A DNA stretch of 64,000 bases from Ensifer sp. LC163 (lineage in GTDB: Bacteria > Pseudomonadota > Alphaproteobacteria > Rhizobiales > Rhizobiaceae), in the NCBI RefSeq assembly GCF_001695855.1, contig NZ_MBSS01000045.1, positions 1 through 64,000 of the forward strand, given 5' to 3'. The notes under the pieces were generated by a model. That model ran no database searches and was not told the origin of the DNA. It worked only from the letters and a program-made list of their open reading frames with translations. The number at the start of each line of letters is the position of its first letter. Position 1 is the stretch's first letter. Positions 1-64,000 of this stretch are shown here, in pieces. The position numbers and the translations under genes are program-made.

Positions 1-69
1 TCCACCAGGCGGAAGGTCGTCATCCTTGCTCCCAACGTTGACATTGACCAGCGCGTCGAGAGGCGAGAG

Positions 70-113
70 TGTCGCATCTCTAACTGGCCCAACTGTCGCA
101 TTACTAAATAGCC
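70..113 (+). mobile_element. Possible relic of an IS21-type transposon end (two direct repeats)
   Basis: Two 20-base direct repeats, at 70-89 and 94-113, share 16 of 20 positions; both begin TGTCGCAT and end in GCC. Multiple short TGT-starting repeats are typical of IS21-family termini. No transposase is visible, and the repeat orientation would put the element body to the right, where purC lies, so at best this is a relic. The rest of 1-269 shows no gene. Confidence 0.25.
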
Positions 114-269
114 ACTACAAACTTTGATCAGATAAGATAGATTATGGAACTATCCGATGTGCCCAAATACCGGTTTATGGGCGTGTTGTCCCCACTCTTA
201 GCTTGACCGGGCCGGCCCCGGCTGCTTAGTCATTCGCGACGAAACCCTCGTTTTTCAAGGCCCGATGCG

Positions 270-1226
270 ATGAGCGAATTGCGCGTTCTTTCAGATGCTT
301 TCATTCCAGAACTGCCAAACCGCTACAATGGCAAAGTGCGCGAAAACTATGATCTGCCTGGAGGCGAACGCATCATCATCGCGACCGACCGGTTGAGCGC
401 CTTCGACATCATTCTGACCTCGATTCCGCATAAGGGTCATGTGCTGACGCAGACGGCGCGCTACTGGTTCGAAGAAACCGCCGACATCTGCCCGAACCAT
501 GTGATCAGCTATCCCGACCCGAATGTCGTAATCGGCAAGCGACTCGACATCCTGCCGGTCGAAATCGTCGTGCGCGGCTATCTCGCTGGCACCACCAGCA
601 CGTCGATCCTGACGAAATATCGCAACGGCGAGCGCGACATGTACGGCATCCGTTTGCCCGACGGTCTGCGCGACAATCAAAAGCTTCCTCAAGCGATCAT
701 CACGCCGACCAGCAAGGCTTTCGACGGCGGCCATGACGAACCGCTTTCGGCCGACGAAATTCTCGAGCAAGGCCTCCTGACGCAGCAGCAGCTCGATACC
801 GTTTGGAGCTATGCGCTGGCGCTATTTGCACGCGGCCAGGCGCGCGCCGCCGAACGCGGCCTTATCCTCGTCGATACGAAGTACGAGTTCGGCACCGACA
901 AGGATGGCACCATCATCCTTGCCGATGAGATCCACACGCCCGACAGTAGCCGCTACTGGATCGCCGACAGCTACCAGCAGAGCTTCGAAAACGGCGAACG
1001 GCCGAAAAGCTTCGACAAGGATTTCGTGCGCGCATGGGTCACCGAACGCTGCGACCCCTACAAGGACCCAGTCCCGGAGATCCCGAGGGAACTCGTCGAG
1101 CAGACCTCGGTCGTCTACATCGAAGCCTATGAGAAGATCACCGGGCGGACGTTCGTTCCGAACCTTTCGGGTGCCACCGTTCTGGAGCGCATCCGCAAGA
1201 ACCTAGCCCCCTATTTCACGAAATAG
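270..1226 (+). CDS. purC: Phosphoribosylaminoimidazole-succinocarboxamide synthase, long form
   Basis: SAICAR synthase, the ATP-dependent ligase that joins aspartate to CAIR in purine synthesis; cytoplasmic. The N-terminal [10 protein letters not shown] segment (about residues 21-30), the [10 protein letters not shown] region (about 98-107), the [13 protein letters not shown] loop and the DTKYEFG motif are all family landmarks. At 318 residues it is the long type, like yeast Ade1, rather than the roughly 250-residue PurC usually found next to purS/purL. It stands alone here, without purine-gene neighbours, so it may be a second copy in the genome; that last point is inference. The ATG at 270 has only a weak ribosome-binding site. 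Confidence 0.93.
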
Positions 1227-1260
1227 ATCAGAATATTCGATATTTCGAACAATATGAAAT

Positions 1261-2097
1261 TCAGGCGTCGCCGAGCACGGGGACGTCGACCTCGAACTCG
1301 AGCCGCATCAGGTCGTAAGCCGGCTCGACATGGTCGGGTGTTTCGCCCTGGACAGTGTCGTAGTCGAGCGGCACATGCATGTGAGTGAGCACGGCTCTTT
1401 TCGGGCGCAGCCGTTCGATCCAGCCGAGAGATTGCACCAGCGACAGATGGCTCGGGTGAAACTTGTACTGCAGCGTATCGAGCACCAGAAGATCGAGACC
1501 ATCAAGTTTGCCGATCGTTTCCGGCGGAAAGTCGCTGACATCGCTGCAATAGGCGAAATCGCCGACGCGAAATCCGAGTGAATGAATATTGCCGTGAAAC
1601 TGCATCAAGGGCTGGAATGTGATCGGACCGCCTGCCCCTGCAATGACCACTGGCGACAGATCGTCGGCGATTATGTGCCCATCGACGATCGGCGGATAAC
1701 CGCTTCCGGGTGGCGATTCCAGGCAGTAATGAAACCCTTCGCGAATCCGGCCCATCGTGAAGGCATCGGCCCAGATCGGCACGCGCTTCCTGTTTTCAAT
1801 CACAAAGCCGCGCAAGTCGTCTATGCCATGCAGATGATCCGCATGCGCATGCGTGAAGAGCACAGCGTCGATGTGGTGGACATTTGCGGCCACCATCTGC
1901 GCGCGAAAGTCTGGGCCTGTGTCGATGACCACGGTCGTCTTGCCGCCATCCGGCGCGATCTGTTCCACCAGCAAGGCGGCGCGCATGCGGCGGTTCTTCG
2001 GATTTTCGGGATCGCAGGCGCCCCAATCACCGGTAATACGCGGCACGCCAGGCGACGAACCACAGCCGAGAATGGTGAAAGCGCGCCTGAATGCCAC
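1261..2097 (-). CDS. Metallo-beta-lactamase-fold hydrolase (PhnP-like)
   Basis: A cytoplasmic metal-dependent hydrolase of the PhnP/RNase Z-like branch. With the start used here the zinc motif HAHADH is at residues 83-88, followed by further metal-ligand regions (CSDVSDFP, LTHMHVPLD near the C-terminus). I chose the GTG at 2097 because it follows the TatD stop by one base (TGA-C-GTG), implying translational coupling; an upstream ATG at 2136 would overlap tatD by 38 bases and add an unlikely leader. The substrate is unknown; cyclic phosphodiester hydrolysis is known for PhnP but not shown for this branch. It is last in the block with metG and tatD. Confidence 0.85.
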   Translation of the reverse strand: MAFRRAFTILGCGSSPGVPRITGDWGACDPENPKNRRMRAALLVEQIAPDGGKTTVVIDTGPDFRAQMVAANVHHIDAVLFTHAHADHLHGIDDLRGFVIENRKRVPIWADAFTMGRIREGFHYCLESPPGSGYPPIVDGHIIADDLSPVVIAGAGGPITFQPLMQFHGNIHSLGFRVGDFAYCSDVSDFPPETIGKLDGLDLLVLDTLQYKFHPSHLSLVQSLGWIERLRPKRAVLTHMHVPLDYDTVQGETPDHVEPAYDLMRLEFEVDVPVLGDA

Positions 2098-2098
2098 G

Positions 2099-2878
2099 TC
2101 AGAGCCTCGGCATCTTGGAGAAGATACGCAAGGCATTTTCGGTGGTGAGCGATGCGATCTCGTCCTTCGTAACCCCGATCGTGTCGGCTAGAACTTCCGC
2201 CGTGTGCGCCACATAGGCGGGCTCGTTGCGCTTGCCGCGGAATGGCTTGGGCGCAAGATAGGGCGCGTCCGTCTCGACGATCATCCGATCATGCGGAACC
2301 GCCTTGGCGATCTCGCGTAGCTCCTCCGATTTCGGAAACGTCAGAATGCCGGAGAAGGAAACGTAGCCACCGAGCTCGACGCCGACGCGCGCCAGTTCCG
2401 GACCCGACGAAAAGCAATGCAGAAGGAAGGGGAAGGCCCCTCTCCCCGTCTCCTCGGTCAGGATCGCAGCCATGTCCTCATCGGCCGAGCGGCTGTGAAT
2501 GACAAGCGGCAAACCGGTTTGGCGCGCGGCAGCGATGTGCCGGCGCAGGCCTTCAGCCTGAGCGTCGCGCGGTGCGTTGTCGTAGAAGTAGTCGAGACCC
2601 GCCTCGCCGATCGCCACCACCTTCGGGTGCGCCGAAAGCCGGATGAGATCGTCTACGGTGATATCCAGCTCTTCATCCGCATTGTGCGGATGCGTACCGA
2701 CGGAACAGAAAACGTTCGGATAGGCCTCGGCGATCGCAAGGATCGTGTCGAACCGCTTCACGCGGGTGGAGATCGTGATCATCTGGCCGACGCCGGCCGC
2801 ACGCGCACGCTCGATGATGGCGTCGCGCTCGGCCTCGAAGTCGGGGAAATCCAGATGGCAATGCGTATCGATAAGCAT
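2099..2878 (-). CDS. tatD: TatD-family metal-dependent hydrolase
   Basis: A TIM-barrel amidohydrolase-type enzyme of 259 residues, the normal TatD length. The first metal pair is the HCH of THCHLD (residues 6-8). Later landmarks are GEAGLDYFYD, the LPLVIHSR strand, LLHCFSSG and the VETDAPYLAP motif. Family members act as DNases and probably other phosphodiesterases. It lies 12 bases downstream of metG and one base upstream of the hydrolase gene, so the three are probably one transcript. The metG-tatD order is common in alphaproteobacteria. Confidence 0.92.
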   Translation of the reverse strand: MLIDTHCHLDFPDFEAERDAIIERARAAGVGQMITISTRVKRFDTILAIAEAYPNVFCSVGTHPHNADEELDITVDDLIRLSAHPKVVAIGEAGLDYFYDNAPRDAQAEGLRRHIAAARQTGLPLVIHSRSADEDMAAILTEETGRGAFPFLLHCFSSGPELARVGVELGGYVSFSGILTFPKSEELREIAKAVPHDRMIVETDAPYLAPKPFRGKRNEPAYVAHTAEVLADTIGVTKDEIASLTTENALRIFSKMPRL

Positions 2879-2890
2879 GCTGATCGTGCC

Positions 2891-4444
2891 TTATTGCGCT
2901 TCCGGCGCGACGTAACGCGGGAAGACCGGCTTCGGGGCTTCCAGTGGCGTTCCAGAGACGAGGCGGCCCGCCTCGCCGAGTGCGGCAAAGTCGCGCTTGT
3001 CGGCCGGTGCGGCCACCAGGTCGAGCAGCTTTCCTGACGATTCCGGCATGAAGGGCTGCAGCAGGATGGCGATCTGGCGCACGACTTCTGCAGTAACATA
3101 AAGAACGGTTGCCATGCGTGCCGGATCGGTCTTTTTCAGCGCCCAGGGCTCCTGACCGGCGAAATAACGATCGGTTTCCGAAACGACCGCGATGATCGCG
3201 GCAAGAGCGCGGTGGATCATCTGCTTGCCCATTTCGTCGCGCGTGATCTCATGCAGCGCGTCGGCAGCAGCCAGCATCGCCTTGTCTTCATCGGTCAGCG
3301 CGCCGCAGACCGGAATCTGGCCGTCACAGTTCTTGACGATCATCGACAGCGAACGGCTCGCCAGATTGCCGATACCGTTGGCAAGATCGGAGTTGATGCG
3401 GGTTGCGATCCCCTCCTCGCTGTAGCTTCCGTCCTGGCCGAAGGAAACCTCGCGCAGGAAGAAGTAGCGGATCTGGTCGAGACCGAAATGCTCGACAAGA
3501 TTGAACGGATCGACGACGTTGCCGAGCGACTTCGACATCTTCTCACCCTTGTTGAGCAGGAAGCCGTGGGCGAAGACGCGCTTGGGCAGCGGCAGGCCGG
3601 CCGACATCAGGAAGGCGGGCCAATAGACCGCGTGGAAACGGATGATGTCCTTGCCGATGATGTGGATGTTCGCCGGCCAGAATTTCGCGCGCGGGCCCTG
3701 CGGATTGTCGAGATAGCCAGTTGCGGTGAGGTAGTTGGTGAGCGCGTCCACCCAGACATACATGACGTGGCCAGGATCGTTAGGCACCTTGATGCCCCAA
3801 TCGAAGGTGGTGCGCGAAACCGACAGGTCCTTGAGGCCGGACTTCACGAAGGAGATCACCTCGTTGCGGCGCTCGGCCGGGCCAATGAAATCAGGGGTCT
3901 CCTCGTAGTGCTTCAGCAGCTTTTCCTGATACTCCGACAGCTTGAAGAAGTAGCTCTGCTCCTCCACCCATTCGACGGGCGTGCCCTGCGGACCGTAACG
4001 CACGCCGTCGGCGCGAAGCTCGGTTTCGTTCTCCTGGTAGTAGGCTTCGTCGCGCACGGAATACCAGCCGGCATAGGAATCCTTGTAGAGGTCGCCCGCC
4101 TCGCCCATGCGGCTCCAGATGTCCTGCGACGCCTCGTGGTGGCGCTTCTCGGTGGTGCGGATGAAGTCGTCGTTGGATGCGTTCAGAAGCACCGCCATCT
4201 TCTGGAATTCCGAGGAATTCCGGTCGGCAAGTTCCTGCGGCGTCACGCCTTCGCGGCGCGCCGTCTGCTGCATCTTCTGCCCGTGTTCGTCCGTGCCTGT
4301 CAGGAAGAATACGTCCCGTCCGTCCAGGCGCTGGTAGCGCGCCATCGCATCCGTGGCGATCAACTCATAGGCGTGGCCGATATGCGGCTTGCCGTTCGGG
4401 TAGGAAATCGCGGTGGTGATGTAAAAGGGGGACGTGTCTCTCAT
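2891..4444 (-). CDS. metG: Methionyl-tRNA synthetase
   Basis: Class I aminoacyl-tRNA synthetase that charges tRNA-Met. The HIGH box (HIGH, residues 21-24) and the KMSKS loop (302-306) are intact. At 517 residues it is the short form, lacking the C-terminal EMAP-like tRNA-binding domain, and the insert near residues 120-150 has no zinc-binding cysteines. The ATG at 4444 gives the normal N-terminus ([11 protein letters not shown]); the open frame extends 37 codons further upstream but those residues do not look like MetRS. It heads the metG-tatD-hydrolase block. Confidence 0.96.
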
Positions 4445-4623
4445 AGGCGGATTCAATCTATCTCGGATAAAGCTACCGACGCTCTTAGCGCATACGCCGC
4501 GAGGAAGGAACCGGGAGATAGGAGAAAAGCCCGAACCGGAAGCCTTGGTCGACATCCCTGCCCGCTTGTGTCGGAACGAAGGAAATAATAGAACAAAACA
4601 GAAACTGACTCAAAGGAACCGCC

Positions 4624-4929
4624 ATGTTGCGCCGGCTTGGACATCAATTTGAAATGGCATCGGCCCGCTATGCAGAAGACAATGGCATCGAGCGGGATGC
4701 GGACTGGTTCATACTCAAGATGCAGGAGGAAATCGGCGAACTGACCCAAGCCTGGAACGAGCGCACCGGCCGCGGCAGGCGGCATGGAAAATCAGAAGGC
4801 GAATTGCAGATCGATATGGCGGACGAAGCTGCGGACCTGCTGGGTCACGTGCTGCTTTTCGCCCACCATCACGATCTGGATCTCGTCGCGGCAATCAAGC
4901 GCAAATGGAAGTTTCAGGTCGAGCTATAG
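4624..4929 (+). CDS. MazG-like nucleotide pyrophosphohydrolase
   Basis: A 101-residue all-alpha NTP pyrophosphohydrolase of the MazG superfamily. The metal-binding pattern is clear: KMQEEIGELTQAW near residues 33-45 supplies the ExxE helix and MADEAADLLGHVL near 66-78 the second acidic helix. Such proteins hydrolyse non-canonical NTPs or have related house-cleaning roles; the substrate here is unknown. A ribosome-binding site (AAGGAACC) precedes the ATG. It is divergent from metG and its last six bases overlap the end of convergent holB. Confidence 0.85.
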   Translation: MLRRLGHQFEMASARYAEDNGIERDADWFILKMQEEIGELTQAWNERTGRGRRHGKSEGELQIDMADEAADLLGHVLLFAHHHDLDLVAAIKRKWKFQVEL

Positions 4930-5955
4930 CGCTGCCTTGACGTCGTCCAGCAGCGAAAGAATGGTTTGCTTGCGATCGAGATTATAGGCGTCGCTGACCG
5001 TGAGGCGTTCCCCAGTCGTGGCCGAAAGCCGGGCGAAACGCTCGGCGCGCATGATATCTCCGGCAACGGCCGCATCGCGGGCTTCCCGCATGAGCCGACC
5101 TGTCAGCAGCGACGTGAAGAAATCGAAGATCGTTTCGCTGTCCTTTGCCGAAAGAACGTCCGCAAGCTTATGGATGTCCTTGCGGATCGCCGGCCCCTGC
5201 CCTGCAAGGATCGCCTCGAACGTCGCGGCGATCTCCAGGCCGCCGTAATTGATGAGCTTCAGCGCCTCCGCGACGCTGCCATTGGCAGCGGCCAGAACGC
5301 GGTCGGCATTTTCGCTCTCAGGATCGAAGCCGAGATGATCGAGCGCCTGGCGCAATGCCGGCGGCTCCAACGGCTTCAGCCGCAGCGGCAGGCAGCGCGA
5401 ACGGATCGTCGGCAGCAGCTTACCAGGCGCATGGGTCAGCACCAGGAACAGCGACCGGCGCGGCGGTTCCTCGAGAATTTTCAGGATGGCGTTGGCCGCG
5501 TTCCGGTTGAGATCGTCGGCCGGATCGATGATGACGATGCGCCAGTTGCCGGTACCGGATGTCTGCGAGAAAAACTTGCCGGCCCGTCGGACCTCGTCGA
5601 CAGTGATCGCCCCCTTGACCCTGCCCGTCTTCTCGTCGACCGGCCGTGTCAGGTGCAGAAGATTGTGCGATGCGCCGGAGGCCAGTTGCCGCCCGACGAT
5701 CGATGCGGGGTCGGGATCCTGCAGGCTTTCGGGCGCGCTCGCCGGATCCGGGTGATTGAGGATGTGGCTGGCGAAGCGAAACGCAAGTGTAGCCTTACCG
5801 ATACCCTCCGGCCCTTCGATGAGAATGGCGTGGTGTCCCTTGCCCGATCGGTAGCTCTGCGCCAGAAACGCTTCAGCCTGCTCGTGGCCAAACAACCGGC
5901 TGTTCTTCACCGGCGCGATTGCCCCCTCAAGCACCCCTGGCGCTTCCGTCGTCAT
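4924..5955 (-). CDS. holB: DNA polymerase III subunit delta prime
   Basis: Clamp-loader subunit, 343 residues. An AAA+ P-loop is visible (GPEGIGKAT, about 48-56), followed by the DEVR region and the LKILEEPP and TIRSRC motifs (sensor-1 and SRC arginine finger) typical of delta prime. The ATG at 5955 overlaps the tmk stop in an ATGA, so the two are translationally coupled, as in many alphaproteobacteria. The open frame continues 40 codons upstream inside tmk, but those residues are not homologous-looking. Confidence 0.94.
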
Positions 5956-6632
5956 GGTGTGGATCCCGCGTTCGAAGGCGCGGGCACGTCGGCGTTGGCA
6001 AGCAAGCTCTCGACGAGCCCGAGCACCTCCGCAGCTATCGCCTCGGCAGACTGCGTCGCGTCGATGACACGGCACCTGTCCGGATTCGTGTTTGCGATAT
6101 CGAGGAAAGCCTCGCGCCGCTTTTCATGCGTCTCCAACTCCTCCTTCTCGAAACGATCCGGGCTTTCGTCTCCGGCGCGGCGTTGGGCGCGCTCCAGACC
6201 GATAGTCGCCGGCAGATCGAAAATCACCGTCCGGTCCGGAACGACGCCGTTGACGGCAACCCGCTCCAGCGTCTCGACGAAGGCCGGCTCCAGATTGCCG
6301 GTGATACCCTGGTATACGCGCGACGAATCCATGAATCGGTCGCAGAGCACGATGGTTCCCTTGGCCAGCGCCGGCCGAATGACCTCTTCGACATGGTCGC
6401 TGCGCGCCGCAGCAAACAGGATCGCCTCCATTCGTACACCGAACGCTTCGGCCGCTCCCGAAAGTAGCACATGGCGCACCGCTTCGGCCCCGACCGATCC
6501 ACCCGGCTCACGTGTCGTCAGCACCTCATGGCCGAGCGCCCGCAGAGAATCGGCGAGCAGGCGCAACTGGGTCGATTTGCCGGCCCCTTCCCCGCCCTCG
6601 AATGTTACAAACAGACCTTTTGCCAGCGGCAC
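5952..6632 (-). CDS. tmk: Thymidylate kinase
   Basis: Phosphorylates dTMP to dTDP. The P-loop is at residues 12-21 ([10 protein letters not shown]), the TREPGG motif follows near 40-45, and the substrate-binding [12 protein letters not shown] segment is present near 97-108. Length (226 residues) is slightly above the bacterial norm because of a short C-terminal tail. It lies upstream of holB in an ATGA overlap and downstream of the DacF-like gene on the same strand, so dac-like/tmk/holB probably form one operon. Confidence 0.95.
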
Positions 6633-6712
6633 AGTGCTTTCCTATATCGGCATGCGATTTGGCCCTGTTTAGCCGATTGGTCCAGCCGATGAAACCGTTA
6701 GCACCGGTTTTG

Positions 6713-7873
6713 TTACAGCCAGAAGAAGAGCAGTTCCTGCAGGGCGTCGAGCGCTCGGCTCGCCAGAGTGCCTTGGCCCACCGCCCCGGCCGTCTTGACC
6801 GGAACCTCGCGCAGCAACCGCTCGCCGTTCCAAAGCCGCACCAAGCCGACCACGGCTCCAGCCTCTACCGGTGCGCGCAGCGGCCATTTGTAGACGACAC
6901 GGGCCGTCAGGCGCTCCGGGTTGTTGACCGGCAACAGCACATCGACCGGGCCGCCGGCCACGAGCGCCACATGGGAGGTTGCCCCGCCATAAACGCTGGC
7001 CTCGCCGATCACTTCGCCGTCGGCAAAGATCCGTCGCTTTTCGAATGCCGTCATCGCCCAGTCGAGCACCTTGCGGCTCTCCTCGATGCGCTCCTTATCC
7101 GTCTCCAGCCCGCCCATCGCGAGATAGACGCGGCGATCGCCACGCTGCATCGATGCCGCCAGCGAAAAGCCGTAGCCCTCCGCAAACCCCGTGGCGAGGC
7201 CGTCAACGCCGACATTGGCCGCGATCAACGGGTTCTTGTTGCGTTGAAGGATCTTGTTCCACTCGAATTCAGGCTGAGAGTAGAGCCGATAGAGATCAGC
7301 GTGCGCCTCGTGCAAATGACGGGTCAACGTCACCAGTTCACTCATGGTGATCCGGTTTTGCGGATCAGGCAGCCCAGTGGCATTGCGGAACGTGGCGATC
7401 GGCATGCCGAGCTCGCGGGCCCGCGCGGTCATCTTGTCGGCAAAGGCAGCTTCGCTGCCAGCCATACCCTCGCCGAGGATGATGCAGGCATCGTTGGCAA
7501 GCTGAACCGCCACCCCCTGCAGCAAATCGGCCACGCGGATGCGTGACTTCAGCGCCGCAAACATCGTCGAGGTGCCGGACGGCGCACCGCCGGTGCGCCA
7601 TGCGTGTTCGGAAACGTCGAAGACCGTCTCGGCCGAAAGCTCGCCCTTGGCGATCGCCTCGGCGACCACCTCCATCGTCATCAATTTGGCAAGCGAGGCG
7701 GGCGGAACCGGCTCGTTCTCGGCGCGGGAAAACAGGACGGTGCCGGTTTCGGCATCCACCAGCAGGATCTGCTTCGCCTTGGTGTCGAACGCCACCGGCT
7801 GTGTCTGGGCCGCCGCAGCACCCGCGAGCAACGCCGCACAGCAGAACGCGACCGAAAGCATCTTCAAGCGCAT
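6713..7873 (-). CDS. D-alanyl-D-alanine carboxypeptidase-like protein with altered SxN and KTG motifs
   Basis: Exported peptidase S11 (low-molecular-mass PBP) homologue of 386 residues, with a signal peptide over residues 1-22 (AGAAAA cleavage region). The nucleophile motif SxxK is intact (SLAK, 60-63). The other two active-site motifs are changed: where PBP5-type enzymes have SGN or SAN, this reads LAN (125-127), and where they have KTG, it reads ATG (227-229). I checked both codons in the DNA (7499-7501 and 7193-7195). A C-terminal PBP5-type domain and a final hydrophobic stretch (ALQELLFFWL) follow. By family knowledge, loss of these residues should abolish or strongly alter carboxypeptidase activity. 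The start at 7873 gives a clean signal peptide. It lies upstream of tmk. Confidence 0.88.
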   Translation of the reverse strand: MRLKMLSVAFCCAALLAGAAAAQTQPVAFDTKAKQILLVDAETGTVLFSRAENEPVPPASLAKLMTMEVVAEAIAKGELSAETVFDVSEHAWRTGGAPSGTSTMFAALKSRIRVADLLQGVAVQLANDACIILGEGMAGSEAAFADKMTARARELGMPIATFRNATGLPDPQNRITMSELVTLTRHLHEAHADLYRLYSQPEFEWNKILQRNKNPLIAANVGVDGLATGFAEGYGFSLAASMQRGDRRVYLAMGGLETDKERIEESRKVLDWAMTAFEKRRIFADGEVIGEASVYGGATSHVALVAGGPVDVLLPVNNPERLTARVVYKWPLRAPVEAGAVVGLVRLWNGERLLREVPVKTAGAVGQGTLASRALDALQELLFFWL

Positions 7874-7933
7874 GGGAAACTCCGGTTTCCCATTGGGCAT
7901 AGCAGCGTCGTCAGAATGGCACAACGCCCGGGA

Positions 7934-8965
7934 TTACCGGATCGACCCGGATCTGCCTTGGCGCTTGGCATGGGCAACGATGGATTCGGGTGTAAGCGGA
8001 TTGGTCTCGACCATGATCGCTTCAAACGGCGATTCCGCATCGCTTACCCGCACTTCCACGTAGGCGGCCGCATAGGCCATGTTGCCGTCTGGCACCGGAA
8101 TGTATTCCGGCCGCTCGCGCGGTATCGGCCCGATGTCCGGCAGCATGACGAACTCGTTCAGCGACTGCGGCGCAGCAAACTGCGGGACAGGCGCAGCAAG
8201 GGCCGTCACCGGGCCACCGGTATCAAGCGATGACTTTGATGGAATGGTCAGCGTTCCCAACTGGTTGCGCATCGGCTCATTCGAGGCAACCATCACGCCG
8301 GTCGCGATCTGGCCTTCCGGCATGACGCCGGGGCTGCGATCGCCCTTGGTGACATAGGATGCCATCAGATATGGCATATCGTTGCCTTCGAGCGGTGCGC
8401 GGCCGACATATTGCACACGAACTTTGGCGCTGCCCTTCTGCTTGATATCGAGCAGATCTGCTGTTTTCGACGACACGTCGATGATACGGCCGTACTCATA
8501 AGGACCGCGATCGTTCACGCGAACGATGACCGATGTGCCGTTTTCCGTATTGGTAACGCGCGCATAGCTCGGCAACGGGAATGTCGGATGGGCCGCCGAA
8601 AGATGGAGCTTGTCATAGACTTCGCCATTGGCGGTTAAGCGACCGTGGAAAGCCGAGCCGTACCAGGACGCGACACCTGTTTTGTTGTAGCCGAAATCTT
8701 CCTTCGGCTGATACCACTTGCCCTTGACCTGATAGGCCTTGCCGACTTGGAATCGGCCGCCGCCCTTCGGGATATTCTTGCCGGTGGCGACACGGGGGCT
8801 TGCCTTCACGCCGTAAACCGACTCGGCGAAGTATTCCTTGCTTCTCGGCTTGCTCTTCTTGATACTGGACGTGGATCCGCAAGCCGCAAGCGTTGCGCAA
8901 AGCACGGGAACCGCCGCAAGGTGCAGTCCCTTGATCAAATATGCCGCATTTTTACTGGATGTCAT
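7934..8965 (-). CDS. rlpA: RlpA-type septal-ring lytic transglycosylase, lipoprotein
   Basis: A 343-residue lipoprotein with lipobox LAAC at 26-29. The double-psi beta-barrel lies roughly at residues 100-190: GVASWYG, TANGE, SAAHPTFPLP and RVNDRGPY are present, so the Glu, His and Asp positions described for Pseudomonas RlpA are all kept. No C-terminal SPOR domain is visible; instead there is a Pro-rich tail. Members cleave denuded peptidoglycan during separation. The ATG at 8965 is preferred to a GTG three codons upstream. It precedes the dac-like gene by 60 bases on the same strand. Confidence 0.88.
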   Translation of the reverse strand: MTSSKNAAYLIKGLHLAAVPVLCATLAACGSTSSIKKSKPRSKEYFAESVYGVKASPRVATGKNIPKGGGRFQVGKAYQVKGKWYQPKEDFGYNKTGVASWYGSAFHGRLTANGEVYDKLHLSAAHPTFPLPSYARVTNTENGTSVIVRVNDRGPYEYGRIIDVSSKTADLLDIKQKGSAKVRVQYVGRAPLEGNDMPYLMASYVTKGDRSPGVMPEGQIATGVMVASNEPMRNQLGTLTIPSKSSLDTGGPVTALAAPVPQFAAPQSLNEFVMLPDIGPIPRERPEYIPVPDGNMAYAAAYVEVRVSDAESPFEAIMVETNPLTPESIVAHAKRQGRSGSIR

Positions 8966-9241
8966 CTGTCCCACAACATCATTCGAACAAGCCGTACTCG
9001 AAACCTTCCACTCTTGCCCCCAGCGGAAATCTCGGCGTCCCGAAACGGAACAGTCGAGTAATCATGACAGCAACAAGGCAAAATTGCGAACCGGCGAATG
9101 GCCAGCCGCCCGAAATCTCCAGTTATGGTTTACGAATGGTTATGGCGACGAAGTGAGCAGCGGATCCGCTGAGAAAATCTTGCAGCCCGCGCATGTTAAA
9201 TCTTGCAAAGCGGCAAGGCTTCGCGCAATAACGCCCTGCCC

Positions 9242-9331
9242 GGAGGAGTGGCCGAGCGGTTTAAGGCACCGGTCTTGAAAACCGGCGTGCGTGAAAGCGT
9301 ACCGTGGGTTCGAATCCCACCTCCTCCGCCA
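9242..9331 (+). tRNA. tRNA-Ser (anticodon TGA)
   Basis: A 90-base tRNA with the long variable arm of class II. The 7-bp acceptor stem pairs GGAGGAG with CTCCTCC, the anticodon loop reads CTTGAAA (anticodon TGA), the T loop is GTTCGAATC, and the CCA end is encoded. It reads UCN serine codons. Confidence 0.97.
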
Positions 9332-9556
9332 TCGACTGCCTCATTTTTCTCCACCCGTTACTGAGTTGCACCGCCAAACAGGTGTTCCGACCGCGGCCGC
9401 ATACCAGTTTTGCGGGCAACGCCCGCCATCGCAGCAACACTGGCGCGTGCAATTGCCAACCTGCAGCCAGGTCCGCTTGCCATCCCGGATGATTTGAGGG
9501 AGAATCCGATTCCGGCCCCTCGAGGCCTGGCCAATCTCCCACAACTGGAGAAAACC

Positions 9557-9721
9557 ATGCCTCTTAAATATCTGATGACAGCCGCTTTTCTCGCTGTTCT
9601 GACGCTTTCCGGATGTGCAAGCACCGGCGATGCGAACACAACCTATGCGCAATGGCAGGGGCCATTGCCCGTGCCCGATCCGTCTGCCGCAAGTCCGGGC
9701 GGTTTCCGTCTCAGCTACTGA
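9557..9721 (+). CDS. Small lipoprotein, 54 residues (paralogue of the one at 34852)
   Basis: Starts at the ATG preceded by ACTGGAG. It has a short lipoprotein signal with lipobox LSGC (cysteine about residue 20), then about 34 residues containing an STGxxNTTY stretch. A second 54-residue lipoprotein at 34852-35016 has the same length, the same signal layout and the shared NTTY segment after the lipobox. Function is unknown. It lies alone after tRNA-Ser; 9332-9556 is leader sequence without another gene. Confidence 0.7.
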   Translation: MPLKYLMTAAFLAVLTLSGCASTGDANTTYAQWQGPLPVPDPSAASPGGFRLSY

Positions 9722-10084
9722 GTTTCATGACAGCAGCGCGCATCCAATACGACAGGCCAATGGCGCGGTAGCGCGTTAGACCTGCTGCATGATTTCCCCC
9801 TGTAGCAATCGGCTCCGAACGGAGCCCGTGCACGCGGTCGCTCTGCACTCCATAATGCTTGGGGATGTAACTTGCGGTTCGCGCAAGACCCTTCAAACAT
9901 TTGCTCTCGCTGGCTTCAAAGCTGCGAAGCGCACCTGCTGGTCTGCTAGCCGAAAAAGGCAAGGACTGCCGTTGTCCGACGCGGTGCCACATGCAAATCG
10001 CCTTGCATCCAATCGCAGGCATTGACTCCCATTTCATTAGGGAGGCTTGATGTATTGGTCATCCAAAAGTCAAGGAACTGAGCG
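9722..10084. other. Intergenic region, no gene recognised
   Basis: About 360 bases between the lipoprotein and the DUF4242 gene. Short open frames occur on both strands but none has a good start, ribosome-binding site or recognisable product. AAGGAAC just before 10085 is the likely ribosome-binding site of the next gene. Confidence 0.5.
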
Positions 10085-10372
10085 ATGCCCACTTTCATCA
10101 TCGAGCGCGACGTGCCAGGCGCTGACAAGCTCAGTCAGGACGACCTCTGTGCACTGTCGGCGAAATCCAATGCTGTCGTCGCCGATCTCGGCGTGCCGTA
10201 CACATGGATCACGAGCTATGTCGCCGGCGACAAGCTCTATTGCGTCCACGAGGCACCGAGCGCCGACGTCATTCGCGAACACGCCGAACGCGGCGGGTTT
10301 CCGGCCAACAGGATAACGGAAGTCGCCGCCGTGATCGGGCCTTCGACAGCATCTCAAGGGCGCGGCAAATAG
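10085..10372 (+). CDS. DUF4242 family protein
   Basis: A 95-residue cytoplasmic protein matching the DUF4242 pattern: N-terminal IIERDVPGA, central TWITSYVAGDKLYCVHEAP (about 41-59) and a late HAERGGFPANRI segment (about 66-77). A homologue in Streptomyces (SCO4226) is a nickel-binding protein with a ferredoxin-like fold; whether this one binds metal is inference from the family. A ribosome-binding site (AAGGAAC) lies just upstream. Monocistronic. Confidence 0.85.
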   Translation: MPTFIIERDVPGADKLSQDDLCALSAKSNAVVADLGVPYTWITSYVAGDKLYCVHEAPSADVIREHAERGGFPANRITEVAAVIGPSTASQGRGK

Positions 10373-10553
10373 CCGAAGCGGTGTTATAATCACCGCGGGC
10401 GGAACATCGGCGTCATGACACGCCCGAACCGCCCGCCTGGGCCAATGCTCCCCGCGCGCCGTCATTGACTTCCGGCGGCATCAATGCAGGCTAGTCTGCC
10501 GGTCATTCGGCGCCCATGAGGGTTCCCCGGCACACCTTTTCAAGGAGACGATC

Positions 10554-10697
10554 ATGGCAAAGGGTCAAGTGCGAAGTAACCGCGAGGTTAGAAAACCCAA
10601 GAAGGACAAGGCCGTCAAAGCCGCCGTTACGACAGAAGGCTCACAGGTGAAGCTGGCAGGCAGCAGCTTTTCGCTCGGCAAGAAAGACAAGAAATAG
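10554..10697 (+). CDS. Small lysine-rich basic protein, 47 residues
   Basis: ATG at 10554 preceded by CAAGGAGACG at ideal spacing; stop TAG at 10695-10697. The product is very basic: it opens MAKGQVRSNREVRKPKKDK and ends GKKDKK, with a short less charged middle. I recall similar small proteins starting MAKGQ-RSNRE as widespread conserved hypotheticals in Proteobacteria; function unknown. Nucleic-acid contact is only a guess from charge. Confidence 0.72.
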   Translation: MAKGQVRSNREVRKPKKDKAVKAAVTTEGSQVKLAGSSFSLGKKDKK

Positions 10698-11152
10698 GAC
10701 AACCGCCTCTAACCTCGCGAACCAAATAGTCGGGAGAGTTTTGTCAGTGACCAATTGGACTGGGGGTGCACGTCTCCGCACACCCTGCGTGACTGGTCGC
10801 TGCAATGCCAGAAACCCCAGCACGCTTGCACGTCGCGCGCGCCCCTGAAATGCAAAGATCATTGCGGGCGGCGGCACTGGCCAATCGCTTCCCATGTCTG
10901 CTGCCAGGCCTGATCGGCCGGCGACACGCCGCATGTGGTAGGCGTCGGAAGATCGAAAACGCCGACACGCACCCTGTTCATGCAAATCTTTGTGCCTTCC
11001 CTGCCACACCGTGAGCAGCCGTCATCACCTTTGGCAAAGAACTGTTGAACACGGCACAGTGCCCGGCATGCTTGCTGGACTTTGGAACGAAAGCGCGGTT
11101 CACATCGTTAACCAAACTATCGGCACCACCTCTGATCTAGCGGACGTTCACC
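10698..11152. other. Intergenic region, no gene recognised
   Basis: About 455 bases. Open frames on both strands are short, arginine- and cysteine-rich, and lack start signals, so they look like chance frames. Nothing else recognised. Confidence 0.45.
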
Positions 11153-11440
11153 GTGCTTGCAGCATTGCTTATCGCCTCGATTATCGCATCGCCTAACATC
11201 GCCCTCAGCGCTGCTACGGTCGACGACCTGCAAGCCGATTTCGAAACCGCCGTGCCCTGCCAGCAGATCGATGGCCGGAACGTTTGGAAGGGAACGATCG
11301 CCTACTATATCCAGTCCTTCGTCTATCAAGGCGACACGCCCGTAGCGACCGACGCGGCGGACGCCGTCCTGCCGGAGGACAACTCGGCTGAGACCGTCAA
11401 GGAGTTCGAAGACGCCTGTTCCGCCACGCAGCCGGCTTGA
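11153..11440 (+). CDS. Small exported protein, function unknown
   Basis: 95 residues from a GTG at 11153, which is the only start after an in-frame TAG at 11138. Residues 1-21 form a plausible signal peptide (hydrophobic, ending NIALSAA). The mature part is acidic with two cysteines about 50 residues apart (VPCQQI and DACSAT), which could form a disulfide. Third-position GC is high, which supports coding, but the ribosome-binding site is poor. Confidence 0.5.
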   Translation: MLAALLIASIIASPNIALSAATVDDLQADFETAVPCQQIDGRNVWKGTIAYYIQSFVYQGDTPVATDAADAVLPEDNSAETVKEFEDACSATQPA

Positions 11441-11477
11441 ACCACTCTCTCCTTCGCGACGCTCGCCCAGCAATCGC

Positions 11478-11720
11478 TCAATGCCAGTCTATTTCCACTT
11501 CGCTCCATCGACGGTGGCGCAACCGAGCGGCGTTGCGAGAGGTAAGCTTGAGCCGGTCACAACCCCAAAGATTGATCGGCCCCGGCATTGCCGCATTCAA
11601 CGCGATGCCGACTTCGTCGAACGGACTCTCCCTGTTGTCCACATATTGATACCAGCGGAACCCAAGGACCGCGGTCGCCGGCACAACGATCGTCAGCAGG
11701 ATTCGAACCAGCTTCTTCAT
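11478..11720 (-). CDS. Small single-span membrane protein, possibly frameshifted at its C-terminus
   Basis: 80 residues from an ATG at 11720 preceded by GAGGG. Residues 4-20 form a membrane anchor (LVRILLTIVVPATAVLG), followed by an exported segment with SPFDEVGIALN and PGPINLWGCDRLK. After that the frame becomes arginine-rich and unlike the rest. Reading one base over from about 11540 gives PLATPLGCATVDGAKWK and a stop at 11489-11491, which better fits the expected Cys-containing tail. So the gene may carry a recent frameshift or a sequencing error. Confidence 0.6.
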   Translation of the reverse strand: MKKLVRILLTIVVPATAVLGFRWYQYVDNRESPFDEVGIALNAAMPGPINLWGCDRLKLTSRNAARLRHRRWSEVEIDWH

Positions 11721-11837
11721 TGCACCCTCATTGCGTAAACGGAACGAGGCATATCGGCGCCTTGCGGCACGCGCAGCGTCTAGTTGGCCGATGCGCGCAC
11801 GCTTGATCCCACATTCACGGAATTTTAGGCACTTGCG

Positions 11838-11852
11838 GAACACATATGGAAC
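11838..11852. promoter_or_regulatory. SOS box (LexA operator), perfect match
   Basis: GAAC-N7-GAAC at 11838-11852, the reverse complement of the alphaproteobacterial consensus GTTC-N7-GTTC. It lies about 50 bases before lexA, as expected for autoregulation. Confidence 0.85.
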
Positions 11853-11863
11853 AGATAGTGTCT

Positions 11864-11878
11864 GTTCTTGATTTGTTT
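11864..11878. promoter_or_regulatory. Second, imperfect SOS box
   Basis: GTTC-N7-GTTT at 11864-11878, one mismatch from the consensus, 11 bases after the first box and 22 bases before the lexA start. Confidence 0.6.
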
Positions 11879-11900
11879 CACGCTTCTGGAGCGACTTGCC

Positions 11901-12617
11901 ATGCTGACCCGCAAGCAACAGGAATTGCTTCTTTTCATCCACGAACGAATGAAGGAATCGGGTGTGCCGCCGTCTTTCGACGAGATGAAGGATGCACTCG
12001 ACCTGGCTTCAAAGTCGGGCATTCACCGGCTTATTACGGCGCTGGAGGAACGCGGTTTCATACGCCGTCTTCCCAACCGCGCCAGAGCGCTCGAGGTCAT
12101 CAAGCTGCCGGAAGCCTATGCAGCAAGCGCCCAACCCCGTCGCGGGTTTTCCCCGAGCGTCATCGAGGGCAGCCTCGGGAAGCCGCCGGCCCCTGCCCCC
12201 GCCGCGAAAGCGCCGCCGGTTGCTGACAACAGCTCCGTGTCGGTTCCGGTTATGGGACGCATTGCCGCCGGCGTTCCGATCTCGGCGATACAGAACAACA
12301 CTCACGACATCTCCGTTCCGCTCGATATGATCGGCAGCGGCGAGCACTATGCCCTTGAAGTGAAGGGCGATTCGATGATCGAGGCCGGCATCTTCGATGG
12401 CGATACGGTGATCATCCGCAATGCCACCTCGGCCAATCCCGGCGACATCATCGTCGCGCTCGTCGATGATGAGGAAGCAACGCTGAAGCGCTTCCGGCGC
12501 AAGGGCGCGTCGATTGCGCTCGAGGCGGCCAATCCGGCCTACGAGACGCGTATTTTCGGCCCCGACCGCGTCAAGATTCAGGGCAAGCTCGTTGGCTTGA
12601 TCCGCCGCTACCACTAA
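11901..12617 (+). CDS. lexA: LexA repressor
   Basis: SOS-response repressor and self-cleaving protease, 238 residues. The winged-helix N-terminus begins [10 protein letters not shown]. The cleavage site AAGVPIS lies near residues 120-126, the catalytic serine is in the GDSMIEAG motif and the lysine in ATLKRF. The length fits rhizobial LexA. I chose the ATG at 11901, which gives the standard LexA N-terminus; an alternative start 33 bases upstream sits in the operator region. Two SOS boxes upstream indicate autorepression. Confidence 0.96.
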
Positions 12618-12736
12618 GCCTTGCTCAAGCCAGCTGCCTTCGTGCTGGCCTGCCTTCCTCTTCCTTGAACGTCTCGCCACCTTGGGGTAGCGAGACGGGC
12701 ATCTCCAACTCGTGCGGCTTGCACGCTCGAAAAATG

Positions 12737-13069
12737 TTACTGGTGAATCGAGTACTCGCCCAGTTCGCAGAGGTCCTGCGTGTCTTCAGTCGTGTCGAGA
12801 CCGGAGCCTTCTTCGAATTCAAAGCGCATGTCGTATTTGCAGACATCACGTCCGTCGGCGATGGTGATTTCCATGCTTTCGCCCGGATTGAGTACCTGCC
12901 GCCCGAAGACGTCGTCCTCCCACTGATCAACACCGACCGGCGACGTGTAGAAGTTCGTCAGAACCGCTTCCGTCTTGTTCTTCAGCTGAAAGACGAGATC
13001 CTCAGCGCTTGCGGTGGCCGTCGACGCGGCAAGAACGGCAAGAGCAGTCAGGGCGATCTTACATTTCAT
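12737..13069 (-). CDS. Small exported protein, function unknown
   Basis: 110 residues with a clear signal peptide (residues 1-22, ending TATASA). The mature part holds LVFQLKNKTEAVLTNFYTSP, a WEDDVFG segment, an ITIADGRDVCKYDMRF stretch and a late DLCELG; two cysteines could pair. I recall related small periplasmic proteins in rhizobia, without assigned function. Ribosome-binding site GGAGGAGATG upstream. Convergent with lexA; a CGTCTCGC/GCGAGACG inverted repeat lies between them near 12668-12698. Confidence 0.75.
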   Translation of the reverse strand: MKCKIALTALAVLAASTATASAEDLVFQLKNKTEAVLTNFYTSPVGVDQWEDDVFGRQVLNPGESMEITIADGRDVCKYDMRFEFEEGSGLDTTEDTQDLCELGEYSIHQ

Positions 13070-13707
13070 TTTATGTCATCTCCTCCATCGTCGGTTTTGT
13101 TTGACACTACCTGTACGGGTCGTGCCGCCGGAATATTCATTCCCGAACCCGTCTAGAGACAATATTCCTTGCACTGACAATACCAGCCGAGTCACCATTT
13201 CGGGGTGTGTCCTTGGCAGGCCATGCAGGTTGACGCCTGTTCGCGCGCACGGCAACGCGGATGGGCCACGACCGACTTATGGCGCGGCTTATCTTCAAAC
13301 CCATGCTCGCAGTAAGCAGGGGCTGGCGGGTGTCATCGCTCGCCGCATCACCCCACCCCACCCCACTATCTCCACCGTGTGCGGCGCAGTCGTCTGCGTA
13401 AGGTAGATTTAACCCAGCAATCAGTTCCCAGGGAGTGGACGCCGGGCCAATGGGGCCATCGTCGCACAGGCATCGGCAATCGGTCGGCGACTAGCTTTGC
13501 CGGGCAAGATGCCGAGCGCGCACGCCTCGCCACGGCGGCGGGGCCGCCCGCTTTAGTTGGGACGGAATCGGCAAGCAATTGCTGGCGGTCGAGGATAACG
13601 AAGCAGGAGGAACGGGGAACAAATTCCCACATATAGAAAAAGCGTGGCAGGTGCTGCAATTGAGCACCCTGAATTACAACGCAAAATCAAATAATTAGGT
13701 GTGGCTT
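13070..13707. other. Intergenic region, no gene recognised
   Basis: About 640 bases. It contains a short CCCCA-type tandem tract near 13347-13366. The open frames seen are arginine-rich chance frames or overlap tRNA-Cys. I see no supported gene. Confidence 0.45.
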
Positions 13708-13781
13708 TGGAGGCCTCGCCCGGAATTGAACCGGGGTACAAGGATTTGCAGTCCTCTGCGTCACCACTCCGCCACGAGGCC
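13708..13781 (-). tRNA. tRNA-Cys (anticodon GCA)
   Basis: 74 bases on the minus strand. The acceptor stem pairs GGCCTCG with CGAGGCC, discriminator U, encoded CCA; anticodon loop CTGCAAA (anticodon GCA); T loop GTTCAATTC. Confidence 0.96.
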
Positions 13782-14248
13782 TCACCGACTGAGATTATCA
13801 AGTCGTGGCGAGCGTTTAGAATGAATATAGACAGAGTGCAAGAGGGTTCATTCTGAATGCGATCCTTTTTTCATTCTGAACAAGCGTTTCCATTCCGTTC
13901 TGTGGATTGCGGCTGCATGCCCCAGCCCTACCCTCTTTTTCGAGAAGAACGGATATGATCATTCGAGTCCCGGTCCTCCCCCGCGGAACGACAAGGCAGT
14001 TGACCGGCGCCGTCTGCGAACACGGCGCGCAGAGTCGGACGAATAGACATCCTGGGCCGTCCGGTGCCAGCTTCGCACGCAGCGCCGCCGCTCAGACTTT
14101 CACACCTCATGAAGATTCGACGTGTTTGGCTGCCGCCCGATGACGGCAACATTTTCTCACTGGACGTTTTTCCGGCGCATCGCCGACAGGTTTTGAGCCG
14201 CAGCGCCGGATCGCGCCTTCACGGCCGCGGAAGCGCTTTCGCAAGGAT
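13782..14248. other. Intergenic region, no gene recognised
   Basis: About 470 bases between tRNA-Cys and the nuclease-like gene. Apart from the repeated 11-base motif at 13815-13880, listed separately, I recognise nothing; the frames present have poor starts and no family features. Confidence 0.45.
13815..13880. repeat. Cluster of an 11-base motif TTCATTCTGAA
   Basis: Two exact copies at 13847-13857 and 13870-13880, starts 23 bases apart, and one inverted copy with a single mismatch at 13815-13825 (TTTAGAATGAA). The motif itself is a small palindrome (TTCA-ttc-TGAA). This looks like an operator or a small structured repeat upstream of tRNA-Cys (minus strand). Confidence 0.45.
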
Positions 14249-14950
14249 CTAGCACCACGGCGTTGACCGTCCCTTCCAGGGGCGAACCAGGCCTTCCGAG
14301 ACGAGAATGTTACCGAGCGAACGGCCGTCGCGCATCACCACACGCAGCTTCTCGCTGGTCTTGTCGTCGTCCCTGCCGATCGCTTCGATCAGCCTGAAAT
14401 CTCCAGAGTTCAACAGTTCACGCAATCGCTGCTTGGCGTAAAAGCCGCGTGCGCGCTCGCCATCGCAACTTGCCTGCTTGATTCGCGGGGCGTCGATATC
14501 GGCGACGCGGATCGCTTCACCTTGATAGCGGAACGTGGCACCGTCGATGACGCAGTTGTCGTTGCGGATACCGCAGAAATAGAACTGATTCGCCTTGGCC
14601 TGGAGAGCTGCTGGCTGCGCGACAGGGCGCTCAATCGGTGTTGGCGCTGCCAACCCGACGTTGACTGCGGGTATCGGTCCGTCGACAGGCTTCGTCTTGT
14701 GTGCGGCCGGCGGCACGGCGGCACGAACCTGTGCCTTCGGCCGATCTTCCGCTCTGGATGTCGATGTAGACTTGGGTGCCGATGCGAACACACCCGAAAC
14801 GCCCGGCAGATCCGGCAATTGTCCGCGGTGGTCATAGGCAACGACGCCACCGACTGTCAGCACAGCGGCGAGATACCACGGCAGCATGCCGCCTTGCTTT
14901 TTTGTCCGGCTGCCGCGGCGACGCCCGCGGCGTGTCGTGGTCTTACCCAT
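14249..14950 (-). CDS. Thermonuclease (SNase)-like membrane-anchored protein
   Basis: 233 residues. A very basic N-terminus (RRGRRRGSRTKK) precedes one membrane span (about 23-40), a Pro/Ala-rich linker, then an SNase-like domain from about 115. Visible landmarks are IRVADIDAPR (containing the metal-binding Asp of the family), CDGERARGFYAKQRLRELL, and LRVVMRDGRSLGNILVSEGLVRPW. The usual catalytic Arg/Glu pattern around the second strand is only partly recognisable, so nuclease activity is uncertain. Predicted topology puts the domain outside the cytoplasm. Confidence 0.78.
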   Translation of the reverse strand: MGKTTTRRGRRRGSRTKKQGGMLPWYLAAVLTVGGVVAYDHRGQLPDLPGVSGVFASAPKSTSTSRAEDRPKAQVRAAVPPAAHKTKPVDGPIPAVNVGLAAPTPIERPVAQPAALQAKANQFYFCGIRNDNCVIDGATFRYQGEAIRVADIDAPRIKQASCDGERARGFYAKQRLRELLNSGDFRLIEAIGRDDDKTSEKLRVVMRDGRSLGNILVSEGLVRPWKGRSTPWC

Positions 14951-15303
14951 TCCACCCCATCCTTGATCCGGCCGGCATTATGCTGCCGATCCGTTGCCGA
15001 ATGGTTTTCACCGACAGCCCGAAAGCGGGAGTTTGAGTGCACGACCTTTGGGATGGCGCAACGGAGTACGGCGGCCCACGAGCTTTTCACTCCGAAAGTG
15101 CTACGCGCAGATCGTCGCCGCAAAGCGCGGCAACGTTCAAGAGCGTATCGGCAACAAAGGCAAACTGCCCGCCAAGCAAACCCCACGACCATGAACCGGT
15201 GTGGACGAGCCGATAGGCCAGACTTGCCCTCCCTCGCCCGGACAGGTCTGCATCCCTGTGGTGCGACGCCACATTGACGTGGGCGGCCATCACAAAAGAA
15301 TCA
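14951..15303. other. Intergenic region, no gene recognised
   Basis: About 350 bases between two minus-strand genes. Frames are open on the minus strand but lack starts and recognisable features. Nothing else seen. Confidence 0.4.
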
Positions 15304-15597
15304 TTACTTGTTCGAGGCGTCCGTCCCGTTGCGGCGGCGCGCCCACCACACGGCGAACCTGCGCCGGAGGCGGCGAACCGACGGAATATCATGCGACAGG
15401 ACAAGCAGCCCCAAAGGCACCATCCAGAAGCCGAGCACCGGCAGGAAGCCGAGAAAGCCGCCGAATACCAAAAGCCCACCGACTAGCATGCGCAGCAGCG
15501 GTGATTCCGGCAGGGTAAGGCGCCATTTGCCCAACACGATCTGCCGAGTATGCGGGTCTATGCCGAAATGCGTCTGTTTTCTGTTTTTATTCATCAT
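15304..15597 (-). CDS. Small membrane protein, function unknown
   Basis: About 97 residues. A polar N-terminus with KWRLTLPES precedes two closely spaced hydrophobic segments (MLVGGLLVFGGFLGFLP and LGFWMVPLGLLVLS) and a strongly basic tail (VRRLRRRFAVWWARRR). This layout is common to a small rhizobial membrane-protein family that I recognise only as hypothetical. Two adjacent ATGs (15597 and 15594) follow a weak GGGA; either may be used. Confidence 0.68.
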   Translation of the reverse strand: MMNKNRKQTHFGIDPHTRQIVLGKWRLTLPESPLLRMLVGGLLVFGGFLGFLPVLGFWMVPLGLLVLSHDIPSVRRLRRRFAVWWARRRNGTDASNK

Positions 15598-15744
15598 TCC
15601 CGATCCGGCTGCGTTTCCCACAATTGGGGGCTTCTCCACAGGCTCGCAACAAAACTTGTCACTTTTTTTGAAAAAACCGCTTGGCAAATCGGAAAAGCAT
15701 TTGTATTAGCAGCCTCACTTCTGCAGGACACGCCGCGCAGATGA

Positions 15745-15819
15745 TCCCTGGTAGCTCAGCGGTAGAGCATTCGACTGTTAATCGACAGGTCGCCGGTTCG
15801 AATCCGGCCCGGGGAGCCA
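15745..15819 (+). tRNA. tRNA-Asn (anticodon GTT)
   Basis: 75 bases with encoded CCA. The acceptor stem pairs TCCCTGG with CCGGGGA; anticodon loop CTGTTAA (anticodon GTT); T loop GTTCGAATC. Confidence 0.96.
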
Positions 15820-15825
15820 GTTTCT

Positions 15826-15866
15826 AAAAGAGCCATTCGCGGTAACGCCCGAATGGCTCTTTTTCA
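15826..15866 (+). terminator. Rho-independent terminator after tRNA-Asn
   Basis: Inverted repeat AAAGAGCCATTCG / CGAATGGCTCTTT with a 10-base loop, followed by a T-rich run. Confidence 0.85.
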
Positions 15867-15942
15867 TTTTGCGGCCATGGTACCAACGACGCCTGCCTGT
15901 TCCTCCGCCATTGTTTCCGGGAATGTCAGGAGCGCCAATTCG

Positions 15943-16398
15943 ACAGCGCCGATTCTGATCTGGTTTCGTCGAGATCTACGCCTTCACGACAATCAGGATG
16001 ATCGCCGCTTCCTTCCTGATCAAGGACCTGCTCGTCGACTGGCGGCGCGGAGAAGCCTGGTCCGCGACACGTTGGTGGATGCAGACCCAGCCTCGAACGC
16101 CGCCAGCTGGCAGTGGACGGCAGGATCAGGCGCCGATGCCTCGCTATTTTTCCGCAACTTCAACCCCATGCTTCAGGGCGAGAAGTTCGATCCGGAGGGG
16201 CTGTACGTGAAGCGCTTCGTTCCGGAATTGGCCGAGCTTGAAGCCCGCTATACCCACCGGCCGTTCTCGGCCCCTTCTGCCGCACTTTCTGCGGCCGGCA
16301 TCGCGCTTGGGATGACCTACCCCACCCCCATCATCGAACGCGCCTTTGCGCGCGACCGCGCGCTGGCCACGTTTCAAGAAATCAGAAACGCCACCTAA
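15943..16398 (+). pseudogene. phr: Deoxyribodipyrimidine photolyase, internally deleted and frameshifted
   Basis: The N-terminal start of a CPD photolyase is recognisable (APILIWFRRDLRLHDN, from about 15946). It jumps directly to the C-terminal FAD-binding part: from 15998 the second frame reads MIAASFLIKDLLVDWRRGEAW, which normally lies some 350 residues later. After TGG at 16058-16060 one T is missing and the reading returns to the first frame: RDTLVDADPASNAASWQW, then FNPMLQGEKFDPEGLYVKRF and a normal-looking C-terminus to TAA at 16398. So there is a deletion of roughly 1 kb plus a one-base frameshift. The first frame is open throughout, which could mislead automatic annotation into calling a 181-residue protein. 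cfa follows. Confidence 0.88.
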
Positions 16399-16503
16399 AG
16401 ATCGCCACAATCGCACCGCCGCCGGTACAAATCCGTGGTTGGCCTCTTGCCGGATTATCGCTAGGCTCACGTTACGGATGCAACGATTGCCGGGGGGTGG
16501 TTT

Positions 16504-17757
16504 ATGCATGATACAGAAGCCTGCTTTGCCGATTTCGACAACGCCGAGCTCCTTTCGACTGAAAACTTCTCACAGGTGCTGAAGGACTTTCCGCTCAAGG
16601 CCCAATTGGTCCTGCGCGGCCTCGTTCATCTCGAGGCCGGCGCGCTGGCGCTTGTGCTGCCCAGTGGCCGCCGGCTGCTGGTCAAGGGAAAGGTGCCGGG
16701 GCCGTGCGCCGCCGTGACGCTGAACAACTGGAATCTTCCGCACCGGGCAATCACCGGCGGCACCATCGGCGCCGCGGAAAGCTATATCGATGGCGATTGG
16801 GACAGCCCTGATGTCGGGGCGTTTCTCGAGCTTTTCCTTGTCAACGCAGACATCGGCAATAGATTCCCGAACCGGGCGGCCGGCCTGATGCGGCTGGTTG
16901 AGAAGTTCCTCCACTGGCGCAATGCCAACACCAGGACGGGTGCCCAGCGCAACATTTCGGCCCATTACGATCTCGGTAACGCCTTCTACCGTGAGTGGCT
17001 CGACCCGAGCATGACCTATTCGTCGGCGCTTTACGCAAGCGGCGCCAACGATCTGCAGTCGGCCCAGACCGCCAAGTATCGAGCACTGGCCGAGGCAACG
17101 AATCTGCGGCCCGGCGACCACGTGCTTGAAATCGGCTGCGGCTGGGGCGGTTTTGCAGAATTTGCAGCGACCGAGATCGGCTGCAAGGTCACGGGCCTGA
17201 CCATCAGTCGCGAGCAACTCGCCTTTGCCCGCGAACGCATACACAGGGCTGGCATCGCAGACCGCGTCGAGCTGAAGTTCCAGGACTATCGCGAAGAGAA
17301 AGGTCTTTACGACCGAATCGTCTCGATCGAGATGTTCGAGGCGGTCGGCGAAAAATTCTGGTCGACCTACTTCTCGCAGTTGAAGCGCTGCCTGAAGCCC
17401 GGCGGCAAGGCCGGCCTGCAGATCATCACCATCAAGCCGGAAGCTTATGAGGAATACCGGTCCAATCCGGACTTCATCCAGAAGTACGTTTTCCCCGGCG
17501 GCATGCTGCCGACGCGCGAGCACCTGGTCGATCTCGGGCGCAACGTCGGTCTGCGCATGATCAACGATTTCGGCTTCGGTGGCGACTACGCCCGCACGCT
17601 CGGCGAATGGCGGCAGCGCTTCTGGTCGGTGTGGAGCAAGCTCGAGCCACTGGGCTTCGATCTGCGCTTCAAGCGCCTTTGGGAATTCTACTTCTACTAC
17701 TGCGAAGCAGGCTTCCGCGCCCGCAACATCGATGTCCGCCAGATCGTCTTCGAGTGA
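16504..17757 (+). CDS. cfa: Cyclopropane-fatty-acyl-phospholipid synthase
   Basis: Adds a methylene group from S-adenosylmethionine to unsaturated acyl chains of membrane phospholipids. 417 residues. The SAM-binding motif EIGCGWGG is at 209-216, preceded by the ISAHYDLGNAFY region (151-162) and followed by SIEMFEAVG and the FIQKYVFPGGMLP segment, all typical of CFA synthases. The ATG at 16504 follows a GGGGGTGG tract. It lies just after the broken photolyase gene, so promoter or operon context may have changed with that decay. Confidence 0.95.
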   Translation: MHDTEACFADFDNAELLSTENFSQVLKDFPLKAQLVLRGLVHLEAGALALVLPSGRRLLVKGKVPGPCAAVTLNNWNLPHRAITGGTIGAAESYIDGDWDSPDVGAFLELFLVNADIGNRFPNRAAGLMRLVEKFLHWRNANTRTGAQRNISAHYDLGNAFYREWLDPSMTYSSALYASGANDLQSAQTAKYRALAEATNLRPGDHVLEIGCGWGGFAEFAATEIGCKVTGLTISREQLAFARERIHRAGIADRVELKFQDYREEKGLYDRIVSIEMFEAVGEKFWSTYFSQLKRCLKPGGKAGLQIITIKPEAYEEYRSNPDFIQKYVFPGGMLPTREHLVDLGRNVGLRMINDFGFGGDYARTLGEWRQRFWSVWSKLEPLGFDLRFKRLWEFYFYYCEAGFRARNIDVRQIVFE

Positions 17758-17838
17758 GCGGACGCGCCGGCAGGCTTTACCGATCGCCCGACAACGCCTA
17801 TGAGGCAACCGATCCAGATCTCTTCTTGAAGGTTCCTC

Positions 17839-18210
17839 ATGCGCCTCGCATGGTTTTTCCTGGCGCTCGCCATCGCGACTGAAGTGGCGGGCCTGACGGC
17901 GATGAAGGCCGCGTCTGCCAATGGCTCCTACATCGGTCACGTGGCGATGTACGTCTCCATCGCGCTTTCCTACGTCTTCCTGGCAAAGGCCGTGAAGACC
18001 ATTTCCGTCGGTGTGGCCTATGCCATCTGGGAGGGATCCGGGGTCGCGATCATCACGCTTGTTTCGGTGTTCGTGTTTGGCCAAGTGCTGACCGGCCGGG
18101 AAATGCTGGGCCTGTCGATGGCGGTGGCCGGCATCCTGCTTGTCAATGCGGGCGAACACCGCGAAGAGGAAGCTACAGCCTCCGAGGGCATCGTCGATGA
18201 GCGCGCCTAG
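17839..18210 (+). CDS. Small multidrug resistance (SMR) transporter subunit with canonical Glu
   Basis: 123 residues with four predicted membrane helices and a charged C-terminal tail. It has the EmrE-type signature: IATEVAGLTAMK in helix 1 (Glu15, equivalent to EmrE Glu14) and AYAIWEGSG in helix 3 (the Trp63 equivalent). It overlaps the next SMR gene by 14 bases, so the two are probably made together as a heteromeric drug or cation/proton antiporter of the EbrAB/MdtIJ kind. Confidence 0.87.
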   Translation: MRLAWFFLALAIATEVAGLTAMKAASANGSYIGHVAMYVSIALSYVFLAKAVKTISVGVAYAIWEGSGVAIITLVSVFVFGQVLTGREMLGLSMAVAGILLVNAGEHREEEATASEGIVDERA

Positions 18211-18523
18211 CCTTTACTTCGTCTTTGCCGTCATTGCCGGCATCCTCGACGTCGCGGCCAATCTCGCCTCGACCAAATCGAATGGCTTTGCGCGCCGCGG
18301 CTGGGGCGCGCTTTCGATCGTTCTTGTGCTTGCCGCTTTCGCCTTCCTCGCAGAAGCGGTCAAGGGCATGGAACTTGCCATCGCCTATGCCGTTCTCGGC
18401 GCAACCGGGATTTTCGGGACGGCCATCTGCGGCCGACTGCTTTTCGGCCAAAAACTCAAGCCGATCGGCTGGGTCGGCCTCGCCTTGATCTTCGGCGCAG
18501 TTCTGGTGCTTCACACGGCCTGA
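18197..18523 (+). CDS. SMR transporter partner subunit with Asp in place of Glu
   Basis: 108 residues from the ATG at 18197, four predicted membrane helices. It aligns with the first subunit, but helix 1 reads AGILDVAANLAS, so the coupling carboxylate is Asp18 rather than Glu, and the helix-3 Trp is replaced (AYAVLGATG). Overlap with the upstream gene supports co-translation. By analogy with paired SMR proteins one subunit is expected to be dissimilar; the Asp substitution is a notable asymmetry. Confidence 0.8.
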   Translation: MSAPSLYFVFAVIAGILDVAANLASTKSNGFARRGWGALSIVLVLAAFAFLAEAVKGMELAIAYAVLGATGIFGTAICGRLLFGQKLKPIGWVGLALIFGAVLVLHTA

Positions 18524-19353
18524 TGTGGCCGCCCCTTGGCGCTGGCGTGCTTCGTCGTCGCTATTGGCGGCGCCGCGCTTTGACGGCTCAGCCGGTCAAC
18601 CAGCGCGAAGTAGACACCGTAAGGCAACAGCCGTGATATCTTTGCCATGGTCGTGGATCGTTTCGGGAAGCTGATTTCGAAATGTTTCGACTTCAGGCCC
18701 TCGATGATGTGCTCGGCAGCCTCGTCAGCGCTGATCGCGCCGGATCTTGGAAGTCCAGGACGGGGCGAGCCGATCGTGTCGACTAGGCCAGGGTTGATCA
18801 GTTGCAGGCGAATGCCGATCCGCTCCAGATCGGACTTCAGGCTCTCCGCCAGATTGATGAGCGCCGCCTTCGTGGCGCCGTAGGCGGCGTTGCCGGGCAG
18901 CCCGCCATATCCGGCAGCCCCCGACACGATGGCGATGTGGCCATGCCCCCTGGCCTTCATATGCGCCACAGCCGGCAACAGACAATTGACGACACCGTTC
19001 ACATTGACCGCAAAGCTACGCTCAAATGCCTCGCGATGCAGGTCGTCGCCTCTCACGGGGATCGTCACGCCCGCCGTGAACACGGCGAGAGACAGGTCGC
19101 CATGTTCATATTCGATCGATGCGAGCACACGGTCCATGTCCTGCGGGTCGGTGACATCACCGTCGAGAACGATGATGCGGCCGTCGGCGGCGGCTTCGTG
19201 TTGCAGGGCCACCAGTTTGTCGTGATTCCTGGAGGTGACGACCACCGAATAGCCGCCCCGAACCAATCGCAACGCCAGCGCTCTGCCCATTCCCGAACTC
19301 GCGCCCGTTACCCATGCCAACCCGTGCTCGGAATTTGTCCTGTGCATACTCAT
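18511..19353 (-). CDS. Short-chain dehydrogenase/reductase
   Basis: About 280 residues, classical SDR fold. The NAD(P)-binding TGASSGMG motif is near residue 15, the NVNG motif near the middle, and the catalytic Ser, Tyr and Lys sit in SGAAGYGGLPGNAAYGATKAAL. A basic residue after the first strand (TSRN) suggests NADPH. The substrate is unknown; the longer C-terminal region resembles membrane-associated 3-ketosphinganine-reductase-like SDRs, a weak hint only. The start used is MSMHRTNSEHG; a start 21 bases upstream is possible. The 3' end overlaps the convergent SMR gene by 13 bases. Confidence 0.85.
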   Translation of the reverse strand: MSMHRTNSEHGLAWVTGASSGMGRALALRLVRGGYSVVVTSRNHDKLVALQHEAAADGRIIVLDGDVTDPQDMDRVLASIEYEHGDLSLAVFTAGVTIPVRGDDLHREAFERSFAVNVNGVVNCLLPAVAHMKARGHGHIAIVSGAAGYGGLPGNAAYGATKAALINLAESLKSDLERIGIRLQLINPGLVDTIGSPRPGLPRSGAISADEAAEHIIEGLKSKHFEISFPKRSTTMAKISRLLPYGVYFALVDRLSRQSAAPPIATTKHASAKGRPHQAV

Positions 19354-19676
19354 TGCCCATACCTCGGCACGCACCCGCGCGGTGCACGCTCAACTCAAGG
19401 GGCCAAGGAATGACATGCCCGGCCCAGACCAGTCCCCTCCAATATCCAGCGCGCACTCAGAGCGGCCTCAACCCTAAGCTTTCCCCTCGAAGACGTTTTT
19501 TGTTCGGGACAGGGCAGCGGTGAAACGCTATTTCTTGCCTGAGAAACAGGCTGAGCCGAAAACACGCCAATATTTCGGCGATCCGGTGTCGTTCTCAATG
19601 TTCGCCGGCCACTCGGCGTTTTTCTTCGGTAACGCGGCCCGCTTCGGCGGCCGTTCTCAAGCACGAGGTTCTGCAA
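19354..19676. other. Divergent intergenic region upstream of cysK
   Basis: About 320 bases between the SDR gene (minus) and cysK (plus). It must hold both promoters. I see no gene and no riboswitch I can name; CACGAGG just before 19677 may serve as the cysK ribosome-binding site. Confidence 0.4.
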
Positions 19677-20717
19677 ATGGCCATTCTTCCGTCCGTTCTT
19701 GAAGCAATCGGCAACACGCCCCTGATCCGGCTGAAGACCGTATCCGAGGCGACCGGCTGCACGATCCTCGGCAAGGCGGAATTTCTCAATCCAGGACAGT
19801 CGGTGAAGGATCGCGCCGCGCTCTGGATCATCCGAGAGGCGGAGAAGGCCGGGCAGTTGAAGCCGGGTGGCGTCATCGTCGAAGGGACTGCAGGCAATAC
19901 CGGCATCGGTCTCGCCCTCGTCGGCCAGGCGCTAGGTTATCGGACGGTGATCGTCATTCCGGAAACCCAGAGCCAGGAAAAGAAGGATGCGCTGCGTCTT
20001 CTTGGAGCAGAACTCGTCGAAGTACCGGCTGTGCCCTACAAGAACCCGAACAACTACGTGAAGATCTCCGGGCGTCTGGCCGCTGAACTCGCAAAGACAG
20101 AGCCGAACGGCGCCATCTGGGCAAACCAGTTCGACAATGTCGCCAACCGTGACGCGCACGTCGCGACCACGGCCCCCGAAATCTGGCGTGATACGGACGG
20201 CAAGGTAGACGGCTTCATCTGCGCGGTCGGTTCCGGCGGTACGCTTGCCGGCGTGGCACAAGGCCTGCGGGCGAAAAACCCTTCGATCAAGATCGGTCTT
20301 GCCGATCCGGACGGTGCGGCACTCTACAATTACTACGCGCACGGGGAGTTGAAGGCGAGTGGAAGCTCCATCACCGAGGGCATTGGCCAGGGCCGCATCA
20401 CCGCCAATCTCGAAGGTTTCACGCCGGACTTTTCCTACCAGATCTCCGATGCCGAGGCTGTGCCGCTGGTCTTCGACCTGATCGAACGCGAAGGCATTTG
20501 CGTCGGCGGGTCGACGGGTATCAACATTGCCGGCGCGGTCAGGCTCGCCAAGGAGCTCGGTCCGGGACATACGATCGTGACGATCCTTTGCGACTATGGT
20601 AACCGCTATCAATCGAAACTCTTCAACCCGGACTTCCTGGCCTCGAAGGGCCTGCCTGTACCAGCCTGGTTGAAGGGGTCTTCAAGCATCACCGTTCCAT
20701 ACGAATCAGTTGGATAA
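19677..20717 (+). CDS. cysK: Cysteine synthase (O-acetylserine sulfhydrylase)
   Basis: PLP enzyme forming cysteine from O-acetylserine and sulfide. 346 residues, slightly longer than enteric CysK. Lys44 in NPGQSVKDRA is the expected PLP Schiff-base lysine; EGTAGNTGIG (about 68-77) is the substrate loop, GSGGT binds the phosphate. It lacks the C-terminal CBS domains of cystathionine beta-synthase. It opens a probable operon with alaX (9-base gap) and sseA (16-base gap). A cystathionine-beta-synthase-like role is possible, since many long forms are poorly separated. Confidence 0.9.
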   Translation: MAILPSVLEAIGNTPLIRLKTVSEATGCTILGKAEFLNPGQSVKDRAALWIIREAEKAGQLKPGGVIVEGTAGNTGIGLALVGQALGYRTVIVIPETQSQEKKDALRLLGAELVEVPAVPYKNPNNYVKISGRLAAELAKTEPNGAIWANQFDNVANRDAHVATTAPEIWRDTDGKVDGFICAVGSGGTLAGVAQGLRAKNPSIKIGLADPDGAALYNYYAHGELKASGSSITEGIGQGRITANLEGFTPDFSYQISDAEAVPLVFDLIEREGICVGGSTGINIAGAVRLAKELGPGHTIVTILCDYGNRYQSKLFNPDFLASKGLPVPAWLKGSSSITVPYESVG

Positions 20718-20725
20718 GATTTGCA

Positions 20726-21475
20726 ATGACCAAGACCGTGACTGCCCTCTTCCGCGAAGATTTCTATCTTGCGACTTGCGAAGCAAGCGTGACCGGAATT
20801 CTGGAGGATGGCGGGATCGAGCTTGATCAGACCTGCTTCTACGCCACGTCGGGCGGGCAGCCGGGCGACAGCGGCTTCCTGGAGCGGAGCGATGGCAGCC
20901 GCATCGACATTGCGGTTGCACGCCATGGCGCCACGAAGGACATCATCGTCCATGTGCCGGCGGAGGGACAGTCTGCTCCAGCCGTCGGCGAAAAGCTGGT
21001 CCTACATATCGACTGGCCACGCCGCTACCGGCTGATGCGCATGCACACGGCCTGCCATCTACTCTCCGTCGTTTGTCCCTTCCCGATCACGGGCGCCGCC
21101 GTCGGCGAAGACGAAAGCCGCGTCGACTTCGACATGAGCGAGACGATCGACAAGGACGAAGTGACGGCGGCGCTAAAGAAGCTCATCGACGAGAACCACC
21201 CGGTCTATCTGCAGTGGATCACCGACGAGGAGCTTGCAGCCAACCCCGGCATCGTCAAATCGAAGAACGTCCGCCCGCCCATCGGCCTTGGTCGCGTCAG
21301 CCTCGTCTGCATCGGCGAAAACTCGGCGATCGACAGCCAGCCCTGCGGCGGCACACATGTGTCCGAAACGCAGGAAGTCGGCGAGATCCACATCGCCAAG
21401 ATAGAGAAGAAGGGCAAGGAAAACCGCCGCTTCCGCATCCGCTTCGGCGCGCCAGACGACCGCCAGGCAATCTGA
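20726..21475 (+). CDS. alaX: Alanyl-tRNA editing protein (AlaX type)
   Basis: Free-standing editing domain that deacylates mischarged tRNA-Ala (Ser- or Gly-tRNA-Ala in the family). 249 residues, the short-to-medium AlaX form. The zinc ligands are intact: HxxxH at 107-111 (HTACH) and CxxxH at 207-211 (CGGTH). The N-terminal part includes the SGGQPGDSG segment shared with AlaRS. It sits directly between cysK and sseA, which links it to sulfur amino acid metabolism by context only. Confidence 0.92.
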   Translation: MTKTVTALFREDFYLATCEASVTGILEDGGIELDQTCFYATSGGQPGDSGFLERSDGSRIDIAVARHGATKDIIVHVPAEGQSAPAVGEKLVLHIDWPRRYRLMRMHTACHLLSVVCPFPITGAAVGEDESRVDFDMSETIDKDEVTAALKKLIDENHPVYLQWITDEELAANPGIVKSKNVRPPIGLGRVSLVCIGENSAIDSQPCGGTHVSETQEVGEIHIAKIEKKGKENRRFRIRFGAPDDRQAI

Positions 21476-21490
21476 ACAGGAGATACGACC

Positions 21491-22345
21491 ATGACCAACA
21501 ACAAAAGCGCTTTCGTCGTTTCTCCGGACTGGTTGTTGCAGCGGCTCGCCGATCCCTCCATTCGCATCCTCGATGCCGCCTGGTACTTGCCGGTGCAGAA
21601 CAGGAATCCGAAAGCGGAATACGACGCCGGCCACATTCCCGGCGCCGTGTTCTTCGACCAGGATGCGATCGCCGACCACACCAGCGGCCTGCCGCATACG
21701 CTGCCGACGCCGGAGGCCTTCGCCAAAGCCGTCGGTGCGCTCGGTGTCAGCGAGACCGATACGATCGTCGTTTATGACGGCCCGGGCATCATGACCGCGC
21801 CGCGCGTGTGGTGGATGTTGCGCATCATGGGCGCTAAGGACGTCTATGTGCTTGATGGCGGCATGGACGGCTGGAAGAAGGACGGGCGCCCGGTGACGTC
21901 AGAAGTGCCCGCGCCCACGCCCGTCACGTTCAACGTCACGTTCGCGCCCTCGGCGGTAACGTCATTCGAGCGCATGAAGGACATCGTGCAGTCGGGCACG
22001 ATCCAGATTGCTGATGCGCGGGGCGCCGGGCGCTTCCTCGGCGAGGAACCGGAGCCGCGTGCTGGAATGCGGTCCGGCCACATGCCGGGCGCACACAGCT
22101 TGCCTTCCGGTATTTTCTCCGAGAACGGCAAGTTCCGAGATCTCGATACGCTGCGCAAGACGTTTGCCGATGCGGGGGTCGACCTTACCAAACCCGTGGT
22201 GACAACCTGCGGCTCGGGTGTCACGGCGGCGATCATCACGCTTGCGCTACAATCCCTCGGCCATACCGACAATACGCTCTACGACGGCTCCTGGTCCGAA
22301 TGGGGTGGCCGCGCCGATACCGCCGTTGTGACCGGCAGCGAGTGA
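21491..22345 (+). CDS. sseA: 3-Mercaptopyruvate sulfurtransferase
   Basis: Two rhodanese domains in 284 residues; transfers sulfur from 3-mercaptopyruvate, a cysteine-derived keto acid. The active-site Cys240 lies in CGSGVTA, the loop that distinguishes MST from thiosulfate sulfurtransferase. An AGHIPGAVFFD motif marks the inactive N-terminal domain and SGHMPGAHSLP the C-terminal one. Together with cysK it fits a cysteine synthesis and breakdown cluster. The next gene starts 4 bases after the stop. Confidence 0.93.
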   Translation: MTNNKSAFVVSPDWLLQRLADPSIRILDAAWYLPVQNRNPKAEYDAGHIPGAVFFDQDAIADHTSGLPHTLPTPEAFAKAVGALGVSETDTIVVYDGPGIMTAPRVWWMLRIMGAKDVYVLDGGMDGWKKDGRPVTSEVPAPTPVTFNVTFAPSAVTSFERMKDIVQSGTIQIADARGAGRFLGEEPEPRAGMRSGHMPGAHSLPSGIFSENGKFRDLDTLRKTFADAGVDLTKPVVTTCGSGVTAAIITLALQSLGHTDNTLYDGSWSEWGGRADTAVVTGSE

Positions 22346-22349
22346 CATC

Positions 22350-22913
22350 ATGCGCCCTCCCAAGCTCGCCTCACTGACCGCGCATGTCACCGAACTGGAA
22401 ATGACGACACCGCCCAAGCAGAGCTTGCCGATGCCCGTCAACATCCACACGGCAATCCTGCGTGTGTCCGACATCCCGCTCAACTACTACAGATTCCTCT
22501 ATCTGCGGGTCGGCAAACGCTGGCACTGGGCCGATCGCATCCGCATGAGCGACAAAAAATTGGCTGCACTGCTTGCCGACAAACGCACGAGCGTCACGGT
22601 GCTCTATGTCAACGGCGCGCCTGCCGGCTTCTTCGAGCTCCATCAGGCCGAGGACGACGTCGTCGAGCTCACCCATTTCGGGTTGATGGAGCACGCCTTG
22701 GGGCTTGGCCTCGGCAAATGGTTCCTGCTGCAGACGCTGTTTGCCGCCTGGACCTTGAACCCGAGCAAGGTGACGGTCACAACCAACAATCTCGATCACC
22801 CCCGGGCGCTCCAGCTCTATCAGCAATTCGGCTTCTCGCCTGTCGCCACCCGCGAGGCGACCGTCGAGCCGCTGACGGACGAAGAGTTGCTGGCCTTCGC
22901 GAAGAATCTCTGA
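22350..22913 (+). CDS. GNAT-family N-acetyltransferase
   Basis: 187 residues. The acetyl-CoA-binding region HALGLGLGKWFLLQTL (about 115-130) and the late NNLDHPRALQLYQQFGF motif (about 147-163) place it in the GNAT superfamily. Substrate unknown. It starts 5 bases after sseA, so it is probably the fourth gene of the cysK operon. Confidence 0.85.
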   Translation: MRPPKLASLTAHVTELEMTTPPKQSLPMPVNIHTAILRVSDIPLNYYRFLYLRVGKRWHWADRIRMSDKKLAALLADKRTSVTVLYVNGAPAGFFELHQAEDDVVELTHFGLMEHALGLGLGKWFLLQTLFAAWTLNPSKVTVTTNNLDHPRALQLYQQFGFSPVATREATVEPLTDEELLAFAKNL

Positions 22914-23004
22914 CCTCGGCGCATTGGCACGTTCCGGGTGTCGCCACCGCACCGGTGGGAGCACAGTGTCCATCGAATGATCCCAATCGATCTGGAGATG
23001 CACC

Positions 23005-23472
23005 ATGGCCCTGCGCTATATCCCGATGTCCACCGATCAGGCCGAGCGCCTGAGGCATGGCGGAAAAGATGCCTATGGCAACCCGCCGGAACGGCATATA
23101 TCCGACGGCGATGGCGTGCCCTGCCGGCATTGCCTTCGTAACGTCGAGGCGGGCGACGCCTATCTGATCTTCGCGCTGCGACCCTTCACGTCGCTGCAGC
23201 CCTATGCCGAGACCGGTCCTGTCTTCATACATGCCGACGAATGCCCGACCTATACCGAAAGAGCTCGGCCACCCATCCTGAGATCGAGCAAGGACTATCT
23301 GTTGCGCGGTTATGGCAGCAACGAACGCATCATCTACGGGACAGGCGGTGTGGTTCCCACCGAGCAGCTCGAAGCCCGCGCTGAAGCCCTGCTCGCCATG
23401 CCCGAGGTGGCAAGCGTGCATGTACGATCGGCCAAGAACAATTGTTATCAGTGCAGAATGGAGCGCGCCTGA
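23005..23472 (+). CDS. DUF1203 family protein
   Basis: 155 residues. The family pattern is visible: the VPCRHCL motif, GDAYLIFALRPF, TGPVFIHADECPTY, ARPPILRSSKDYLLRGYG, and a C-terminal SVHVRSAKNNCYQCRM. Conserved cysteines and a histidine could bind metal, but no function is established. It is separated from the GNAT gene by 91 bases, with GGAGATGC before the ATG. Confidence 0.85.
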   Translation: MALRYIPMSTDQAERLRHGGKDAYGNPPERHISDGDGVPCRHCLRNVEAGDAYLIFALRPFTSLQPYAETGPVFIHADECPTYTERARPPILRSSKDYLLRGYGSNERIIYGTGGVVPTEQLEARAEALLAMPEVASVHVRSAKNNCYQCRMERA

Positions 23473-23514
23473 AGCGCCGGACCGGTTTTGGCCGGACCGG
23501 CACCATCACAGGCT

Positions 23515-24633
23515 TCAGGCGACGTTGAGTATCGCTTCCGGCGCATAGGCGTCATAACCCAGCGCTTCGGCCACGGGGGCGTTGGTCACACGTCCGCGGT
23601 GAATGTTGAGCCCGGCGCGCAGGTGGCGATCCTCCGCAACGGCCTTCAGGCCGCGATCAGCCAGTTGCAGGCCGTAGTGCAGCGTCGCGTTGTTGAGCGC
23701 ATGGGCCGATGTCACAGGGACGGCGCCAGGCATGTTCGCAACGCAATAATGCACGATGCCGTCGACCTCGTAGGTCGGGTCGGAATGGGTGGTCGCGTGC
23801 GATGTCTCGAAGCAGCCGCCCTGATCGATGGCGACGTCGACGATGACCGCACCCTTCTTCATCCCGGTCAGCATTTCCCGCGTTACAAGCTTGGGTGCCG
23901 CGGCGCCTGGAATGAGAACGGCTCCGATGACGAGATCGGCAGAAAAGACCTCATCCTCAAGAGCGTCGATGGTGGAGTAACGGGTGTGCACCCGGCCGCC
24001 GAAGATATCGTCGAGCTGGCGCAGGCGCGGGATCGAGCGATCGAGGATGCTGACGTCGGCGCCGAGACCGGCGGCCATTCTGGCCGCGTGGAGACCGACG
24101 ACACCGCCGCCGATGATCGCGACCTTCGCCGGAAGCACGCCGGGCACGCCGCCGAGCAGAATGCCGCGACCACCATTGGCCTTTTGCAGCGACGTGGCAC
24201 CAGCCTGTATCGCCAGGCGCCCTGCCACCTCGGACATCGGCGCCAGAAGCGGCAAACCACCACGCTCGTCCGTGACGGTTTCATAGGCGATGGCGGTGAC
24301 GCCGGAACTCAGAAGCCCCTTGGTCTGTTCCGGATCCGGAGCGAGATGCAGGTAGGTATAGAGAATTTGGCCTTCGCGCAGCTGTGCCCATTCGGAAGGC
24401 TGCGGCTCCTTGACCTTGACGATCATGTCCGACTTTTCGAACACGTCTTTTGCCGTCGCGACGATCTTCGCGCCAGCGGCACGGTAGGTATCGTCATCCG
24501 CGCCGATCCCCGCTCCTGCCTTGGTTTCAACGATAACCTCGTGGCCGTGAGCGACATATTCACGTACCGACGCGGGGGTCAGGCCGACTCGGTATTCATG
24601 GTTTTTGATTTCCTTCGGGCAACCGACACGCAT
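23515..24633 (-). CDS. ald: Alanine dehydrogenase
   Basis: NAD-dependent interconversion of alanine and pyruvate plus ammonia. 372 residues, the family length. The N-terminus [20 protein letters not shown] is diagnostic; the substrate-binding TYLHLAPD segment and the dinucleotide-binding [18 protein letters not shown] motif (about 174-191) are intact. The start at 24633 is chosen because the nine upstream codons are not family-like. It is divergent from an Lrp/AsnC regulator 155 bases away, the usual arrangement for regulated ald. Confidence 0.95.
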
Positions 24634-24788
24634 CGAGCGTTCCTCTCCTGTTGTGGGCAATTTTGCCTCATTGACACCCGCTCAGCAAATCACGCGACGA
24701 AACGAATGTCCTTGCAAAGATGTCTCCGCAAAGGCAGTAATTTCGAAGAGTATTGCGCCGTTGGCCGGTCTATTGATGGAAATCGCGA

Positions 24789-25250
24789 ATGAGTGAACTT
24801 GATGCCATCGATCATGCGATTCTGCGCATTCTTCAGCAGAATGGCAGGATTTCGAATGCCGATCTGGCAGCTAAGGTGGGGCTGTCACCATCGGCCTGCT
24901 CGCGCCGGGTCGATATCCTGGAGAAATCCGGCACGATCAGCGGCTACCATGCCCGCCTTGCCCACAAGGCGCTCGACTACCAGATCATGGTGATCGTGCA
25001 TATTTCGCTGTCCGGGCAGTTTGCGAAGACGCTGGCAGAGTTCGAGGCGGCGGTAAAACTCTGCCCCAATGTTCTCGTCTGCTACCTGATGTCGGGCGAG
25101 TACGACTATATTCTCAGGGTGGCGGCCAAGGATCTGCAGGACTACGAGCGCATCCATCGCGATTGGCTCTCCGCCCTGCCCCACGTGGTCAAGATCAACT
25201 CCAGCTTCTCCCTGCGCGAAGTCATCGACCGGCCGAACGTCGGGATCTGA
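24789..25250 (+). CDS. Lrp/AsnC-family transcriptional regulator (AldR-like)
   Basis: 153 residues. An N-terminal winged helix (about 5-60: ILRILQQNGRISNADLAAKVGLSPSAC) is followed by an AsnC ligand-binding domain with a GEYDYILRV strand. These regulators sense amino acids as octamers. Divergence from ald implies it activates alanine dehydrogenase in response to alanine, as known for rhizobial AldR; that is inference from context. Confidence 0.9.
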   Translation: MSELDAIDHAILRILQQNGRISNADLAAKVGLSPSACSRRVDILEKSGTISGYHARLAHKALDYQIMVIVHISLSGQFAKTLAEFEAAVKLCPNVLVCYLMSGEYDYILRVAAKDLQDYERIHRDWLSALPHVVKINSSFSLREVIDRPNVGI

Positions 25251-25265
25251 TCGCCTGCGACTGCG

Positions 25266-26513
25266 TTAGCGGCCGACGACGCAATCGCGGCCACGCCCTT
25301 TCGCCGCGTAGAGCCTGAGATCAGCCTGGGAAAGCAGGTGCTCGATCGCGACACCATCACGTGGCGTCGACGACAATCCGATGCTGGCTGTCACAGGCTT
25401 ACCATCAGGTGTGGAAATGCGGGCCGACACCGCATGCCGGATATCCTCTGCATGTTTGAGCGCATCGGCATGCGGCAGTCCCTGACACAGCACGACGAAC
25501 TCCTCGCCCCCATAGCGAAAGAGCCGGTCGCCCGGACGCAAGCTCGTCTTCACCGCTTCAACCAGCTTCTGGAGGATACGGTCGCCCTGCTGGTGGCCGA
25601 AGCGGTCATTGACGCCCTTGAAATGATCGACGTCGATGATCAACAGGCTGACAGCGGCATTCGTGGCTGCGCTCGCGCGCAGCATCTGCGGCCCCTCGAT
25701 ATCGAAGCGGCTGCGATCGAGACATCCGGTCAGCGTGTCCTGGCCAGACCGCGACAGCAGGTCTTCATAGCGTTCGCGGAAGGTCAGATCGTTGAAGATA
25801 TCGCCGAGCGGCCGGTCCGACATCGCCAGGAAAGGATGGCGCGAAACGTTGAGGTAAAGGCCGATGACGATGGCGTAGAAGGTGGCCGCCAGCATCTTCG
25901 CGATCCATCCGCCCCACAGCACCTCGGTGGGCGCACCCTTCAGCCAGTGTAGAGCCGCATAAAATGCCAATTGATCGAAACTCAGGATCACGACGCCGCA
26001 GATCAGGAAGCGGACGGTCACGAAACGGCGCAACCATTTTCCGAGACGCTCGTAAAGCAGTATGATCAGAAGCGTATCGAGGTAGAGAATCAACGTCCCC
26101 CACACCATCAGCCCACCCATCTCATCGATGAAGGCGATGTCGGCCGAACGACCGGGGACGATCGAGACGATCTCGTGCTGGCGCAACAGAAAGCTGAGAA
26201 TGACCGTGAGCAAATTGCCGGCGAGCAGACCATAGATCGGCTGGCGGACGGTCGCTGCATCTTCCTTCACGTAAAGCAGCAGGATGACCATCAGCTTGCC
26301 GGAAAAAAGCACGACCGATCCCGGCGAGACGATCCCGAACGGCAGTTGTACGTAAAAGACCGCCGCCAAATAGGTCTCGATGAAATGCATCACACCCAGG
26401 GCAGCGACGAAAACGCCGAGACCCAACCGGGCACGAAGCTGCAACAGCCAGATCATCGCCGTGACGTAGACCAGTGCTTCGCCGACAAAAAGAATGAGAT
26501 TGGCGTTGGGCAT
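25266..26513 (-). CDS. Membrane-bound diguanylate cyclase (GGDEF domain)
   Basis: 415 residues. Roughly the first 225 form six or seven membrane helices, a vitamin-uptake-like multi-span sensor region. The GGDEF domain follows, with the active motif GGEEF at 335-339 and an intact inhibitory site RPGD at 326-329, so the protein probably makes cyclic di-GMP with product inhibition. No EAL domain. It is convergent with the Lrp-type gene and divergent from cpdB 230 bases away. The signal is unknown. Confidence 0.9.
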   Translation of the reverse strand: MPNANLILFVGEALVYVTAMIWLLQLRARLGLGVFVAALGVMHFIETYLAAVFYVQLPFGIVSPGSVVLFSGKLMVILLLYVKEDAATVRQPIYGLLAGNLLTVILSFLLRQHEIVSIVPGRSADIAFIDEMGGLMVWGTLILYLDTLLIILLYERLGKWLRRFVTVRFLICGVVILSFDQLAFYAALHWLKGAPTEVLWGGWIAKMLAATFYAIVIGLYLNVSRHPFLAMSDRPLGDIFNDLTFRERYEDLLSRSGQDTLTGCLDRSRFDIEGPQMLRASAATNAAVSLLIIDVDHFKGVNDRFGHQQGDRILQKLVEAVKTSLRPGDRLFRYGGEEFVVLCQGLPHADALKHAEDIRHAVSARISTPDGKPVTASIGLSSTPRDGVAIEHLLSQADLRLYAAKGRGRDCVVGR

Positions 26514-26743
26514 GCTCTTGAAAAGGTTCCGGTTTCGCCAGGCAAACCGTTAGGTGGAAAGTTTAAGGAAGGCTTTATCCTGGTTGCACACGGCCTGGAT
26601 TTGCAATGCGAGAATCAACTGCTTTGCGAAGTGTTGCCTTTCCGGCATAGTCGCGATCAACCCACCGTGGTTCGCGTATCGACGAAGAAACCGCGGATTG
26701 CACCCGCATCGACCGCAATGGCATTCATCAATGGAGGGCAAGC

Positions 26744-28726
26744 ATGCAATCGACGACATCTCCGTTCCACCTCTCGCGCCGCTCGCTTCTGTCCGGCGTC
26801 GTCGCCTCCTCAGCACTCGTGATGCTTCATCCCTTCTCCGCACGTGCCGCAGCCAACCAGGCGCACCTGCGCATCATGGAAACGACTGACCTGCACGTTC
26901 ACGTCTTTCCCTACGACTATTACGGTGACAAGCCGAATGACACGCTGGGCCTTGCGCGCACGGCCTCGATCGTCGACGCCATCCGGGTGGAGGCGACGAA
27001 TTCGATCCTTGTCGACAACGGCGATTTCCTGCAGGGAAACCCGATGGGCGACTACATCGCCTATCAGCGCGGCATGAAGGATGGTGACATCCATCCGATC
27101 ATCGCGGCGATGAACGTGCTCGGCTACGACTGCGGCACGCTCGGCAACCACGAATTCAACTATGGCCTGGACTTCATGTTCAAGGTGCTGAACGGCGCCA
27201 ACTTCCCGCTCGTCTGCGCCAACCTGACCAAGGGCGCGCTCGCCGCCGATGCCCGCCAGGATCAATTGTTCCTCAAGCCCTACGTCATTCTCGATCGCAA
27301 GGTGAAGGACGGCGCTGGTACCGAACATGCGATCCGGGTCGGCCTCATCGGTTTCGTGCCGCCGCAGATCATGACCTGGGATGCGAAGAACCTTGAGGGC
27401 AAGGCCAGCACCCGCGATATCGTCAAGGCGGCAGAAGCCTGGGTTCCGCAGATGCGCGAGGAAGGTGCCGATATCGTCATCGCGCTTTCCCATTCCGGCA
27501 TCGGTCAGCAGGACTACGCCGAAAATCTCGAAAACGCGTCCGTGCCGCTGGCCGCGGTCGAAGGCATCGACGCCATTGTGACCGGCCACAGCCATCTCGA
27601 CTTCCCGGGTCCGAAGTTCGACAAAATTGCCGGCGTCGACAATGCCAAGGGGCTGATTTCGGGCAAGCCGGGTGTCATGGGCGGTTTCTGGGGTTCGCAT
27701 CTCGGCCTCATCGACCTGCTCATCGAACGCGAAGGCGGCGCCTGGCGCGTCGTCAGTTCCACCAGCGAAGCGCGTCCGATCTACCGGCGCGAGGAAAAGA
27801 AGGTGATCGCCGAGGTCGCCGACAAGCGGCAAGTGCTGGCGGCGGCACAAAAGGAGCACGAGGCGACGCTGGCCTATGTCCGCACCCCGGTCGGCAAGAG
27901 CGCGGTGCCGCTCTATTCCTACTTCGCCCTGGTCGCCGACGATCCATCGGTCCAGATCGTCAGCCAGGCGCAGACCTGGTACATCAAGGACATGCTGAAG
28001 GACACGGAGCACAAGGACCTGCCCGTGCTTTCGGCGGCGGCTCCGTTCAAGGCCGGCGGCCGCGGCGGCGCGGACTACTACACCGACGTTCCGGCCGGCG
28101 ACATCGCCATCAAGAACGTCGCCGATCTCTATCTCTACCCCAACACGGTCCAGGCCGTGGTCATTACCGGCGAGCAAGTGCGCAACTGGCTGGAAATGTC
28201 AGCGGGCATATTCAACCAGATCAAGGCGGGTTCATCGGACGCCGCCCTGATCAATGGAGACTTCCCGTCCTATAACTTCGATGTCATCGACGGCGTGACC
28301 TACCAGATCGATCTTTCCGAGCCGCCCAAGTTCGACAAGGACGGCAACGCCGTCAACCCGTCATCCAACCGCATCAAGAACTTGAACTTCAATGGGCAAC
28401 CGATTGATCATGAGAAGAAATTTGTCGTTGCGACAAACAACTATCGCGCCGGTGGCGGCGGCCATTTTCCTGACATCGCTGCCGACAAGGTAGTCTTCGT
28501 CGCGCCCGACACCAACCGCGACGTCGTGGTTCGCTACATCATCGACCAGGGAACCATAAACCCGGCTGCGGATGCCAACTGGACCTTCGCGCCGCTTGCA
28601 AACACCAGCGTCACCTTCGACAGTGGCCCGAAGGCAAGGCAGTTCCTGTCGCAGGTCAAGGGCGTGACGATCGAGGATGCGGGTGAAGCCGCCGAAGGAT
28701 TTGCCCGTTTCCGCATCAAGCTGTGA
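26744..28726 (+). CDS. cpdB: Periplasmic 2',3'-cyclic-nucleotide 2'-phosphodiesterase/3'-nucleotidase
   Basis: 660 residues. A twin-arginine signal (SRRSLLSGVVASS, residues 11-23) indicates Tat export. The metallophosphatase domain has TTDLHVHV (Asp49, His51), the DNGDFLQG motif (91-98) and GNHEF (134-138); the C-terminal nucleotidase domain follows and includes NNYRAGGGGHFPD. It converts extracellular cyclic and 3' nucleotides to nucleosides, a phosphate- and nucleoside-salvage role. I looked for a Pho box upstream and found none convincing. Confidence 0.95.
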   Translation: MQSTTSPFHLSRRSLLSGVVASSALVMLHPFSARAAANQAHLRIMETTDLHVHVFPYDYYGDKPNDTLGLARTASIVDAIRVEATNSILVDNGDFLQGNPMGDYIAYQRGMKDGDIHPIIAAMNVLGYDCGTLGNHEFNYGLDFMFKVLNGANFPLVCANLTKGALAADARQDQLFLKPYVILDRKVKDGAGTEHAIRVGLIGFVPPQIMTWDAKNLEGKASTRDIVKAAEAWVPQMREEGADIVIALSHSGIGQQDYAENLENASVPLAAVEGIDAIVTGHSHLDFPGPKFDKIAGVDNAKGLISGKPGVMGGFWGSHLGLIDLLIEREGGAWRVVSSTSEARPIYRREEKKVIAEVADKRQVLAAAQKEHEATLAYVRTPVGKSAVPLYSYFALVADDPSVQIVSQAQTWYIKDMLKDTEHKDLPVLSAAAPFKAGGRGGADYYTDVPAGDIAIKNVADLYLYPNTVQAVVITGEQVRNWLEMSAGIFNQIKAGSSDAALINGDFPSYNFDVIDGVTYQIDLSEPPKFDKDGNAVNPSSNRIKNLNFNGQPIDHEKKFVVATNNYRAGGGGHFPDIAADKVVFVAPDTNRDVVVRYIIDQGTINPAADANWTFAPLANTSVTFDSGPKARQFLSQVKGVTIEDAGEAAEGFARFRIKL

Positions 28727-28945
28727 CGCTTCGTGCCCCTGCCAGCGGGGGCACGCTCTCCCCGGCATGGAGAGCGGAAGTGCCGCTGTCGGCAACTGGC
28801 GAAAAGCAGCAACGCGGATGCTGAAGCAGCCATCCGTCCCGGCATTCGTGTGCCCACCGCGCTTACGGGCAGCGCGAGCTTTCAGTACGAAGAGACTGTA
28901 TGTCTTTATTTTTACGGATAGGCTCCAGCGGCCTGCCGCTGACAA

Positions 28946-29266
28946 TCACACCTGTCGGGTCTGCGCATCGTCGGCAAACAGCGATGGTCCGGTCTGGTCG
29001 ATGATCTGGCGGCCTTTGCGGAAAGCGGCATCGATCGCGTCCTGCTCGGACGTAAAGAGATCGGCGCGGATAAAGCTGCGCACCCTCACGTCGCCTTCAG
29101 CGATCGCCTTCTCGATGCTGCCGGCCAGGCGAAACTGCGAGCCCTCGCGCATAGGCGTGGCGCGGATCGTGCACTCGGCATAGGCCTCGGCTTTCCCCGA
29201 CGCGCCTTGAGCCTCGTTTTCACCAGAGCCGGAGCGGCCGAACAATTTTGAGAAAAATGATGCCAT
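28946..29266 (-). CDS. HlyU-family small protein
   Basis: 106 residues from the ATG at 29266. A short N-terminus (MASFFSKLFG) and Ser/Gly-rich linker are followed by the HlyU-type core: ECTIRATPMREGSQFRLAGSI, then VRSFIRADLFTSEQDAIDAAFRKGRQIIDQTG. Despite the family name, taken from a Vibrio haemolysin activator annotation, regulatory activity is not established for these proteins. A 219-base gap with only a possible hairpin separates it from cpdB. Confidence 0.8.
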   Translation of the reverse strand: MASFFSKLFGRSGSGENEAQGASGKAEAYAECTIRATPMREGSQFRLAGSIEKAIAEGDVRVRSFIRADLFTSEQDAIDAAFRKGRQIIDQTGPSLFADDAQTRQV

Positions 29267-29346
29267 GAGCAAGACTTAGACGCGACGGCGAAAGCTGTCA
29301 AAGCCAAAGTGTCATCACGGCACCAGGCTCTCAGACCTCGCCGCTG

Positions 29347-30597
29347 TCAGATGATCAGATTGGACAGGATCTCGTTCTCGGTGATGTCCTGATAACGCAA
29401 GCCGGCAGCGTCGAACCGCGATTTGAGGATCGGGAAATTCTCCGCATGCTTTGTCTCGATGCCGATAAGGATCGAGCCGAAGTTGCGGGCGGATTTCTTC
29501 AAATATTCGAAGCGCGAGATATCGTCCTCGTCGCCGAGCAGGTTGAGGAAGTCGCGCAAGGCACCGGGGCGCTGCGCCATGCGCAGGATGAAGTACTTCT
29601 TGAGCCCGGCGTGCCGCATCGCCCTTTCCTTGACGTCGGGCAGACGCTCGAAGTCGAAATTGCCGCCGGAGACGACAGCGACGACGGTCTTGCCTTCGAG
29701 CTTCTCGCGCCCGATCGCGTCCAGCGCGGTGATCGACAGAGCGCCTGCGGGCTCGAGCACGACGCCCTCGACATTCAGCATGTCGATGATCGTCATGCAG
29801 ATCGCGTTTTCCGGCAGCAGCATGACCTGATCGGCAGAGAAGCGCCGAAGGGCCGCAAAATTCAGATCGCCGATCCGCCCTACAGCTGCGCCATCGACGA
29901 AGTTGTCGACCTGATCGAGCGTAACGACGCTGCCGGTTTCGAGGCTTTGCCTGAGGCTCGGCGCACCGGACGGTTCGCAAAAGACGAAATGGTCGGCGGC
30001 AACGTCGTCCTTCAGATAGCCGGTGACCCCGGCCGACAAGCCACCACCGCCGACCGGTAGTACGACGAGATCGGGCCTGACGCCTTCGGGCAATTGCTCG
30101 GCAATTTCAGCGGCAACGGTCGCCTGCCCCTCGATGATGTCGAGATGATCGAACGGCGGCACCATCACGCCGTCAATCGTTTCCACGTGCTCGCGCGCGG
30201 CCTTGTAGCATTGGTCGAAGATGTCGCCGACAAGGCGGATCGTGATGAACTCGCCGCCGAACATGCGGGTCTTGTCGATCTTCTGCTGCGGCGTGGTCAC
30301 CGGCATGAAGACGACGCCGGGAACACCGAAGTGTCGGCAGACGAAGGCAAAGCCTTGGGCGTGGTTGCCGGCCGAGGCACAAACGAAGGTCTTGCCTGTC
30401 GCACCGGCACCAAGCACCTTGCGGAAGAAATTGAACGCACCCCTGATCTTGTAGGAGCGAACCGGCGACAGATCCTCGCGCTTGAGGAAGATGTTGGCGC
30501 CGTAGCGGGCGCTCAGATGTTCGTTCAATTGCAGCGGCGTGGCCGGAAAAATATCGCGCATCGCCGTGGTTGCGTTGTCAACATCCTGCTTCGTCAC
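29347..30597 (-). CDS. ilvA: Threonine ammonia-lyase (threonine dehydratase)
   Basis: PLP enzyme converting threonine to 2-oxobutanoate, first step toward isoleucine. 416 residues. Lys50 in SYKIRGAF is the cofactor lysine and VGGGGLSAG binds the phosphate. The C-terminal part (from about 330) resembles a single ACT-like regulatory domain (AQRPGALRDFLNLLG), the shorter form compared with enteric IlvA. It is preceded on the other strand by trkH. Confidence 0.94.
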   Translation of the reverse strand: MTKQDVDNATTAMRDIFPATPLQLNEHLSARYGANIFLKREDLSPVRSYKIRGAFNFFRKVLGAGATGKTFVCASAGNHAQGFAFVCRHFGVPGVVFMPVTTPQQKIDKTRMFGGEFITIRLVGDIFDQCYKAAREHVETIDGVMVPPFDHLDIIEGQATVAAEIAEQLPEGVRPDLVVLPVGGGGLSAGVTGYLKDDVAADHFVFCEPSGAPSLRQSLETGSVVTLDQVDNFVDGAAVGRIGDLNFAALRRFSADQVMLLPENAICMTIIDMLNVEGVVLEPAGALSITALDAIGREKLEGKTVVAVVSGGNFDFERLPDVKERAMRHAGLKKYFILRMAQRPGALRDFLNLLGDEDDISRFEYLKKSARNFGSILIGIETKHAENFPILKSRFDAAGLRYQDITENEILSNLII

Positions 30598-30750
30598 GTG
30601 AGGTCATCCATTGAGTTTGCCGATGGCTGCCGCTATTGCACATTGCAGCGCCCGAGGCCATCGCTTTGACTCGAATCGACCGGCGGTGGACAATGTCGCC
30701 GCCTCGCGCCTCGCCAGATCATGTAGTTTCATTTCCAGGAAATCGAACGC

Positions 30751-32205
30751 TTGAACGCAACCCTGATCCGGCATGCTGTGCATATCGCGGCGATCCTTGG
30801 TCTCTACCTGTCGCTGGCGATGCTCGTTCCGGCGATGGTCGATCTTTATTATGGCCATCCGGACTGGCAAATCTTTGCCGTATCCGCTTTCCTGATCGGC
30901 GGCCTGTCGGCAGCGACGTTCATGGCAACACGCATGGGCCCGCCGCCGTTTTCGAAGAAATTCGGCTTCCTGCTCGTCAATCTGCTCTGGGCCGTCTTTT
31001 CGGTCGTCGGGGCCATCCCGCTGTGGCTGTCTTCGCTGAAGCTCGACTTCGCGCAAGCCCTGTTCGAATCCGTCTCCGCCATCACCACTACCGGATCGAC
31101 CGTTATCGTCGGCCTCGACGACGCGCCGCCCGGGTTGCTCGTCTGGCGCTCGCTGTTGTGTTGGCTCGGCGGCATCGGCATCGTCGTGCTCGGCCTGTTC
31201 ATCATCCCCTATCTCAGGGTCGGCGGCATGTCGTTCTTCAAGATGGAATCCTCCGATACCAGCGACAAGCCGTTCGCTCGCCTTGCAAGTTTCAGCCGCG
31301 CCTTCCTTTTCATCTATGTCTCGATCACGGTTCTCTGCACGATCGGTTACAACATGGCGGGCATGAACCGGTTCGACGCCATCAATCACGCGATGTCGAC
31401 GGTGGCGACCGGCGGCTTTTCCACCCATGACGCATCCTTTGCCTATTTCGGCAGCGTCCCGCTGCTGTGGACGGCGACGTTCTTCATGGCGCTCTGCAGC
31501 CTGCCATTCTCGATCCTGATTGTACTCGTCGTACGTGGGCGCCTCGATGCGCTGCGCGACCCGCAGATCATCGTCTTCCTCGGATATCTCTCGGCCTTCT
31601 CGATCGCGGTGGCGATCTATCATCGCCTTGCCAATGACGTCGAATTTCACCTGGCGCTCGCCCATTCGTTCTTCAACATCACCTCGATCCTCTCGACCAG
31701 CGGCTACGCGAGCGAGGACTACAGCCTGTGGGGCCCGTTCGTGGTGATGGTCGCGTTCATCGCAACCTTCATGGGCGGCTGTTCCGGATCGACTGCCGGC
31801 GGGATCAAGGCCTATCGCTTCGTCGTGCTCTTCAACGCCATCCGCTCCGGCCTCAACAAGCTCATCTATCCCAATGCGATCTATGCGGTGCGCTACGGCA
31901 ACAACACGGTCGATGCCGATACACAGCGCGCCATCTTCCTGTTCTTCACCACCTATATCCTGCTGTGGGTGCTGGGCAGCCTCGGCATGGGCGCGCTCGG
32001 CTACGATTTCATCACCGCGACTTCGGCGGTGATTACCTGCCTTTCCAACGTCGGCCCCGGTCTCGGCAGTCTCATAGGCCCAGCGGGCAACTTTTCGACG
32101 CTCCAGGATCCGGAGCTCTATCTTCTTTCGCTGATGATGCTGCTCGGCCGCCTGGAAGTGCTGACCGTGCTCGTGGTTCTGACGCCAATCTTCTGGAAAC
32201 ATTGA
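30751..32205 (+). CDS. trkH: TrkH-family potassium uptake protein
   Basis: Ion-translocating subunit of the Trk system; 484 residues with about ten membrane helices. The four pore-loop motifs are recognisable: ITTTGST, VATGGFS, LSTSGYA and LSNVGPG, each with the selectivity-filter glycine. A GGCSGSTAGG stretch and IKAYRF are also typical. No trkA is adjacent. The start is a TTG at 30751 with an AGGA 10 bases upstream; I see no better ATG. Confidence 0.93.
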   Translation: MNATLIRHAVHIAAILGLYLSLAMLVPAMVDLYYGHPDWQIFAVSAFLIGGLSAATFMATRMGPPPFSKKFGFLLVNLLWAVFSVVGAIPLWLSSLKLDFAQALFESVSAITTTGSTVIVGLDDAPPGLLVWRSLLCWLGGIGIVVLGLFIIPYLRVGGMSFFKMESSDTSDKPFARLASFSRAFLFIYVSITVLCTIGYNMAGMNRFDAINHAMSTVATGGFSTHDASFAYFGSVPLLWTATFFMALCSLPFSILIVLVVRGRLDALRDPQIIVFLGYLSAFSIAVAIYHRLANDVEFHLALAHSFFNITSILSTSGYASEDYSLWGPFVVMVAFIATFMGGCSGSTAGGIKAYRFVVLFNAIRSGLNKLIYPNAIYAVRYGNNTVDADTQRAIFLFFTTYILLWVLGSLGMGALGYDFITATSAVITCLSNVGPGLGSLIGPAGNFSTLQDPELYLLSLMMLLGRLEVLTVLVVLTPIFWKH

Positions 32206-32285
32206 CCATTGCCACGCCGGCCCTATCGTCTTGACTCGATGCGGCAAATGCCGAAAGTCGGATCAACCGGACAAAGGGGAGCGTC

Positions 32286-32876
32286 ATGGCGAAACATCGG
32301 TCACGGCTGGCGGTGCTGACCGCAGCAAGCATGCTCTGCATAAGTATCGAGGCAAAGGCTGGACCGCTTGTGGACGCCGCCACCAAGGCGGAACAACTGG
32401 CAACCTCCGGCGACGCAGCCAAAGCGCGGGAACTCCTGCGGCAGGCCGTCGGCGACTTTTCGCAAACCCTGCCGTTCTCGATCGGCAAGGCCGTTTTCAT
32501 CACCAAGGAGCCCGCCGGCTACGCCATGTACGAGCCGAAGGAGGGAACCGTCTTCAAGACCGGGGAAGCGCTCGTATCCTATGTCGAACCGGTCGGCCTG
32601 ACCTGGAAGGATGCGACCACCAAGGGCAAGTTGGAGACGCATTTTACCGTCGATTTCGACATCCTCAATCCCAAGGGCGAGATCCTCGCCGGCCAGAAAG
32701 CATTCGGCGACTTCACCTTCACCGGCTATCTCAAGAACCAGGAGATCTATTCGACCCTGACGATCGATGTGTCCGGAGCCCCGGCCGGCGACTACGTGCT
32801 GCGCTTCCATTTCAACGATATCAACAGCGGCAAGACGGCGACGATCGACCAGCCGTTCAAGATCGCCGGACCGTGA
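32286..32876 (+). CDS. Exported protein of unknown function
   Basis: 196 residues. A signal peptide spans 1-25 (ending IEAKA). The mature protein has a helical segment (DAATKAEQLATSGDAAKARELL), then a beta-rich part with YEPKEGTVFKTGEALVSYVEP and DYVLRFHFNDINSGKTATI, which recalls small periplasmic beta-sandwich domains. No family is recognised with confidence. A good ribosome-binding site (AAAGGGGAG) precedes the ATG, and the HAD gene starts 4 bases after the stop, implying an operon. Confidence 0.8.
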   Translation: MAKHRSRLAVLTAASMLCISIEAKAGPLVDAATKAEQLATSGDAAKARELLRQAVGDFSQTLPFSIGKAVFITKEPAGYAMYEPKEGTVFKTGEALVSYVEPVGLTWKDATTKGKLETHFTVDFDILNPKGEILAGQKAFGDFTFTGYLKNQEIYSTLTIDVSGAPAGDYVLRFHFNDINSGKTATIDQPFKIAGP

Positions 32877-32880
32877 AACA

Positions 32881-33585
32881 ATGCCTGACATGATTACGAC
32901 GATCGGCTTCGATGCCGATGATACGCTTTGGCAGAACGAACAATTCTTTCGCCTCACCGAGGCGCGCTTCGCCGAACTGCTCAAGGACCACGCCGACACC
33001 GATGATCTCCCCGCACGCCTGCTGGCCGCCGAAAAGCGCAACCTCGACCTCTACGGTTTTGGCATCAAGGGTTTCGTGCTGTCGATGGTCGAGACCGCCG
33101 TCGATGTGACCGACGGCCGCGTACCGTCATCGGTGATTGCCGAAATTCTTGCCGCCGGGCGCGAGATGCTGGTCCACCCGGTAGAGCCGCTGCCGCATGT
33201 CAAGGAAACGCTCGAGGCGCTTCATGGCGCCTTCCGGCTGGTGATGATTACCAAGGGCGACCTCTTCGACCAGGAGCGCAAGCTTGCCGCCTCGGGATTG
33301 GGAGACTATTTCAACGCGGTCGAGATCGTCAGCGATAAGACGGTTGCCACATATGACCGCATCTTCACACGCCACGGCGACGGCCCATCGAAAAGCCTGA
33401 TGGTCGGCAACTCGTTGAAATCCGACATTGTCCCTGCACTCGATGCCGGCAGCTGGGGCATCTACGTGCCGCATGCCCTCACCTGGGCATTCGAGGATCA
33501 CGACAAACCCGTCGGCCATCCACGCTTCCGCGAGGTCGCCGATCTCGGTGGTCTGTCGGGTGTGCTGCAAACGCTGGACAAATAG
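32881..33585 (+). CDS. HAD-superfamily hydrolase
   Basis: 234 residues. Motif I is FDADDTLW (Asp11 nucleophile, Asp13), motif II MITKGD, motif III the lysine of SDKTVATY, motif IV GNSLKSDI, so all catalytic positions are present. The cap region (about 20-105) is helical, as in phosphoglycolate-phosphatase-like members. Substrate unknown. It is closely coupled to the exported protein upstream. Confidence 0.88.
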   Translation: MPDMITTIGFDADDTLWQNEQFFRLTEARFAELLKDHADTDDLPARLLAAEKRNLDLYGFGIKGFVLSMVETAVDVTDGRVPSSVIAEILAAGREMLVHPVEPLPHVKETLEALHGAFRLVMITKGDLFDQERKLAASGLGDYFNAVEIVSDKTVATYDRIFTRHGDGPSKSLMVGNSLKSDIVPALDAGSWGIYVPHALTWAFEDHDKPVGHPRFREVADLGGLSGVLQTLDK

Positions 33586-33745
33586 CAGGCTCGCCATGAA
33601 CCAGAGTGATCGTGACGAGCTGCAGAGGATGGTAGCCTAGCCCCTCAATGCAGCCGTTAATTGCTTATTGCGTGAGCTGACATCTTTCTTTGGGAGTCGG
33701 AGAAATGTGCGGGCATCCAGAAGGATGCATCACAGGAGAATCACC

Positions 33746-34003
33746 ATGGCGCAGCTAATCGGAGCTACCGTAGTAATGGCATTCACCAGCATATTGATCG
33801 GTTGGATTATCAGGAAATTCTCCGTCATGAGCATCTTTGCCTCTCGCCTTGTCGGCTTGGCAGTCATGATGTTCGTCGCACCGACGGTCTACTTTCTGAC
33901 GTCGGGCACTCCATACTTTCAGGCGTTTTTCACCTATGGCCTTGGTGCGTTGATTGCCGGCGCAATTTTCCATTTCTCGCGATCGAAGCGCCAGCCGTCG
34001 TAA
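33746..34003 (+). CDS. Small membrane protein, function unknown
   Basis: 85 residues from the ATG at 33746 behind a good CAGGAGAATC site. Three hydrophobic segments are likely (about 3-22, 30-50 and 59-76), with a basic tail (FSRSKRQPS). No family recognised. Confidence 0.65.
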   Translation: MAQLIGATVVMAFTSILIGWIIRKFSVMSIFASRLVGLAVMMFVAPTVYFLTSGTPYFQAFFTYGLGALIAGAIFHFSRSKRQPS

Positions 34004-34185
34004 GGGCCCCACAAGGGCGTCCCCCGTCGATGTCCCGATGACGTTCGCCCACCGTTGCGCCACGGAAATTGTAGCCTAGCGCGAACGGCTCGACGTCGCG
34101 GCAACACAGGTGCCCATCGCACTGCTCGCGGAATCGGCCGGATCTATGCTATGTGCCGCCACAAATCGAAATCGAGGTGATCGAC

Positions 34186-34431
34186 ATGGCCGAAAATTGG
34201 GAAAAACCCGTGACCTTGGCCCTGGAGGGGCCGGAAAAATACACGATCATCTCGAACACGACCGAAGCGTCCTGGGCAATGATCGAAGACTGGCCGCTGG
34301 AAGACAGCGCGCTCTTGACGCGGGCGCTCGATACATGCGCGGCGGTGATCGAGGGCAAGCAATCGGTGGAGGCCGCCCGCCAGGCCTTCATCGATGCTGC
34401 GCGTGAGGCCGGGATTCTCATTAAGGAATAA
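34186..34431 (+). CDS. DUF982 family protein
   Basis: 81 residues from the ATG at 34186 with GAGGTG upstream. It fits the DUF982 pattern, a family largely confined to rhizobia and often multicopy: WEKPVTLAL near the start, WAMIEDWP, and ALDTCAAVIEGKQSVEAARQAFIDAA at the end. Function unknown. A GTG at 34153 could extend it by 11 residues. Confidence 0.78.
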   Translation: MAENWEKPVTLALEGPEKYTIISNTTEASWAMIEDWPLEDSALLTRALDTCAAVIEGKQSVEAARQAFIDAAREAGILIKE

Positions 34432-34851
34432 CGTGGCAGCACGACCCGGTCGGTCGCGTCTGTGCATCTTCCGGTCTATGGCATAGGAGACGACGCGCCG
34501 CCAACTTCAGGTGCCGCTCTGGCGGAAGCAACGGCTTCCTCCGCCGACGGCGCCAAATCTCCGTTGCCGGTTAAATTAGAATTGGTCGCGCCCACTTCAA
34601 AGCAACAGCTAAAACACGTCGAACGAGGGGCGAACATCCCCAGTACGAACCCGGCCTGCCATCCTCCAAGTAACCCATTTGAGGGAAGAACAATTGGTGA
34701 AGATCGGCATCCCCCACAGAGATTGCGGGCGCCGGGCAATAGTACGCCCACTTGCGTTTTCGGGTCGTGTGGGCGAACCTGCCGACCAAGACAGGTTGAA
34801 GCCGCTGCCGGGCAACCGGACCGCACAACAGCCCCAAAACTGGAGGACATC
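34432..34851. other. Intergenic region upstream of the second lipoprotein
   Basis: About 420 bases. It probably holds the promoter and leader of the lipoprotein at 34852. A short CTGCCATC...TTTGAGGG pattern (34656-34686) also occurs upstream of the first lipoprotein (about 9477-9500). No gene seen. Confidence 0.4.
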
Positions 34852-35016
34852 ATGGCGATCAGACTTCTCACGACAATGGCGGTAACAGCACTCTTGGCGA
34901 TTTCAGGATGTGCGACCAGTGGCTCCGGCAATACGACCTACTCACAAGCCCAAGGGGTCGACCCCGATATCGATCCCACGGGCACCGCTAACGAAAGCAT
35001 GGGTGCGGGTTACTAA
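34852..35016 (+). CDS. Small lipoprotein, 54 residues (paralogue of the one at 9557)
   Basis: The ATG at 34852 follows ACTGGAG, as in the first copy. Lipobox ISGC places the lipidated cysteine at about residue 20; the mature part contains NTTYSQAQG and an acidic DPDIDPTG stretch. Same length and layout as the lipoprotein at 9557-9721, so they are probably paralogues. Function unknown. Confidence 0.7.
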   Translation: MAIRLLTTMAVTALLAISGCATSGSGNTTYSQAQGVDPDIDPTGTANESMGAGY

Positions 35017-35404
35017 ACCTGACCCAGGCGACCAGGCTGGCGGTGGCCGACAGTCTGCCGGTACGGTTGTTCGCCAAAACTATTTCAACTTCTTGATGCA
35101 GGAAAAGTCGTTGACAGGCAGGGGGATAGATTCGTCCTCGATGCTACCGGCACCACAGCAGCGGGCGTGATGTACGCCACGTTCAGCTCCTATCCGAAAT
35201 AGATTCGAGGCGCGGATAGCGCCATGGCTTGTCCCTCAAAAACTCCAGGAGAACGGCACATAGCTTGGTGGAGAGGCGGCAGGATCGTGCGTTGGGCCAT
35301 GAGCGTTTTTCTCGTCTTTGACAGCAATTCGACAGGCATCATTCAGTTTCAATTAAGCCTATTTCCCGGATAATGGGGACAATCATAAATTGAGGGAACC
35401 TCTG
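35017..35404. other. Region with a possible gene remnant
   Basis: The stretch 35041-35205 contains two adjoining frames that look protein-like: one gives VADSLPVRLFAK before a stop, the other continues LLDAGKVVDRQGDRFVLDAT and ends YATFSSYPK at a TAG. This could be a frameshifted remnant of a small gene, or chance. The rest shows nothing. Confidence 0.3.
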
Positions 35405-35527
35405 GTGGCGCTTCCTGGACCAGCTTTCATTCTCGCTCTCGTTGCCTTCATCGTTGTGGTGCCCCTTGTCGCCAAGAAAGCGGAACAGGGCCGGATATAC
35501 AGCCACAGCATCACCACCAACTTCTGA
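35405..35527 (+). CDS. Tiny single-span membrane protein, 40 residues
   Basis: GTG start at 35405 behind GAGGGAA at good spacing; stop TGA at 35525-35527. Residues 6-23 form one membrane helix (FILALVAFIVVVPLVAKK runs into a basic stop), followed by a polar tail (QGRIYSHSITTNF). This resembles the one-helix small proteins common in bacterial membranes. Support rests on the start signal and composition only. Confidence 0.45.
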   Translation: MALPGPAFILALVAFIVVVPLVAKKAEQGRIYSHSITTNF

Positions 35528-35842
35528 TTTTCACCCGTTGGTCATCCCGCACACCACTGGCGGGCGTATGGCCGGGCGGAAGCTTCCGCTGACGCAAGCC
35601 GAGCTATCTCCATCGTCTGTAACAACCGCGAAACACGGACAGAACAACGCACTCGTCAACGATCAATGGGATGTTGAAGCAATCATCCGCTGGAACCCTA
35701 TGAGGCTCCTTGAATACGGACGCGTTCCGCGAGCCGGGTTTCAAACTGGTGAAAGCGACACAGGCACATGAGCTGCACAACGAAAAATCCGTTGTGCAGC
35801 CCTTCCAAAACCGAAGAGCGCAAGGTACTGAAAACACTCAGT
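35528..35842. other. Intergenic region with a perfect hairpin
   Basis: About 315 bases before tRNA-Leu. Contains an 11-bp perfect inverted repeat, GCTGCACAACG / CGTTGTGCAGC, at 35772-35800 with a 7-base loop. No T run follows, so it is not a standard terminator; it may be part of a leader or a small RNA. No gene seen. Confidence 0.45.
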
Positions 35843-35927
35843 GCGGGCGTGGCGAAACTGGTAGACGCAAGAGACTTAAAATCTCTCGGCTTCGGCTGTG
35901 CGGGTTCGATCCCCGCCGCCCGCACCA
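35843..35927 (+). tRNA. tRNA-Leu (anticodon TAA)
   Basis: 85 bases, class II with a long variable arm. The acceptor stem pairs GCGGGCG with CGCCCGC; anticodon loop CTTAAAA (anticodon TAA); T loop GTTCGATCC; encoded CCA. Reads UUA/UUG. Confidence 0.96.
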
Positions 35928-36019
35928 GATGGCCGCTAAGGAAAATTCTTCACACACAATACTTCACCGCCGCCCGCTCAACGGACGGTTTGGCCTGACG
36001 CCTTAAATCGATTTGCCGC

Positions 36020-36238
36020 TCAGTGATAGTAGAAGCAGTCGCATTCGGCTCGCTGGACATCGTCGTGCCAGACCCTGACCGCCAGTTTCGTGCAGGCTCC
36101 CTTGTCCTCTAACCGCAAACCAAGCAGCGAAACCGCTGCGGCCTTCGGGTTGAGTGCATCGACTTCAATTGCCGACCCTACCTGCTGCACGCCGTTGCGG
36201 GCGGTCCAGGTGAAGATCTGAACGCTGTAGTGTTGCAT
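36020..36238 (-). CDS. Hypothetical protein, 72 residues
   Basis: ATG at 36238 behind a strong GGAGG, so translation is well supported. Sequence is soluble and compact: QHYSVQIFTWTARNGVQQVGS, then an ALNPKAAAVSLLGLRL segment and a Cys-containing end (CTKLAVRVWHDD, AECDCFYYH). No family recognised. It is 93 bases downstream of the DUF2188 gene on the same strand. Confidence 0.65.
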   Translation of the reverse strand: MQHYSVQIFTWTARNGVQQVGSAIEVDALNPKAAAVSLLGLRLEDKGACTKLAVRVWHDDVQRAECDCFYYH

Positions 36239-36331
36239 TGAAAATCCTCCGCTATGCAGACGCAGTGGACGCAATACTCTCGCTGAACTCAGATAAAGAT
36301 CGGACGGATAAAGGCACGTCCGGAAAATCTA

Positions 36332-36574
36332 TCAACCGTCCTCGACGGTTGCCTCGGGGCGGTCGCCGCCATCGGTATGCTCGAAATGCCAGTTTCCTTT
36401 TTCGTCCTGGAAACTGATATCCTCGTCGTCGCCGCCGACCTGCTGCTCGGCTGCCACGGCCTTGGCGGCCGCCAGAGCCATTTCTCGGCTGGGAAAGGGT
36501 TCCGAAAAGGCGTCGGCTGCCTTGTAGGCCCAACCGCCGTCGTGGGGAACGATGGAGTACGTAATGCGCGCCAT
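36332..36574 (-). CDS. DUF2188 family protein
   Basis: 80 residues from the ATG at 36574, with GGGAGAG upstream. The DUF2188 pattern is clear: YSIVPHDGGWAYKAADAF, then FPSREMALAAAKAVAAEQ and the late GNWHFEHTDGGDRPE. These small proteins are widespread with unknown role; the fold is often compared with dsRNA-binding-like sandwiches, which is not tested here. Confidence 0.8.
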   Translation of the reverse strand: MARITYSIVPHDGGWAYKAADAFSEPFPSREMALAAAKAVAAEQQVGGDDEDISFQDEKGNWHFEHTDGGDRPEATVEDG

Positions 36575-37011
36575 GCTTCTCTCCCTGCACTCCGAAAGGC
36601 AATCCCGCCTTTCGCGGGCCGTCCGCCCGGCCCAATATTCCTCCTCGTCAATGGCATTCTCATGCCGAACGGGGCGGATATTAACACAGGAACAGGCCGA
36701 TAGGCCACTTTCGCGAATCAGAATGTGACAGGGCGTGTCAAGACGAGAAAGCGGCCCTTTGCAGGGACCGCTTTCTTTGCAATCTTTCAAGTCTTTTCCG
36801 CGGTTTAGGCCGACTGATTCGCCGCAATCCTGGCGACATGCTCACCCTGGTAGCGGGCGGTATTCAGGCAATTCCGCTTGATCACCGTCGCCGCGAAGAC
36901 TTATCAACATGCGTCCGGCTGCCGGCAGCCGTACGGTTAACAGAGCCTTCTCAATTCTCGAGCAATCACGAGATACTACTGAACAATCGACTTACATAAG
37001 CAGGATCGCCA
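36575..37011. other. Intergenic region with a hairpin and a possible short remnant
   Basis: Contains an inverted repeat at 36747-36775 (GAAAGCGG-CCC / GGG-A-CCGCTTTC, then TTT) that could act as a terminator. On the minus strand just beyond it, near 36806-36895, a short frame reads CLNTARYQGEHVARIAANQS, which looks like the end of a protein but has stops just upstream and no good start. Confidence 0.35.
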
Positions 37012-37767
37012 ATGAGCAGCCCTAAGATCGTTACTGCCGCCATGGTCGCCATCGGCGACGAACTCTTGTCCGGCAGAACAAAGGACAAGAACATCGGCCA
37101 TCTCGCCGACATGATGACGATGGTCGGGATCGACCTGCGCGAGGTCCGCATCGTTCCCGATGAGGAAGGGTCAATCGTCGAAGCCATCAACGCCCTGCGC
37201 GCACGCTACGATTACATCTTCACTTCAGGCGGGATCGGCCCGACCCATGACGACATTACGGCCGACGCGGTGTCGAAGGCCTTCGGCGTCAGCTGTATCT
37301 ATGATGGGCGGGCGATGGCGCTGCTCGGCGCCATGTACGAACGCCGCGGCATGGAATTCTCCGACGCCCGCAAGCGCATGGCGCGCATGCCGGAGGGGTC
37401 GCGGCTGATCCCCAACCCGGTCTCCACCGCGCCTGGCTTTGCCATCGGCAATGTACACGTGATGGCCGGCGTGCCGCAGGTGTTCCAGGCGATGCTCGAC
37501 GCAATCATGCCGGACCTGCAGACCGGCACGCCACTGCTCTCGCAATCGGTGCGTTCACCCTATGGCGAAGGCGATATCGGCACGCCACTGACCGAGGTGC
37601 AGAAGAACCATCCGGAGACCAGCATCGGATCCTATCCCAAGTTCGACGGCAAGGTCTTCTCCACCGATATCGTCGTGCGGGCCCGCGACCCGCAGGCTCT
37701 ATCGGCCGCCGCCACAGATGTGCAGGCGATGATCGAGGCGATTACCGCATCCCGCGCCAAAGGCTGA
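37012..37767 (+). CDS. CinA-type (MoCF-biosynthesis domain) protein
   Basis: 251 residues, consisting of the molybdopterin-binding-like domain found at the N-terminus of CinA: IGDELLSGRTKDKN (about 14-27), FTSGGIGPTHDDITADAVSKAF (about 69-90) and NPVSTAPGFAIGNVHVMAGVP. The C-terminal nicotinamide-nucleotide deamidase domain of full CinA is absent. Stand-alone versions are common in rhizobia, annotated as competence/damage-inducible-like; substrate unknown. There is no clear Shine-Dalgarno near 37012. Confidence 0.88.
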   Translation: MSSPKIVTAAMVAIGDELLSGRTKDKNIGHLADMMTMVGIDLREVRIVPDEEGSIVEAINALRARYDYIFTSGGIGPTHDDITADAVSKAFGVSCIYDGRAMALLGAMYERRGMEFSDARKRMARMPEGSRLIPNPVSTAPGFAIGNVHVMAGVPQVFQAMLDAIMPDLQTGTPLLSQSVRSPYGEGDIGTPLTEVQKNHPETSIGSYPKFDGKVFSTDIVVRARDPQALSAAATDVQAMIEAITASRAKG

Positions 37768-37931
37768 CGACCTGACGGAAGCAGCGGCAGATAGGGCTTG
37801 GGCGCGAAGCTCTTGCACATCGGCCGTCATTGCCGCTATTGCATGTCGACAAATCAGGATGAAGCGTCTGCGCCTGCCCGATCTGCCGGATGCTTCGCCC
37901 TTACCTCGTCCAGACAAGCCGGAGCCCAGAA

Positions 37932-38429
37932 ATGTCCCTGCCCGATAAAGCCTTCCCCGTTTCCTGGGATCAGTTTCACCGCGATGCGCGTGCGCTTGCC
38001 TGGCGGCTGGCCGATCAGGGGCAGGAATGGCGCGCCATGGTCTGCATCACGCGCGGCGGCCTGGTGCCGGCGGCCATCATCTGCCGTGAGCTCAATATCC
38101 GCATGATCGAGACGGTCTGCATCGCCTCCTACCACGATTATGACACGCAGGGGCAGATGAAGGTGCTGAAAGGCATCGCGCCTGAGATCGCCAAGGACGG
38201 CGGCGAAGGCGTGCTGATCATCGACGATCTGACCGATACCGGCAAGACGGCAGCCGAAGTTCGCGCCATGCTGCCGAAGGCGCATTTTGCCGCCGTTTAT
38301 GCCAAGCCCAAGGGCCGGCCAATGGTCGACACTTTCGTCACCGAAGTGAGCCAGGACACCTGGATCTACTTCCCTTGGGATCTGGGCTTCACCTATCAGG
38401 AGCCGATCGCCAAGGGAACGCGCGGTTAA
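37932..38429 (+). CDS. gpt: Xanthine(-guanine) phosphoribosyltransferase
   Basis: 165 residues, the length of enteric Gpt. The PRPP-binding loop is [20 protein letters not shown] (about 95-114), and the ITRGGLVPA segment lies near 38-46. It salvages xanthine and guanine to nucleotides. The ATG at 37932 gives the family N-terminus; the longer frame adds 14 unrelated residues. A hairpin terminator follows. Confidence 0.93.
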
Positions 38430-38440
38430 CACCGGCATCC

Positions 38441-38470
38441 GCCCTCGGCTTGCGCTGGCGAGCCGAGGGC
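38441..38470. terminator. Hairpin between convergent gpt and nnr
   Basis: Perfect 10-bp inverted repeat GCCCTCGGCT / AGCCGAGGGC with a 10-base loop, followed by GCTTTAT. Probably serves both genes. Confidence 0.6.
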
Positions 38471-38508
38471 GCTTTATCTGTCGCTCAGTGACGACTGGGC
38501 CAAACGCT

Positions 38509-39984
38509 TCAGCCAAGCGACGGGATCGACGCAACCAACGTCTCGGCAGTCAACCCTGTCCCGGCCTTCGTACCGGCAGCGCCATGGCGCCAGACACCGG
38601 CAGCTGCCGCCTCGAACGCCGGCATGCCCTGCGCCAGGTGTGCGCCGATGATGCCTGCAAGAACGTCTCCGGATCCCGCCGTTGCCAGCGACGGTGGAGC
38701 ATTGGCATTGACAGCAACCGTCCCATCCGCACCGGCGATGACCGTATCGGCTCCCTTGTAGACGATCGTGGCGTGGCTCAACCGAGCCGCCGCCTGCGCC
38801 CTTTCGATCTTCGACAGTTTCTCGTCGCGGGCGATCTCGGGAAAGAGCCGGGAAAATTCGCCCTCGTGGGGCGTCATCACCACCCTGCCCGCAGCCGCTG
38901 CGAGCCGCTCGAACAATTCTGACCTGTGCTTCTGGAAAGAGGTGATGCCGTCGGCATCGAGGACGAGCGCGCGGCCGCATAGCTCAAGCGCAAAGTCGCG
39001 CGCTCGATCACCAACTCCGAACCCTGGACCAAGGACAAATGCGCCGAGCCGGTTGTCTTCCAACCAGCGCTTGAGCTCCTTCCGGTCGTCAATCGCCTTC
39101 AGCATCACGGCGGTCAGGTGCGCGGCGTTGATGTCGAGAGCAGATTTCGGTGACGCCACAGTCACCAGACCGGCCCCGGCGGCGAGACCGGCCGTAGCCG
39201 ACAGCCGCGCAGCACCGGTCGCCTGCGCCCCGCCCGAGAACACGACGAGATGACCGCGGCGGAATTTGTGTGTCAACGCGTCGAGGCACGCCGCCTGATC
39301 CGACCAGAGCGCCGGCGTGTTGATGCGCAAACCACTCCCCCCGGCCCTCACCGTTCGTGCCGGAATGCCGATATCGAAGACGTCGAGCGTGCCGCACAAG
39401 GAACGGCCCGGAAGCAGCAGATGGCCCGGCTTCTTCGCCATGAAGGTGACTGTGTGGCTGGCGGCGAATGCCGCGCCGCGAATTTGTCCCGTTCGCCCAT
39501 CAACGCCGGTCGGCAAGTCGACAGCAATGATGGGCAAGCCCTGCTCGTTGACGCTTTCGATCGTTTCCCTCACCGGCTCGGGCAGATCCCGCGCGAGGCC
39601 CGCGCCGAAGAGCGCGTCGACGATGACATCTCCGCTCTGCGGCAACAGGGAATCTAGCGGATCTATCACACCGGCCCACAGCAGCCGCGCACGGGCGGCG
39701 TCGCCCGCAAGCGCGGCCGGATCGCCGAAGGCGAACACGGCAACGTTGGCACCGCTCTCCGACAGGGCTGATGCTGCGACATAGCCGTCGCCACCATTGT
39801 TGCCGGGTCCGCACAGTACGACATAGCGTTGCGCCTGCGGAAACAACCTGAGCGCCGCCGCAGCCACTGCCAACCCCGCACTGCGCATCAGCAGGAAGCT
39901 GTCGATGCCCGATTGCGCGGCCGCCAAGTCTATTGCCGCCATTTCGGCCGGGGTAATCAACAGATCACAAAGCGAAGAGTGCAT
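38509..39984 (-). CDS. nnr: Bifunctional NAD(P)H-hydrate epimerase / dehydratase
   Basis: Repairs damaged NAD(P)H hydrates. 491 residues. The N-terminal YjeF_N epimerase domain has GPGNNGGDGYVAA (about 60-72) and the VDALFGAGLARD region; the C-terminal carbohydrate-kinase-like dehydratase domain has LGPGFGVGDR, VMTPHEGEFSRL and the GSGDVLAGI catalytic stretch. Divergent from glnB. Housekeeping; no nitrogen-specific link is implied. Confidence 0.94.
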   Translation of the reverse strand: MHSSLCDLLITPAEMAAIDLAAAQSGIDSFLLMRSAGLAVAAAALRLFPQAQRYVVLCGPGNNGGDGYVAASALSESGANVAVFAFGDPAALAGDAARARLLWAGVIDPLDSLLPQSGDVIVDALFGAGLARDLPEPVRETIESVNEQGLPIIAVDLPTGVDGRTGQIRGAAFAASHTVTFMAKKPGHLLLPGRSLCGTLDVFDIGIPARTVRAGGSGLRINTPALWSDQAACLDALTHKFRRGHLVVFSGGAQATGAARLSATAGLAAGAGLVTVASPKSALDINAAHLTAVMLKAIDDRKELKRWLEDNRLGAFVLGPGFGVGDRARDFALELCGRALVLDADGITSFQKHRSELFERLAAAAGRVVMTPHEGEFSRLFPEIARDEKLSKIERAQAAARLSHATIVYKGADTVIAGADGTVAVNANAPPSLATAGSGDVLAGIIGAHLAQGMPAFEAAAAGVWRHGAAGTKAGTGLTAETLVASIPSLG

Positions 39985-40227
39985 GTCTCAGACTTATCCC
40001 TCTGTACCGGCCTTCGGCAAGTGGCACACACGAAATGCCACCTGCTCACAATTCGTGCATTTGCACATAATTATTGCTCAAATAACGTGCTGCATCGCCT
40101 CCAATGGCGCGACTATCATCTCAAACCCGGCGACACCGGCGGAAAACTCATAAAAAATAGGCAGATTGCCTGGTGGCAAAGGTATGCAAAGCAGCCCCCG
40201 CCCCTCGACGGCAAGAAATTTTGCCGC

Positions 40228-40244
40228 TTGGCAATCATTTTGCA
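40228..40244 (+). promoter_or_regulatory. Candidate sigma-54 promoter for glnB-glnA
   Basis: TTGGCA...TTGCA with the invariant GG (40230-40231) and GC (40242-40243) exactly 10 bases apart, as required by the sigma-54 consensus. It is about 85 bases before glnB. Confidence 0.65.
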
Positions 40245-40251
40245 GAAAAAC

Positions 40252-40267
40252 TGGCATGCAACGTGCA
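40252..40267 (+). promoter_or_regulatory. Second sigma-54-like element
   Basis: TGGCATGCAACGTGCA: GG at 40253-40254 and GC at 40265-40266, again 10 bases apart, but the -12 element is GTGC rather than TTGC. Weaker than the first candidate. Confidence 0.35.
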
Positions 40268-40273
40268 TATTGA

Positions 40274-40666
<393 letters not shown>

Positions 40667-40732
40667 TCCTCAAGGGCCGCTCGGCCCTGCCACTTTTCAA
40701 ACCTCGTCATCTCACACAGGGAATTACGGAAA

Positions 40733-42142
40733 ATGACGACTGCAAGCGATATTCTGAAGCAAATCAAGGACAACGACGTCAAGTTCGTCGACCTGCGCTT
40801 TACCGACCCCAAGGGCAAGCTGCAGCACGTAACGATGGACGTCGTCTGTGTCGACGAAGACATGTTCGCCGACGGCGTCATGTTCGACGGCTCCTCGATT
40901 GGCGGCTGGAAGGCGATCAACGAGTCCGACATGGTGCTGATGCCCGATCCGGAAACAGCGCATATGGACCCATTCTTCGCGCAGTCGACGATGGTCATCA
41001 TCTGCGACATTCTCGATCCGGTTTCGGGCGAATCCTACAACCGCGACCCGCGCGGCACGGCGAAGAAGGCCGAAGCCTACCTCAAGGCCTCCGGTATCGG
41101 CGACACCGTCTTTGTTGGTCCGGAAGCCGAATTCTTCGTCTTCGACGACGTCAAGTATAAGGCCGATCCGTATAACACCGGCTTCAAGCTCGACTCCTCG
41201 GAACTGCCGTCCAACGACGACACCGACTATGAGACCGGCAACCTTGGTCACCGCCCGCGCGTCAAGGGCGGCTATTTCCCGGTCCCGCCGATCGACAGCT
41301 GCCAGGACATGCGCTCCGAAATGCTGACGGTTCTCTCCGAAATGGGTGTGACGGTCGAAAAGCATCACCATGAAGTGGCGGCTGCCCAGCACGAACTCGG
41401 CGTCAAGTTCGACGCGCTGGTTCGCAACGCCGACAAGATGCAGATCTACAAGTACGTCGTGCACCAGGTTGCCAATGCCTACGGCAAGACCGCGACCTTC
41501 ATGCCGAAGCCGATCTTCGGCGACAATGGCTCGGGCATGCACGTGCACCTGTCGATCTGGAAGGACGGCAAGCCGACCTTCGCAGGCGACGAATATGCCG
41601 GCCTGTCGGAAAGCTGCCTCTACTTCATCGGCGGCATCATCAAGCATGCGAAGTCGTTGAACGCCTTCACCAACCCGTCGACGAACTCCTACAAGCGTCT
41701 CGTCCCGGGCTACGAAGCCCCGGTCCTGCTCGCCTACTCCGCCCGCAACCGTTCGGCTTCGTGCCGCATTCCGTTCGGCACCAACCCGAAGGCCAAGCGC
41801 GTCGAAGTCCGCTTCCCGGATCCGACCGCCAACCCCTACCTCGCCTTCGCAGCGATGCTGATGGCCGGCCTCGACGGCATCAAGAACAAGTTGCATCCGG
41901 GCAAAGCCATGGACAAGGACCTCTATGACCTTCCGCCGAAGGAACTGAAGAAGATCCCGACCGTTTGCGGCTCGCTGCGCGAAGCGCTCGAAAGCCTCGA
42001 CAAGGATCGCAAGTACCTGACCGCCGGCGGCGTCTTCGACGACGATCAGATCGATTCCTTCATCGAACTGAAGATGCAGGAAGTCATGCGTTACGACATG
42101 ACCCCGCACCCGGTCGAGTACGACATGTACTACTCGGTCTAA
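40733..42142 (+). CDS. glnA: Glutamine synthetase, type I
   Basis: ATP-dependent ammonium assimilation into glutamine; dodecameric enzyme, 469 residues. The [18 protein letters not shown] segment (about 47-64), the [10 protein letters not shown] metal/ATP region, the NRSASCRIP segment and the adenylylation motif [10 protein letters not shown] (Tyr near 398) are intact, so it is the adenylylation-controlled GSI form. A strong terminator follows at 42195. Confidence 0.98.
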
Positions 42143-42194
42143 GACCGACGGGCCGGGCGGCGGATGCCGCGCCCGGTCTGAAAGCGAGACGTGG

Positions 42195-42235
42195 CAAGCC
42201 GGCGGGGTTCAAGGAACCCCGCCGGCTTGTTTTTT
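42195..42235 (+). terminator. Strong rho-independent terminator after glnA
   Basis: Stem CAAGCCGGCGGGGTT / AACCCCGCCGGCTTG (15 bp) with a short loop, followed directly by TTTTTT. Confidence 0.92.
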
Positions 42236-42356
42236 GGGAGCATGCTGCCGCGAGGCGCAAGAAGGCAAGGCAGGCGTACACGAAGCCGCGCATGGCACCC
42301 TATTGATGTTTTGGGTTTGGCAACCCAGATAATCCCTTGAAAGGATGTGTTGCGTC

Positions 42357-42686
42357 ATGAAACAGAGAAACGCGAAATTCGAGATCGGACAGGTGGTTCG
42401 CCATCGGGTTTTCCCGTTCCGCGGCGTCGTCTTCGACGTTGATCCGGAATACGCAAACACCGAGGAATGGTGGAATGCCATCCCCCAGGAGATCCGCCCA
42501 AGCAAGGATCAGCCCTTCTACCACCTGTTCGCCGAGAACGACGACAGCGAGTATGTCGCCTACGTGTCCGAGCAGAACCTGGTATCCGACGAAAGCGATC
42601 GGCCGATACGCCACGCCCAAGTCGACGCCCTGTTCGAGAAGGACGACATCGGGCACTACAAGCCCAAGGTGACGTTCCGCCACTAG
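42357..42686 (+). CDS. hspQ: Heat-shock protein HspQ
   Basis: 109 residues, the typical length. FEIGQVVRHRVFPFRGVVFDVDP (about 8-30) and QPFYHLFAENDDSEYVAYVSEQNL are diagnostic of HspQ (YccV-like, hemimethylated-DNA-binding fold). In enterics it helps degrade DnaA mutants and acts as a Lon specificity factor. I chose the ATG at 42357; a start four codons upstream adds nothing recognisable. Confidence 0.93.
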   Translation: MKQRNAKFEIGQVVRHRVFPFRGVVFDVDPEYANTEEWWNAIPQEIRPSKDQPFYHLFAENDDSEYVAYVSEQNLVSDESDRPIRHAQVDALFEKDDIGHYKPKVTFRH

Positions 42687-42717
42687 CGGCTTGGCTTGTT
42701 GCACTCGCTCAAATGAA

Positions 42718-42746
42718 AAACGCCCGGACTTGGTCCGGGCGTTTCT
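42718..42746. terminator. Bidirectional terminator between hspQ and the IalB-like gene
   Basis: Perfect 12-bp stem AAACGCCCGGAC / GTCCGGGCGTTT with a 3-base loop, flanked by A and T tracts, so it can serve both convergent genes. Confidence 0.9.
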
Positions 42747-42771
42747 TTATTCTTGACGTGAGCCGAAAGGC

Positions 42772-43401
42772 TTAGTTCTGCTTGGCTGCCTTCTGGGCTT
42801 CTTCAAGCTTCTTGCGCGCATCTTCAGCCTTCTTCTGCATTTCTTCCTGCAGCAGGCGCTGACGCTCTTCGAGCTGCGACTGTTCGATCGGCTCGCCGTC
42901 GAAAATGCCGGTAAAGCCTTCAAGACCCATCTTGATCGGGTTCGGAGCGCGCTGGAAGTTGACGGAGGTGAAGACCACCTCGTTACCCTTCTTCAGGCTT
43001 GCGATCAGCTGGTCGGACAGCGGGGCCTCAGCCACGCACTTGTCCGGCATGCAGATTGCGTAGTCGAGCTTCACCGGCTTGCCGCCGTCGATCTGCATCT
43101 GAACGCCGGTCGGGATCAGTCGCGCAGACGGCACGGAAATCTGCAGAACCTTGCGGTTGACCTTGCCCGTGACGGTGATGAGGCCAACGGCGGTCACGAG
43201 CTGACCGTTGTTTGCCGTCAGCAGGTTCTGAACGATGCAGACATCGTTGTCTTCCTGTTTGGTGCAGACCTTGAACCAACCCTGCGGGGGCTTGCCACCT
43301 GCCTGCTGGGCAGATGCAACGCCCGGAACGCCCGCAGCTGCTACAGAAAGCGCCAGCGTTGCCAGTCCCGCACGTTTGGTGAAGTTTGACTTGAAGATCA
43401 T
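42772..43401 (-). CDS. Invasion-associated locus B (IalB)-like protein
   Basis: 209 residues with a signal peptide (about 1-31, ending ASAQQ). The IalB core has WFKVCTKQEDNDVC, the hydrophobic VLQISVP, and LDYAICMPDKCVAEAPL with paired cysteines; a charged coiled-coil-like tail (LEERQRLLQEEM onward, then a Lys/Ala-rich end) follows. IalB homologues in Bartonella and Brucella are envelope proteins linked to host-cell entry; the rhizobial role is unknown. The ATG at 43401 has GGAGACGG upstream. Confidence 0.88.
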   Translation of the reverse strand: MIFKSNFTKRAGLATLALSVAAAGVPGVASAQQAGGKPPQGWFKVCTKQEDNDVCIVQNLLTANNGQLVTAVGLITVTGKVNRKVLQISVPSARLIPTGVQMQIDGGKPVKLDYAICMPDKCVAEAPLSDQLIASLKKGNEVVFTSVNFQRAPNPIKMGLEGFTGIFDGEPIEQSQLEERQRLLQEEMQKKAEDARKKLEEAQKAAKQN

Positions 43402-43672
43402 TGTGATTCCGTCTCCTGAAATCCGGTAACGGAACAATTCGTTCCGCAGGTGAGTATCGTCAGCCGCCGTTGTCCTGTTGGCCAAATAAGGCAAATGCAT
43501 GACCCCGTTTCCGGAAACACCTGTTACATTGGCTCGTGCGGTTTATCCAGTGTTTCTTGCTTTTTTTTGACCTCTTGCCGGCCGGAATTTGGGTATAGCG
43601 TCGGTTGGAATTGTCGACCGGCATTGGTAACGTGCCGGGAATCGGCCAAATGCCACTTCACTGGAGATAACG

Positions 43673-45487
43673 TTGCGCACAATTCTTTCCGGTCTGGCCA
43701 TCCTGTTGGCCGCAACCGCATTCGGTGGCGCCGCGACGGCCGCTCCCGTGCACGCCATTTCGATGCACGGGGAGCCCGCCCTGCCCGCGGATTTCAAGAG
43801 CTTCCCCTACGTCAATCCCGATGCAAAGAAGGGCGGCAAGATTTCCTACGGCGTGGTCGGGACCTTCGATAGCCTCAATCCTTTCATCCTGAAGAGCATG
43901 CGGACGACGGCGCGCGGCATGTGGGATCCGGAATACGGCAATCTCGTCTACGAATCGCTGATGCAACGCTCCCGCGACGAACCGTTCACGATGTACGGCC
44001 TGCTCGCCCAGACGGTGGAATGGGACGACGACCGGACATTCATTCAGTTCAATATCAATCCCGATGCGCGCTGGGCCGACGGGCAGCCGGTAACAGCTGA
44101 TGATGTCATCTTCACCTTCGAGTTGATGCGCGACAAGGGTCGCGTTCCCTTCAGCAACCGCATGGCGAAGGTGGCCAAACTCGAAAAGGTCGGCGACCTC
44201 AGCGTCCGCTTCACCTTCAACGAAGATGCCGACCGCGAACTGCCGCTGTTGCTTGGACTTTCTCCAGTCCTGCCGAAACATGCAACCGACGTGGCGACCT
44301 TCGACCAGACGACGCTTAAGGCCCCACTTGGCTCAGGCCCCTATCGCGTTGCCGATGTAAAACCGGGCGAACGCATCGTCTATCGCCGCAACCCGGACTA
44401 TTGGGCAAAGAACCTGCCTTCGAAAGTCGGGTTCGACAACTACGACGAGATCTCCGTCGAATACTTCCTCCAGGAGAACTCCCTCTTCGAAGCCTTCAAG
44501 AAGGGCGAAATCGACATCTACCCGGAGGGCAGCGCCACGAAATGGGCGCGTGGCTACGATTTTCCCGCTGTCCGCTCCGGTGACGTCGTCAAGGAGACTT
44601 TCACGCCGAAGACGCCGTCGGGCATGCTCGGCATCGTCTTCAACACGCGCAAGCCGATGTTCGACAACCTCAAGCTCCGTCAGGGGTTGGCGCTGGTGTT
44701 CGACTTCGAGTGGGTCAACAAGAACCTGTTCGACAGCGCCTATACGCGGACCCAAAGCTATTGGCAGAACTCGGCGCTTTCGTTCCTGGGGGCCGCGGCG
44801 GACGACCGCGAACTCGGGCTGATCGGTGACGTGCGCGAACACATCAACCCGGCGATCCTCGACGGTACATATCGCCTGCCGGTGACGGATGCATCGGGCC
44901 GCGACCGCAATGTGCTGCGCGTCGCCGTCTCGCTGCTGCGCGAGGCCGGTTATCAGATCAAGGACGGCAAGATGGTCGATGCCAAGGGGGCGCCGCTCGC
45001 CTTCGAGATCATGAGCCAGAATGCCGGCCAGGAGAAGATCGCCCTTGCCTACCAGCGCTTCCTGGCGCCGCTCGGCATCAAGGCCTCCGTGCGCACGGTC
45101 GACGATTCGCAGTACCAGCAGCGCAGCCAGTCGTTCGACTACGACGTCATCATCAAGTCGTTCCCCTCCACGCTCGCGCCGGGCATCGAGCAGGTCGGGC
45201 GCTGGACCTCGCAGTCGCGTGATCGCCAGGGGAGCGACAACTTTGCCGGCGTTGCCGACAAGGACGTCGACCGTATGGTCGAGAACATCCTCCAGGCCAG
45301 AACGACAGAGGATTTCACCGCGGCCGTTCGTGCCCATGACCGGTTGCTGATCAACAATTCCTATCTTGTGCCGCTCTACCATCTGGATGCTCAGTGGGTC
45401 GCGCGGCGCAAGCATATCGGCCGGCCGGCCACGGCACCGCTCTACGGCTACCAGTTGCCCGCATGGTGGGACGAGAACGTCCAATAA
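43673..45487 (+). CDS. Extracellular solute-binding protein, family 5 (YejA-like)
   Basis: 604 residues with a signal peptide (1-23). The SBP_bac_5 signature appears in the N-terminal half (YGLLAQTVEWDDDRTFIQF, then DARWADGQPVTADDVIFTFE) and the large lobe after. The opening FKSFPYVNPDAKKGGKISYG and overall length match YejA, the microcin C/peptide-binding protein of YejABEF. No permease or ATPase genes are adjacent, so its transporter lies elsewhere. Start is a TTG at 43673 with CTGGAG six bases upstream; I found no better start. Confidence 0.9.
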   Translation: MRTILSGLAILLAATAFGGAATAAPVHAISMHGEPALPADFKSFPYVNPDAKKGGKISYGVVGTFDSLNPFILKSMRTTARGMWDPEYGNLVYESLMQRSRDEPFTMYGLLAQTVEWDDDRTFIQFNINPDARWADGQPVTADDVIFTFELMRDKGRVPFSNRMAKVAKLEKVGDLSVRFTFNEDADRELPLLLGLSPVLPKHATDVATFDQTTLKAPLGSGPYRVADVKPGERIVYRRNPDYWAKNLPSKVGFDNYDEISVEYFLQENSLFEAFKKGEIDIYPEGSATKWARGYDFPAVRSGDVVKETFTPKTPSGMLGIVFNTRKPMFDNLKLRQGLALVFDFEWVNKNLFDSAYTRTQSYWQNSALSFLGAAADDRELGLIGDVREHINPAILDGTYRLPVTDASGRDRNVLRVAVSLLREAGYQIKDGKMVDAKGAPLAFEIMSQNAGQEKIALAYQRFLAPLGIKASVRTVDDSQYQQRSQSFDYDVIIKSFPSTLAPGIEQVGRWTSQSRDRQGSDNFAGVADKDVDRMVENILQARTTEDFTAAVRAHDRLLINNSYLVPLYHLDAQWVARRKHIGRPATAPLYGYQLPAWWDENVQ

Positions 45488-45501
45488 AGGGTCGGGTCCC
45501 T

Positions 45502-45604
45502 CTACAGCGCCGCGCGTCTTATCAGACGCGCCAAGGTCGCTGTAGCACTTTGAATTGCTGCATGTTTTTATCCTTAAACCGAATGCGATTTAAGGATAAA
45601 AACA
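45502..45604. repeat. Rhizobial intergenic palindromic repeat
   Basis: Two hairpins: CTACAGCGCCGCGCGTCT...AGACGCGC...CGCTGTAG at 45502-45545, then a perfect 16-bp stem TGTTTTTATCCTTAAA / TTTAAGGATAAAAACA at 45563-45604 with a 10-base loop. I recall closely similar sequences dispersed in Sinorhizobium and Rhizobium genomes; copy number cannot be judged here. Confidence 0.75.
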
Positions 45605-45682
45605 TACAGAAGGTAACGCATTGAAAGCCTGATGGAGCTGGCTTATCTCGCAGCTTTGTCCAAGAGGAAAGGCACCTGCACC

Positions 45683-46339
45683 ATGCAAACCGTCAGCATA
45701 GATATCGTCTCCGACGTCGTCTGCCCGTGGTGCTATCTCGGCAAGGCCAGACTCGATCAGGCGATCGCCAATGTCGGCTCGGAAGTACAGGTCGCCGTAC
45801 AGTGGCGCCCCTACCAACTCAATCCCGACCTTCCGTCGGAAGGCGTGGATCACAAGCAACATCTCGCCGCCAAGCTCGGCGGTCAGGCGGCGGTCGACCG
45901 GGCACATGAAACGCTGAATGCACTCGGCAATGCCGATGGCATTGCTTTCGATTTCGACGCCGTGAAGATCAGCCCGAATACGCTCGACGCGCACCGGCTC
46001 ATTCGATGGGCAGCGACCAATGGCGAAGCTGCGCAATCCGCCGTCGTCGGCTTGCTCTTCAAGGCAAACTTCGAAGAGGGCCGCAATGTCGGCGATCAGT
46101 CGGTTCTGCTCGATATCGCCACCGAAGCCGGCCTCGACCGGCCAGTGATCGCGGCGCTCCTCAACTCGGATGCCGACAAGGATGCCGTCAGGGAAGAGAT
46201 CGGTATGGCCCGCGAAATGGGCGTGACCGGCGTCCCCTGCTTCATCCTCGACGGCCAATATGCCGTGATGGGCGCGCAATCGGTCGACGTGCTCAGCAAT
46301 GCCTTGCGCGAAATCGCTCAGATGAAGGCCACTGCATAG
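45683..46339 (+). CDS. DsbA-family oxidoreductase, FrnE-like
   Basis: 218 residues, thioredoxin-fold with a helical insert. The active-site motif CPWC is at about 14-17 (SDVVCPWCYLGK), and a VTGVPCFILDGQY cis-proline segment follows near 180-192. No signal peptide, so it is cytoplasmic, as for FrnE-like isomerases and polyketide-pathway relatives. The start at 45683 follows GAGGAAAGGCACC; an upstream in-frame ATG adds 17 unlikely residues. Confidence 0.9.
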   Translation: MQTVSIDIVSDVVCPWCYLGKARLDQAIANVGSEVQVAVQWRPYQLNPDLPSEGVDHKQHLAAKLGGQAAVDRAHETLNALGNADGIAFDFDAVKISPNTLDAHRLIRWAATNGEAAQSAVVGLLFKANFEEGRNVGDQSVLLDIATEAGLDRPVIAALLNSDADKDAVREEIGMAREMGVTGVPCFILDGQYAVMGAQSVDVLSNALREIAQMKATA

Positions 46340-46416
46340 TTTAAGTTGCACAGCGCCGCGCCGAACCGACGTAAAGTCCCCTCGCGCCGCCAATCGGACC
46401 GGCAGCGCGAAGGCAA

Positions 46417-49400
46417 CTACGCCTGTTTCGCCAGCCCGGCGAGCTGCGTCATCACCATCGCCGCGCCCGAGAGGCGCTTTTCAGGCGTAACCAACTCGCG
46501 TTGGAAGAAGATGCTGTGGTCCGCCCTGATCTTCGCCAGCGTGCCCTGCTTGGCGATGTAGCCAACCAGCGCCGCAGGGTTCGGGAACTCCTTGTTGCGG
46601 AGCTGGACGACGACACCCTTCGGACCGGCATCGAGCTTTTCGACATTGGCCGTACGGCAGAGCGACTTGATATAGACGATCTTCAGGAGGTGTTGCACCT
46701 CGATCGGCAGCGGGCCGAAGCGGTCGATCATCTCCGCGCCGAAACCGTCGATCTCCTTGAGGTCGGCCAACTCGCCCAGGCGTCGGTAAAGGCCAAGTCG
46801 CAAATGCAGATCCGGCACGTAGTGTTCCGGAATCATCACCGGCGTGCCGACAGAAATTTGCGGTGACCAGCCGGTATCGTGAACCTCTTCCTCGCCCTTG
46901 AGTTCGGCGACCGCTTCCTCGAGCATCTGCTGATAGAGCTCGAACCCGACTTCCTTGATATGGCCTGACTGCTCTTCGCCGAGCAGATTGCCGGCCCCGC
47001 GGATGTCGAGGTCGTGGCTTGCCAGCTGGAAGCCGGCGCCGAGCGTATCGAGCGACTGCAGCACCTTCAACCGCCGCTCGGCGGTTGCCGTCAGCGTCTT
47101 GTTGACCGGCAGCGTAAACAGCGCAAAGGCGCGCACCTTTGAACGACCGACACGGCCGCGAAGCTGATAAAGCTGCGCCAGACCGAACATGTCTGCGCGA
47201 TGGACGATCAAGGTATTGGCCGTCGGCACGTCGAGACCGGATTCGACGATGGTCGTCGACAGCAGCACGTCATAACGCCCGTCATAGAAGGCGTTCATGA
47301 TGTCTTCGAGTTCCGTTGCCGGCATCTGGCCATGGGCGACGGCAACTTTCAGCTCCGGCACGTCGGATTTCAGGAAATCATGGATCTCCGAGAGGTCGCT
47401 GAGGCGCGGGCAGACATAGAAGCTCTGGCCGCCACGATAATGCTCCCGCATCAAGCTCTCGCGGATCACCAGCGCGTCGAACGGCGAGATGAAGGTGCGG
47501 ACCGCCATGCGGTCGACGGGCGGCGTGGTAATGAGCGACAGTTCGCGCACCCCGGTCAACGCCAGTTGCAGCGTGCGCGGGATCGGCGTCGCCGACAGCG
47601 TCAGCACATGCACGTCCGACTTCAGCTCCTTCAGCCGTTCCTTATGCTTGACGCCGAAATGCTGCTCTTCGTCGATGATGAGCAGGCCGAGATTGGCGAA
47701 GTTGACCGAGGTTCCGAGCAGGGCATGGGTGCCAACCACGACGTCGGTCTTACCATCAGCCACTTCCTTCTTAGTCAGTGCCAGTTCCTTCGAGCCGACA
47801 AGGCGCGAGGCCTGCTGGATGCGGATCGGCAGGCCACGAAAACGCTCGATGAACGTCTTGAAATGCTGTCGTGCAAGCAGCGTCGTCGGCACGACGACGG
47901 CGACCTGTACCCCGTTCATTGCCGCAATGAAGGCTGCCCTGAGCGCAACCTCCGTCTTGCCGAAACCGACGTCGCCACAGACAAGGCGGTCCATCGGCCG
48001 GCCACTGCCGAGATCCTCGCGCACCGCCTCGATCGAGTTCAATTGATCCTCGGTTTCGTCATAGGGAAAGCGTGCGACGAACTCGTCATAGACACCGTCC
48101 TGGGCCACCAGAACATGGGCATGCCGGGTGTGGCGCTCGGCTGCGATACGGATGAGACCGCCTGCCATATCGAGCAGGCGCTTCTTGAGCTTTGCCTTGC
48201 GAGCCTGCCAGGCGACGCCGCCAAGCTTGTCGAGGATCGCGTCCGTACCCTCTGAACCGTAACGGGAGAGGAGCTCGATGTTTTCGACCGGGAGAAAGAG
48301 CTTGGCGTTGTCTGCATAGACGAGCTCGAGACAATCGTGCGGCGCGCCGACCGCCTCGATCGTGCGCAATCCGACGAAACGGCCGATACCGTGTTCGGCG
48401 TGCACGACATAGCTGCCTTCATCAAGGCCTGCGACCTCGGCAATGAAGTCGGCACCACGCTTGCGCCGCTTGGAGCGGCGGACCATACGGTCGCCGAGAA
48501 TATCCTGCTCGCCGATAACAACGAGATCGCCCGTTTCAAAACCTGCTTCAAGGCTGAGAACCGCCGATGCAGCTTCGCCCGGCTTCAACGTCTTGACGTC
48601 GGCCAGAGCCTTGATCTGGCGAATGTTGCCGAGACCATGTTCCACCAGCACCTGCAGCAGACGATCGAGAGATCCCTCGCTCCAACCTGATACAACGACC
48701 TTGAGACCTTTGGAGCGCTTCTCGGCGATGTATTTGACCGCCTGGTCGAAGACATTGACGCGGTCGCTCTCGGCCTCGCCTTCTCCGGCCGTCTTTGCCC
48801 AGCGCACGCCTTGCCGTGCATCGACGGTAACGACCTGGCGGGTCTCGCCTTCCTGCTCATTGAAAGGCGTGAGGCGGACCGCGTTGCGCTCAGCGAGCGC
48901 GGCCGTAAAGCCTTCCGAGTTCAGATACAGCAGTTCCGGCGAAACAGGCTTATAGGGCGTTCCCTGTGTTGCGAGCGACTTGCCCGGCGATGCCGCCGTG
49001 TGGCGGGCGTCATAGTAATCGAGAATGAGCTTCGAACGTTCGGCGGCGGCTTCTCGCGCCAGATGATCGGTAACGATGCGAAAACCGCCGAGATAGTCGA
49101 ACACGGTTTCGAGGCGATCGTAGAAGAGCGGCAGCCAATGCTCCATGCCGGCATAGCGGCGCCCTTCGGAGACGGCCTGGTAGAGCGCATCATCCCGGGT
49201 CGTAGCGCCGAAGAGCGACAGATACCGCTTGCGGAAGTGACTGATCGTTTCCGGCGTCAGCGACACTTCGCTCATCGGATTGAGGTCGAGCGAACGAACC
49301 TGGCCGGTCGTGCGCTGGCTGGCCGGATCGAAGGAGCGGATGGTCTCAAGCGTGTCGCCGAAGAAATCGAGCCGCAGCGGATCGCCACTGCCGGGAACGA

Positions 49401-49926
49401 AGACGTCGAGGATGCCGCCGCGCACGGCGTACTCGCCGACTTCACGAACGGTGGCCACGCGCTCGAAGCCGTTGCGCTCCAGGCGCGCTGCGACATCGTC
49501 CATGCGCACCTGGTTGCCGGGGTGCGCCGAGAAGGCGAGGTTTTCGATCACATCCTGCGGTGAAATCTTCTGCAGGGCGGCATTGACCGTCACCAGCACG
49601 ATGGCGGCATGCGGCTTCTTGCGGTGGGCAATCAAGGCGCTGAGGGCTGCGAGCCTGCGCGCTGACGTATCAGCACTCGGCGATACGCGGTCGTAGGGAA
49701 GGCAATCCCAACCCGGCAAAGTCAGGACCGGAATATCGGGGGCGACGAAACCGAGGACCTGCTCCAGATCGGCTATGCGCTGTCCATCCGAGAGGATGTA
49801 GGCGACCGGCGTACCGGCACGCGCCAGATCGGCAAGCACCAGCGCTTCGGCGCCTGATGGAACCGGGCCGATCGTGACTTCACGCGTCGCAGCGGCAATC
49901 TTCTTCGGGTCAAGGCCAGCCAGCAT
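46417..49926 (-). CDS. mfd: Transcription-repair coupling factor
   Basis: 1169 residues, full length. The UvrB-homology N-terminal region, RNA-polymerase-interacting domain (around GSYVVHAEHGIGRF), translocase motifs (GDVGFGKTEVALR Walker A, IDEEQHFGVKHKERL motif II, SATPIPRTL motif III) and the TRCF C-terminal domain are all present. It removes stalled RNA polymerase and recruits UvrA. It follows sdhE by 4 bases on the minus strand, opposite recG; the mfd-sdhE-recG grouping is conserved in alphaproteobacteria. Confidence 0.97.
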   Translation of the reverse strand: MLAGLDPKKIAAATREVTIGPVPSGAEALVLADLARAGTPVAYILSDGQRIADLEQVLGFVAPDIPVLTLPGWDCLPYDRVSPSADTSARRLAALSALIAHRKKPHAAIVLVTVNAALQKISPQDVIENLAFSAHPGNQVRMDDVAARLERNGFERVATVREVGEYAVRGGILDVFVPGSGDPLRLDFFGDTLETIRSFDPASQRTTGQVRSLDLNPMSEVSLTPETISHFRKRYLSLFGATTRDDALYQAVSEGRRYAGMEHWLPLFYDRLETVFDYLGGFRIVTDHLAREAAAERSKLILDYYDARHTAASPGKSLATQGTPYKPVSPELLYLNSEGFTAALAERNAVRLTPFNEQEGETRQVVTVDARQGVRWAKTAGEGEAESDRVNVFDQAVKYIAEKRSKGLKVVVSGWSEGSLDRLLQVLVEHGLGNIRQIKALADVKTLKPGEAASAVLSLEAGFETGDLVVIGEQDILGDRMVRRSKRRKRGADFIAEVAGLDEGSYVVHAEHGIGRFVGLRTIEAVGAPHDCLELVYADNAKLFLPVENIELLSRYGSEGTDAILDKLGGVAWQARKAKLKKRLLDMAGGLIRIAAERHTRHAHVLVAQDGVYDEFVARFPYDETEDQLNSIEAVREDLGSGRPMDRLVCGDVGFGKTEVALRAAFIAAMNGVQVAVVVPTTLLARQHFKTFIERFRGLPIRIQQASRLVGSKELALTKKEVADGKTDVVVGTHALLGTSVNFANLGLLIIDEEQHFGVKHKERLKELKSDVHVLTLSATPIPRTLQLALTGVRELSLITTPPVDRMAVRTFISPFDALVIRESLMREHYRGGQSFYVCPRLSDLSEIHDFLKSDVPELKVAVAHGQMPATELEDIMNAFYDGRYDVLLSTTIVESGLDVPTANTLIVHRADMFGLAQLYQLRGRVGRSKVRAFALFTLPVNKTLTATAERRLKVLQSLDTLGAGFQLASHDLDIRGAGNLLGEEQSGHIKEVGFELYQQMLEEAVAELKGEEEVHDTGWSPQISVGTPVMIPEHYVPDLHLRLGLYRRLGELADLKEIDGFGAEMIDRFGPLPIEVQHLLKIVYIKSLCRTANVEKLDAGPKGVVVQLRNKEFPNPAALVGYIAKQGTLAKIRADHSIFFQRELVTPEKRLSGAAMVMTQLAGLAKQA

Positions 49927-49930
49927 CGAT

Positions 49931-50236
49931 CTATTTCATCTCTTCAGGGAGCCGCTCGAAATCGGGGCGGTAGGCAGCGATGCGCTCGAACATCGCCGTC
50001 TGGTAGCGCTCAGGCACCGGCTTTTCGCCGATGATCCACTTGACGAGATCGTTGTCTTCCTCGGCCATGATGATTTCGAGCTCGTCCAACTCAACCTCAG
50101 ACAAGGCGGAAAGCTCCGCCTCCGCGAACTGTCCTAGGATCAGGTCCATTTCGCGTATGCCGCGATGCCAGGCGCGAAACAGAATCCGGCGGCGACGCGG
50201 ATCGAGATCGGCGCTGGTGCGTGAAATGCCAGTCAT
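49931..50236 (-). CDS. sdhE: Succinate dehydrogenase assembly factor SdhE (FAD assembly factor)
   Basis: 101 residues. The RGxxE motif is seen in RAWHRGIREMDLILGQF (about 21-37), and LSEVELDELEIIMAEEDNDL is the second conserved segment. It promotes covalent attachment of FAD to SdhA. The ATG at 50236 is preferred; 15 upstream codons look unrelated. It is upstream of mfd, translated in the same direction, and divergent from recG. Confidence 0.92.
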   Translation of the reverse strand: MTGISRTSADLDPRRRRILFRAWHRGIREMDLILGQFAEAELSALSEVELDELEIIMAEEDNDLVKWIIGEKPVPERYQTAMFERIAAYRPDFERLPEEMK

Positions 50237-50354
50237 GGGGGATTCCTTCCTGCCGCCCGAGGAGGTACGGTTTGTCGTCAATGGGCTCTATAAACGCTGA
50301 ATAGATGATTGTCAGCCTTGCCAAACTCCGAATTGTCGTCGCAATTTCATCGCC

Positions 50355-52460
50355 ATGCGCCCTGCCCTGCTCGACCCGCTCTTTTCACCGCTCAATACTT
50401 TGCCCGGCATCGGCCCGAAGATCGGCGAGCTGTATGCCCGCCTTCTCGGCCGTGAAAGCATCGAAGACTGCCGCGTCATCGACTTGGCATTCCATGCGCC
50501 GCATTCGTTGATCGATCGACGGCAGCAGCCGGGAATCGCGAATGCACCGCAAGGTGTCGTGGTCACGATCACCGGTCGGGTCGATCGCCATCAGCCGCCG
50601 CCGCCGGGCAAGCAGAACCTGCCCTACCGTATCTTCCTGCATGACGACACCGGAGAACTGGCGCTCACCTTCTTTCGCGTCAAAGGCAATTGGCTGGAAA
50701 AATCGCTGCCGGTCGACGAGACCGTGATCGTCAGCGGGAAGGTCGACTGGTTCAACGGCCGGCCGTCGATGGTTCATCCTGACTATATGGTCAAGGCGAG
50801 CGAGGCGGACAACCTGCCGCTCGTCGAACCCGTCTACGGCCTAACGGCCGGCCTCTCCGCCCGCATATTGCGCAAATCAATCGAGGCGGCCGTCGCACGC
50901 GTGCCTGAGATGCCGGAGTGGATCGACAACACTCTGGCCGAGAAACAGGGATTTCGGAGTGCGGCCGACAGCTTCCGCGCGCTGCATGAACCTCGCGACG
51001 CGACTGATATCGACCCGCAGGCGCCGGCGCGCAGGCGGCTCGCCTATGACGAGTTCCTGGCCGGTCAACTGTCGCTTGCCCTCGTTCGCCAGCGCCTTCG
51101 CAAGGTTGCCGGCACCCCGGTGCATGCGACGGGCAAACTCTCCGGCCCCGTTATCGCCGCTCTCCCCTTCTCGCTCACAGCGAGCCAATCGACCGCGATT
51201 GCTGACATCCTCAAGGACATGTCCGGTAGCGACCGGATGCTGCGGCTGCTGCAGGGCGACGTCGGCTCCGGCAAGACCATGGTCGCGCTGATGGCGATGC
51301 TGGCGGCGGTCGAATCGGGCGGCCAGGCGGTGCTGATGGCCCCGACGGAAATCCTTGCCCGACAGCATTTCGCGACGTTGTCGAAAATGGCTGCTCCCGC
51401 CGGCATCACCATGGACGTTCTGACCGGGCGCACCAAGGGCAAGGAGCGCGATGCGATCCTGGAGCGCATTGCCTCTGGCGAGACACGGATCGTGGTCGGC
51501 ACGCATGCGCTGTTCCAGGACACCGTCAATTACGACAGGCTGACGCTTGCGGTCGTCGACGAACAGCATCGCTTCGGTGTCCACCAGCGTCTGCGCCTGA
51601 CCGCCAAGGGTATTTCCCCGCATATGCTCGTGATGACCGCCACGCCGATCCCGCGCACGCTGGTGCTCGCCGCCTTCGGCGACATGGACGTCTCCAAGCT
51701 GACGGAAAAGCCGGCCGGGCGAAAACCCATCCAGACGGTCACCATCCCGACCGAGCGGACCGACGAGATCGTCGACCGCCTGGCTGCAGCCATCAAGGAA
51801 GGCAAGAAAGCCTACTGGATCTGCCCGCTCGTCGAGGAATCCGAAGCGATCGACGTCATGTCCGCCGATGAAAGATACCAGGGGCTCTCCAAGCGCTTCG
51901 GCCGGGATGTCGGCCTTGTGCACGGCCGCATGAACGGGGCGGAAAAAGACGCCGTCATGCTCGCCTTCAAGAACGGTGAAATCCGCCTGCTCGTCGCCAC
52001 GACGGTCGTCGAAGTCGGTGTCGACGTACCGGATGCCACCATCATGGTCATCGAGCATGCGGAGCGCTTCGGCCTGGCGCAATTGCACCAGTTGCGTGGC
52101 CGCGTCGGTCGTGGCGACGAGGCGTCGACCTGCATCCTGCTCTATAAGAGCCCGCTTGGCGAAACCGGCCGTGCAAGGCTTTCGATCCTGCGCGACAGCG
52201 AGGACGGCTTTCTGATTGCCGAGGAAGACCTGAAACTGCGCGGCGAAGGCGAGTTGCTGGGAACGCGCCAATCCGGCACGCCCGGCTTTCGTATCGCCAG
52301 CCTCGAAGCGCATGGTGACCTGCTCGAGATCGCCCGCAAGGACGCCGCCTATATGATCGAGCGGGATCCGGATCTCACCTCGCCGCGTGGCGAGGCGTTG
52401 AGAACCTTGCTTTATCTTCACCGCCGCGACGAAGCGATCCGCTTCCTGCGCGCCGGTTAG
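50355..52460 (+). CDS. recG: ATP-dependent DNA helicase RecG
   Basis: 701 residues. An OB-fold wedge domain in the first third, then helicase motifs: GDVGSGKTMVALMA (Walker A, about 306-319), DEQHRFGVHQR (motif II), ATPIPRTL (motif III), and the C-terminal GRVGRGDEASTCILLY and GEGELLGTRQSG segments. It remodels stalled forks and branched DNA. The ATG at 50355 is the family start. A palindromic repeat follows. Confidence 0.97.
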   Translation: MRPALLDPLFSPLNTLPGIGPKIGELYARLLGRESIEDCRVIDLAFHAPHSLIDRRQQPGIANAPQGVVVTITGRVDRHQPPPPGKQNLPYRIFLHDDTGELALTFFRVKGNWLEKSLPVDETVIVSGKVDWFNGRPSMVHPDYMVKASEADNLPLVEPVYGLTAGLSARILRKSIEAAVARVPEMPEWIDNTLAEKQGFRSAADSFRALHEPRDATDIDPQAPARRRLAYDEFLAGQLSLALVRQRLRKVAGTPVHATGKLSGPVIAALPFSLTASQSTAIADILKDMSGSDRMLRLLQGDVGSGKTMVALMAMLAAVESGGQAVLMAPTEILARQHFATLSKMAAPAGITMDVLTGRTKGKERDAILERIASGETRIVVGTHALFQDTVNYDRLTLAVVDEQHRFGVHQRLRLTAKGISPHMLVMTATPIPRTLVLAAFGDMDVSKLTEKPAGRKPIQTVTIPTERTDEIVDRLAAAIKEGKKAYWICPLVEESEAIDVMSADERYQGLSKRFGRDVGLVHGRMNGAEKDAVMLAFKNGEIRLLVATTVVEVGVDVPDATIMVIEHAERFGLAQLHQLRGRVGRGDEASTCILLYKSPLGETGRARLSILRDSEDGFLIAEEDLKLRGEGELLGTRQSGTPGFRIASLEAHGDLLEIARKDAAYMIERDPDLTSPRGEALRTLLYLHRRDEAIRFLRAG

Positions 52461-52517
52461 AGCATTTCCAGGAAAAGTGGGAGGCGGTTCTCCGTCAGGA
52501 AATGCGTAAAAACAAAA
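52461..52517. repeat. Rhizobial palindromic repeat after recG
   Basis: Inverted repeat GCATTTCC (52462-52469) / GGAAATGC (52498-52505) enclosing a GGAG/CTCC inner hairpin, followed by GTAAAAACAAAAG. I recall this GCATTTCCAGGAAAAG type of element as a frequent rhizobial intergenic repeat; it may also terminate the convergent genes. Confidence 0.7.
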
Positions 52518-52520
52518 GCG

Positions 52521-53213
52521 TCAGGCGGTCTTCTGCTGCGCGATCTTGCGCGGCGGAGCGTTGGCAAGTGGCCTGTAGTCGGGAGCGACGAGGCCGCCGG
52601 AGATCAGCAGCTTGGCCGCATCCTCGGCGCTCATTTCAAGCGGGATGATCTTGTCGCGGGGCACGAACAACAGGAAGCCGGCCGTCGGGATCGGCGTCGG
52701 CGGCAAGAACACGGTCACCATGTCCATGCCACGCTCGTCGAATTTGGCGGCGACCTCGCCTTTCACATCCGTTGCGATGAACACAAGCGACCAGAGGCCA
52801 GGGCTCGGATACTCAATCAAGCCCGCCTTCTTGAACGACGAAGATTGCTCTTGAAGCACGGTCTGGAAGATCTGCTTCAGCGATTTGTAGATAGTGCGAA
52901 CGAGCGGCGTCCGGCTGACAAGGGACTCGCCGAAGGCAACGATCGACCGCCCCACCAGATTGGCGGTGAGGAAACCGACCAATGTGATCACGATGAGCGC
53001 GACCAGAAGCCCGAATCCGGGAATAGCCACAGGCGAATAGGTGTCAGGATTATAGAAATTCGGCAGATAGGGTTTCACCCATCCGTCGGCCCATTCGATG
53101 AAGGTGCGGACCAACCAGACGGTAATGGCCAGCGGCGCGCAGATGATCAGCCCCGTCAGGAAATAGTTCCGCAGCCGGGTCGCAATGAAGCTGCTCTTCG
53201 AATTTTCCGTCAT
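52521..53213 (-). CDS. DUF502 membrane protein
   Basis: 230 residues with two membrane helices (about 17-37 and 65-87, YFLTGLIICAPLAITVWLV and a later hydrophobic stretch). The family motifs TPLVRTIYKSLKQI, GLIEYPSPGLWSLVFI and FLPPTPIPTAGFLLFVP are present. Plant homologues (LCV-like) exist, but the bacterial function is unknown. It lies downstream of the GNAT gene of the glmS block and is convergent with recG. Confidence 0.88.
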   Translation of the reverse strand: MTENSKSSFIATRLRNYFLTGLIICAPLAITVWLVRTFIEWADGWVKPYLPNFYNPDTYSPVAIPGFGLLVALIVITLVGFLTANLVGRSIVAFGESLVSRTPLVRTIYKSLKQIFQTVLQEQSSSFKKAGLIEYPSPGLWSLVFIATDVKGEVAAKFDERGMDMVTVFLPPTPIPTAGFLLFVPRDKIIPLEMSAEDAAKLLISGGLVAPDYRPLANAPPRKIAQQKTA

Positions 53214-53231
53214 GCCTCTTCCGTTTAAACC

Positions 53232-53732
53232 TCACTCCGAACCGAAAGCCGGATGATAGGCAACCGTGCCTGCCGGCACCGCGCCGGAGAAGGCCAGCGC
53301 CATGAAGTATTGCGGCGCACAACCCGGGAATACAAGAGAAGATTCGTTACGGAATCTGAACTTTTGGTAATAGTCGGGATCACCCACGACCACGCAGCCC
53401 AAGGCGCCGTCGGCGGTAAGCATCGCAAGGCCCTCGCGGATGAGCCGGCTGCCCACGCCCTGCGCTTGTCGCCCCGGCAAGACCGCCACAGGCCCAAGCC
53501 CGAACCAGCCGGATACTGGCGGCGTGAGCGTCACCGGCGAGAAGGCGACATGGCCGACGATCCGGCCTTCATCTTCAGCAACGAGCGAGAGCGTCAGCGC
53601 GCCCTGATCCCGAAGGCGCTCGATGATGAAGGGCTCGCTCTGGTCGCTGTGCGGATGCCCTGCGAAAGCAGCGGCGGTTACGTCGTGGATCGCCCGCTCG
53701 TCGCCCTTTCTTTCCGGCCGGATGACGATCAT
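53232..53732 (-). CDS. GNAT-family N-acetyltransferase
   Basis: 166 residues. The acetyl-CoA motif is LGPVAVLPGRQAQGVGSRLI (about 78-97), preceded by a VGHVAFSPV strand; this type resembles YhbS-like acetyltransferases. It overlaps the glmS stop in an ATGA, so it is translated from the glmS message. The substrate is unknown; an amino-sugar role would be guesswork from the neighbour. Confidence 0.86.
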   Translation of the reverse strand: MIVIRPERKGDERAIHDVTAAAFAGHPHSDQSEPFIIERLRDQGALTLSLVAEDEGRIVGHVAFSPVTLTPPVSGWFGLGPVAVLPGRQAQGVGSRLIREGLAMLTADGALGCVVVGDPDYYQKFRFRNESSLVFPGCAPQYFMALAFSGAVPAGTVAYHPAFGSE

Positions 53733-55555
53733 TCGACCGTTACCGATTTTGCCAGATTGCGGGGCTGATCGACGTCGGTACCCATGAACACGGCCGTGTG
53801 GTAGGCAAGCAGCTGAATCGGCAGCGAGAAGATTATCGGCGCGATGATTTCGTCGACATTCGGCAGCACGATCGTCGCCATCGTCTCGAGCTTCGAGGCG
53901 GCTGCGCCCTTTTCGTCGGTGATCAGAATGATCCGTCCGCCGCGGGCTGCCACCTCCTGCATGTTCGACACGGTCTTCTCATAGAAGCGGTCATGCGGGG
54001 CGATGACGATGACCGGCATGTTTTCGTCGATCAGCGCGATCGGGCCATGTTTCAGCTCGCCGGCGGCATAACCCTCGGCGTGGATATAGGAGATTTCCTT
54101 GAGCTTCAGCGCGCCTTCCATCGCCAGCGGGAAGCTGGTGCCGCGGCCGAGGTAGAGCACGTCGCGGCACTTCGAAAGTTCGCGCGACAGCATCTCGATC
54201 TTCGGCTGGATCGCATTCAGCACCTGGCCCATGATCCGCGGCATTTCGGCAAGGTGGCGAACGAGCGTCTGCTCCTCATCGGCCGAGACCGTGCCGCGGG
54301 CCCGGCCGGCGCCGATCGACAGCGCGGCAAGTACCGCCAGTTGGCAGGTAAACGCCTTGGTCGAGGCAACACCGATCTCAGGGCCGGCGAGGATCGGGAA
54401 CACGGCGTCGGATTCACGCGCGATGGTCGATTCACGGGTGTTGACGACAGCGCCGATCTTCAGGCCATGGTCCTTGCAATACCTGAGCGACGCGAGCGTA
54501 TCGGCGGTCTCGCCCGACTGCGAGATGAACAGGGCTGCCGACTGCGACGACAGCGGGATTTCGCGGTAGCGGAACTCGGAGGCGACGTCGATTTCGACGG
54601 GCAGGCGGGCATAGCGCTCGAACCAGTATTTGCCGACGAGACCGGCAAGATAGGCGGTGCCGCAGGCAGAGATCGCCAGGCTCGGCACGTCGGCAAAATC
54701 GATCGAGCCCGTGAGGGCCTTCACCCGGTTTTCGGCAAAGTCGATGTAATGGCCGAGCGCATGGGAGATCACCTCCGGCTGCTCGTAGATTTCCTTTTCC
54801 ATGAAGTGCCGGTGATTGCCCTTGTCGATCATGTAGGCGGCTGCCAATGAGATCTGTCGCGGGCGATCGACGGCATTGCCGGCGAGGTCAAAGATATGGG
54901 CGCCATCGGCTCCGATCACGGCCCAGTCGCCGTCGATCAGATAGGTGATCTCGTTGGTAAACGGCGACAGCGCGATCGCATCGGAGCCGAGGAACATCTC
55001 GCCCTTGCCGTGGCCGATCGCCAGCGGCGGACCGTTGCGGGCAGCCATGATCGTCGATGGGTCGTCCTGATAGAGCACGGCCAATGCATAGGCGCCGGTC
55101 ACCCGCTTCAGCATCGCATGCATCGCCTCGCGCCGGCCGAGGCCGTCACGCCGGAACTTTGCCAGCAGATGCGCCACGACTTCCGTATCGGTCTGCGTCT
55201 CGAACTTCGCACCGTCGGCGATCAGTTCGTCCTTCAGCACGGAAAAGTTCTCGATGATGCCGTTGTGAACCACGGCAACCCCGTCGGTAAAATGCGGATG
55301 AGCATTACGCTCGGTCGGAGCGCCATGCGTCGCCCAGCGGGTGTGGGCGATGCCGATCGTTCCGGCCAGCGGCTCTTCGCGCAGGCGAGCCTCCAGATTG
55401 ACCAGCTTGCCTTCGGCCCGGCGGCGCTCAAGCGCGCCGGCATTGATGGTCGCGACCCCGGCTGAATCGTAGCCGCGATATTCCAGGCGCTTCAACGCAT
55501 CGACCAGTCGCTCCGAGACCGGCTGGTTTCCAACGATGCCAACAATTCCGCACAT
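53729..55555 (-). CDS. glmS: Glutamine-fructose-6-phosphate aminotransferase
   Basis: Makes glucosamine-6-phosphate, first step of UDP-GlcNAc synthesis. 608 residues. Starts MCGIVGIVG so the catalytic Cys2 is N-terminal after Met removal. N-terminal glutaminase domain (HTRWATHG, HNGIIENF) and two SIS domains (SQSGETADT, SRELSKCRDVLYLGRGT) are intact; it ends with the canonical LAKSVTVE. The ATG at 55555 is required for Cys2; the longer frame upstream is not GlmS. No glmS ribozyme is seen, as expected in this group. Confidence 0.97.
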   Translation of the reverse strand: MCGIVGIVGNQPVSERLVDALKRLEYRGYDSAGVATINAGALERRRAEGKLVNLEARLREEPLAGTIGIAHTRWATHGAPTERNAHPHFTDGVAVVHNGIIENFSVLKDELIADGAKFETQTDTEVVAHLLAKFRRDGLGRREAMHAMLKRVTGAYALAVLYQDDPSTIMAARNGPPLAIGHGKGEMFLGSDAIALSPFTNEITYLIDGDWAVIGADGAHIFDLAGNAVDRPRQISLAAAYMIDKGNHRHFMEKEIYEQPEVISHALGHYIDFAENRVKALTGSIDFADVPSLAISACGTAYLAGLVGKYWFERYARLPVEIDVASEFRYREIPLSSQSAALFISQSGETADTLASLRYCKDHGLKIGAVVNTRESTIARESDAVFPILAGPEIGVASTKAFTCQLAVLAALSIGAGRARGTVSADEEQTLVRHLAEMPRIMGQVLNAIQPKIEMLSRELSKCRDVLYLGRGTSFPLAMEGALKLKEISYIHAEGYAAGELKHGPIALIDENMPVIVIAPHDRFYEKTVSNMQEVAARGGRIILITDEKGAAASKLETMATIVLPNVDEIIAPIIFSLPIQLLAYHTAVFMGTDVDQPRNLAKSVTVE

Positions 55556-55700
55556 AGTCGTCTCCGAATTCGTCTCGCGCCGTTTTGACGCACCAATCGG
55601 CAGGGCGGAAGTCCCGCCCGGCGCGTTGCCTTGGTAACGCATTTGCCGGACGAGGCAATCCGCCCCGATTTCACTTTCGGTTTCAGTATTTAACGCGAAC

Positions 55701-57071
55701 CTATTTGGCCGCCTTGGCCGCCTTTTTCGCAGCCTTTCGTGCCTCGTAGCGTTCACGCAGGACACGTGCCCTGCCCGGCTTGATCTCCTGGCGCGCGCGG
55801 CCGAAGGCAACGGCGTCGGCCGGCACGTCCTCGGTGATGACGCTGCCGGAGGCGACCAGTGCGCCGTCACCGATCGTCACCGGTGCGACCAGCGAGGAGT
55901 TCGAGCCGACGAAGGCATTCTCGCCAATGCGGGTCTCGTGCTTGTTCACGCCGTCATAGTTACAGGTGATCGTGCCGGCACCGATGTTCGAGCCGGCGCC
56001 GACGAAGGCATCGCCGATATAGGTCAGATGGTTGACCTTGGCGCCGGCGCCGATTTCCGCCTTCTTGACCTCGCAGAAATTCCCGACTTTCGACTTTTCG
56101 CCGAGATCAGCACCGGGCCGCAGGCGCGCATAGGGGCCGACGGTTGCGCCAGCACGCACCGTCGCTCCCTCGACATGCGAGAAGGCATGGATGATGGCGC
56201 CGCTCTCGACGCGGACGCCCGGGCCGAACACGACATTCGGTTCGATCAGCACGTCCTGCTGCAATTCCGTGTCCCAGGCGAGGAAAACGGTCTCCGGCGC
56301 GATCATCGAGACACCCGACAGCATCAGTTCGTGACGGCGGCGCTGCTGCCAGAGCCGCTCGATATAGGCGAGTTCCGCACGGGTATTGCAGCCGGTCAGC
56401 TCCTCCTCGGGCGCTTCGACGGCGATGGCGCGGCCGCCGATTGCCCGCACGATCTCGACCAGGTCGGTCAGGTAATACTCGCCCTTGACGTTGGCATTGC
56501 CGATGCGGTCGAGCAGGTCGAGCGCCTTGCGGCCATCGATCGCCATCAGCCCGCCATTGCAATAGGTGATGCGGCGTTCTTCCTCGGTCGCATCCTTGTG
56601 CTCGCGGATCGCGAGCAGCGCGCCGTCTTCGACGATCAGCCGGCCATAACCCGAGGGATCGGCAGCCTCGAAACCGATGACGACCACATCGTTGCCGGCG
56701 GCCAGGCCGTCGCGCGCCGCCTTGAGCGGCTCAGGCGTGATCAGCGGCGTATCGCCGAAGACAACTAGAATGTCGTCAAACCCCCTGGATATTGCTTCGC
56801 GCGCCGCCAGAACCGCATGTCCGGTGCCAAGACGCTCCTTCTGCAGGAACGACGCAATCGATACGCCGCCGATGCCGGCAGCACCTGAAACAACCTCGGC
56901 GTCGCGTCCGACAACGAGAGCGACGTCGGAAATCGACGCGCTCGAGAGCGCGGCCACCACATGGGCAATCATCGGCCGGCCGGCCACCGGATGCAGCACC
57001 TTCGACATCGACGATTTCATCCGCGTGCTTTCACCCGCAGCCAGTACAATCGCCAGGCAACTCCGTTCCAT
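55701..57071 (-). CDS. glmU: Bifunctional GlmU uridyltransferase/acetyltransferase
   Basis: 456 residues. The N-terminal pyrophosphorylase domain has [11 protein letters not shown] (about 10-20) with the nucleotide loop, FGDTPLIT near 100, and ITYCNGG. The C-terminal left-handed beta helix carries hexapeptide repeats and the [18 protein letters not shown] acetyltransferase segment. It finishes UDP-GlcNAc synthesis and lies just upstream of glmS on the same strand. It has a Lys/Ala-rich C-terminal tail. Confidence 0.97.
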
Positions 57072-57277
57072 CCAATGAACTCCTTGGTCTTTTTCTTGAG
57101 GACCGATATCCGGCTGCCCGATTCGGCCCCTTCATATCAGCAACATATTGCGGGAAGCATAATTCGCACAATCACGTCGCGTTAACCGGCTTAAAACCCG
57201 ATGATGGCATAAGGGGAAGCGGAGCCTGCCTCGGCAACCCATGCGCGTGCATCGCTCCCTCGGGGAGAGAAGCCGCA

Positions 57278-59041
57278 ATGCATGCCAGCACCGATCTCGA
57301 CGCAGCAGCAAAGCCGGACAATATCGCTCTGGCTGCCATATGTTCGCCGCTTGCAGGACTCGCTCTGGCACTCGCTCTGCTCTCGCTGCTGCTGACCGTC
57401 ACGATCCCGCAGCCGATAGGGCCGATGTTCTGGGATCATTATCTCTATCTTGATGCCGCCAACCGGCTTGCTGACGGACAGATCCCGTCCGTCGATTTCT
57501 TCGCACCCGTCGGCGGGTTCGGGTACTACCTGTTCACAGCGCTGCAATCGGCGTTCCCGAACGGCCACCCCCTGCTGCTGGCGAGTTGGTGCCTTCTCAT
57601 CGTCACTGGTCCGTTGATCGGCCTGGTAATGCTCGACATTCAGAAGCGCTCACGGGCACTAGCCTACGCCATCCTGCTGCCGTTCCTTCTCTTTTCCGTG
57701 CTTCCTTTCAACACCGGCGACTTTTATCCCTATCCGGGATCCGATGGCTTCGGCATCTACAACCGCCAGGTCTGCCAGTTGCTCTACGTGCTCGCCGCCG
57801 CACTCATCTATGTGCGCAGCCCGCGCATTCTTTCGACTGTCGTCGCAGGGGCGATGATCGCGCTTTTCTTCGTGAAGATTACTGGGGCAGTCGCAGGCGT
57901 GATCCTGTGTCTGACGGCATTCGCGGCCGGGCGGTTCGGCCTGCGCCCGGCAGTCGCGTCGGCTCTGATCTTCTTCAGCGTCCTTGCCGTTATCGAGCTC
58001 TCGCTTGGTGCGGTATCGGCCTATGTCGCCGATATCCTGGCGATGCTAGACGTCAATGACGGCAGTCTGCTGCCGCGCCTTTTTCAGGCAGCGTCGCTGA
58101 ACGCGGGCCTTCTTCTGCCTGCGGGCCTTCTGTGCCTGACCCTCTTTTTTGCGAACCTGCCAGCTTTCGCCGCGTCGTTGCGGGCCGCCTGCCGCAGACC
58201 TTCGGTCGTCGGCATGGGCCAGGTTTTCGACCAGAAATTCTTCTGGCTCGCCGCTTTCGTGGTGGCCGGCATCCTGTTCGAAAGCCAGAACACCGGCAGC
58301 CAGGCCTTCATCTTCCTCTATCCATTGCTGCTCAAAATCGCCCTCGACTTCGCCGCCAACAGCACGTCCAAGCGGCTAACGATAGCGGTTTCGCTCCTAG
58401 CCGCCGCGGCGGCGCTGCCACCGATGACTGTCGTCGCCCAGAAGAGCGCACGCGCCTGGGTCGGCGCCGTCAACAATGTCCGGATCGAGAGCCACAACCT
58501 GAAAACGATGGGTGCGGTGAATGTCCGCCCGATCCTGGCAGTGCGGGCCGAACGCATGCGCGATGCCTATATCACGCAGCGCGGCGCCTTCGATACACTC
58601 GCGGACGCGGGCGAGTTGCCGTCATTCCTGCTCTACAGCGATTTCGACTTCCAGACCGCCTGGCTGACGAATGTCGACGGCGCTGTCGATGCCCTGCGCG
58701 CCTACGAGGCCGCCAATGGCGTCCGCTTTGAAACCATCTTCAATATCGATTTCGCCAATCCGTTTCCCTGGTTGATGGATCGCCACGCGCCGAAACGCGT
58801 CGCCATCGGCGCAGACCCGTTCCGGGCGATCCCGCCGCCGGACGCAGAGGTGCGCGCGGCAGTGGCTGCCGTCGACATCGCGCTCGTGCCGACTTGCCCA
58901 CCGACAAATGTCAACAGGACACTGCTGGCGCTCTACCTGCCGAGCCTCGAGGCAGGCCACACGCGCATCACACTGACGCCGTGCTACGACGCGTTCGTCC
59001 GGAACGGCTTGCGTCCCGGCGAAACGGCCGCCGGTTCGTAG
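57278..59041 (+). CDS. Multi-span membrane protein, GT-C glycosyltransferase-like, uncharacterised
   Basis: 587 residues from the ATG at 57278 behind GGGGAGAG. About ten membrane helices cover the first 350 or so residues, then a soluble C-terminal domain. The first loop (WDHYLYLDAANRLADGQIPS then VDFFAPVGGFGYYLF) resembles the acidic loop of GT-C enzymes, which use polyprenyl-phosphate sugars. No specific family recognised, and the acidic signature is only suggestive. It is divergent from glmU and ends 3 bases from a convergent phosphate transporter gene. Probably an envelope glycan enzyme, by inference. Confidence 0.75.
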   Translation: MHASTDLDAAAKPDNIALAAICSPLAGLALALALLSLLLTVTIPQPIGPMFWDHYLYLDAANRLADGQIPSVDFFAPVGGFGYYLFTALQSAFPNGHPLLLASWCLLIVTGPLIGLVMLDIQKRSRALAYAILLPFLLFSVLPFNTGDFYPYPGSDGFGIYNRQVCQLLYVLAAALIYVRSPRILSTVVAGAMIALFFVKITGAVAGVILCLTAFAAGRFGLRPAVASALIFFSVLAVIELSLGAVSAYVADILAMLDVNDGSLLPRLFQAASLNAGLLLPAGLLCLTLFFANLPAFAASLRAACRRPSVVGMGQVFDQKFFWLAAFVVAGILFESQNTGSQAFIFLYPLLLKIALDFAANSTSKRLTIAVSLLAAAAALPPMTVVAQKSARAWVGAVNNVRIESHNLKTMGAVNVRPILAVRAERMRDAYITQRGAFDTLADAGELPSFLLYSDFDFQTAWLTNVDGAVDALRAYEAANGVRFETIFNIDFANPFPWLMDRHAPKRVAIGADPFRAIPPPDAEVRAAVAAVDIALVPTCPPTNVNRTLLALYLPSLEAGHTRITLTPCYDAFVRNGLRPGETAAGS

Positions 59042-59044
59042 AGA

Positions 59045-60691
59045 TCACGCCTGTGGTCGCAACCGGCTCTCGGTCAAAAGCCCGCTTTCCTCGAGGATCG
59101 GATAGGCGACCGACGCAATGTGGGCGTTGATGCGCTTCAAATCGCGCAACATGTCGAGATGCAGCGAACTGGTCTGCAGGCTTTCCAGTCGTCCGTCGCG
59201 TAGCCGCTCGATGTGCCGTTCGGCCGACCGCTTCTCCATGTGGCGCACACTGACCTTCACCTCGATCAATTGTCGGGCGAGATCGGCGTTGCGGGTGACA
59301 AAAATGGTCTGGGCAACCCGCAGATTGTCGATCGTCAGGTTGAAGAGGCTCTTCAGTTCCTGATAGCCGTCCTCGGAGAATTTCAGGCCATTGTTGACCT
59401 TCTTGCCGATCTGCTCGCACAGCCCCTTCTCGATGATATCGCCCATATGCTCGAGATTGATTGCGTAGTCGATGATCACGATCGAGCGGCGCCCATCCTC
59501 CGGGCTCAGGCCGTCGCGACCCAGGCGCGACAGGAAAATCTTCACTTCCTGCTGCAGCAGATCGACCTGCTTCTCGAACTTGCCGATATCGCGGATCTCC
59601 GACAGATCGTTGTTGTTGAAGGCGGTCTGGGCGCGGATCAGCATCATCTCGATCAGGTCGCCCACCCGCAGCACTTCCCGCGTCGCGCCCGAAAGAGCCA
59701 TGACCGGCGTGTGCAGCACGTTCTCGTCGAGATAGCGCGGCCCGGTTTCGTCCGCCTCGCTATCGGGGATGAAGCGGATCATCAGCCGCGACAGCAGGCC
59801 CGCAAACGGCCAGGCGAGGATCGCCACGGCAAGATTGAACGCCAGATGGATATCGACCGGCAGGTTCTGCTTCGGCAACGGCAGACTTTGCAGGAACTCG
59901 ACGCTGACACCGGTCAAAGGCAGCGCGATCAGACATCCGATGGCACGGACGACGAGATTGCCAAGCGTGACGCGTCGCGCCGGCGGCGCCGAAGACAGCG
60001 TCGCCATGACAGGCGGGATCGCCCCGCCGAGATTGGCGCCAAGCACCAGCGCAACCGTCAGCCCGACGGAGAGAACGCCGGCGGCGGAAAGGGAAAGCAC
60101 CAGCATCACCACCGCGAGGCTGGAGGAAGAGGCGAAGGCAAGGCCCGCGGATATGATCAAAGCGACTGGCCAGGCGCTGTCGAGCATGCCGAGAAACGCT
60201 GCCAGCGCCGCCGATTCCCGCATCGGCTCGGTGGCCAGGCCAAGCAAATGCAGCGACAGCAGCATCAGACCGATCCCGACAAAGGCCGCGCCAAGGCCCT
60301 GGCGGGCGTTCGAGCGGCTGACGCGGTGCAGCAACACGCCGACCAGAATGATCATCGGCGACAACCATTCGATGCCAGTTGCGACGATCCAGGCGGTGAC
60401 CGCCGTACCGACATTCGCACCGAGCAAGACGATCTGCGCCATGCGCGAGCGAATAAGCCCCTTCTCCACGAAAGAGGCAGTCATCAATGCCGTCGCAGTC
60501 GAGCTTTGCAGAGCGAGTGTCGCAACAAGGCCCGTCAGGAACGATCGCGTCGGCCCGCTCGTCCCCTGGGCCAGGCCGGCCCGCAGCTTCGCCCCGAAGG
60601 CGCGCGTTACCCCATCCTTGACCAGGGAAAGGCCGAACAGCAGCAGCGCCACCGCTCCGAACAGATTTACCATCACGATTGTCGATTGCAT
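59045..60691 (-). CDS. Na/Pi-cotransporter family protein with PhoU-like domain
   Basis: 548 residues. The first 310 or so hold two Na/Pi cotransporter repeats (QSSTATALM and AVVMLVLSLSAAGVLS regions, with GANVGTAVTAW and GANLGGAIPPVMA). The C-terminal 200 residues are a PhoU-like helical domain. This is the NptA/YjbB type: sodium- or proton-coupled phosphate movement, with YjbB described as an exporter in E. coli. The ATG at 60691 follows an unclear ribosome-binding site; an upstream frame exists but adds a non-family leader. Confidence 0.9.
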   Translation of the reverse strand: MQSTIVMVNLFGAVALLLFGLSLVKDGVTRAFGAKLRAGLAQGTSGPTRSFLTGLVATLALQSSTATALMTASFVEKGLIRSRMAQIVLLGANVGTAVTAWIVATGIEWLSPMIILVGVLLHRVSRSNARQGLGAAFVGIGLMLLSLHLLGLATEPMRESAALAAFLGMLDSAWPVALIISAGLAFASSSSLAVVMLVLSLSAAGVLSVGLTVALVLGANLGGAIPPVMATLSSAPPARRVTLGNLVVRAIGCLIALPLTGVSVEFLQSLPLPKQNLPVDIHLAFNLAVAILAWPFAGLLSRLMIRFIPDSEADETGPRYLDENVLHTPVMALSGATREVLRVGDLIEMMLIRAQTAFNNNDLSEIRDIGKFEKQVDLLQQEVKIFLSRLGRDGLSPEDGRRSIVIIDYAINLEHMGDIIEKGLCEQIGKKVNNGLKFSEDGYQELKSLFNLTIDNLRVAQTIFVTRNADLARQLIEVKVSVRHMEKRSAERHIERLRDGRLESLQTSSLHLDMLRDLKRINAHIASVAYPILEESGLLTESRLRPQA

Positions 60692-61053
60692 GGCATGTCT
60701 TTCCGCAGGGCCGCATGAATCGCCCCGCCCAATACACACAACCATAGTTCCGAAGTGTTTTCGACCTCAATCCGACGACGGCGATTTCGTCACTCTGACA
60801 GATAATTTTCCGTTGCCGGCTAACAAATCCGACATCGATTTTGCCAGCTACGCCCCTCCGTGGACGACCGTCGGCATCGCAAGCAGCCCAACCAAGCCTC
60901 AGGTCCGAAGCGCGCCCTGTTCGCGCGATCCGCCGTGATCTTCGGCTGGCGCGCAATTTGCGCCATTGCGCCCTTCATTTCCTGTTTCGTTTGTTTTAAG
61001 GAACGAACTCGTTTGGCCAACAGCCACCGCACTGTAACGAGGTTTCTGCCCCC
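60692..61053. other. Divergent control region between the Na/Pi gene and ppiD
   Basis: About 360 bases holding both promoters. A CTGTCAG half-site exists on the minus strand but not a full Pho box. Open frames in it are chance frames. No gene. Confidence 0.45.
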
Positions 61054-62946
61054 ATGCTCGAATTCCTGAGAAAAGCCGCCCAGACCTGGGTCGTCAAAGG
61101 CCTGCTCGTCATTCTCGTGCTGTCTTTCATGGTATGGGGCGCATCGACATCGATGATCGCGAACCAATCGGATGCTGTGGTCGTCGTCGGTGACGTCAAG
61201 GTCAAGGCTCCGGACTTCCGGCTCGCTTACGAGCGTCAGCTTGCGCTCGTTTCGCGCCAGCTCGGCACCCGCCTGACGCCGCAGCAGGCAAAGGCATTCG
61301 GCATCGAGCAGCAGGTCTATTCCCAGCTCGTCGCGGGTGCGGCCCTCGACCAGTTGGCCGGCGACATGAACCTCGGCCTTTCGGAAGATCGGCTGGCCAA
61401 GCTCATCGCCGAAGACCCGGCCTTCCACAGCGTCAACGGCCAGTTCGATCGCCTGACGTTCTCAAGCGTGCTGCGCAATGCAGGCCTTCGCGAACAGGAC
61501 TACATCAACAACCGCAGCCAGGTCGCCGTACGCTCGCAGATCGTCGACGCCCTGTCCGACGGTTATGTCGCACCGAAGGTGCTCAGCGACGCGATCGCCT
61601 CCTATCGCCACGAAAAGCGCTCGATCGACTACGTCCTGCTGTCGAACGCCAATATCGATCCGGTGAAGGCGCCGGGCGACGACGTTCTCGCCCCGTGGTA
61701 CGACGGTCGCAAGGCAAACTACCGCGCGCCGGAATACCGCAAGATCACCTATCTGAAGCTCGCGCCCGAGGATATCGCCGATGCGACGGCCGTGATCGAT
61801 GCGGACGTTCGCGCTGACTACGACAAGCGCAAGGACAATTTCCGCACCGAAGGCGCGCGGACAATCGAACAGCTCGCCTTCCCTTCGCGTGATGCAGCGG
61901 ACGCTGCGGCAGCCAAACTGGCAGCCGGCACGTCCTTCGACGACCTCGTCAAGGCTGAAGGCAAGACGCCTGCCGACGTTCTTCTGGGCGACTTCACCTC
62001 TGCCAGCGTTCCGGACGCAAAGATCGGCGAAGCCGCTTTTGCAATCGCCGCCAATGGCGGCACGTCGCCTGTCATCGATGGCGCCTTCGGACCGGTGATC
62101 CTGCGCGCGACGAACATCCGCCCGGAAACGGTTCGCAGCTTCGATGAGGTCAAGGAAGAACTCCGCAAGGACATTGCCCTTGCCAACGCGCAGAACGAGA
62201 TCATCGGCCTTCACGACAAGATCGAGGACGAGCGCGCTGCCGGCGCCCCGCTCAAGGACGTCGCCGAGCAGCTCAAGCTGAAAGTCGCCACCGTCGACGG
62301 GATCGACGCGACCGGCAAGGATATGAATGGCGATGAAGTCGCGGGCCTGCCGGAGCCTGGTGCTCTGCTGCAGGAGGCCTTCAAGGCTGAAGTGGGCGGC
62401 GAAACCCTGCCGGTCAACATCGGACGTGACGGTTATGTCTGGTTCGACCTCGACGAAGTGGTTCCGGCTCGCGATCGCACACTCGATGAAGCACGCGACG
62501 AGGTCGCAGCAGACTGGACCGCAGAACAGCAGCGCACGGCGCTCGCCGCCAAAGCTACCGAGTTGAAGCAGCGGATCGAAAAGGGTGCGACGCTCGCCGA
62601 TATCGCGGCGGAACTTGGGCTTGCCGTCGAAACGAAGACCGGATTGACCCGGTCGACATCGGATGCGGCACTGAGCCCGGCCGCCGTCGCAGCCGCCTTT
62701 AGCGGTCCGGACGGTCTCGTCGCCAATGCCGCCGGTATCGGCGGTGATGGTCAGATCCTCCTGCGTGTCACCGCGATCGAGAACAACGGCCCGACCGACG
62801 CCCTGGAGGACGATAGCCGGCAGATCCAGGCCGTGGCCCGTGCCAGCGGCGACGACATTCTCGACCAGATGGTATCGACGCTGCAGTCGGCCTACGGTGT
62901 TTCGATCAATCAGACGCTTGCCGAAACGGCTTTGGCACAGAGATAA
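61054..62946 (+). CDS. ppiD: PpiD-like peptidyl-prolyl isomerase / foldase
   Basis: 630 residues. One N-terminal membrane anchor (about 12-33, [17 protein letters not shown]), a SurA-like chaperone region, then a parvulin-type domain near 245-360. The parvulin core ([14 protein letters not shown]) lacks some residues needed for isomerase activity, as in enteric PpiD, so it is mainly a periplasmic folding chaperone near the Sec translocon. It is followed by trpD 19 bases downstream, the usual rhizobial order. Confidence 0.9.
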
Positions 62947-62965
62947 GCGGCAAGGAAAGCAACCG

Positions 62966-63979
62966 ATGAGTGATCTGAAACCGTTCGTCGCCAAAGTCGC
63001 CGCCGGCGAGGCCCTTAACCGCGAAGACGCACGAGCGGCTTTCGAGATCATCATGTCGGGTGCGGCCACGCCATCGCAGATCGGTGGCTTCCTGATGGCG
63101 TTGCGCGTCCGCGGCGAAACCGTCGACGAAATCGTCGGCGCCGTTGCCGCCATGCGCGCCCGCATGCTGCCGGTCGATGCTCCGGCCAATGCCGTCGATA
63201 TCGTCGGCACCGGCGGCGACGGCGCCGGTACCTACAATATCTCGACCCTCGCCTCACTGATCGTTGCGGGTGCAGGTGTACCAGTCGCCAAGCACGGCAA
63301 TCGGGCCCTCAGCTCGAAGTCCGGCACGGCCGACGCCCTGTCGTGCCTCGGCGTCAAGCTCGATATCGGCCCTGAGGCGATTTCGCGCTGCATCCGCGAA
63401 GCCGGCGTTGGCTTCATGTTTGCCCAGCAGCACCATTCCGCCATGCGCCATGTCGGGCCGACACGCGTCGAGCTCGGCACCCGCACGATCTTCAACCTGC
63501 TCGGCCCGCTGTCCAACCCTGCCGGCGTCAAGCGACAACTGGTGGGCGTTTACGCGCCGCAATGGGTGCAGCCACTGGCGGAAGTCCTGCGCGACCTCGG
63601 CTCGGAGAATGTCTGGGTCGTGCACGGCGAAGGTCTCGACGAGATCACCACCACCGGCACGACGCAGGTGGCGGCTCTCGAGAACGGCAAGATCAGGACC
63701 TTCACGCTGACGCCGGCGGACTTCGGCCTGCCGACAGTGTCTCTCGACGCCTTGAAGGGCGGCGATGGCGCCCACAATGCCGTTGCGCTGCAGGCTGTTC
63801 TCGACGGTGCGGAAAACGCCTACAGGGACATTTCGCTTGCCAACGCAGCTGCATCGCTGATGATTGCCGGCAAGGCCGTAGATCTTGGTGAAGGCATGAC
63901 GCTCGCCCGCCAGTCGCTCTCGAGCGGTGGCGCCAAGGCGGCACTGCAGCGCCTGATCAGCGTCTCCAACGCTGCCTGA
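62966..63979 (+). CDS. trpD: Anthranilate phosphoribosyltransferase
   Basis: Second step of tryptophan synthesis. 337 residues from the ATG at 62966 (AAGGAAAGC upstream). The PRPP loop [14 protein letters not shown] (about 78-91), [17 protein letters not shown] (about 104-120) and [16 protein letters not shown] are intact. The window ends 21 bases after the stop; trpC would be expected next in rhizobia. Confidence 0.97.
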
Positions 63980-64000
63980 GACAACGCTGCTTTAGACAAG

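Follow-up and report, generated by a model that had tools for sequence, protein, structure and literature searches.

Results

A PBP5-type gene in an rlpA-dacA-tmk-holB block

The window, by which we mean the whole 64,000-nucleotide stretch of DNA analysed, comes from Ensifer sp. LC163 (contig NZ_MBSS01000045.1); the host genome is 6.5 Mb in size and its nearest named relatives, as judged by the protein described here, are Ensifer adhaerens strains. On the reverse strand the window carries a gene block that is transcribed in the order rlpA, dacA-like gene, tmk, holB, with the following features.

7934 to 8974, reverse strand: rlpA (RlpA family lytic transglycosylase), 60 bases upstream of the dacA-like gene
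6713 to 7873, reverse strand: dacA/dacF-like gene, 386 aa, with Peptidase_S11 and PBP5_C domains and degenerate motifs 2 and 3 (ORF translation, Pfam)
7808 to 7873, reverse strand: probable signal peptide, a hydrophobic stretch ending AAAAQ, judged by eye
7121 to 7804, reverse strand: Peptidase_S11 domain, residues 24-251 (PF00768, 177.8 bits, cut-off 27.6)
7685 to 7696, reverse strand: motif 1, SLAK, residues 60-63, kept (codons TCG CTT GCC AAA)
7493 to 7501, reverse strand: motif 2, LAN, residues 125-127, serine lost and asparagine kept (codons CTT GCC AAC)
7187 to 7195, reverse strand: motif 3, ATG, residues 227-229, lysine lost (codons GCC ACG GGG)
6779 to 7045, reverse strand: PBP5_C domain, residues 277-365 (PF07943, 67 bits, cut-off 21.2)
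6719 to 6766, reverse strand: predicted C-terminal helix resembling the PBP5 anchor, residues 370-385 (DSSP on the AF2 model)
5952 to 6632, reverse strand: tmk (dTMP kinase), downstream of the dacA-like gene
4924 to 6075, reverse strand: holB (DNA polymerase III delta'), downstream; coordinates of the listed ORF, within which the start likely lies

The 386-residue translation of the dacA-like gene is free of internal stops, and its start codon (ATG at 7873) has GGAG directly 5' of it, in agreement with the initial annotation of an intact gene in a tmk-holB block, which we can now describe as rlpA-dacA-tmk-holB. Flanked on its own strand by rlpA (upstream) and tmk (downstream), the gene has the arrangement by which orthologues of this locus were recognized; across 260 such loci, tmk adjoins the orthologue in 256 and rlpA in 238, always on the same strand. 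The window gene is best explained as belonging to the alphaproteobacterial rlpA-dacA-tmk-holB locus, as its PBP5/DacA-type orthologue. The gene order of E. coli is rlpA-dacA as well, so that the rlpA neighbour is common to both. The best NCBIfam matches of the protein are DacD (202.6 bits, equivalog cut-off 610), PRK10001 (181.6, cut-off 765) and DacA (150.9, cut-off 694), scores that are all far below the DacA, DacC and DacD equivalog cut-offs, none of which is reached. The protein had been annotated as a DacF-like peptidoglycan enzyme. Its placement among S11, PBP5-type proteins holds; the name DacF is only a label, since neighbourhood and best NCBIfam matches (DacD/DacC/DacA) give the PBP5/DacA type.

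Two of three catalytic motifs are degenerate in a protein predicted to have the PBP5 fold

In a HMMER alignment with the solved PBP5 and PBP6 chains, L125 aligns with the serine of SGN and A227 with the lysine of KTG. Of the motifs of an active S11 DD-carboxypeptidase, the window protein therefore has SxxK (S60, K63) and lacks SxN and KTG; the losses affect the catalytic positions S125 and K227, and N127, T228 and G229 are retained. In PBP5, the lysine of KTG is K213. Together with the codons read in the DNA, the alignment confirms the motif readings first made from the translation (SLAK kept, LAN for SxN, ATG for KTG). Assembly error or chance can be dismissed because LAN and ATG recur in each of 15 further genomes from the genus.

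By comparison of its AF2 model with the PDB, the window protein has a predicted PBP5 fold. The model has a pLDDT of 86.0 overall, with values below 50 at residues 1-27 and low values at the C-terminal end (72, then 56, for the final blocks). Solved PBP5 and PBP6 structures share the fold (Z 34-38), and the C-terminal helix is predicted in the window protein; the hydrophobic moment of its last 17 residues was reached by 202 of 5000 shuffles. The best solved relative, both by sequence (E 2.6e-59) and by structure (Z 38.4, rmsd 4.1, 341 residues), is PBP5 of Pseudomonas aeruginosa (4k91), which, unlike the window protein, has the serine and lysine of motifs 2 and 3. The protein is like E. coli PBP5 (DacA), PBP6 (DacC) and PBP6b (DacD), low-molecular-mass class C PBPs of family S11, in combining S11 and PBP5_C domains, and unlike them in lacking the SxN serine and the KTG lysine and in having a host without an MreB or PBP2 match. 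Export, also part of the initial annotation, is supported at the level of a signal-peptide-like N-terminus seen by eye.

Intact S11 genes elsewhere in the genome, and second copies

Four more S11 matches in the host genome (L002-L005) all keep SxxK, SAN and KTG. None has a PBP5_C match and two of the four have SPOR, making the degenerate gene the only PBP5_C-bearing S11 protein found in this genome by these searches. These rhizobial S11 DD-carboxypeptidases share the S11 domain with the window protein and differ from it in their intact motifs and the lack of a PBP5_C match. Bradyrhizobium DD-CPase1, another rhizobial S11 DD-carboxypeptidase with the S11 domain in common, has SPOR according to the available part of PMC5567381.

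A second PBP5-type copy was found in 8 of 80 additional genomes from the window's GTDB family, a count of genomes that may not represent eight independent events (L336-L343, in G587, G574, G586, G570, G595, G567, G569 and G619). The second copy is intact and the tmk-linked copy degenerate in all eight. Neither tmk nor rlpA was found within 2.5 kb of the second copies, and they have no clear donor, their best matches being spread over several families at 44-53%.

Motif state within the order Rhizobiales

At 1e-45, a match was found in 269 of 297 genomes of the order, with no stop inside any listed match. The gene seems to have been lost altogether in families f4, f16, f29 and f42, where no listed genome has a match; 28 of the 297 genomes are matchless overall. 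Motifs were read in 136 of the 269 matching genomes, in one of them only in part, and the 135 that were fully read divide into 62 degenerate and 73 intact, proportions that are not a census given that loci were picked to spread over families and that automatic picks were the best-scoring ones. Reading was extended to 80 more genomes from the window's GTDB family, where 73 first copies were found and 62 read, of which 35 are degenerate and 27 intact; the idea that this whole family is degenerate, which the first 15 of 15 had suggested, was thus rejected. One 1.0-Mb genome of the family carries two equal-scoring, divergent protelomerase (ResT/TelK) genes about 1.5 kb apart (G712:C1:351066-353819).

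The nature of the breakage varies by lineage: K227 alone, S125 together with K227, replacement of S60 by A or N, or of K63 by L or T, the last two in some families. Across lineages, S125 is replaced by L, N, A, G, M, Q, T and others, and K227 by A, G, V, E, Q, L and others. Such variety fits the loss of one function better than the acquisition of one new chemistry. In five of the 22 loss clades described below (families f10, f12, f22 and f46, and genus g75 of f15), no member keeps both S60 and K63. A protelomerase-bearing genus, most likely Agrobacterium on account of the protelomerase, is degenerate in four of four loci, with N125 and with GLG replacing KTG; three of these loci fall in the window's clade, and the fourth has no tmk match in its stretch. 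Among other variants, family f31 (L115, L224, L231, L232) keeps KTG and the SxN serine and has K63 replaced by Thr, with N127 replaced by Gly in three, and L345, L347 and L349 have ETG for KTG, a charge reversal, with S60, K63, S125 and N127 kept.

Motif state outside the order

Beyond the order, motifs were read in 136 orthologues, and every one has both S125 and K227. The first 67, drawn from the better-scoring part of a search with a profile built mostly from intact rows, are fully intact, as is that of a Hyphomonadaceae MAG (L084). The lower-scoring second set comprised 80 genomes, of which 69 orthologue-like matches were read and 11 with short, weak best matches left out; 64 of the 69 are fully intact, two are cut by the contig or the match, two have N127G and one has KSG. 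These three substitutions led us to drop the statement that all outside-order orthologues are fully intact. The N127G cases, L432 and L433 (genomes G368 and G467, 0.9 Mb), have SGG for SGN with the remaining catalytic set kept, and neither tmk nor rlpA was found beside them. One match of the second set contains a TGA (G516).

Catalytic residues were lost at least 17 times

A tree of tmk and holB for 254 loci contains 22 maximal degenerate clades, or 17 after collapsing branches with SH-aLRT below 80, and unrestricted Fitch parsimony on the same tree gives 20 changes; the tree is that of two linked genes from a quick search, and the number of losses is accordingly approximate. An earlier tmk and holB tree with fewer loci gave 12 loss clades. 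A tree of the dacA-like protein itself, with 8 loss clades, was set aside, because degenerate copies evolve fast and might be drawn together artificially. The catalytic set was thus lost independently at least 17 times within the order.

The window's clade comprises 35 rows and the loss is common to all of them. That it recurs elsewhere and that dN/dS is low (see below) led us to reject decay of a single strain or genus. Conservation of LAN and ATG in tmk-adjacent rhizobial homologues, raised in the initial annotation, therefore has a divided answer: the loss runs throughout the window's clade, but many rows in the order are intact. Homologues with S and K, which had been proposed to indicate mere lineage decay, do exist, both in the order (100 of 224 thinned rows fully intact) and outside it (136 of 136), and mark the ancestral state; selection on the degenerate copy, however, excludes mere decay.

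The degenerate gene is under strong purifying selection

Among 16 Ensifer/Sinorhizobium loci (120 pairs, NG86, dS 0.05-2), the median dN/dS of the gene is 0.085, compared with 0.092 in tmk, 0.106 in rlpA and 0.163 in an intact S11 paralogue; the S11 domain alone gives 0.072 and PBP5_C 0.077. The degenerate gene is under strong purifying selection and stays in place and in frame, in line with its earlier description as a kept gene.

Within the window's clade, parsimony assigns 11 changes to site 125, 7 to site 227 and 8 to site 228, against 5 for the median site. S60, K63, A126, N127, D128, N212, N214, G229 and G235 have zero changes, as do 19% of all sites. These counts indicate that the protein is constrained and that two of its catalytic positions are not. 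Ranking sites 125, 227 and 228 by entropy is circular, given that "degenerate" was defined on them; the within-clade counts and the neighbouring sites 102, 213 and 234 are less so. The C-terminal tail is more conserved in degenerate rows (1.85 vs 2.17 bits), a difference that is confounded by relatedness and carries no weight.

Degenerate copies occur in genomes without MreB

MreB was found in 33 of 297 genomes of the order (32 over cut-off) and PBP2 in 24 of 297, compared with MreB in 64 of the 67 genomes of the first outside-order set (63 over cut-off); the host genome has neither an MreB nor a PBP2 match. The available text of PMC8546619 describes Rhizobiales as lacking PBP2, RodA and MreBCD, and our PBP2 and MreB counts bear this out for the majority of genomes in the order as delimited here, with exceptions. 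MreB is absent from all 62 degenerate genomes tested, and none of the order genomes read that have MreB (14) or PBP2 (11) is degenerate. A Fisher test of MreB against motif state gives 1e-4, a value that ignores relatedness. When the test is restricted to tested tips and weighs branches by length, MreB-lacking branches carry 13 losses and the others 0 (P = 4.9e-4); this supersedes a first version (22 vs 0, P 2.9e-5) in which 87 untested tips were taken as MreB-lacking and L084 as MreB-bearing.

One MreB-lacking clade holds 120 of the 122 degenerate tips, and 59 of the 121 MreB-lacking genomes read retain the motifs, so that a missing Rod complex can do no more than permit the loss. It looks as though absence of the MreB/PBP2 elongation machinery is such a permissive condition. 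An alternative that concerns the cause only, and is compatible with a pseudoenzyme, is that the MreB link reflects shared ancestry and that another trait of the order's main clade drives the loss, such as the possession of many LD-transpeptidases or of backup S11 genes. The concentration of degenerate tips in one clade favours this alternative; against it stands a further MreB-lacking clade, separate from the first, in which 2 of 4 tips are degenerate, although two cases are few. We give shared ancestry a little under an even chance.

Discussion

In this study, we describe a recurrent pseudoenzyme form of PBP5 that is found here almost wholly in one order. We consider it probable that the window protein is a pseudo-carboxypeptidase with the PBP5 fold that has been kept for a binding or scaffolding role, its inactivity being deduced from the residues at the catalytic positions. 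The protein would be exported, as its N-terminus suggests by eye, and would retain the PBP5 fold and C-terminal domain according to the structural model and the HMM matches. With S125 and K227 gone, it would have no DD-carboxypeptidase activity and would not remove the terminal D-Ala, a task that would presumably fall to other S11 enzymes with intact motifs, of which there are four in this genome. Selection on the gene and the Tn-seq data discussed below point to a protein that may act at the periplasmic face of the membrane, where it would bind or scaffold other components during peptidoglycan remodelling, RlpA perhaps among them. Members of the window's clade retain S60, K63 and N127, and these residues might still accommodate a stem peptide or a beta-lactam.

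Published functional data lend support to the idea that the gene is live. The available part of PMC9790009 presents YejABEF as a peptidoglycan-recycling transporter and reports two genes of A. tumefaciens, Atu1499 (DD-carboxypeptidase) and Atu1500 (RlpA), in which transposon insertions are harmful to the delta-yejABEF mutant. These are adjacent locus tags, and Atu1499 is the probable Agrobacterium orthologue of the window gene. The hits fit a live gene, with the caveat that insertions in Atu1500 are possibly polar on Atu1499. In S. meliloti, insertions in smc01188 (pbp5C) were less competitive under NCR247, according to the available part of PMC5539429; smc01188 is probably the orthologue of the window gene, because only the tmk-linked S11 protein of the host genome has PBP5_C. 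A "dac" is mentioned in the available text of PMC11527210, where it carries no locus tag. A survey of titles and abstract openings, outside which most subscription literature falls, brought up no paper describing an S11 carboxypeptidase from this order as inactive.

The initial annotation had left the choice between a non-enzymatic and a substrate-shifted role, and of these the non-enzymatic role is the best reading. The main rival is changed Ser-Lys chemistry in the window's clade, in which S60, K63 and N127 would act without S125 and K227, either on a ligand that has no free terminal carboxylate or as a slow acyl-trap whose long-lived adduct serves as a sensor. The invariance of S60, K63 and N127 in this clade argues against a purely structural role, which does not demand it, and keeps the substrate-shifted role in contention: these residues and G229 have zero changes in 35 rows, compared with 11 and 7 at sites 125 and 227. 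In addition, a paper title states that K213R in PBP5 abolishes carboxypeptidase activity and not penicillin binding, as an acyl-trap would have it. Against this, zero-change sites are common in the clade (19%), five whole loss clades have also lost S60 or K63 with the gene kept there too, and no consistent new residue set has arisen at 125 and 227. Overall, we regard such chemistry as unlikely.

An ordinary but weaker DD-carboxypeptidase, in which other residues or water supply the lost groups, would account for the retention of the predicted fold and of most residues conserved in intact orthologues. It is quite improbable in view of the presence of S125 and K227 in every orthologue read outside the order, the loss of PBP5 activity that the K213R title reports for that single substitution, and the free variation of sites 125 and 227 after loss. 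That two catalytic residues are gone could also be the mark of a decaying pseudogene, or of a frame kept as a spacer or for coupled tmk-holB expression. This we find scarcely credible, since dN/dS is below that of the intact paralogue, constraint acts at the codon level, no listed match contains a stop and the loss is common to the whole window's clade.

The pseudo-carboxypeptidase reading can be extended into a broader proposal, which we put forward tentatively as a possibility that falls well short of an even chance. PBP5 may have a second function that needs no catalysis and that is masked in bacteria growing with MreB. After loss of the Rod complex, catalysis would have been shed at least 17 times, and the non-catalytic role, perhaps in organizing RlpA or polar wall synthesis, would have been maintained by strong selection. 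The protein of the window's clade might also act, through the invariant S60 and K63, as a covalent stem-peptide sensor of the acyl-trap kind. Inactive LytM factors, which regulate cell-wall hydrolases and on which the available part of PMC8416486 reports work in A. tumefaciens, likewise have a hydrolase fold without catalysis; theirs is a metallopeptidase fold that is not homologous, and the resemblance is one of kind only.

The name DD-carboxypeptidase for Atu1499 is probably wrong as regards activity in the window's clade, and cell-wall work on such bacteria may credit the wrong enzyme. In E. coli, the many redundant carboxypeptidases make a non-cutting role of PBP5 hard to settle. That catalysis was lost repeatedly and independently while the gene stayed in place provides natural evidence for a role of PBP5 besides cutting, and it becomes possible to test whether the mode of elongation is tied to the need for a tmk-linked carboxypeptidase.
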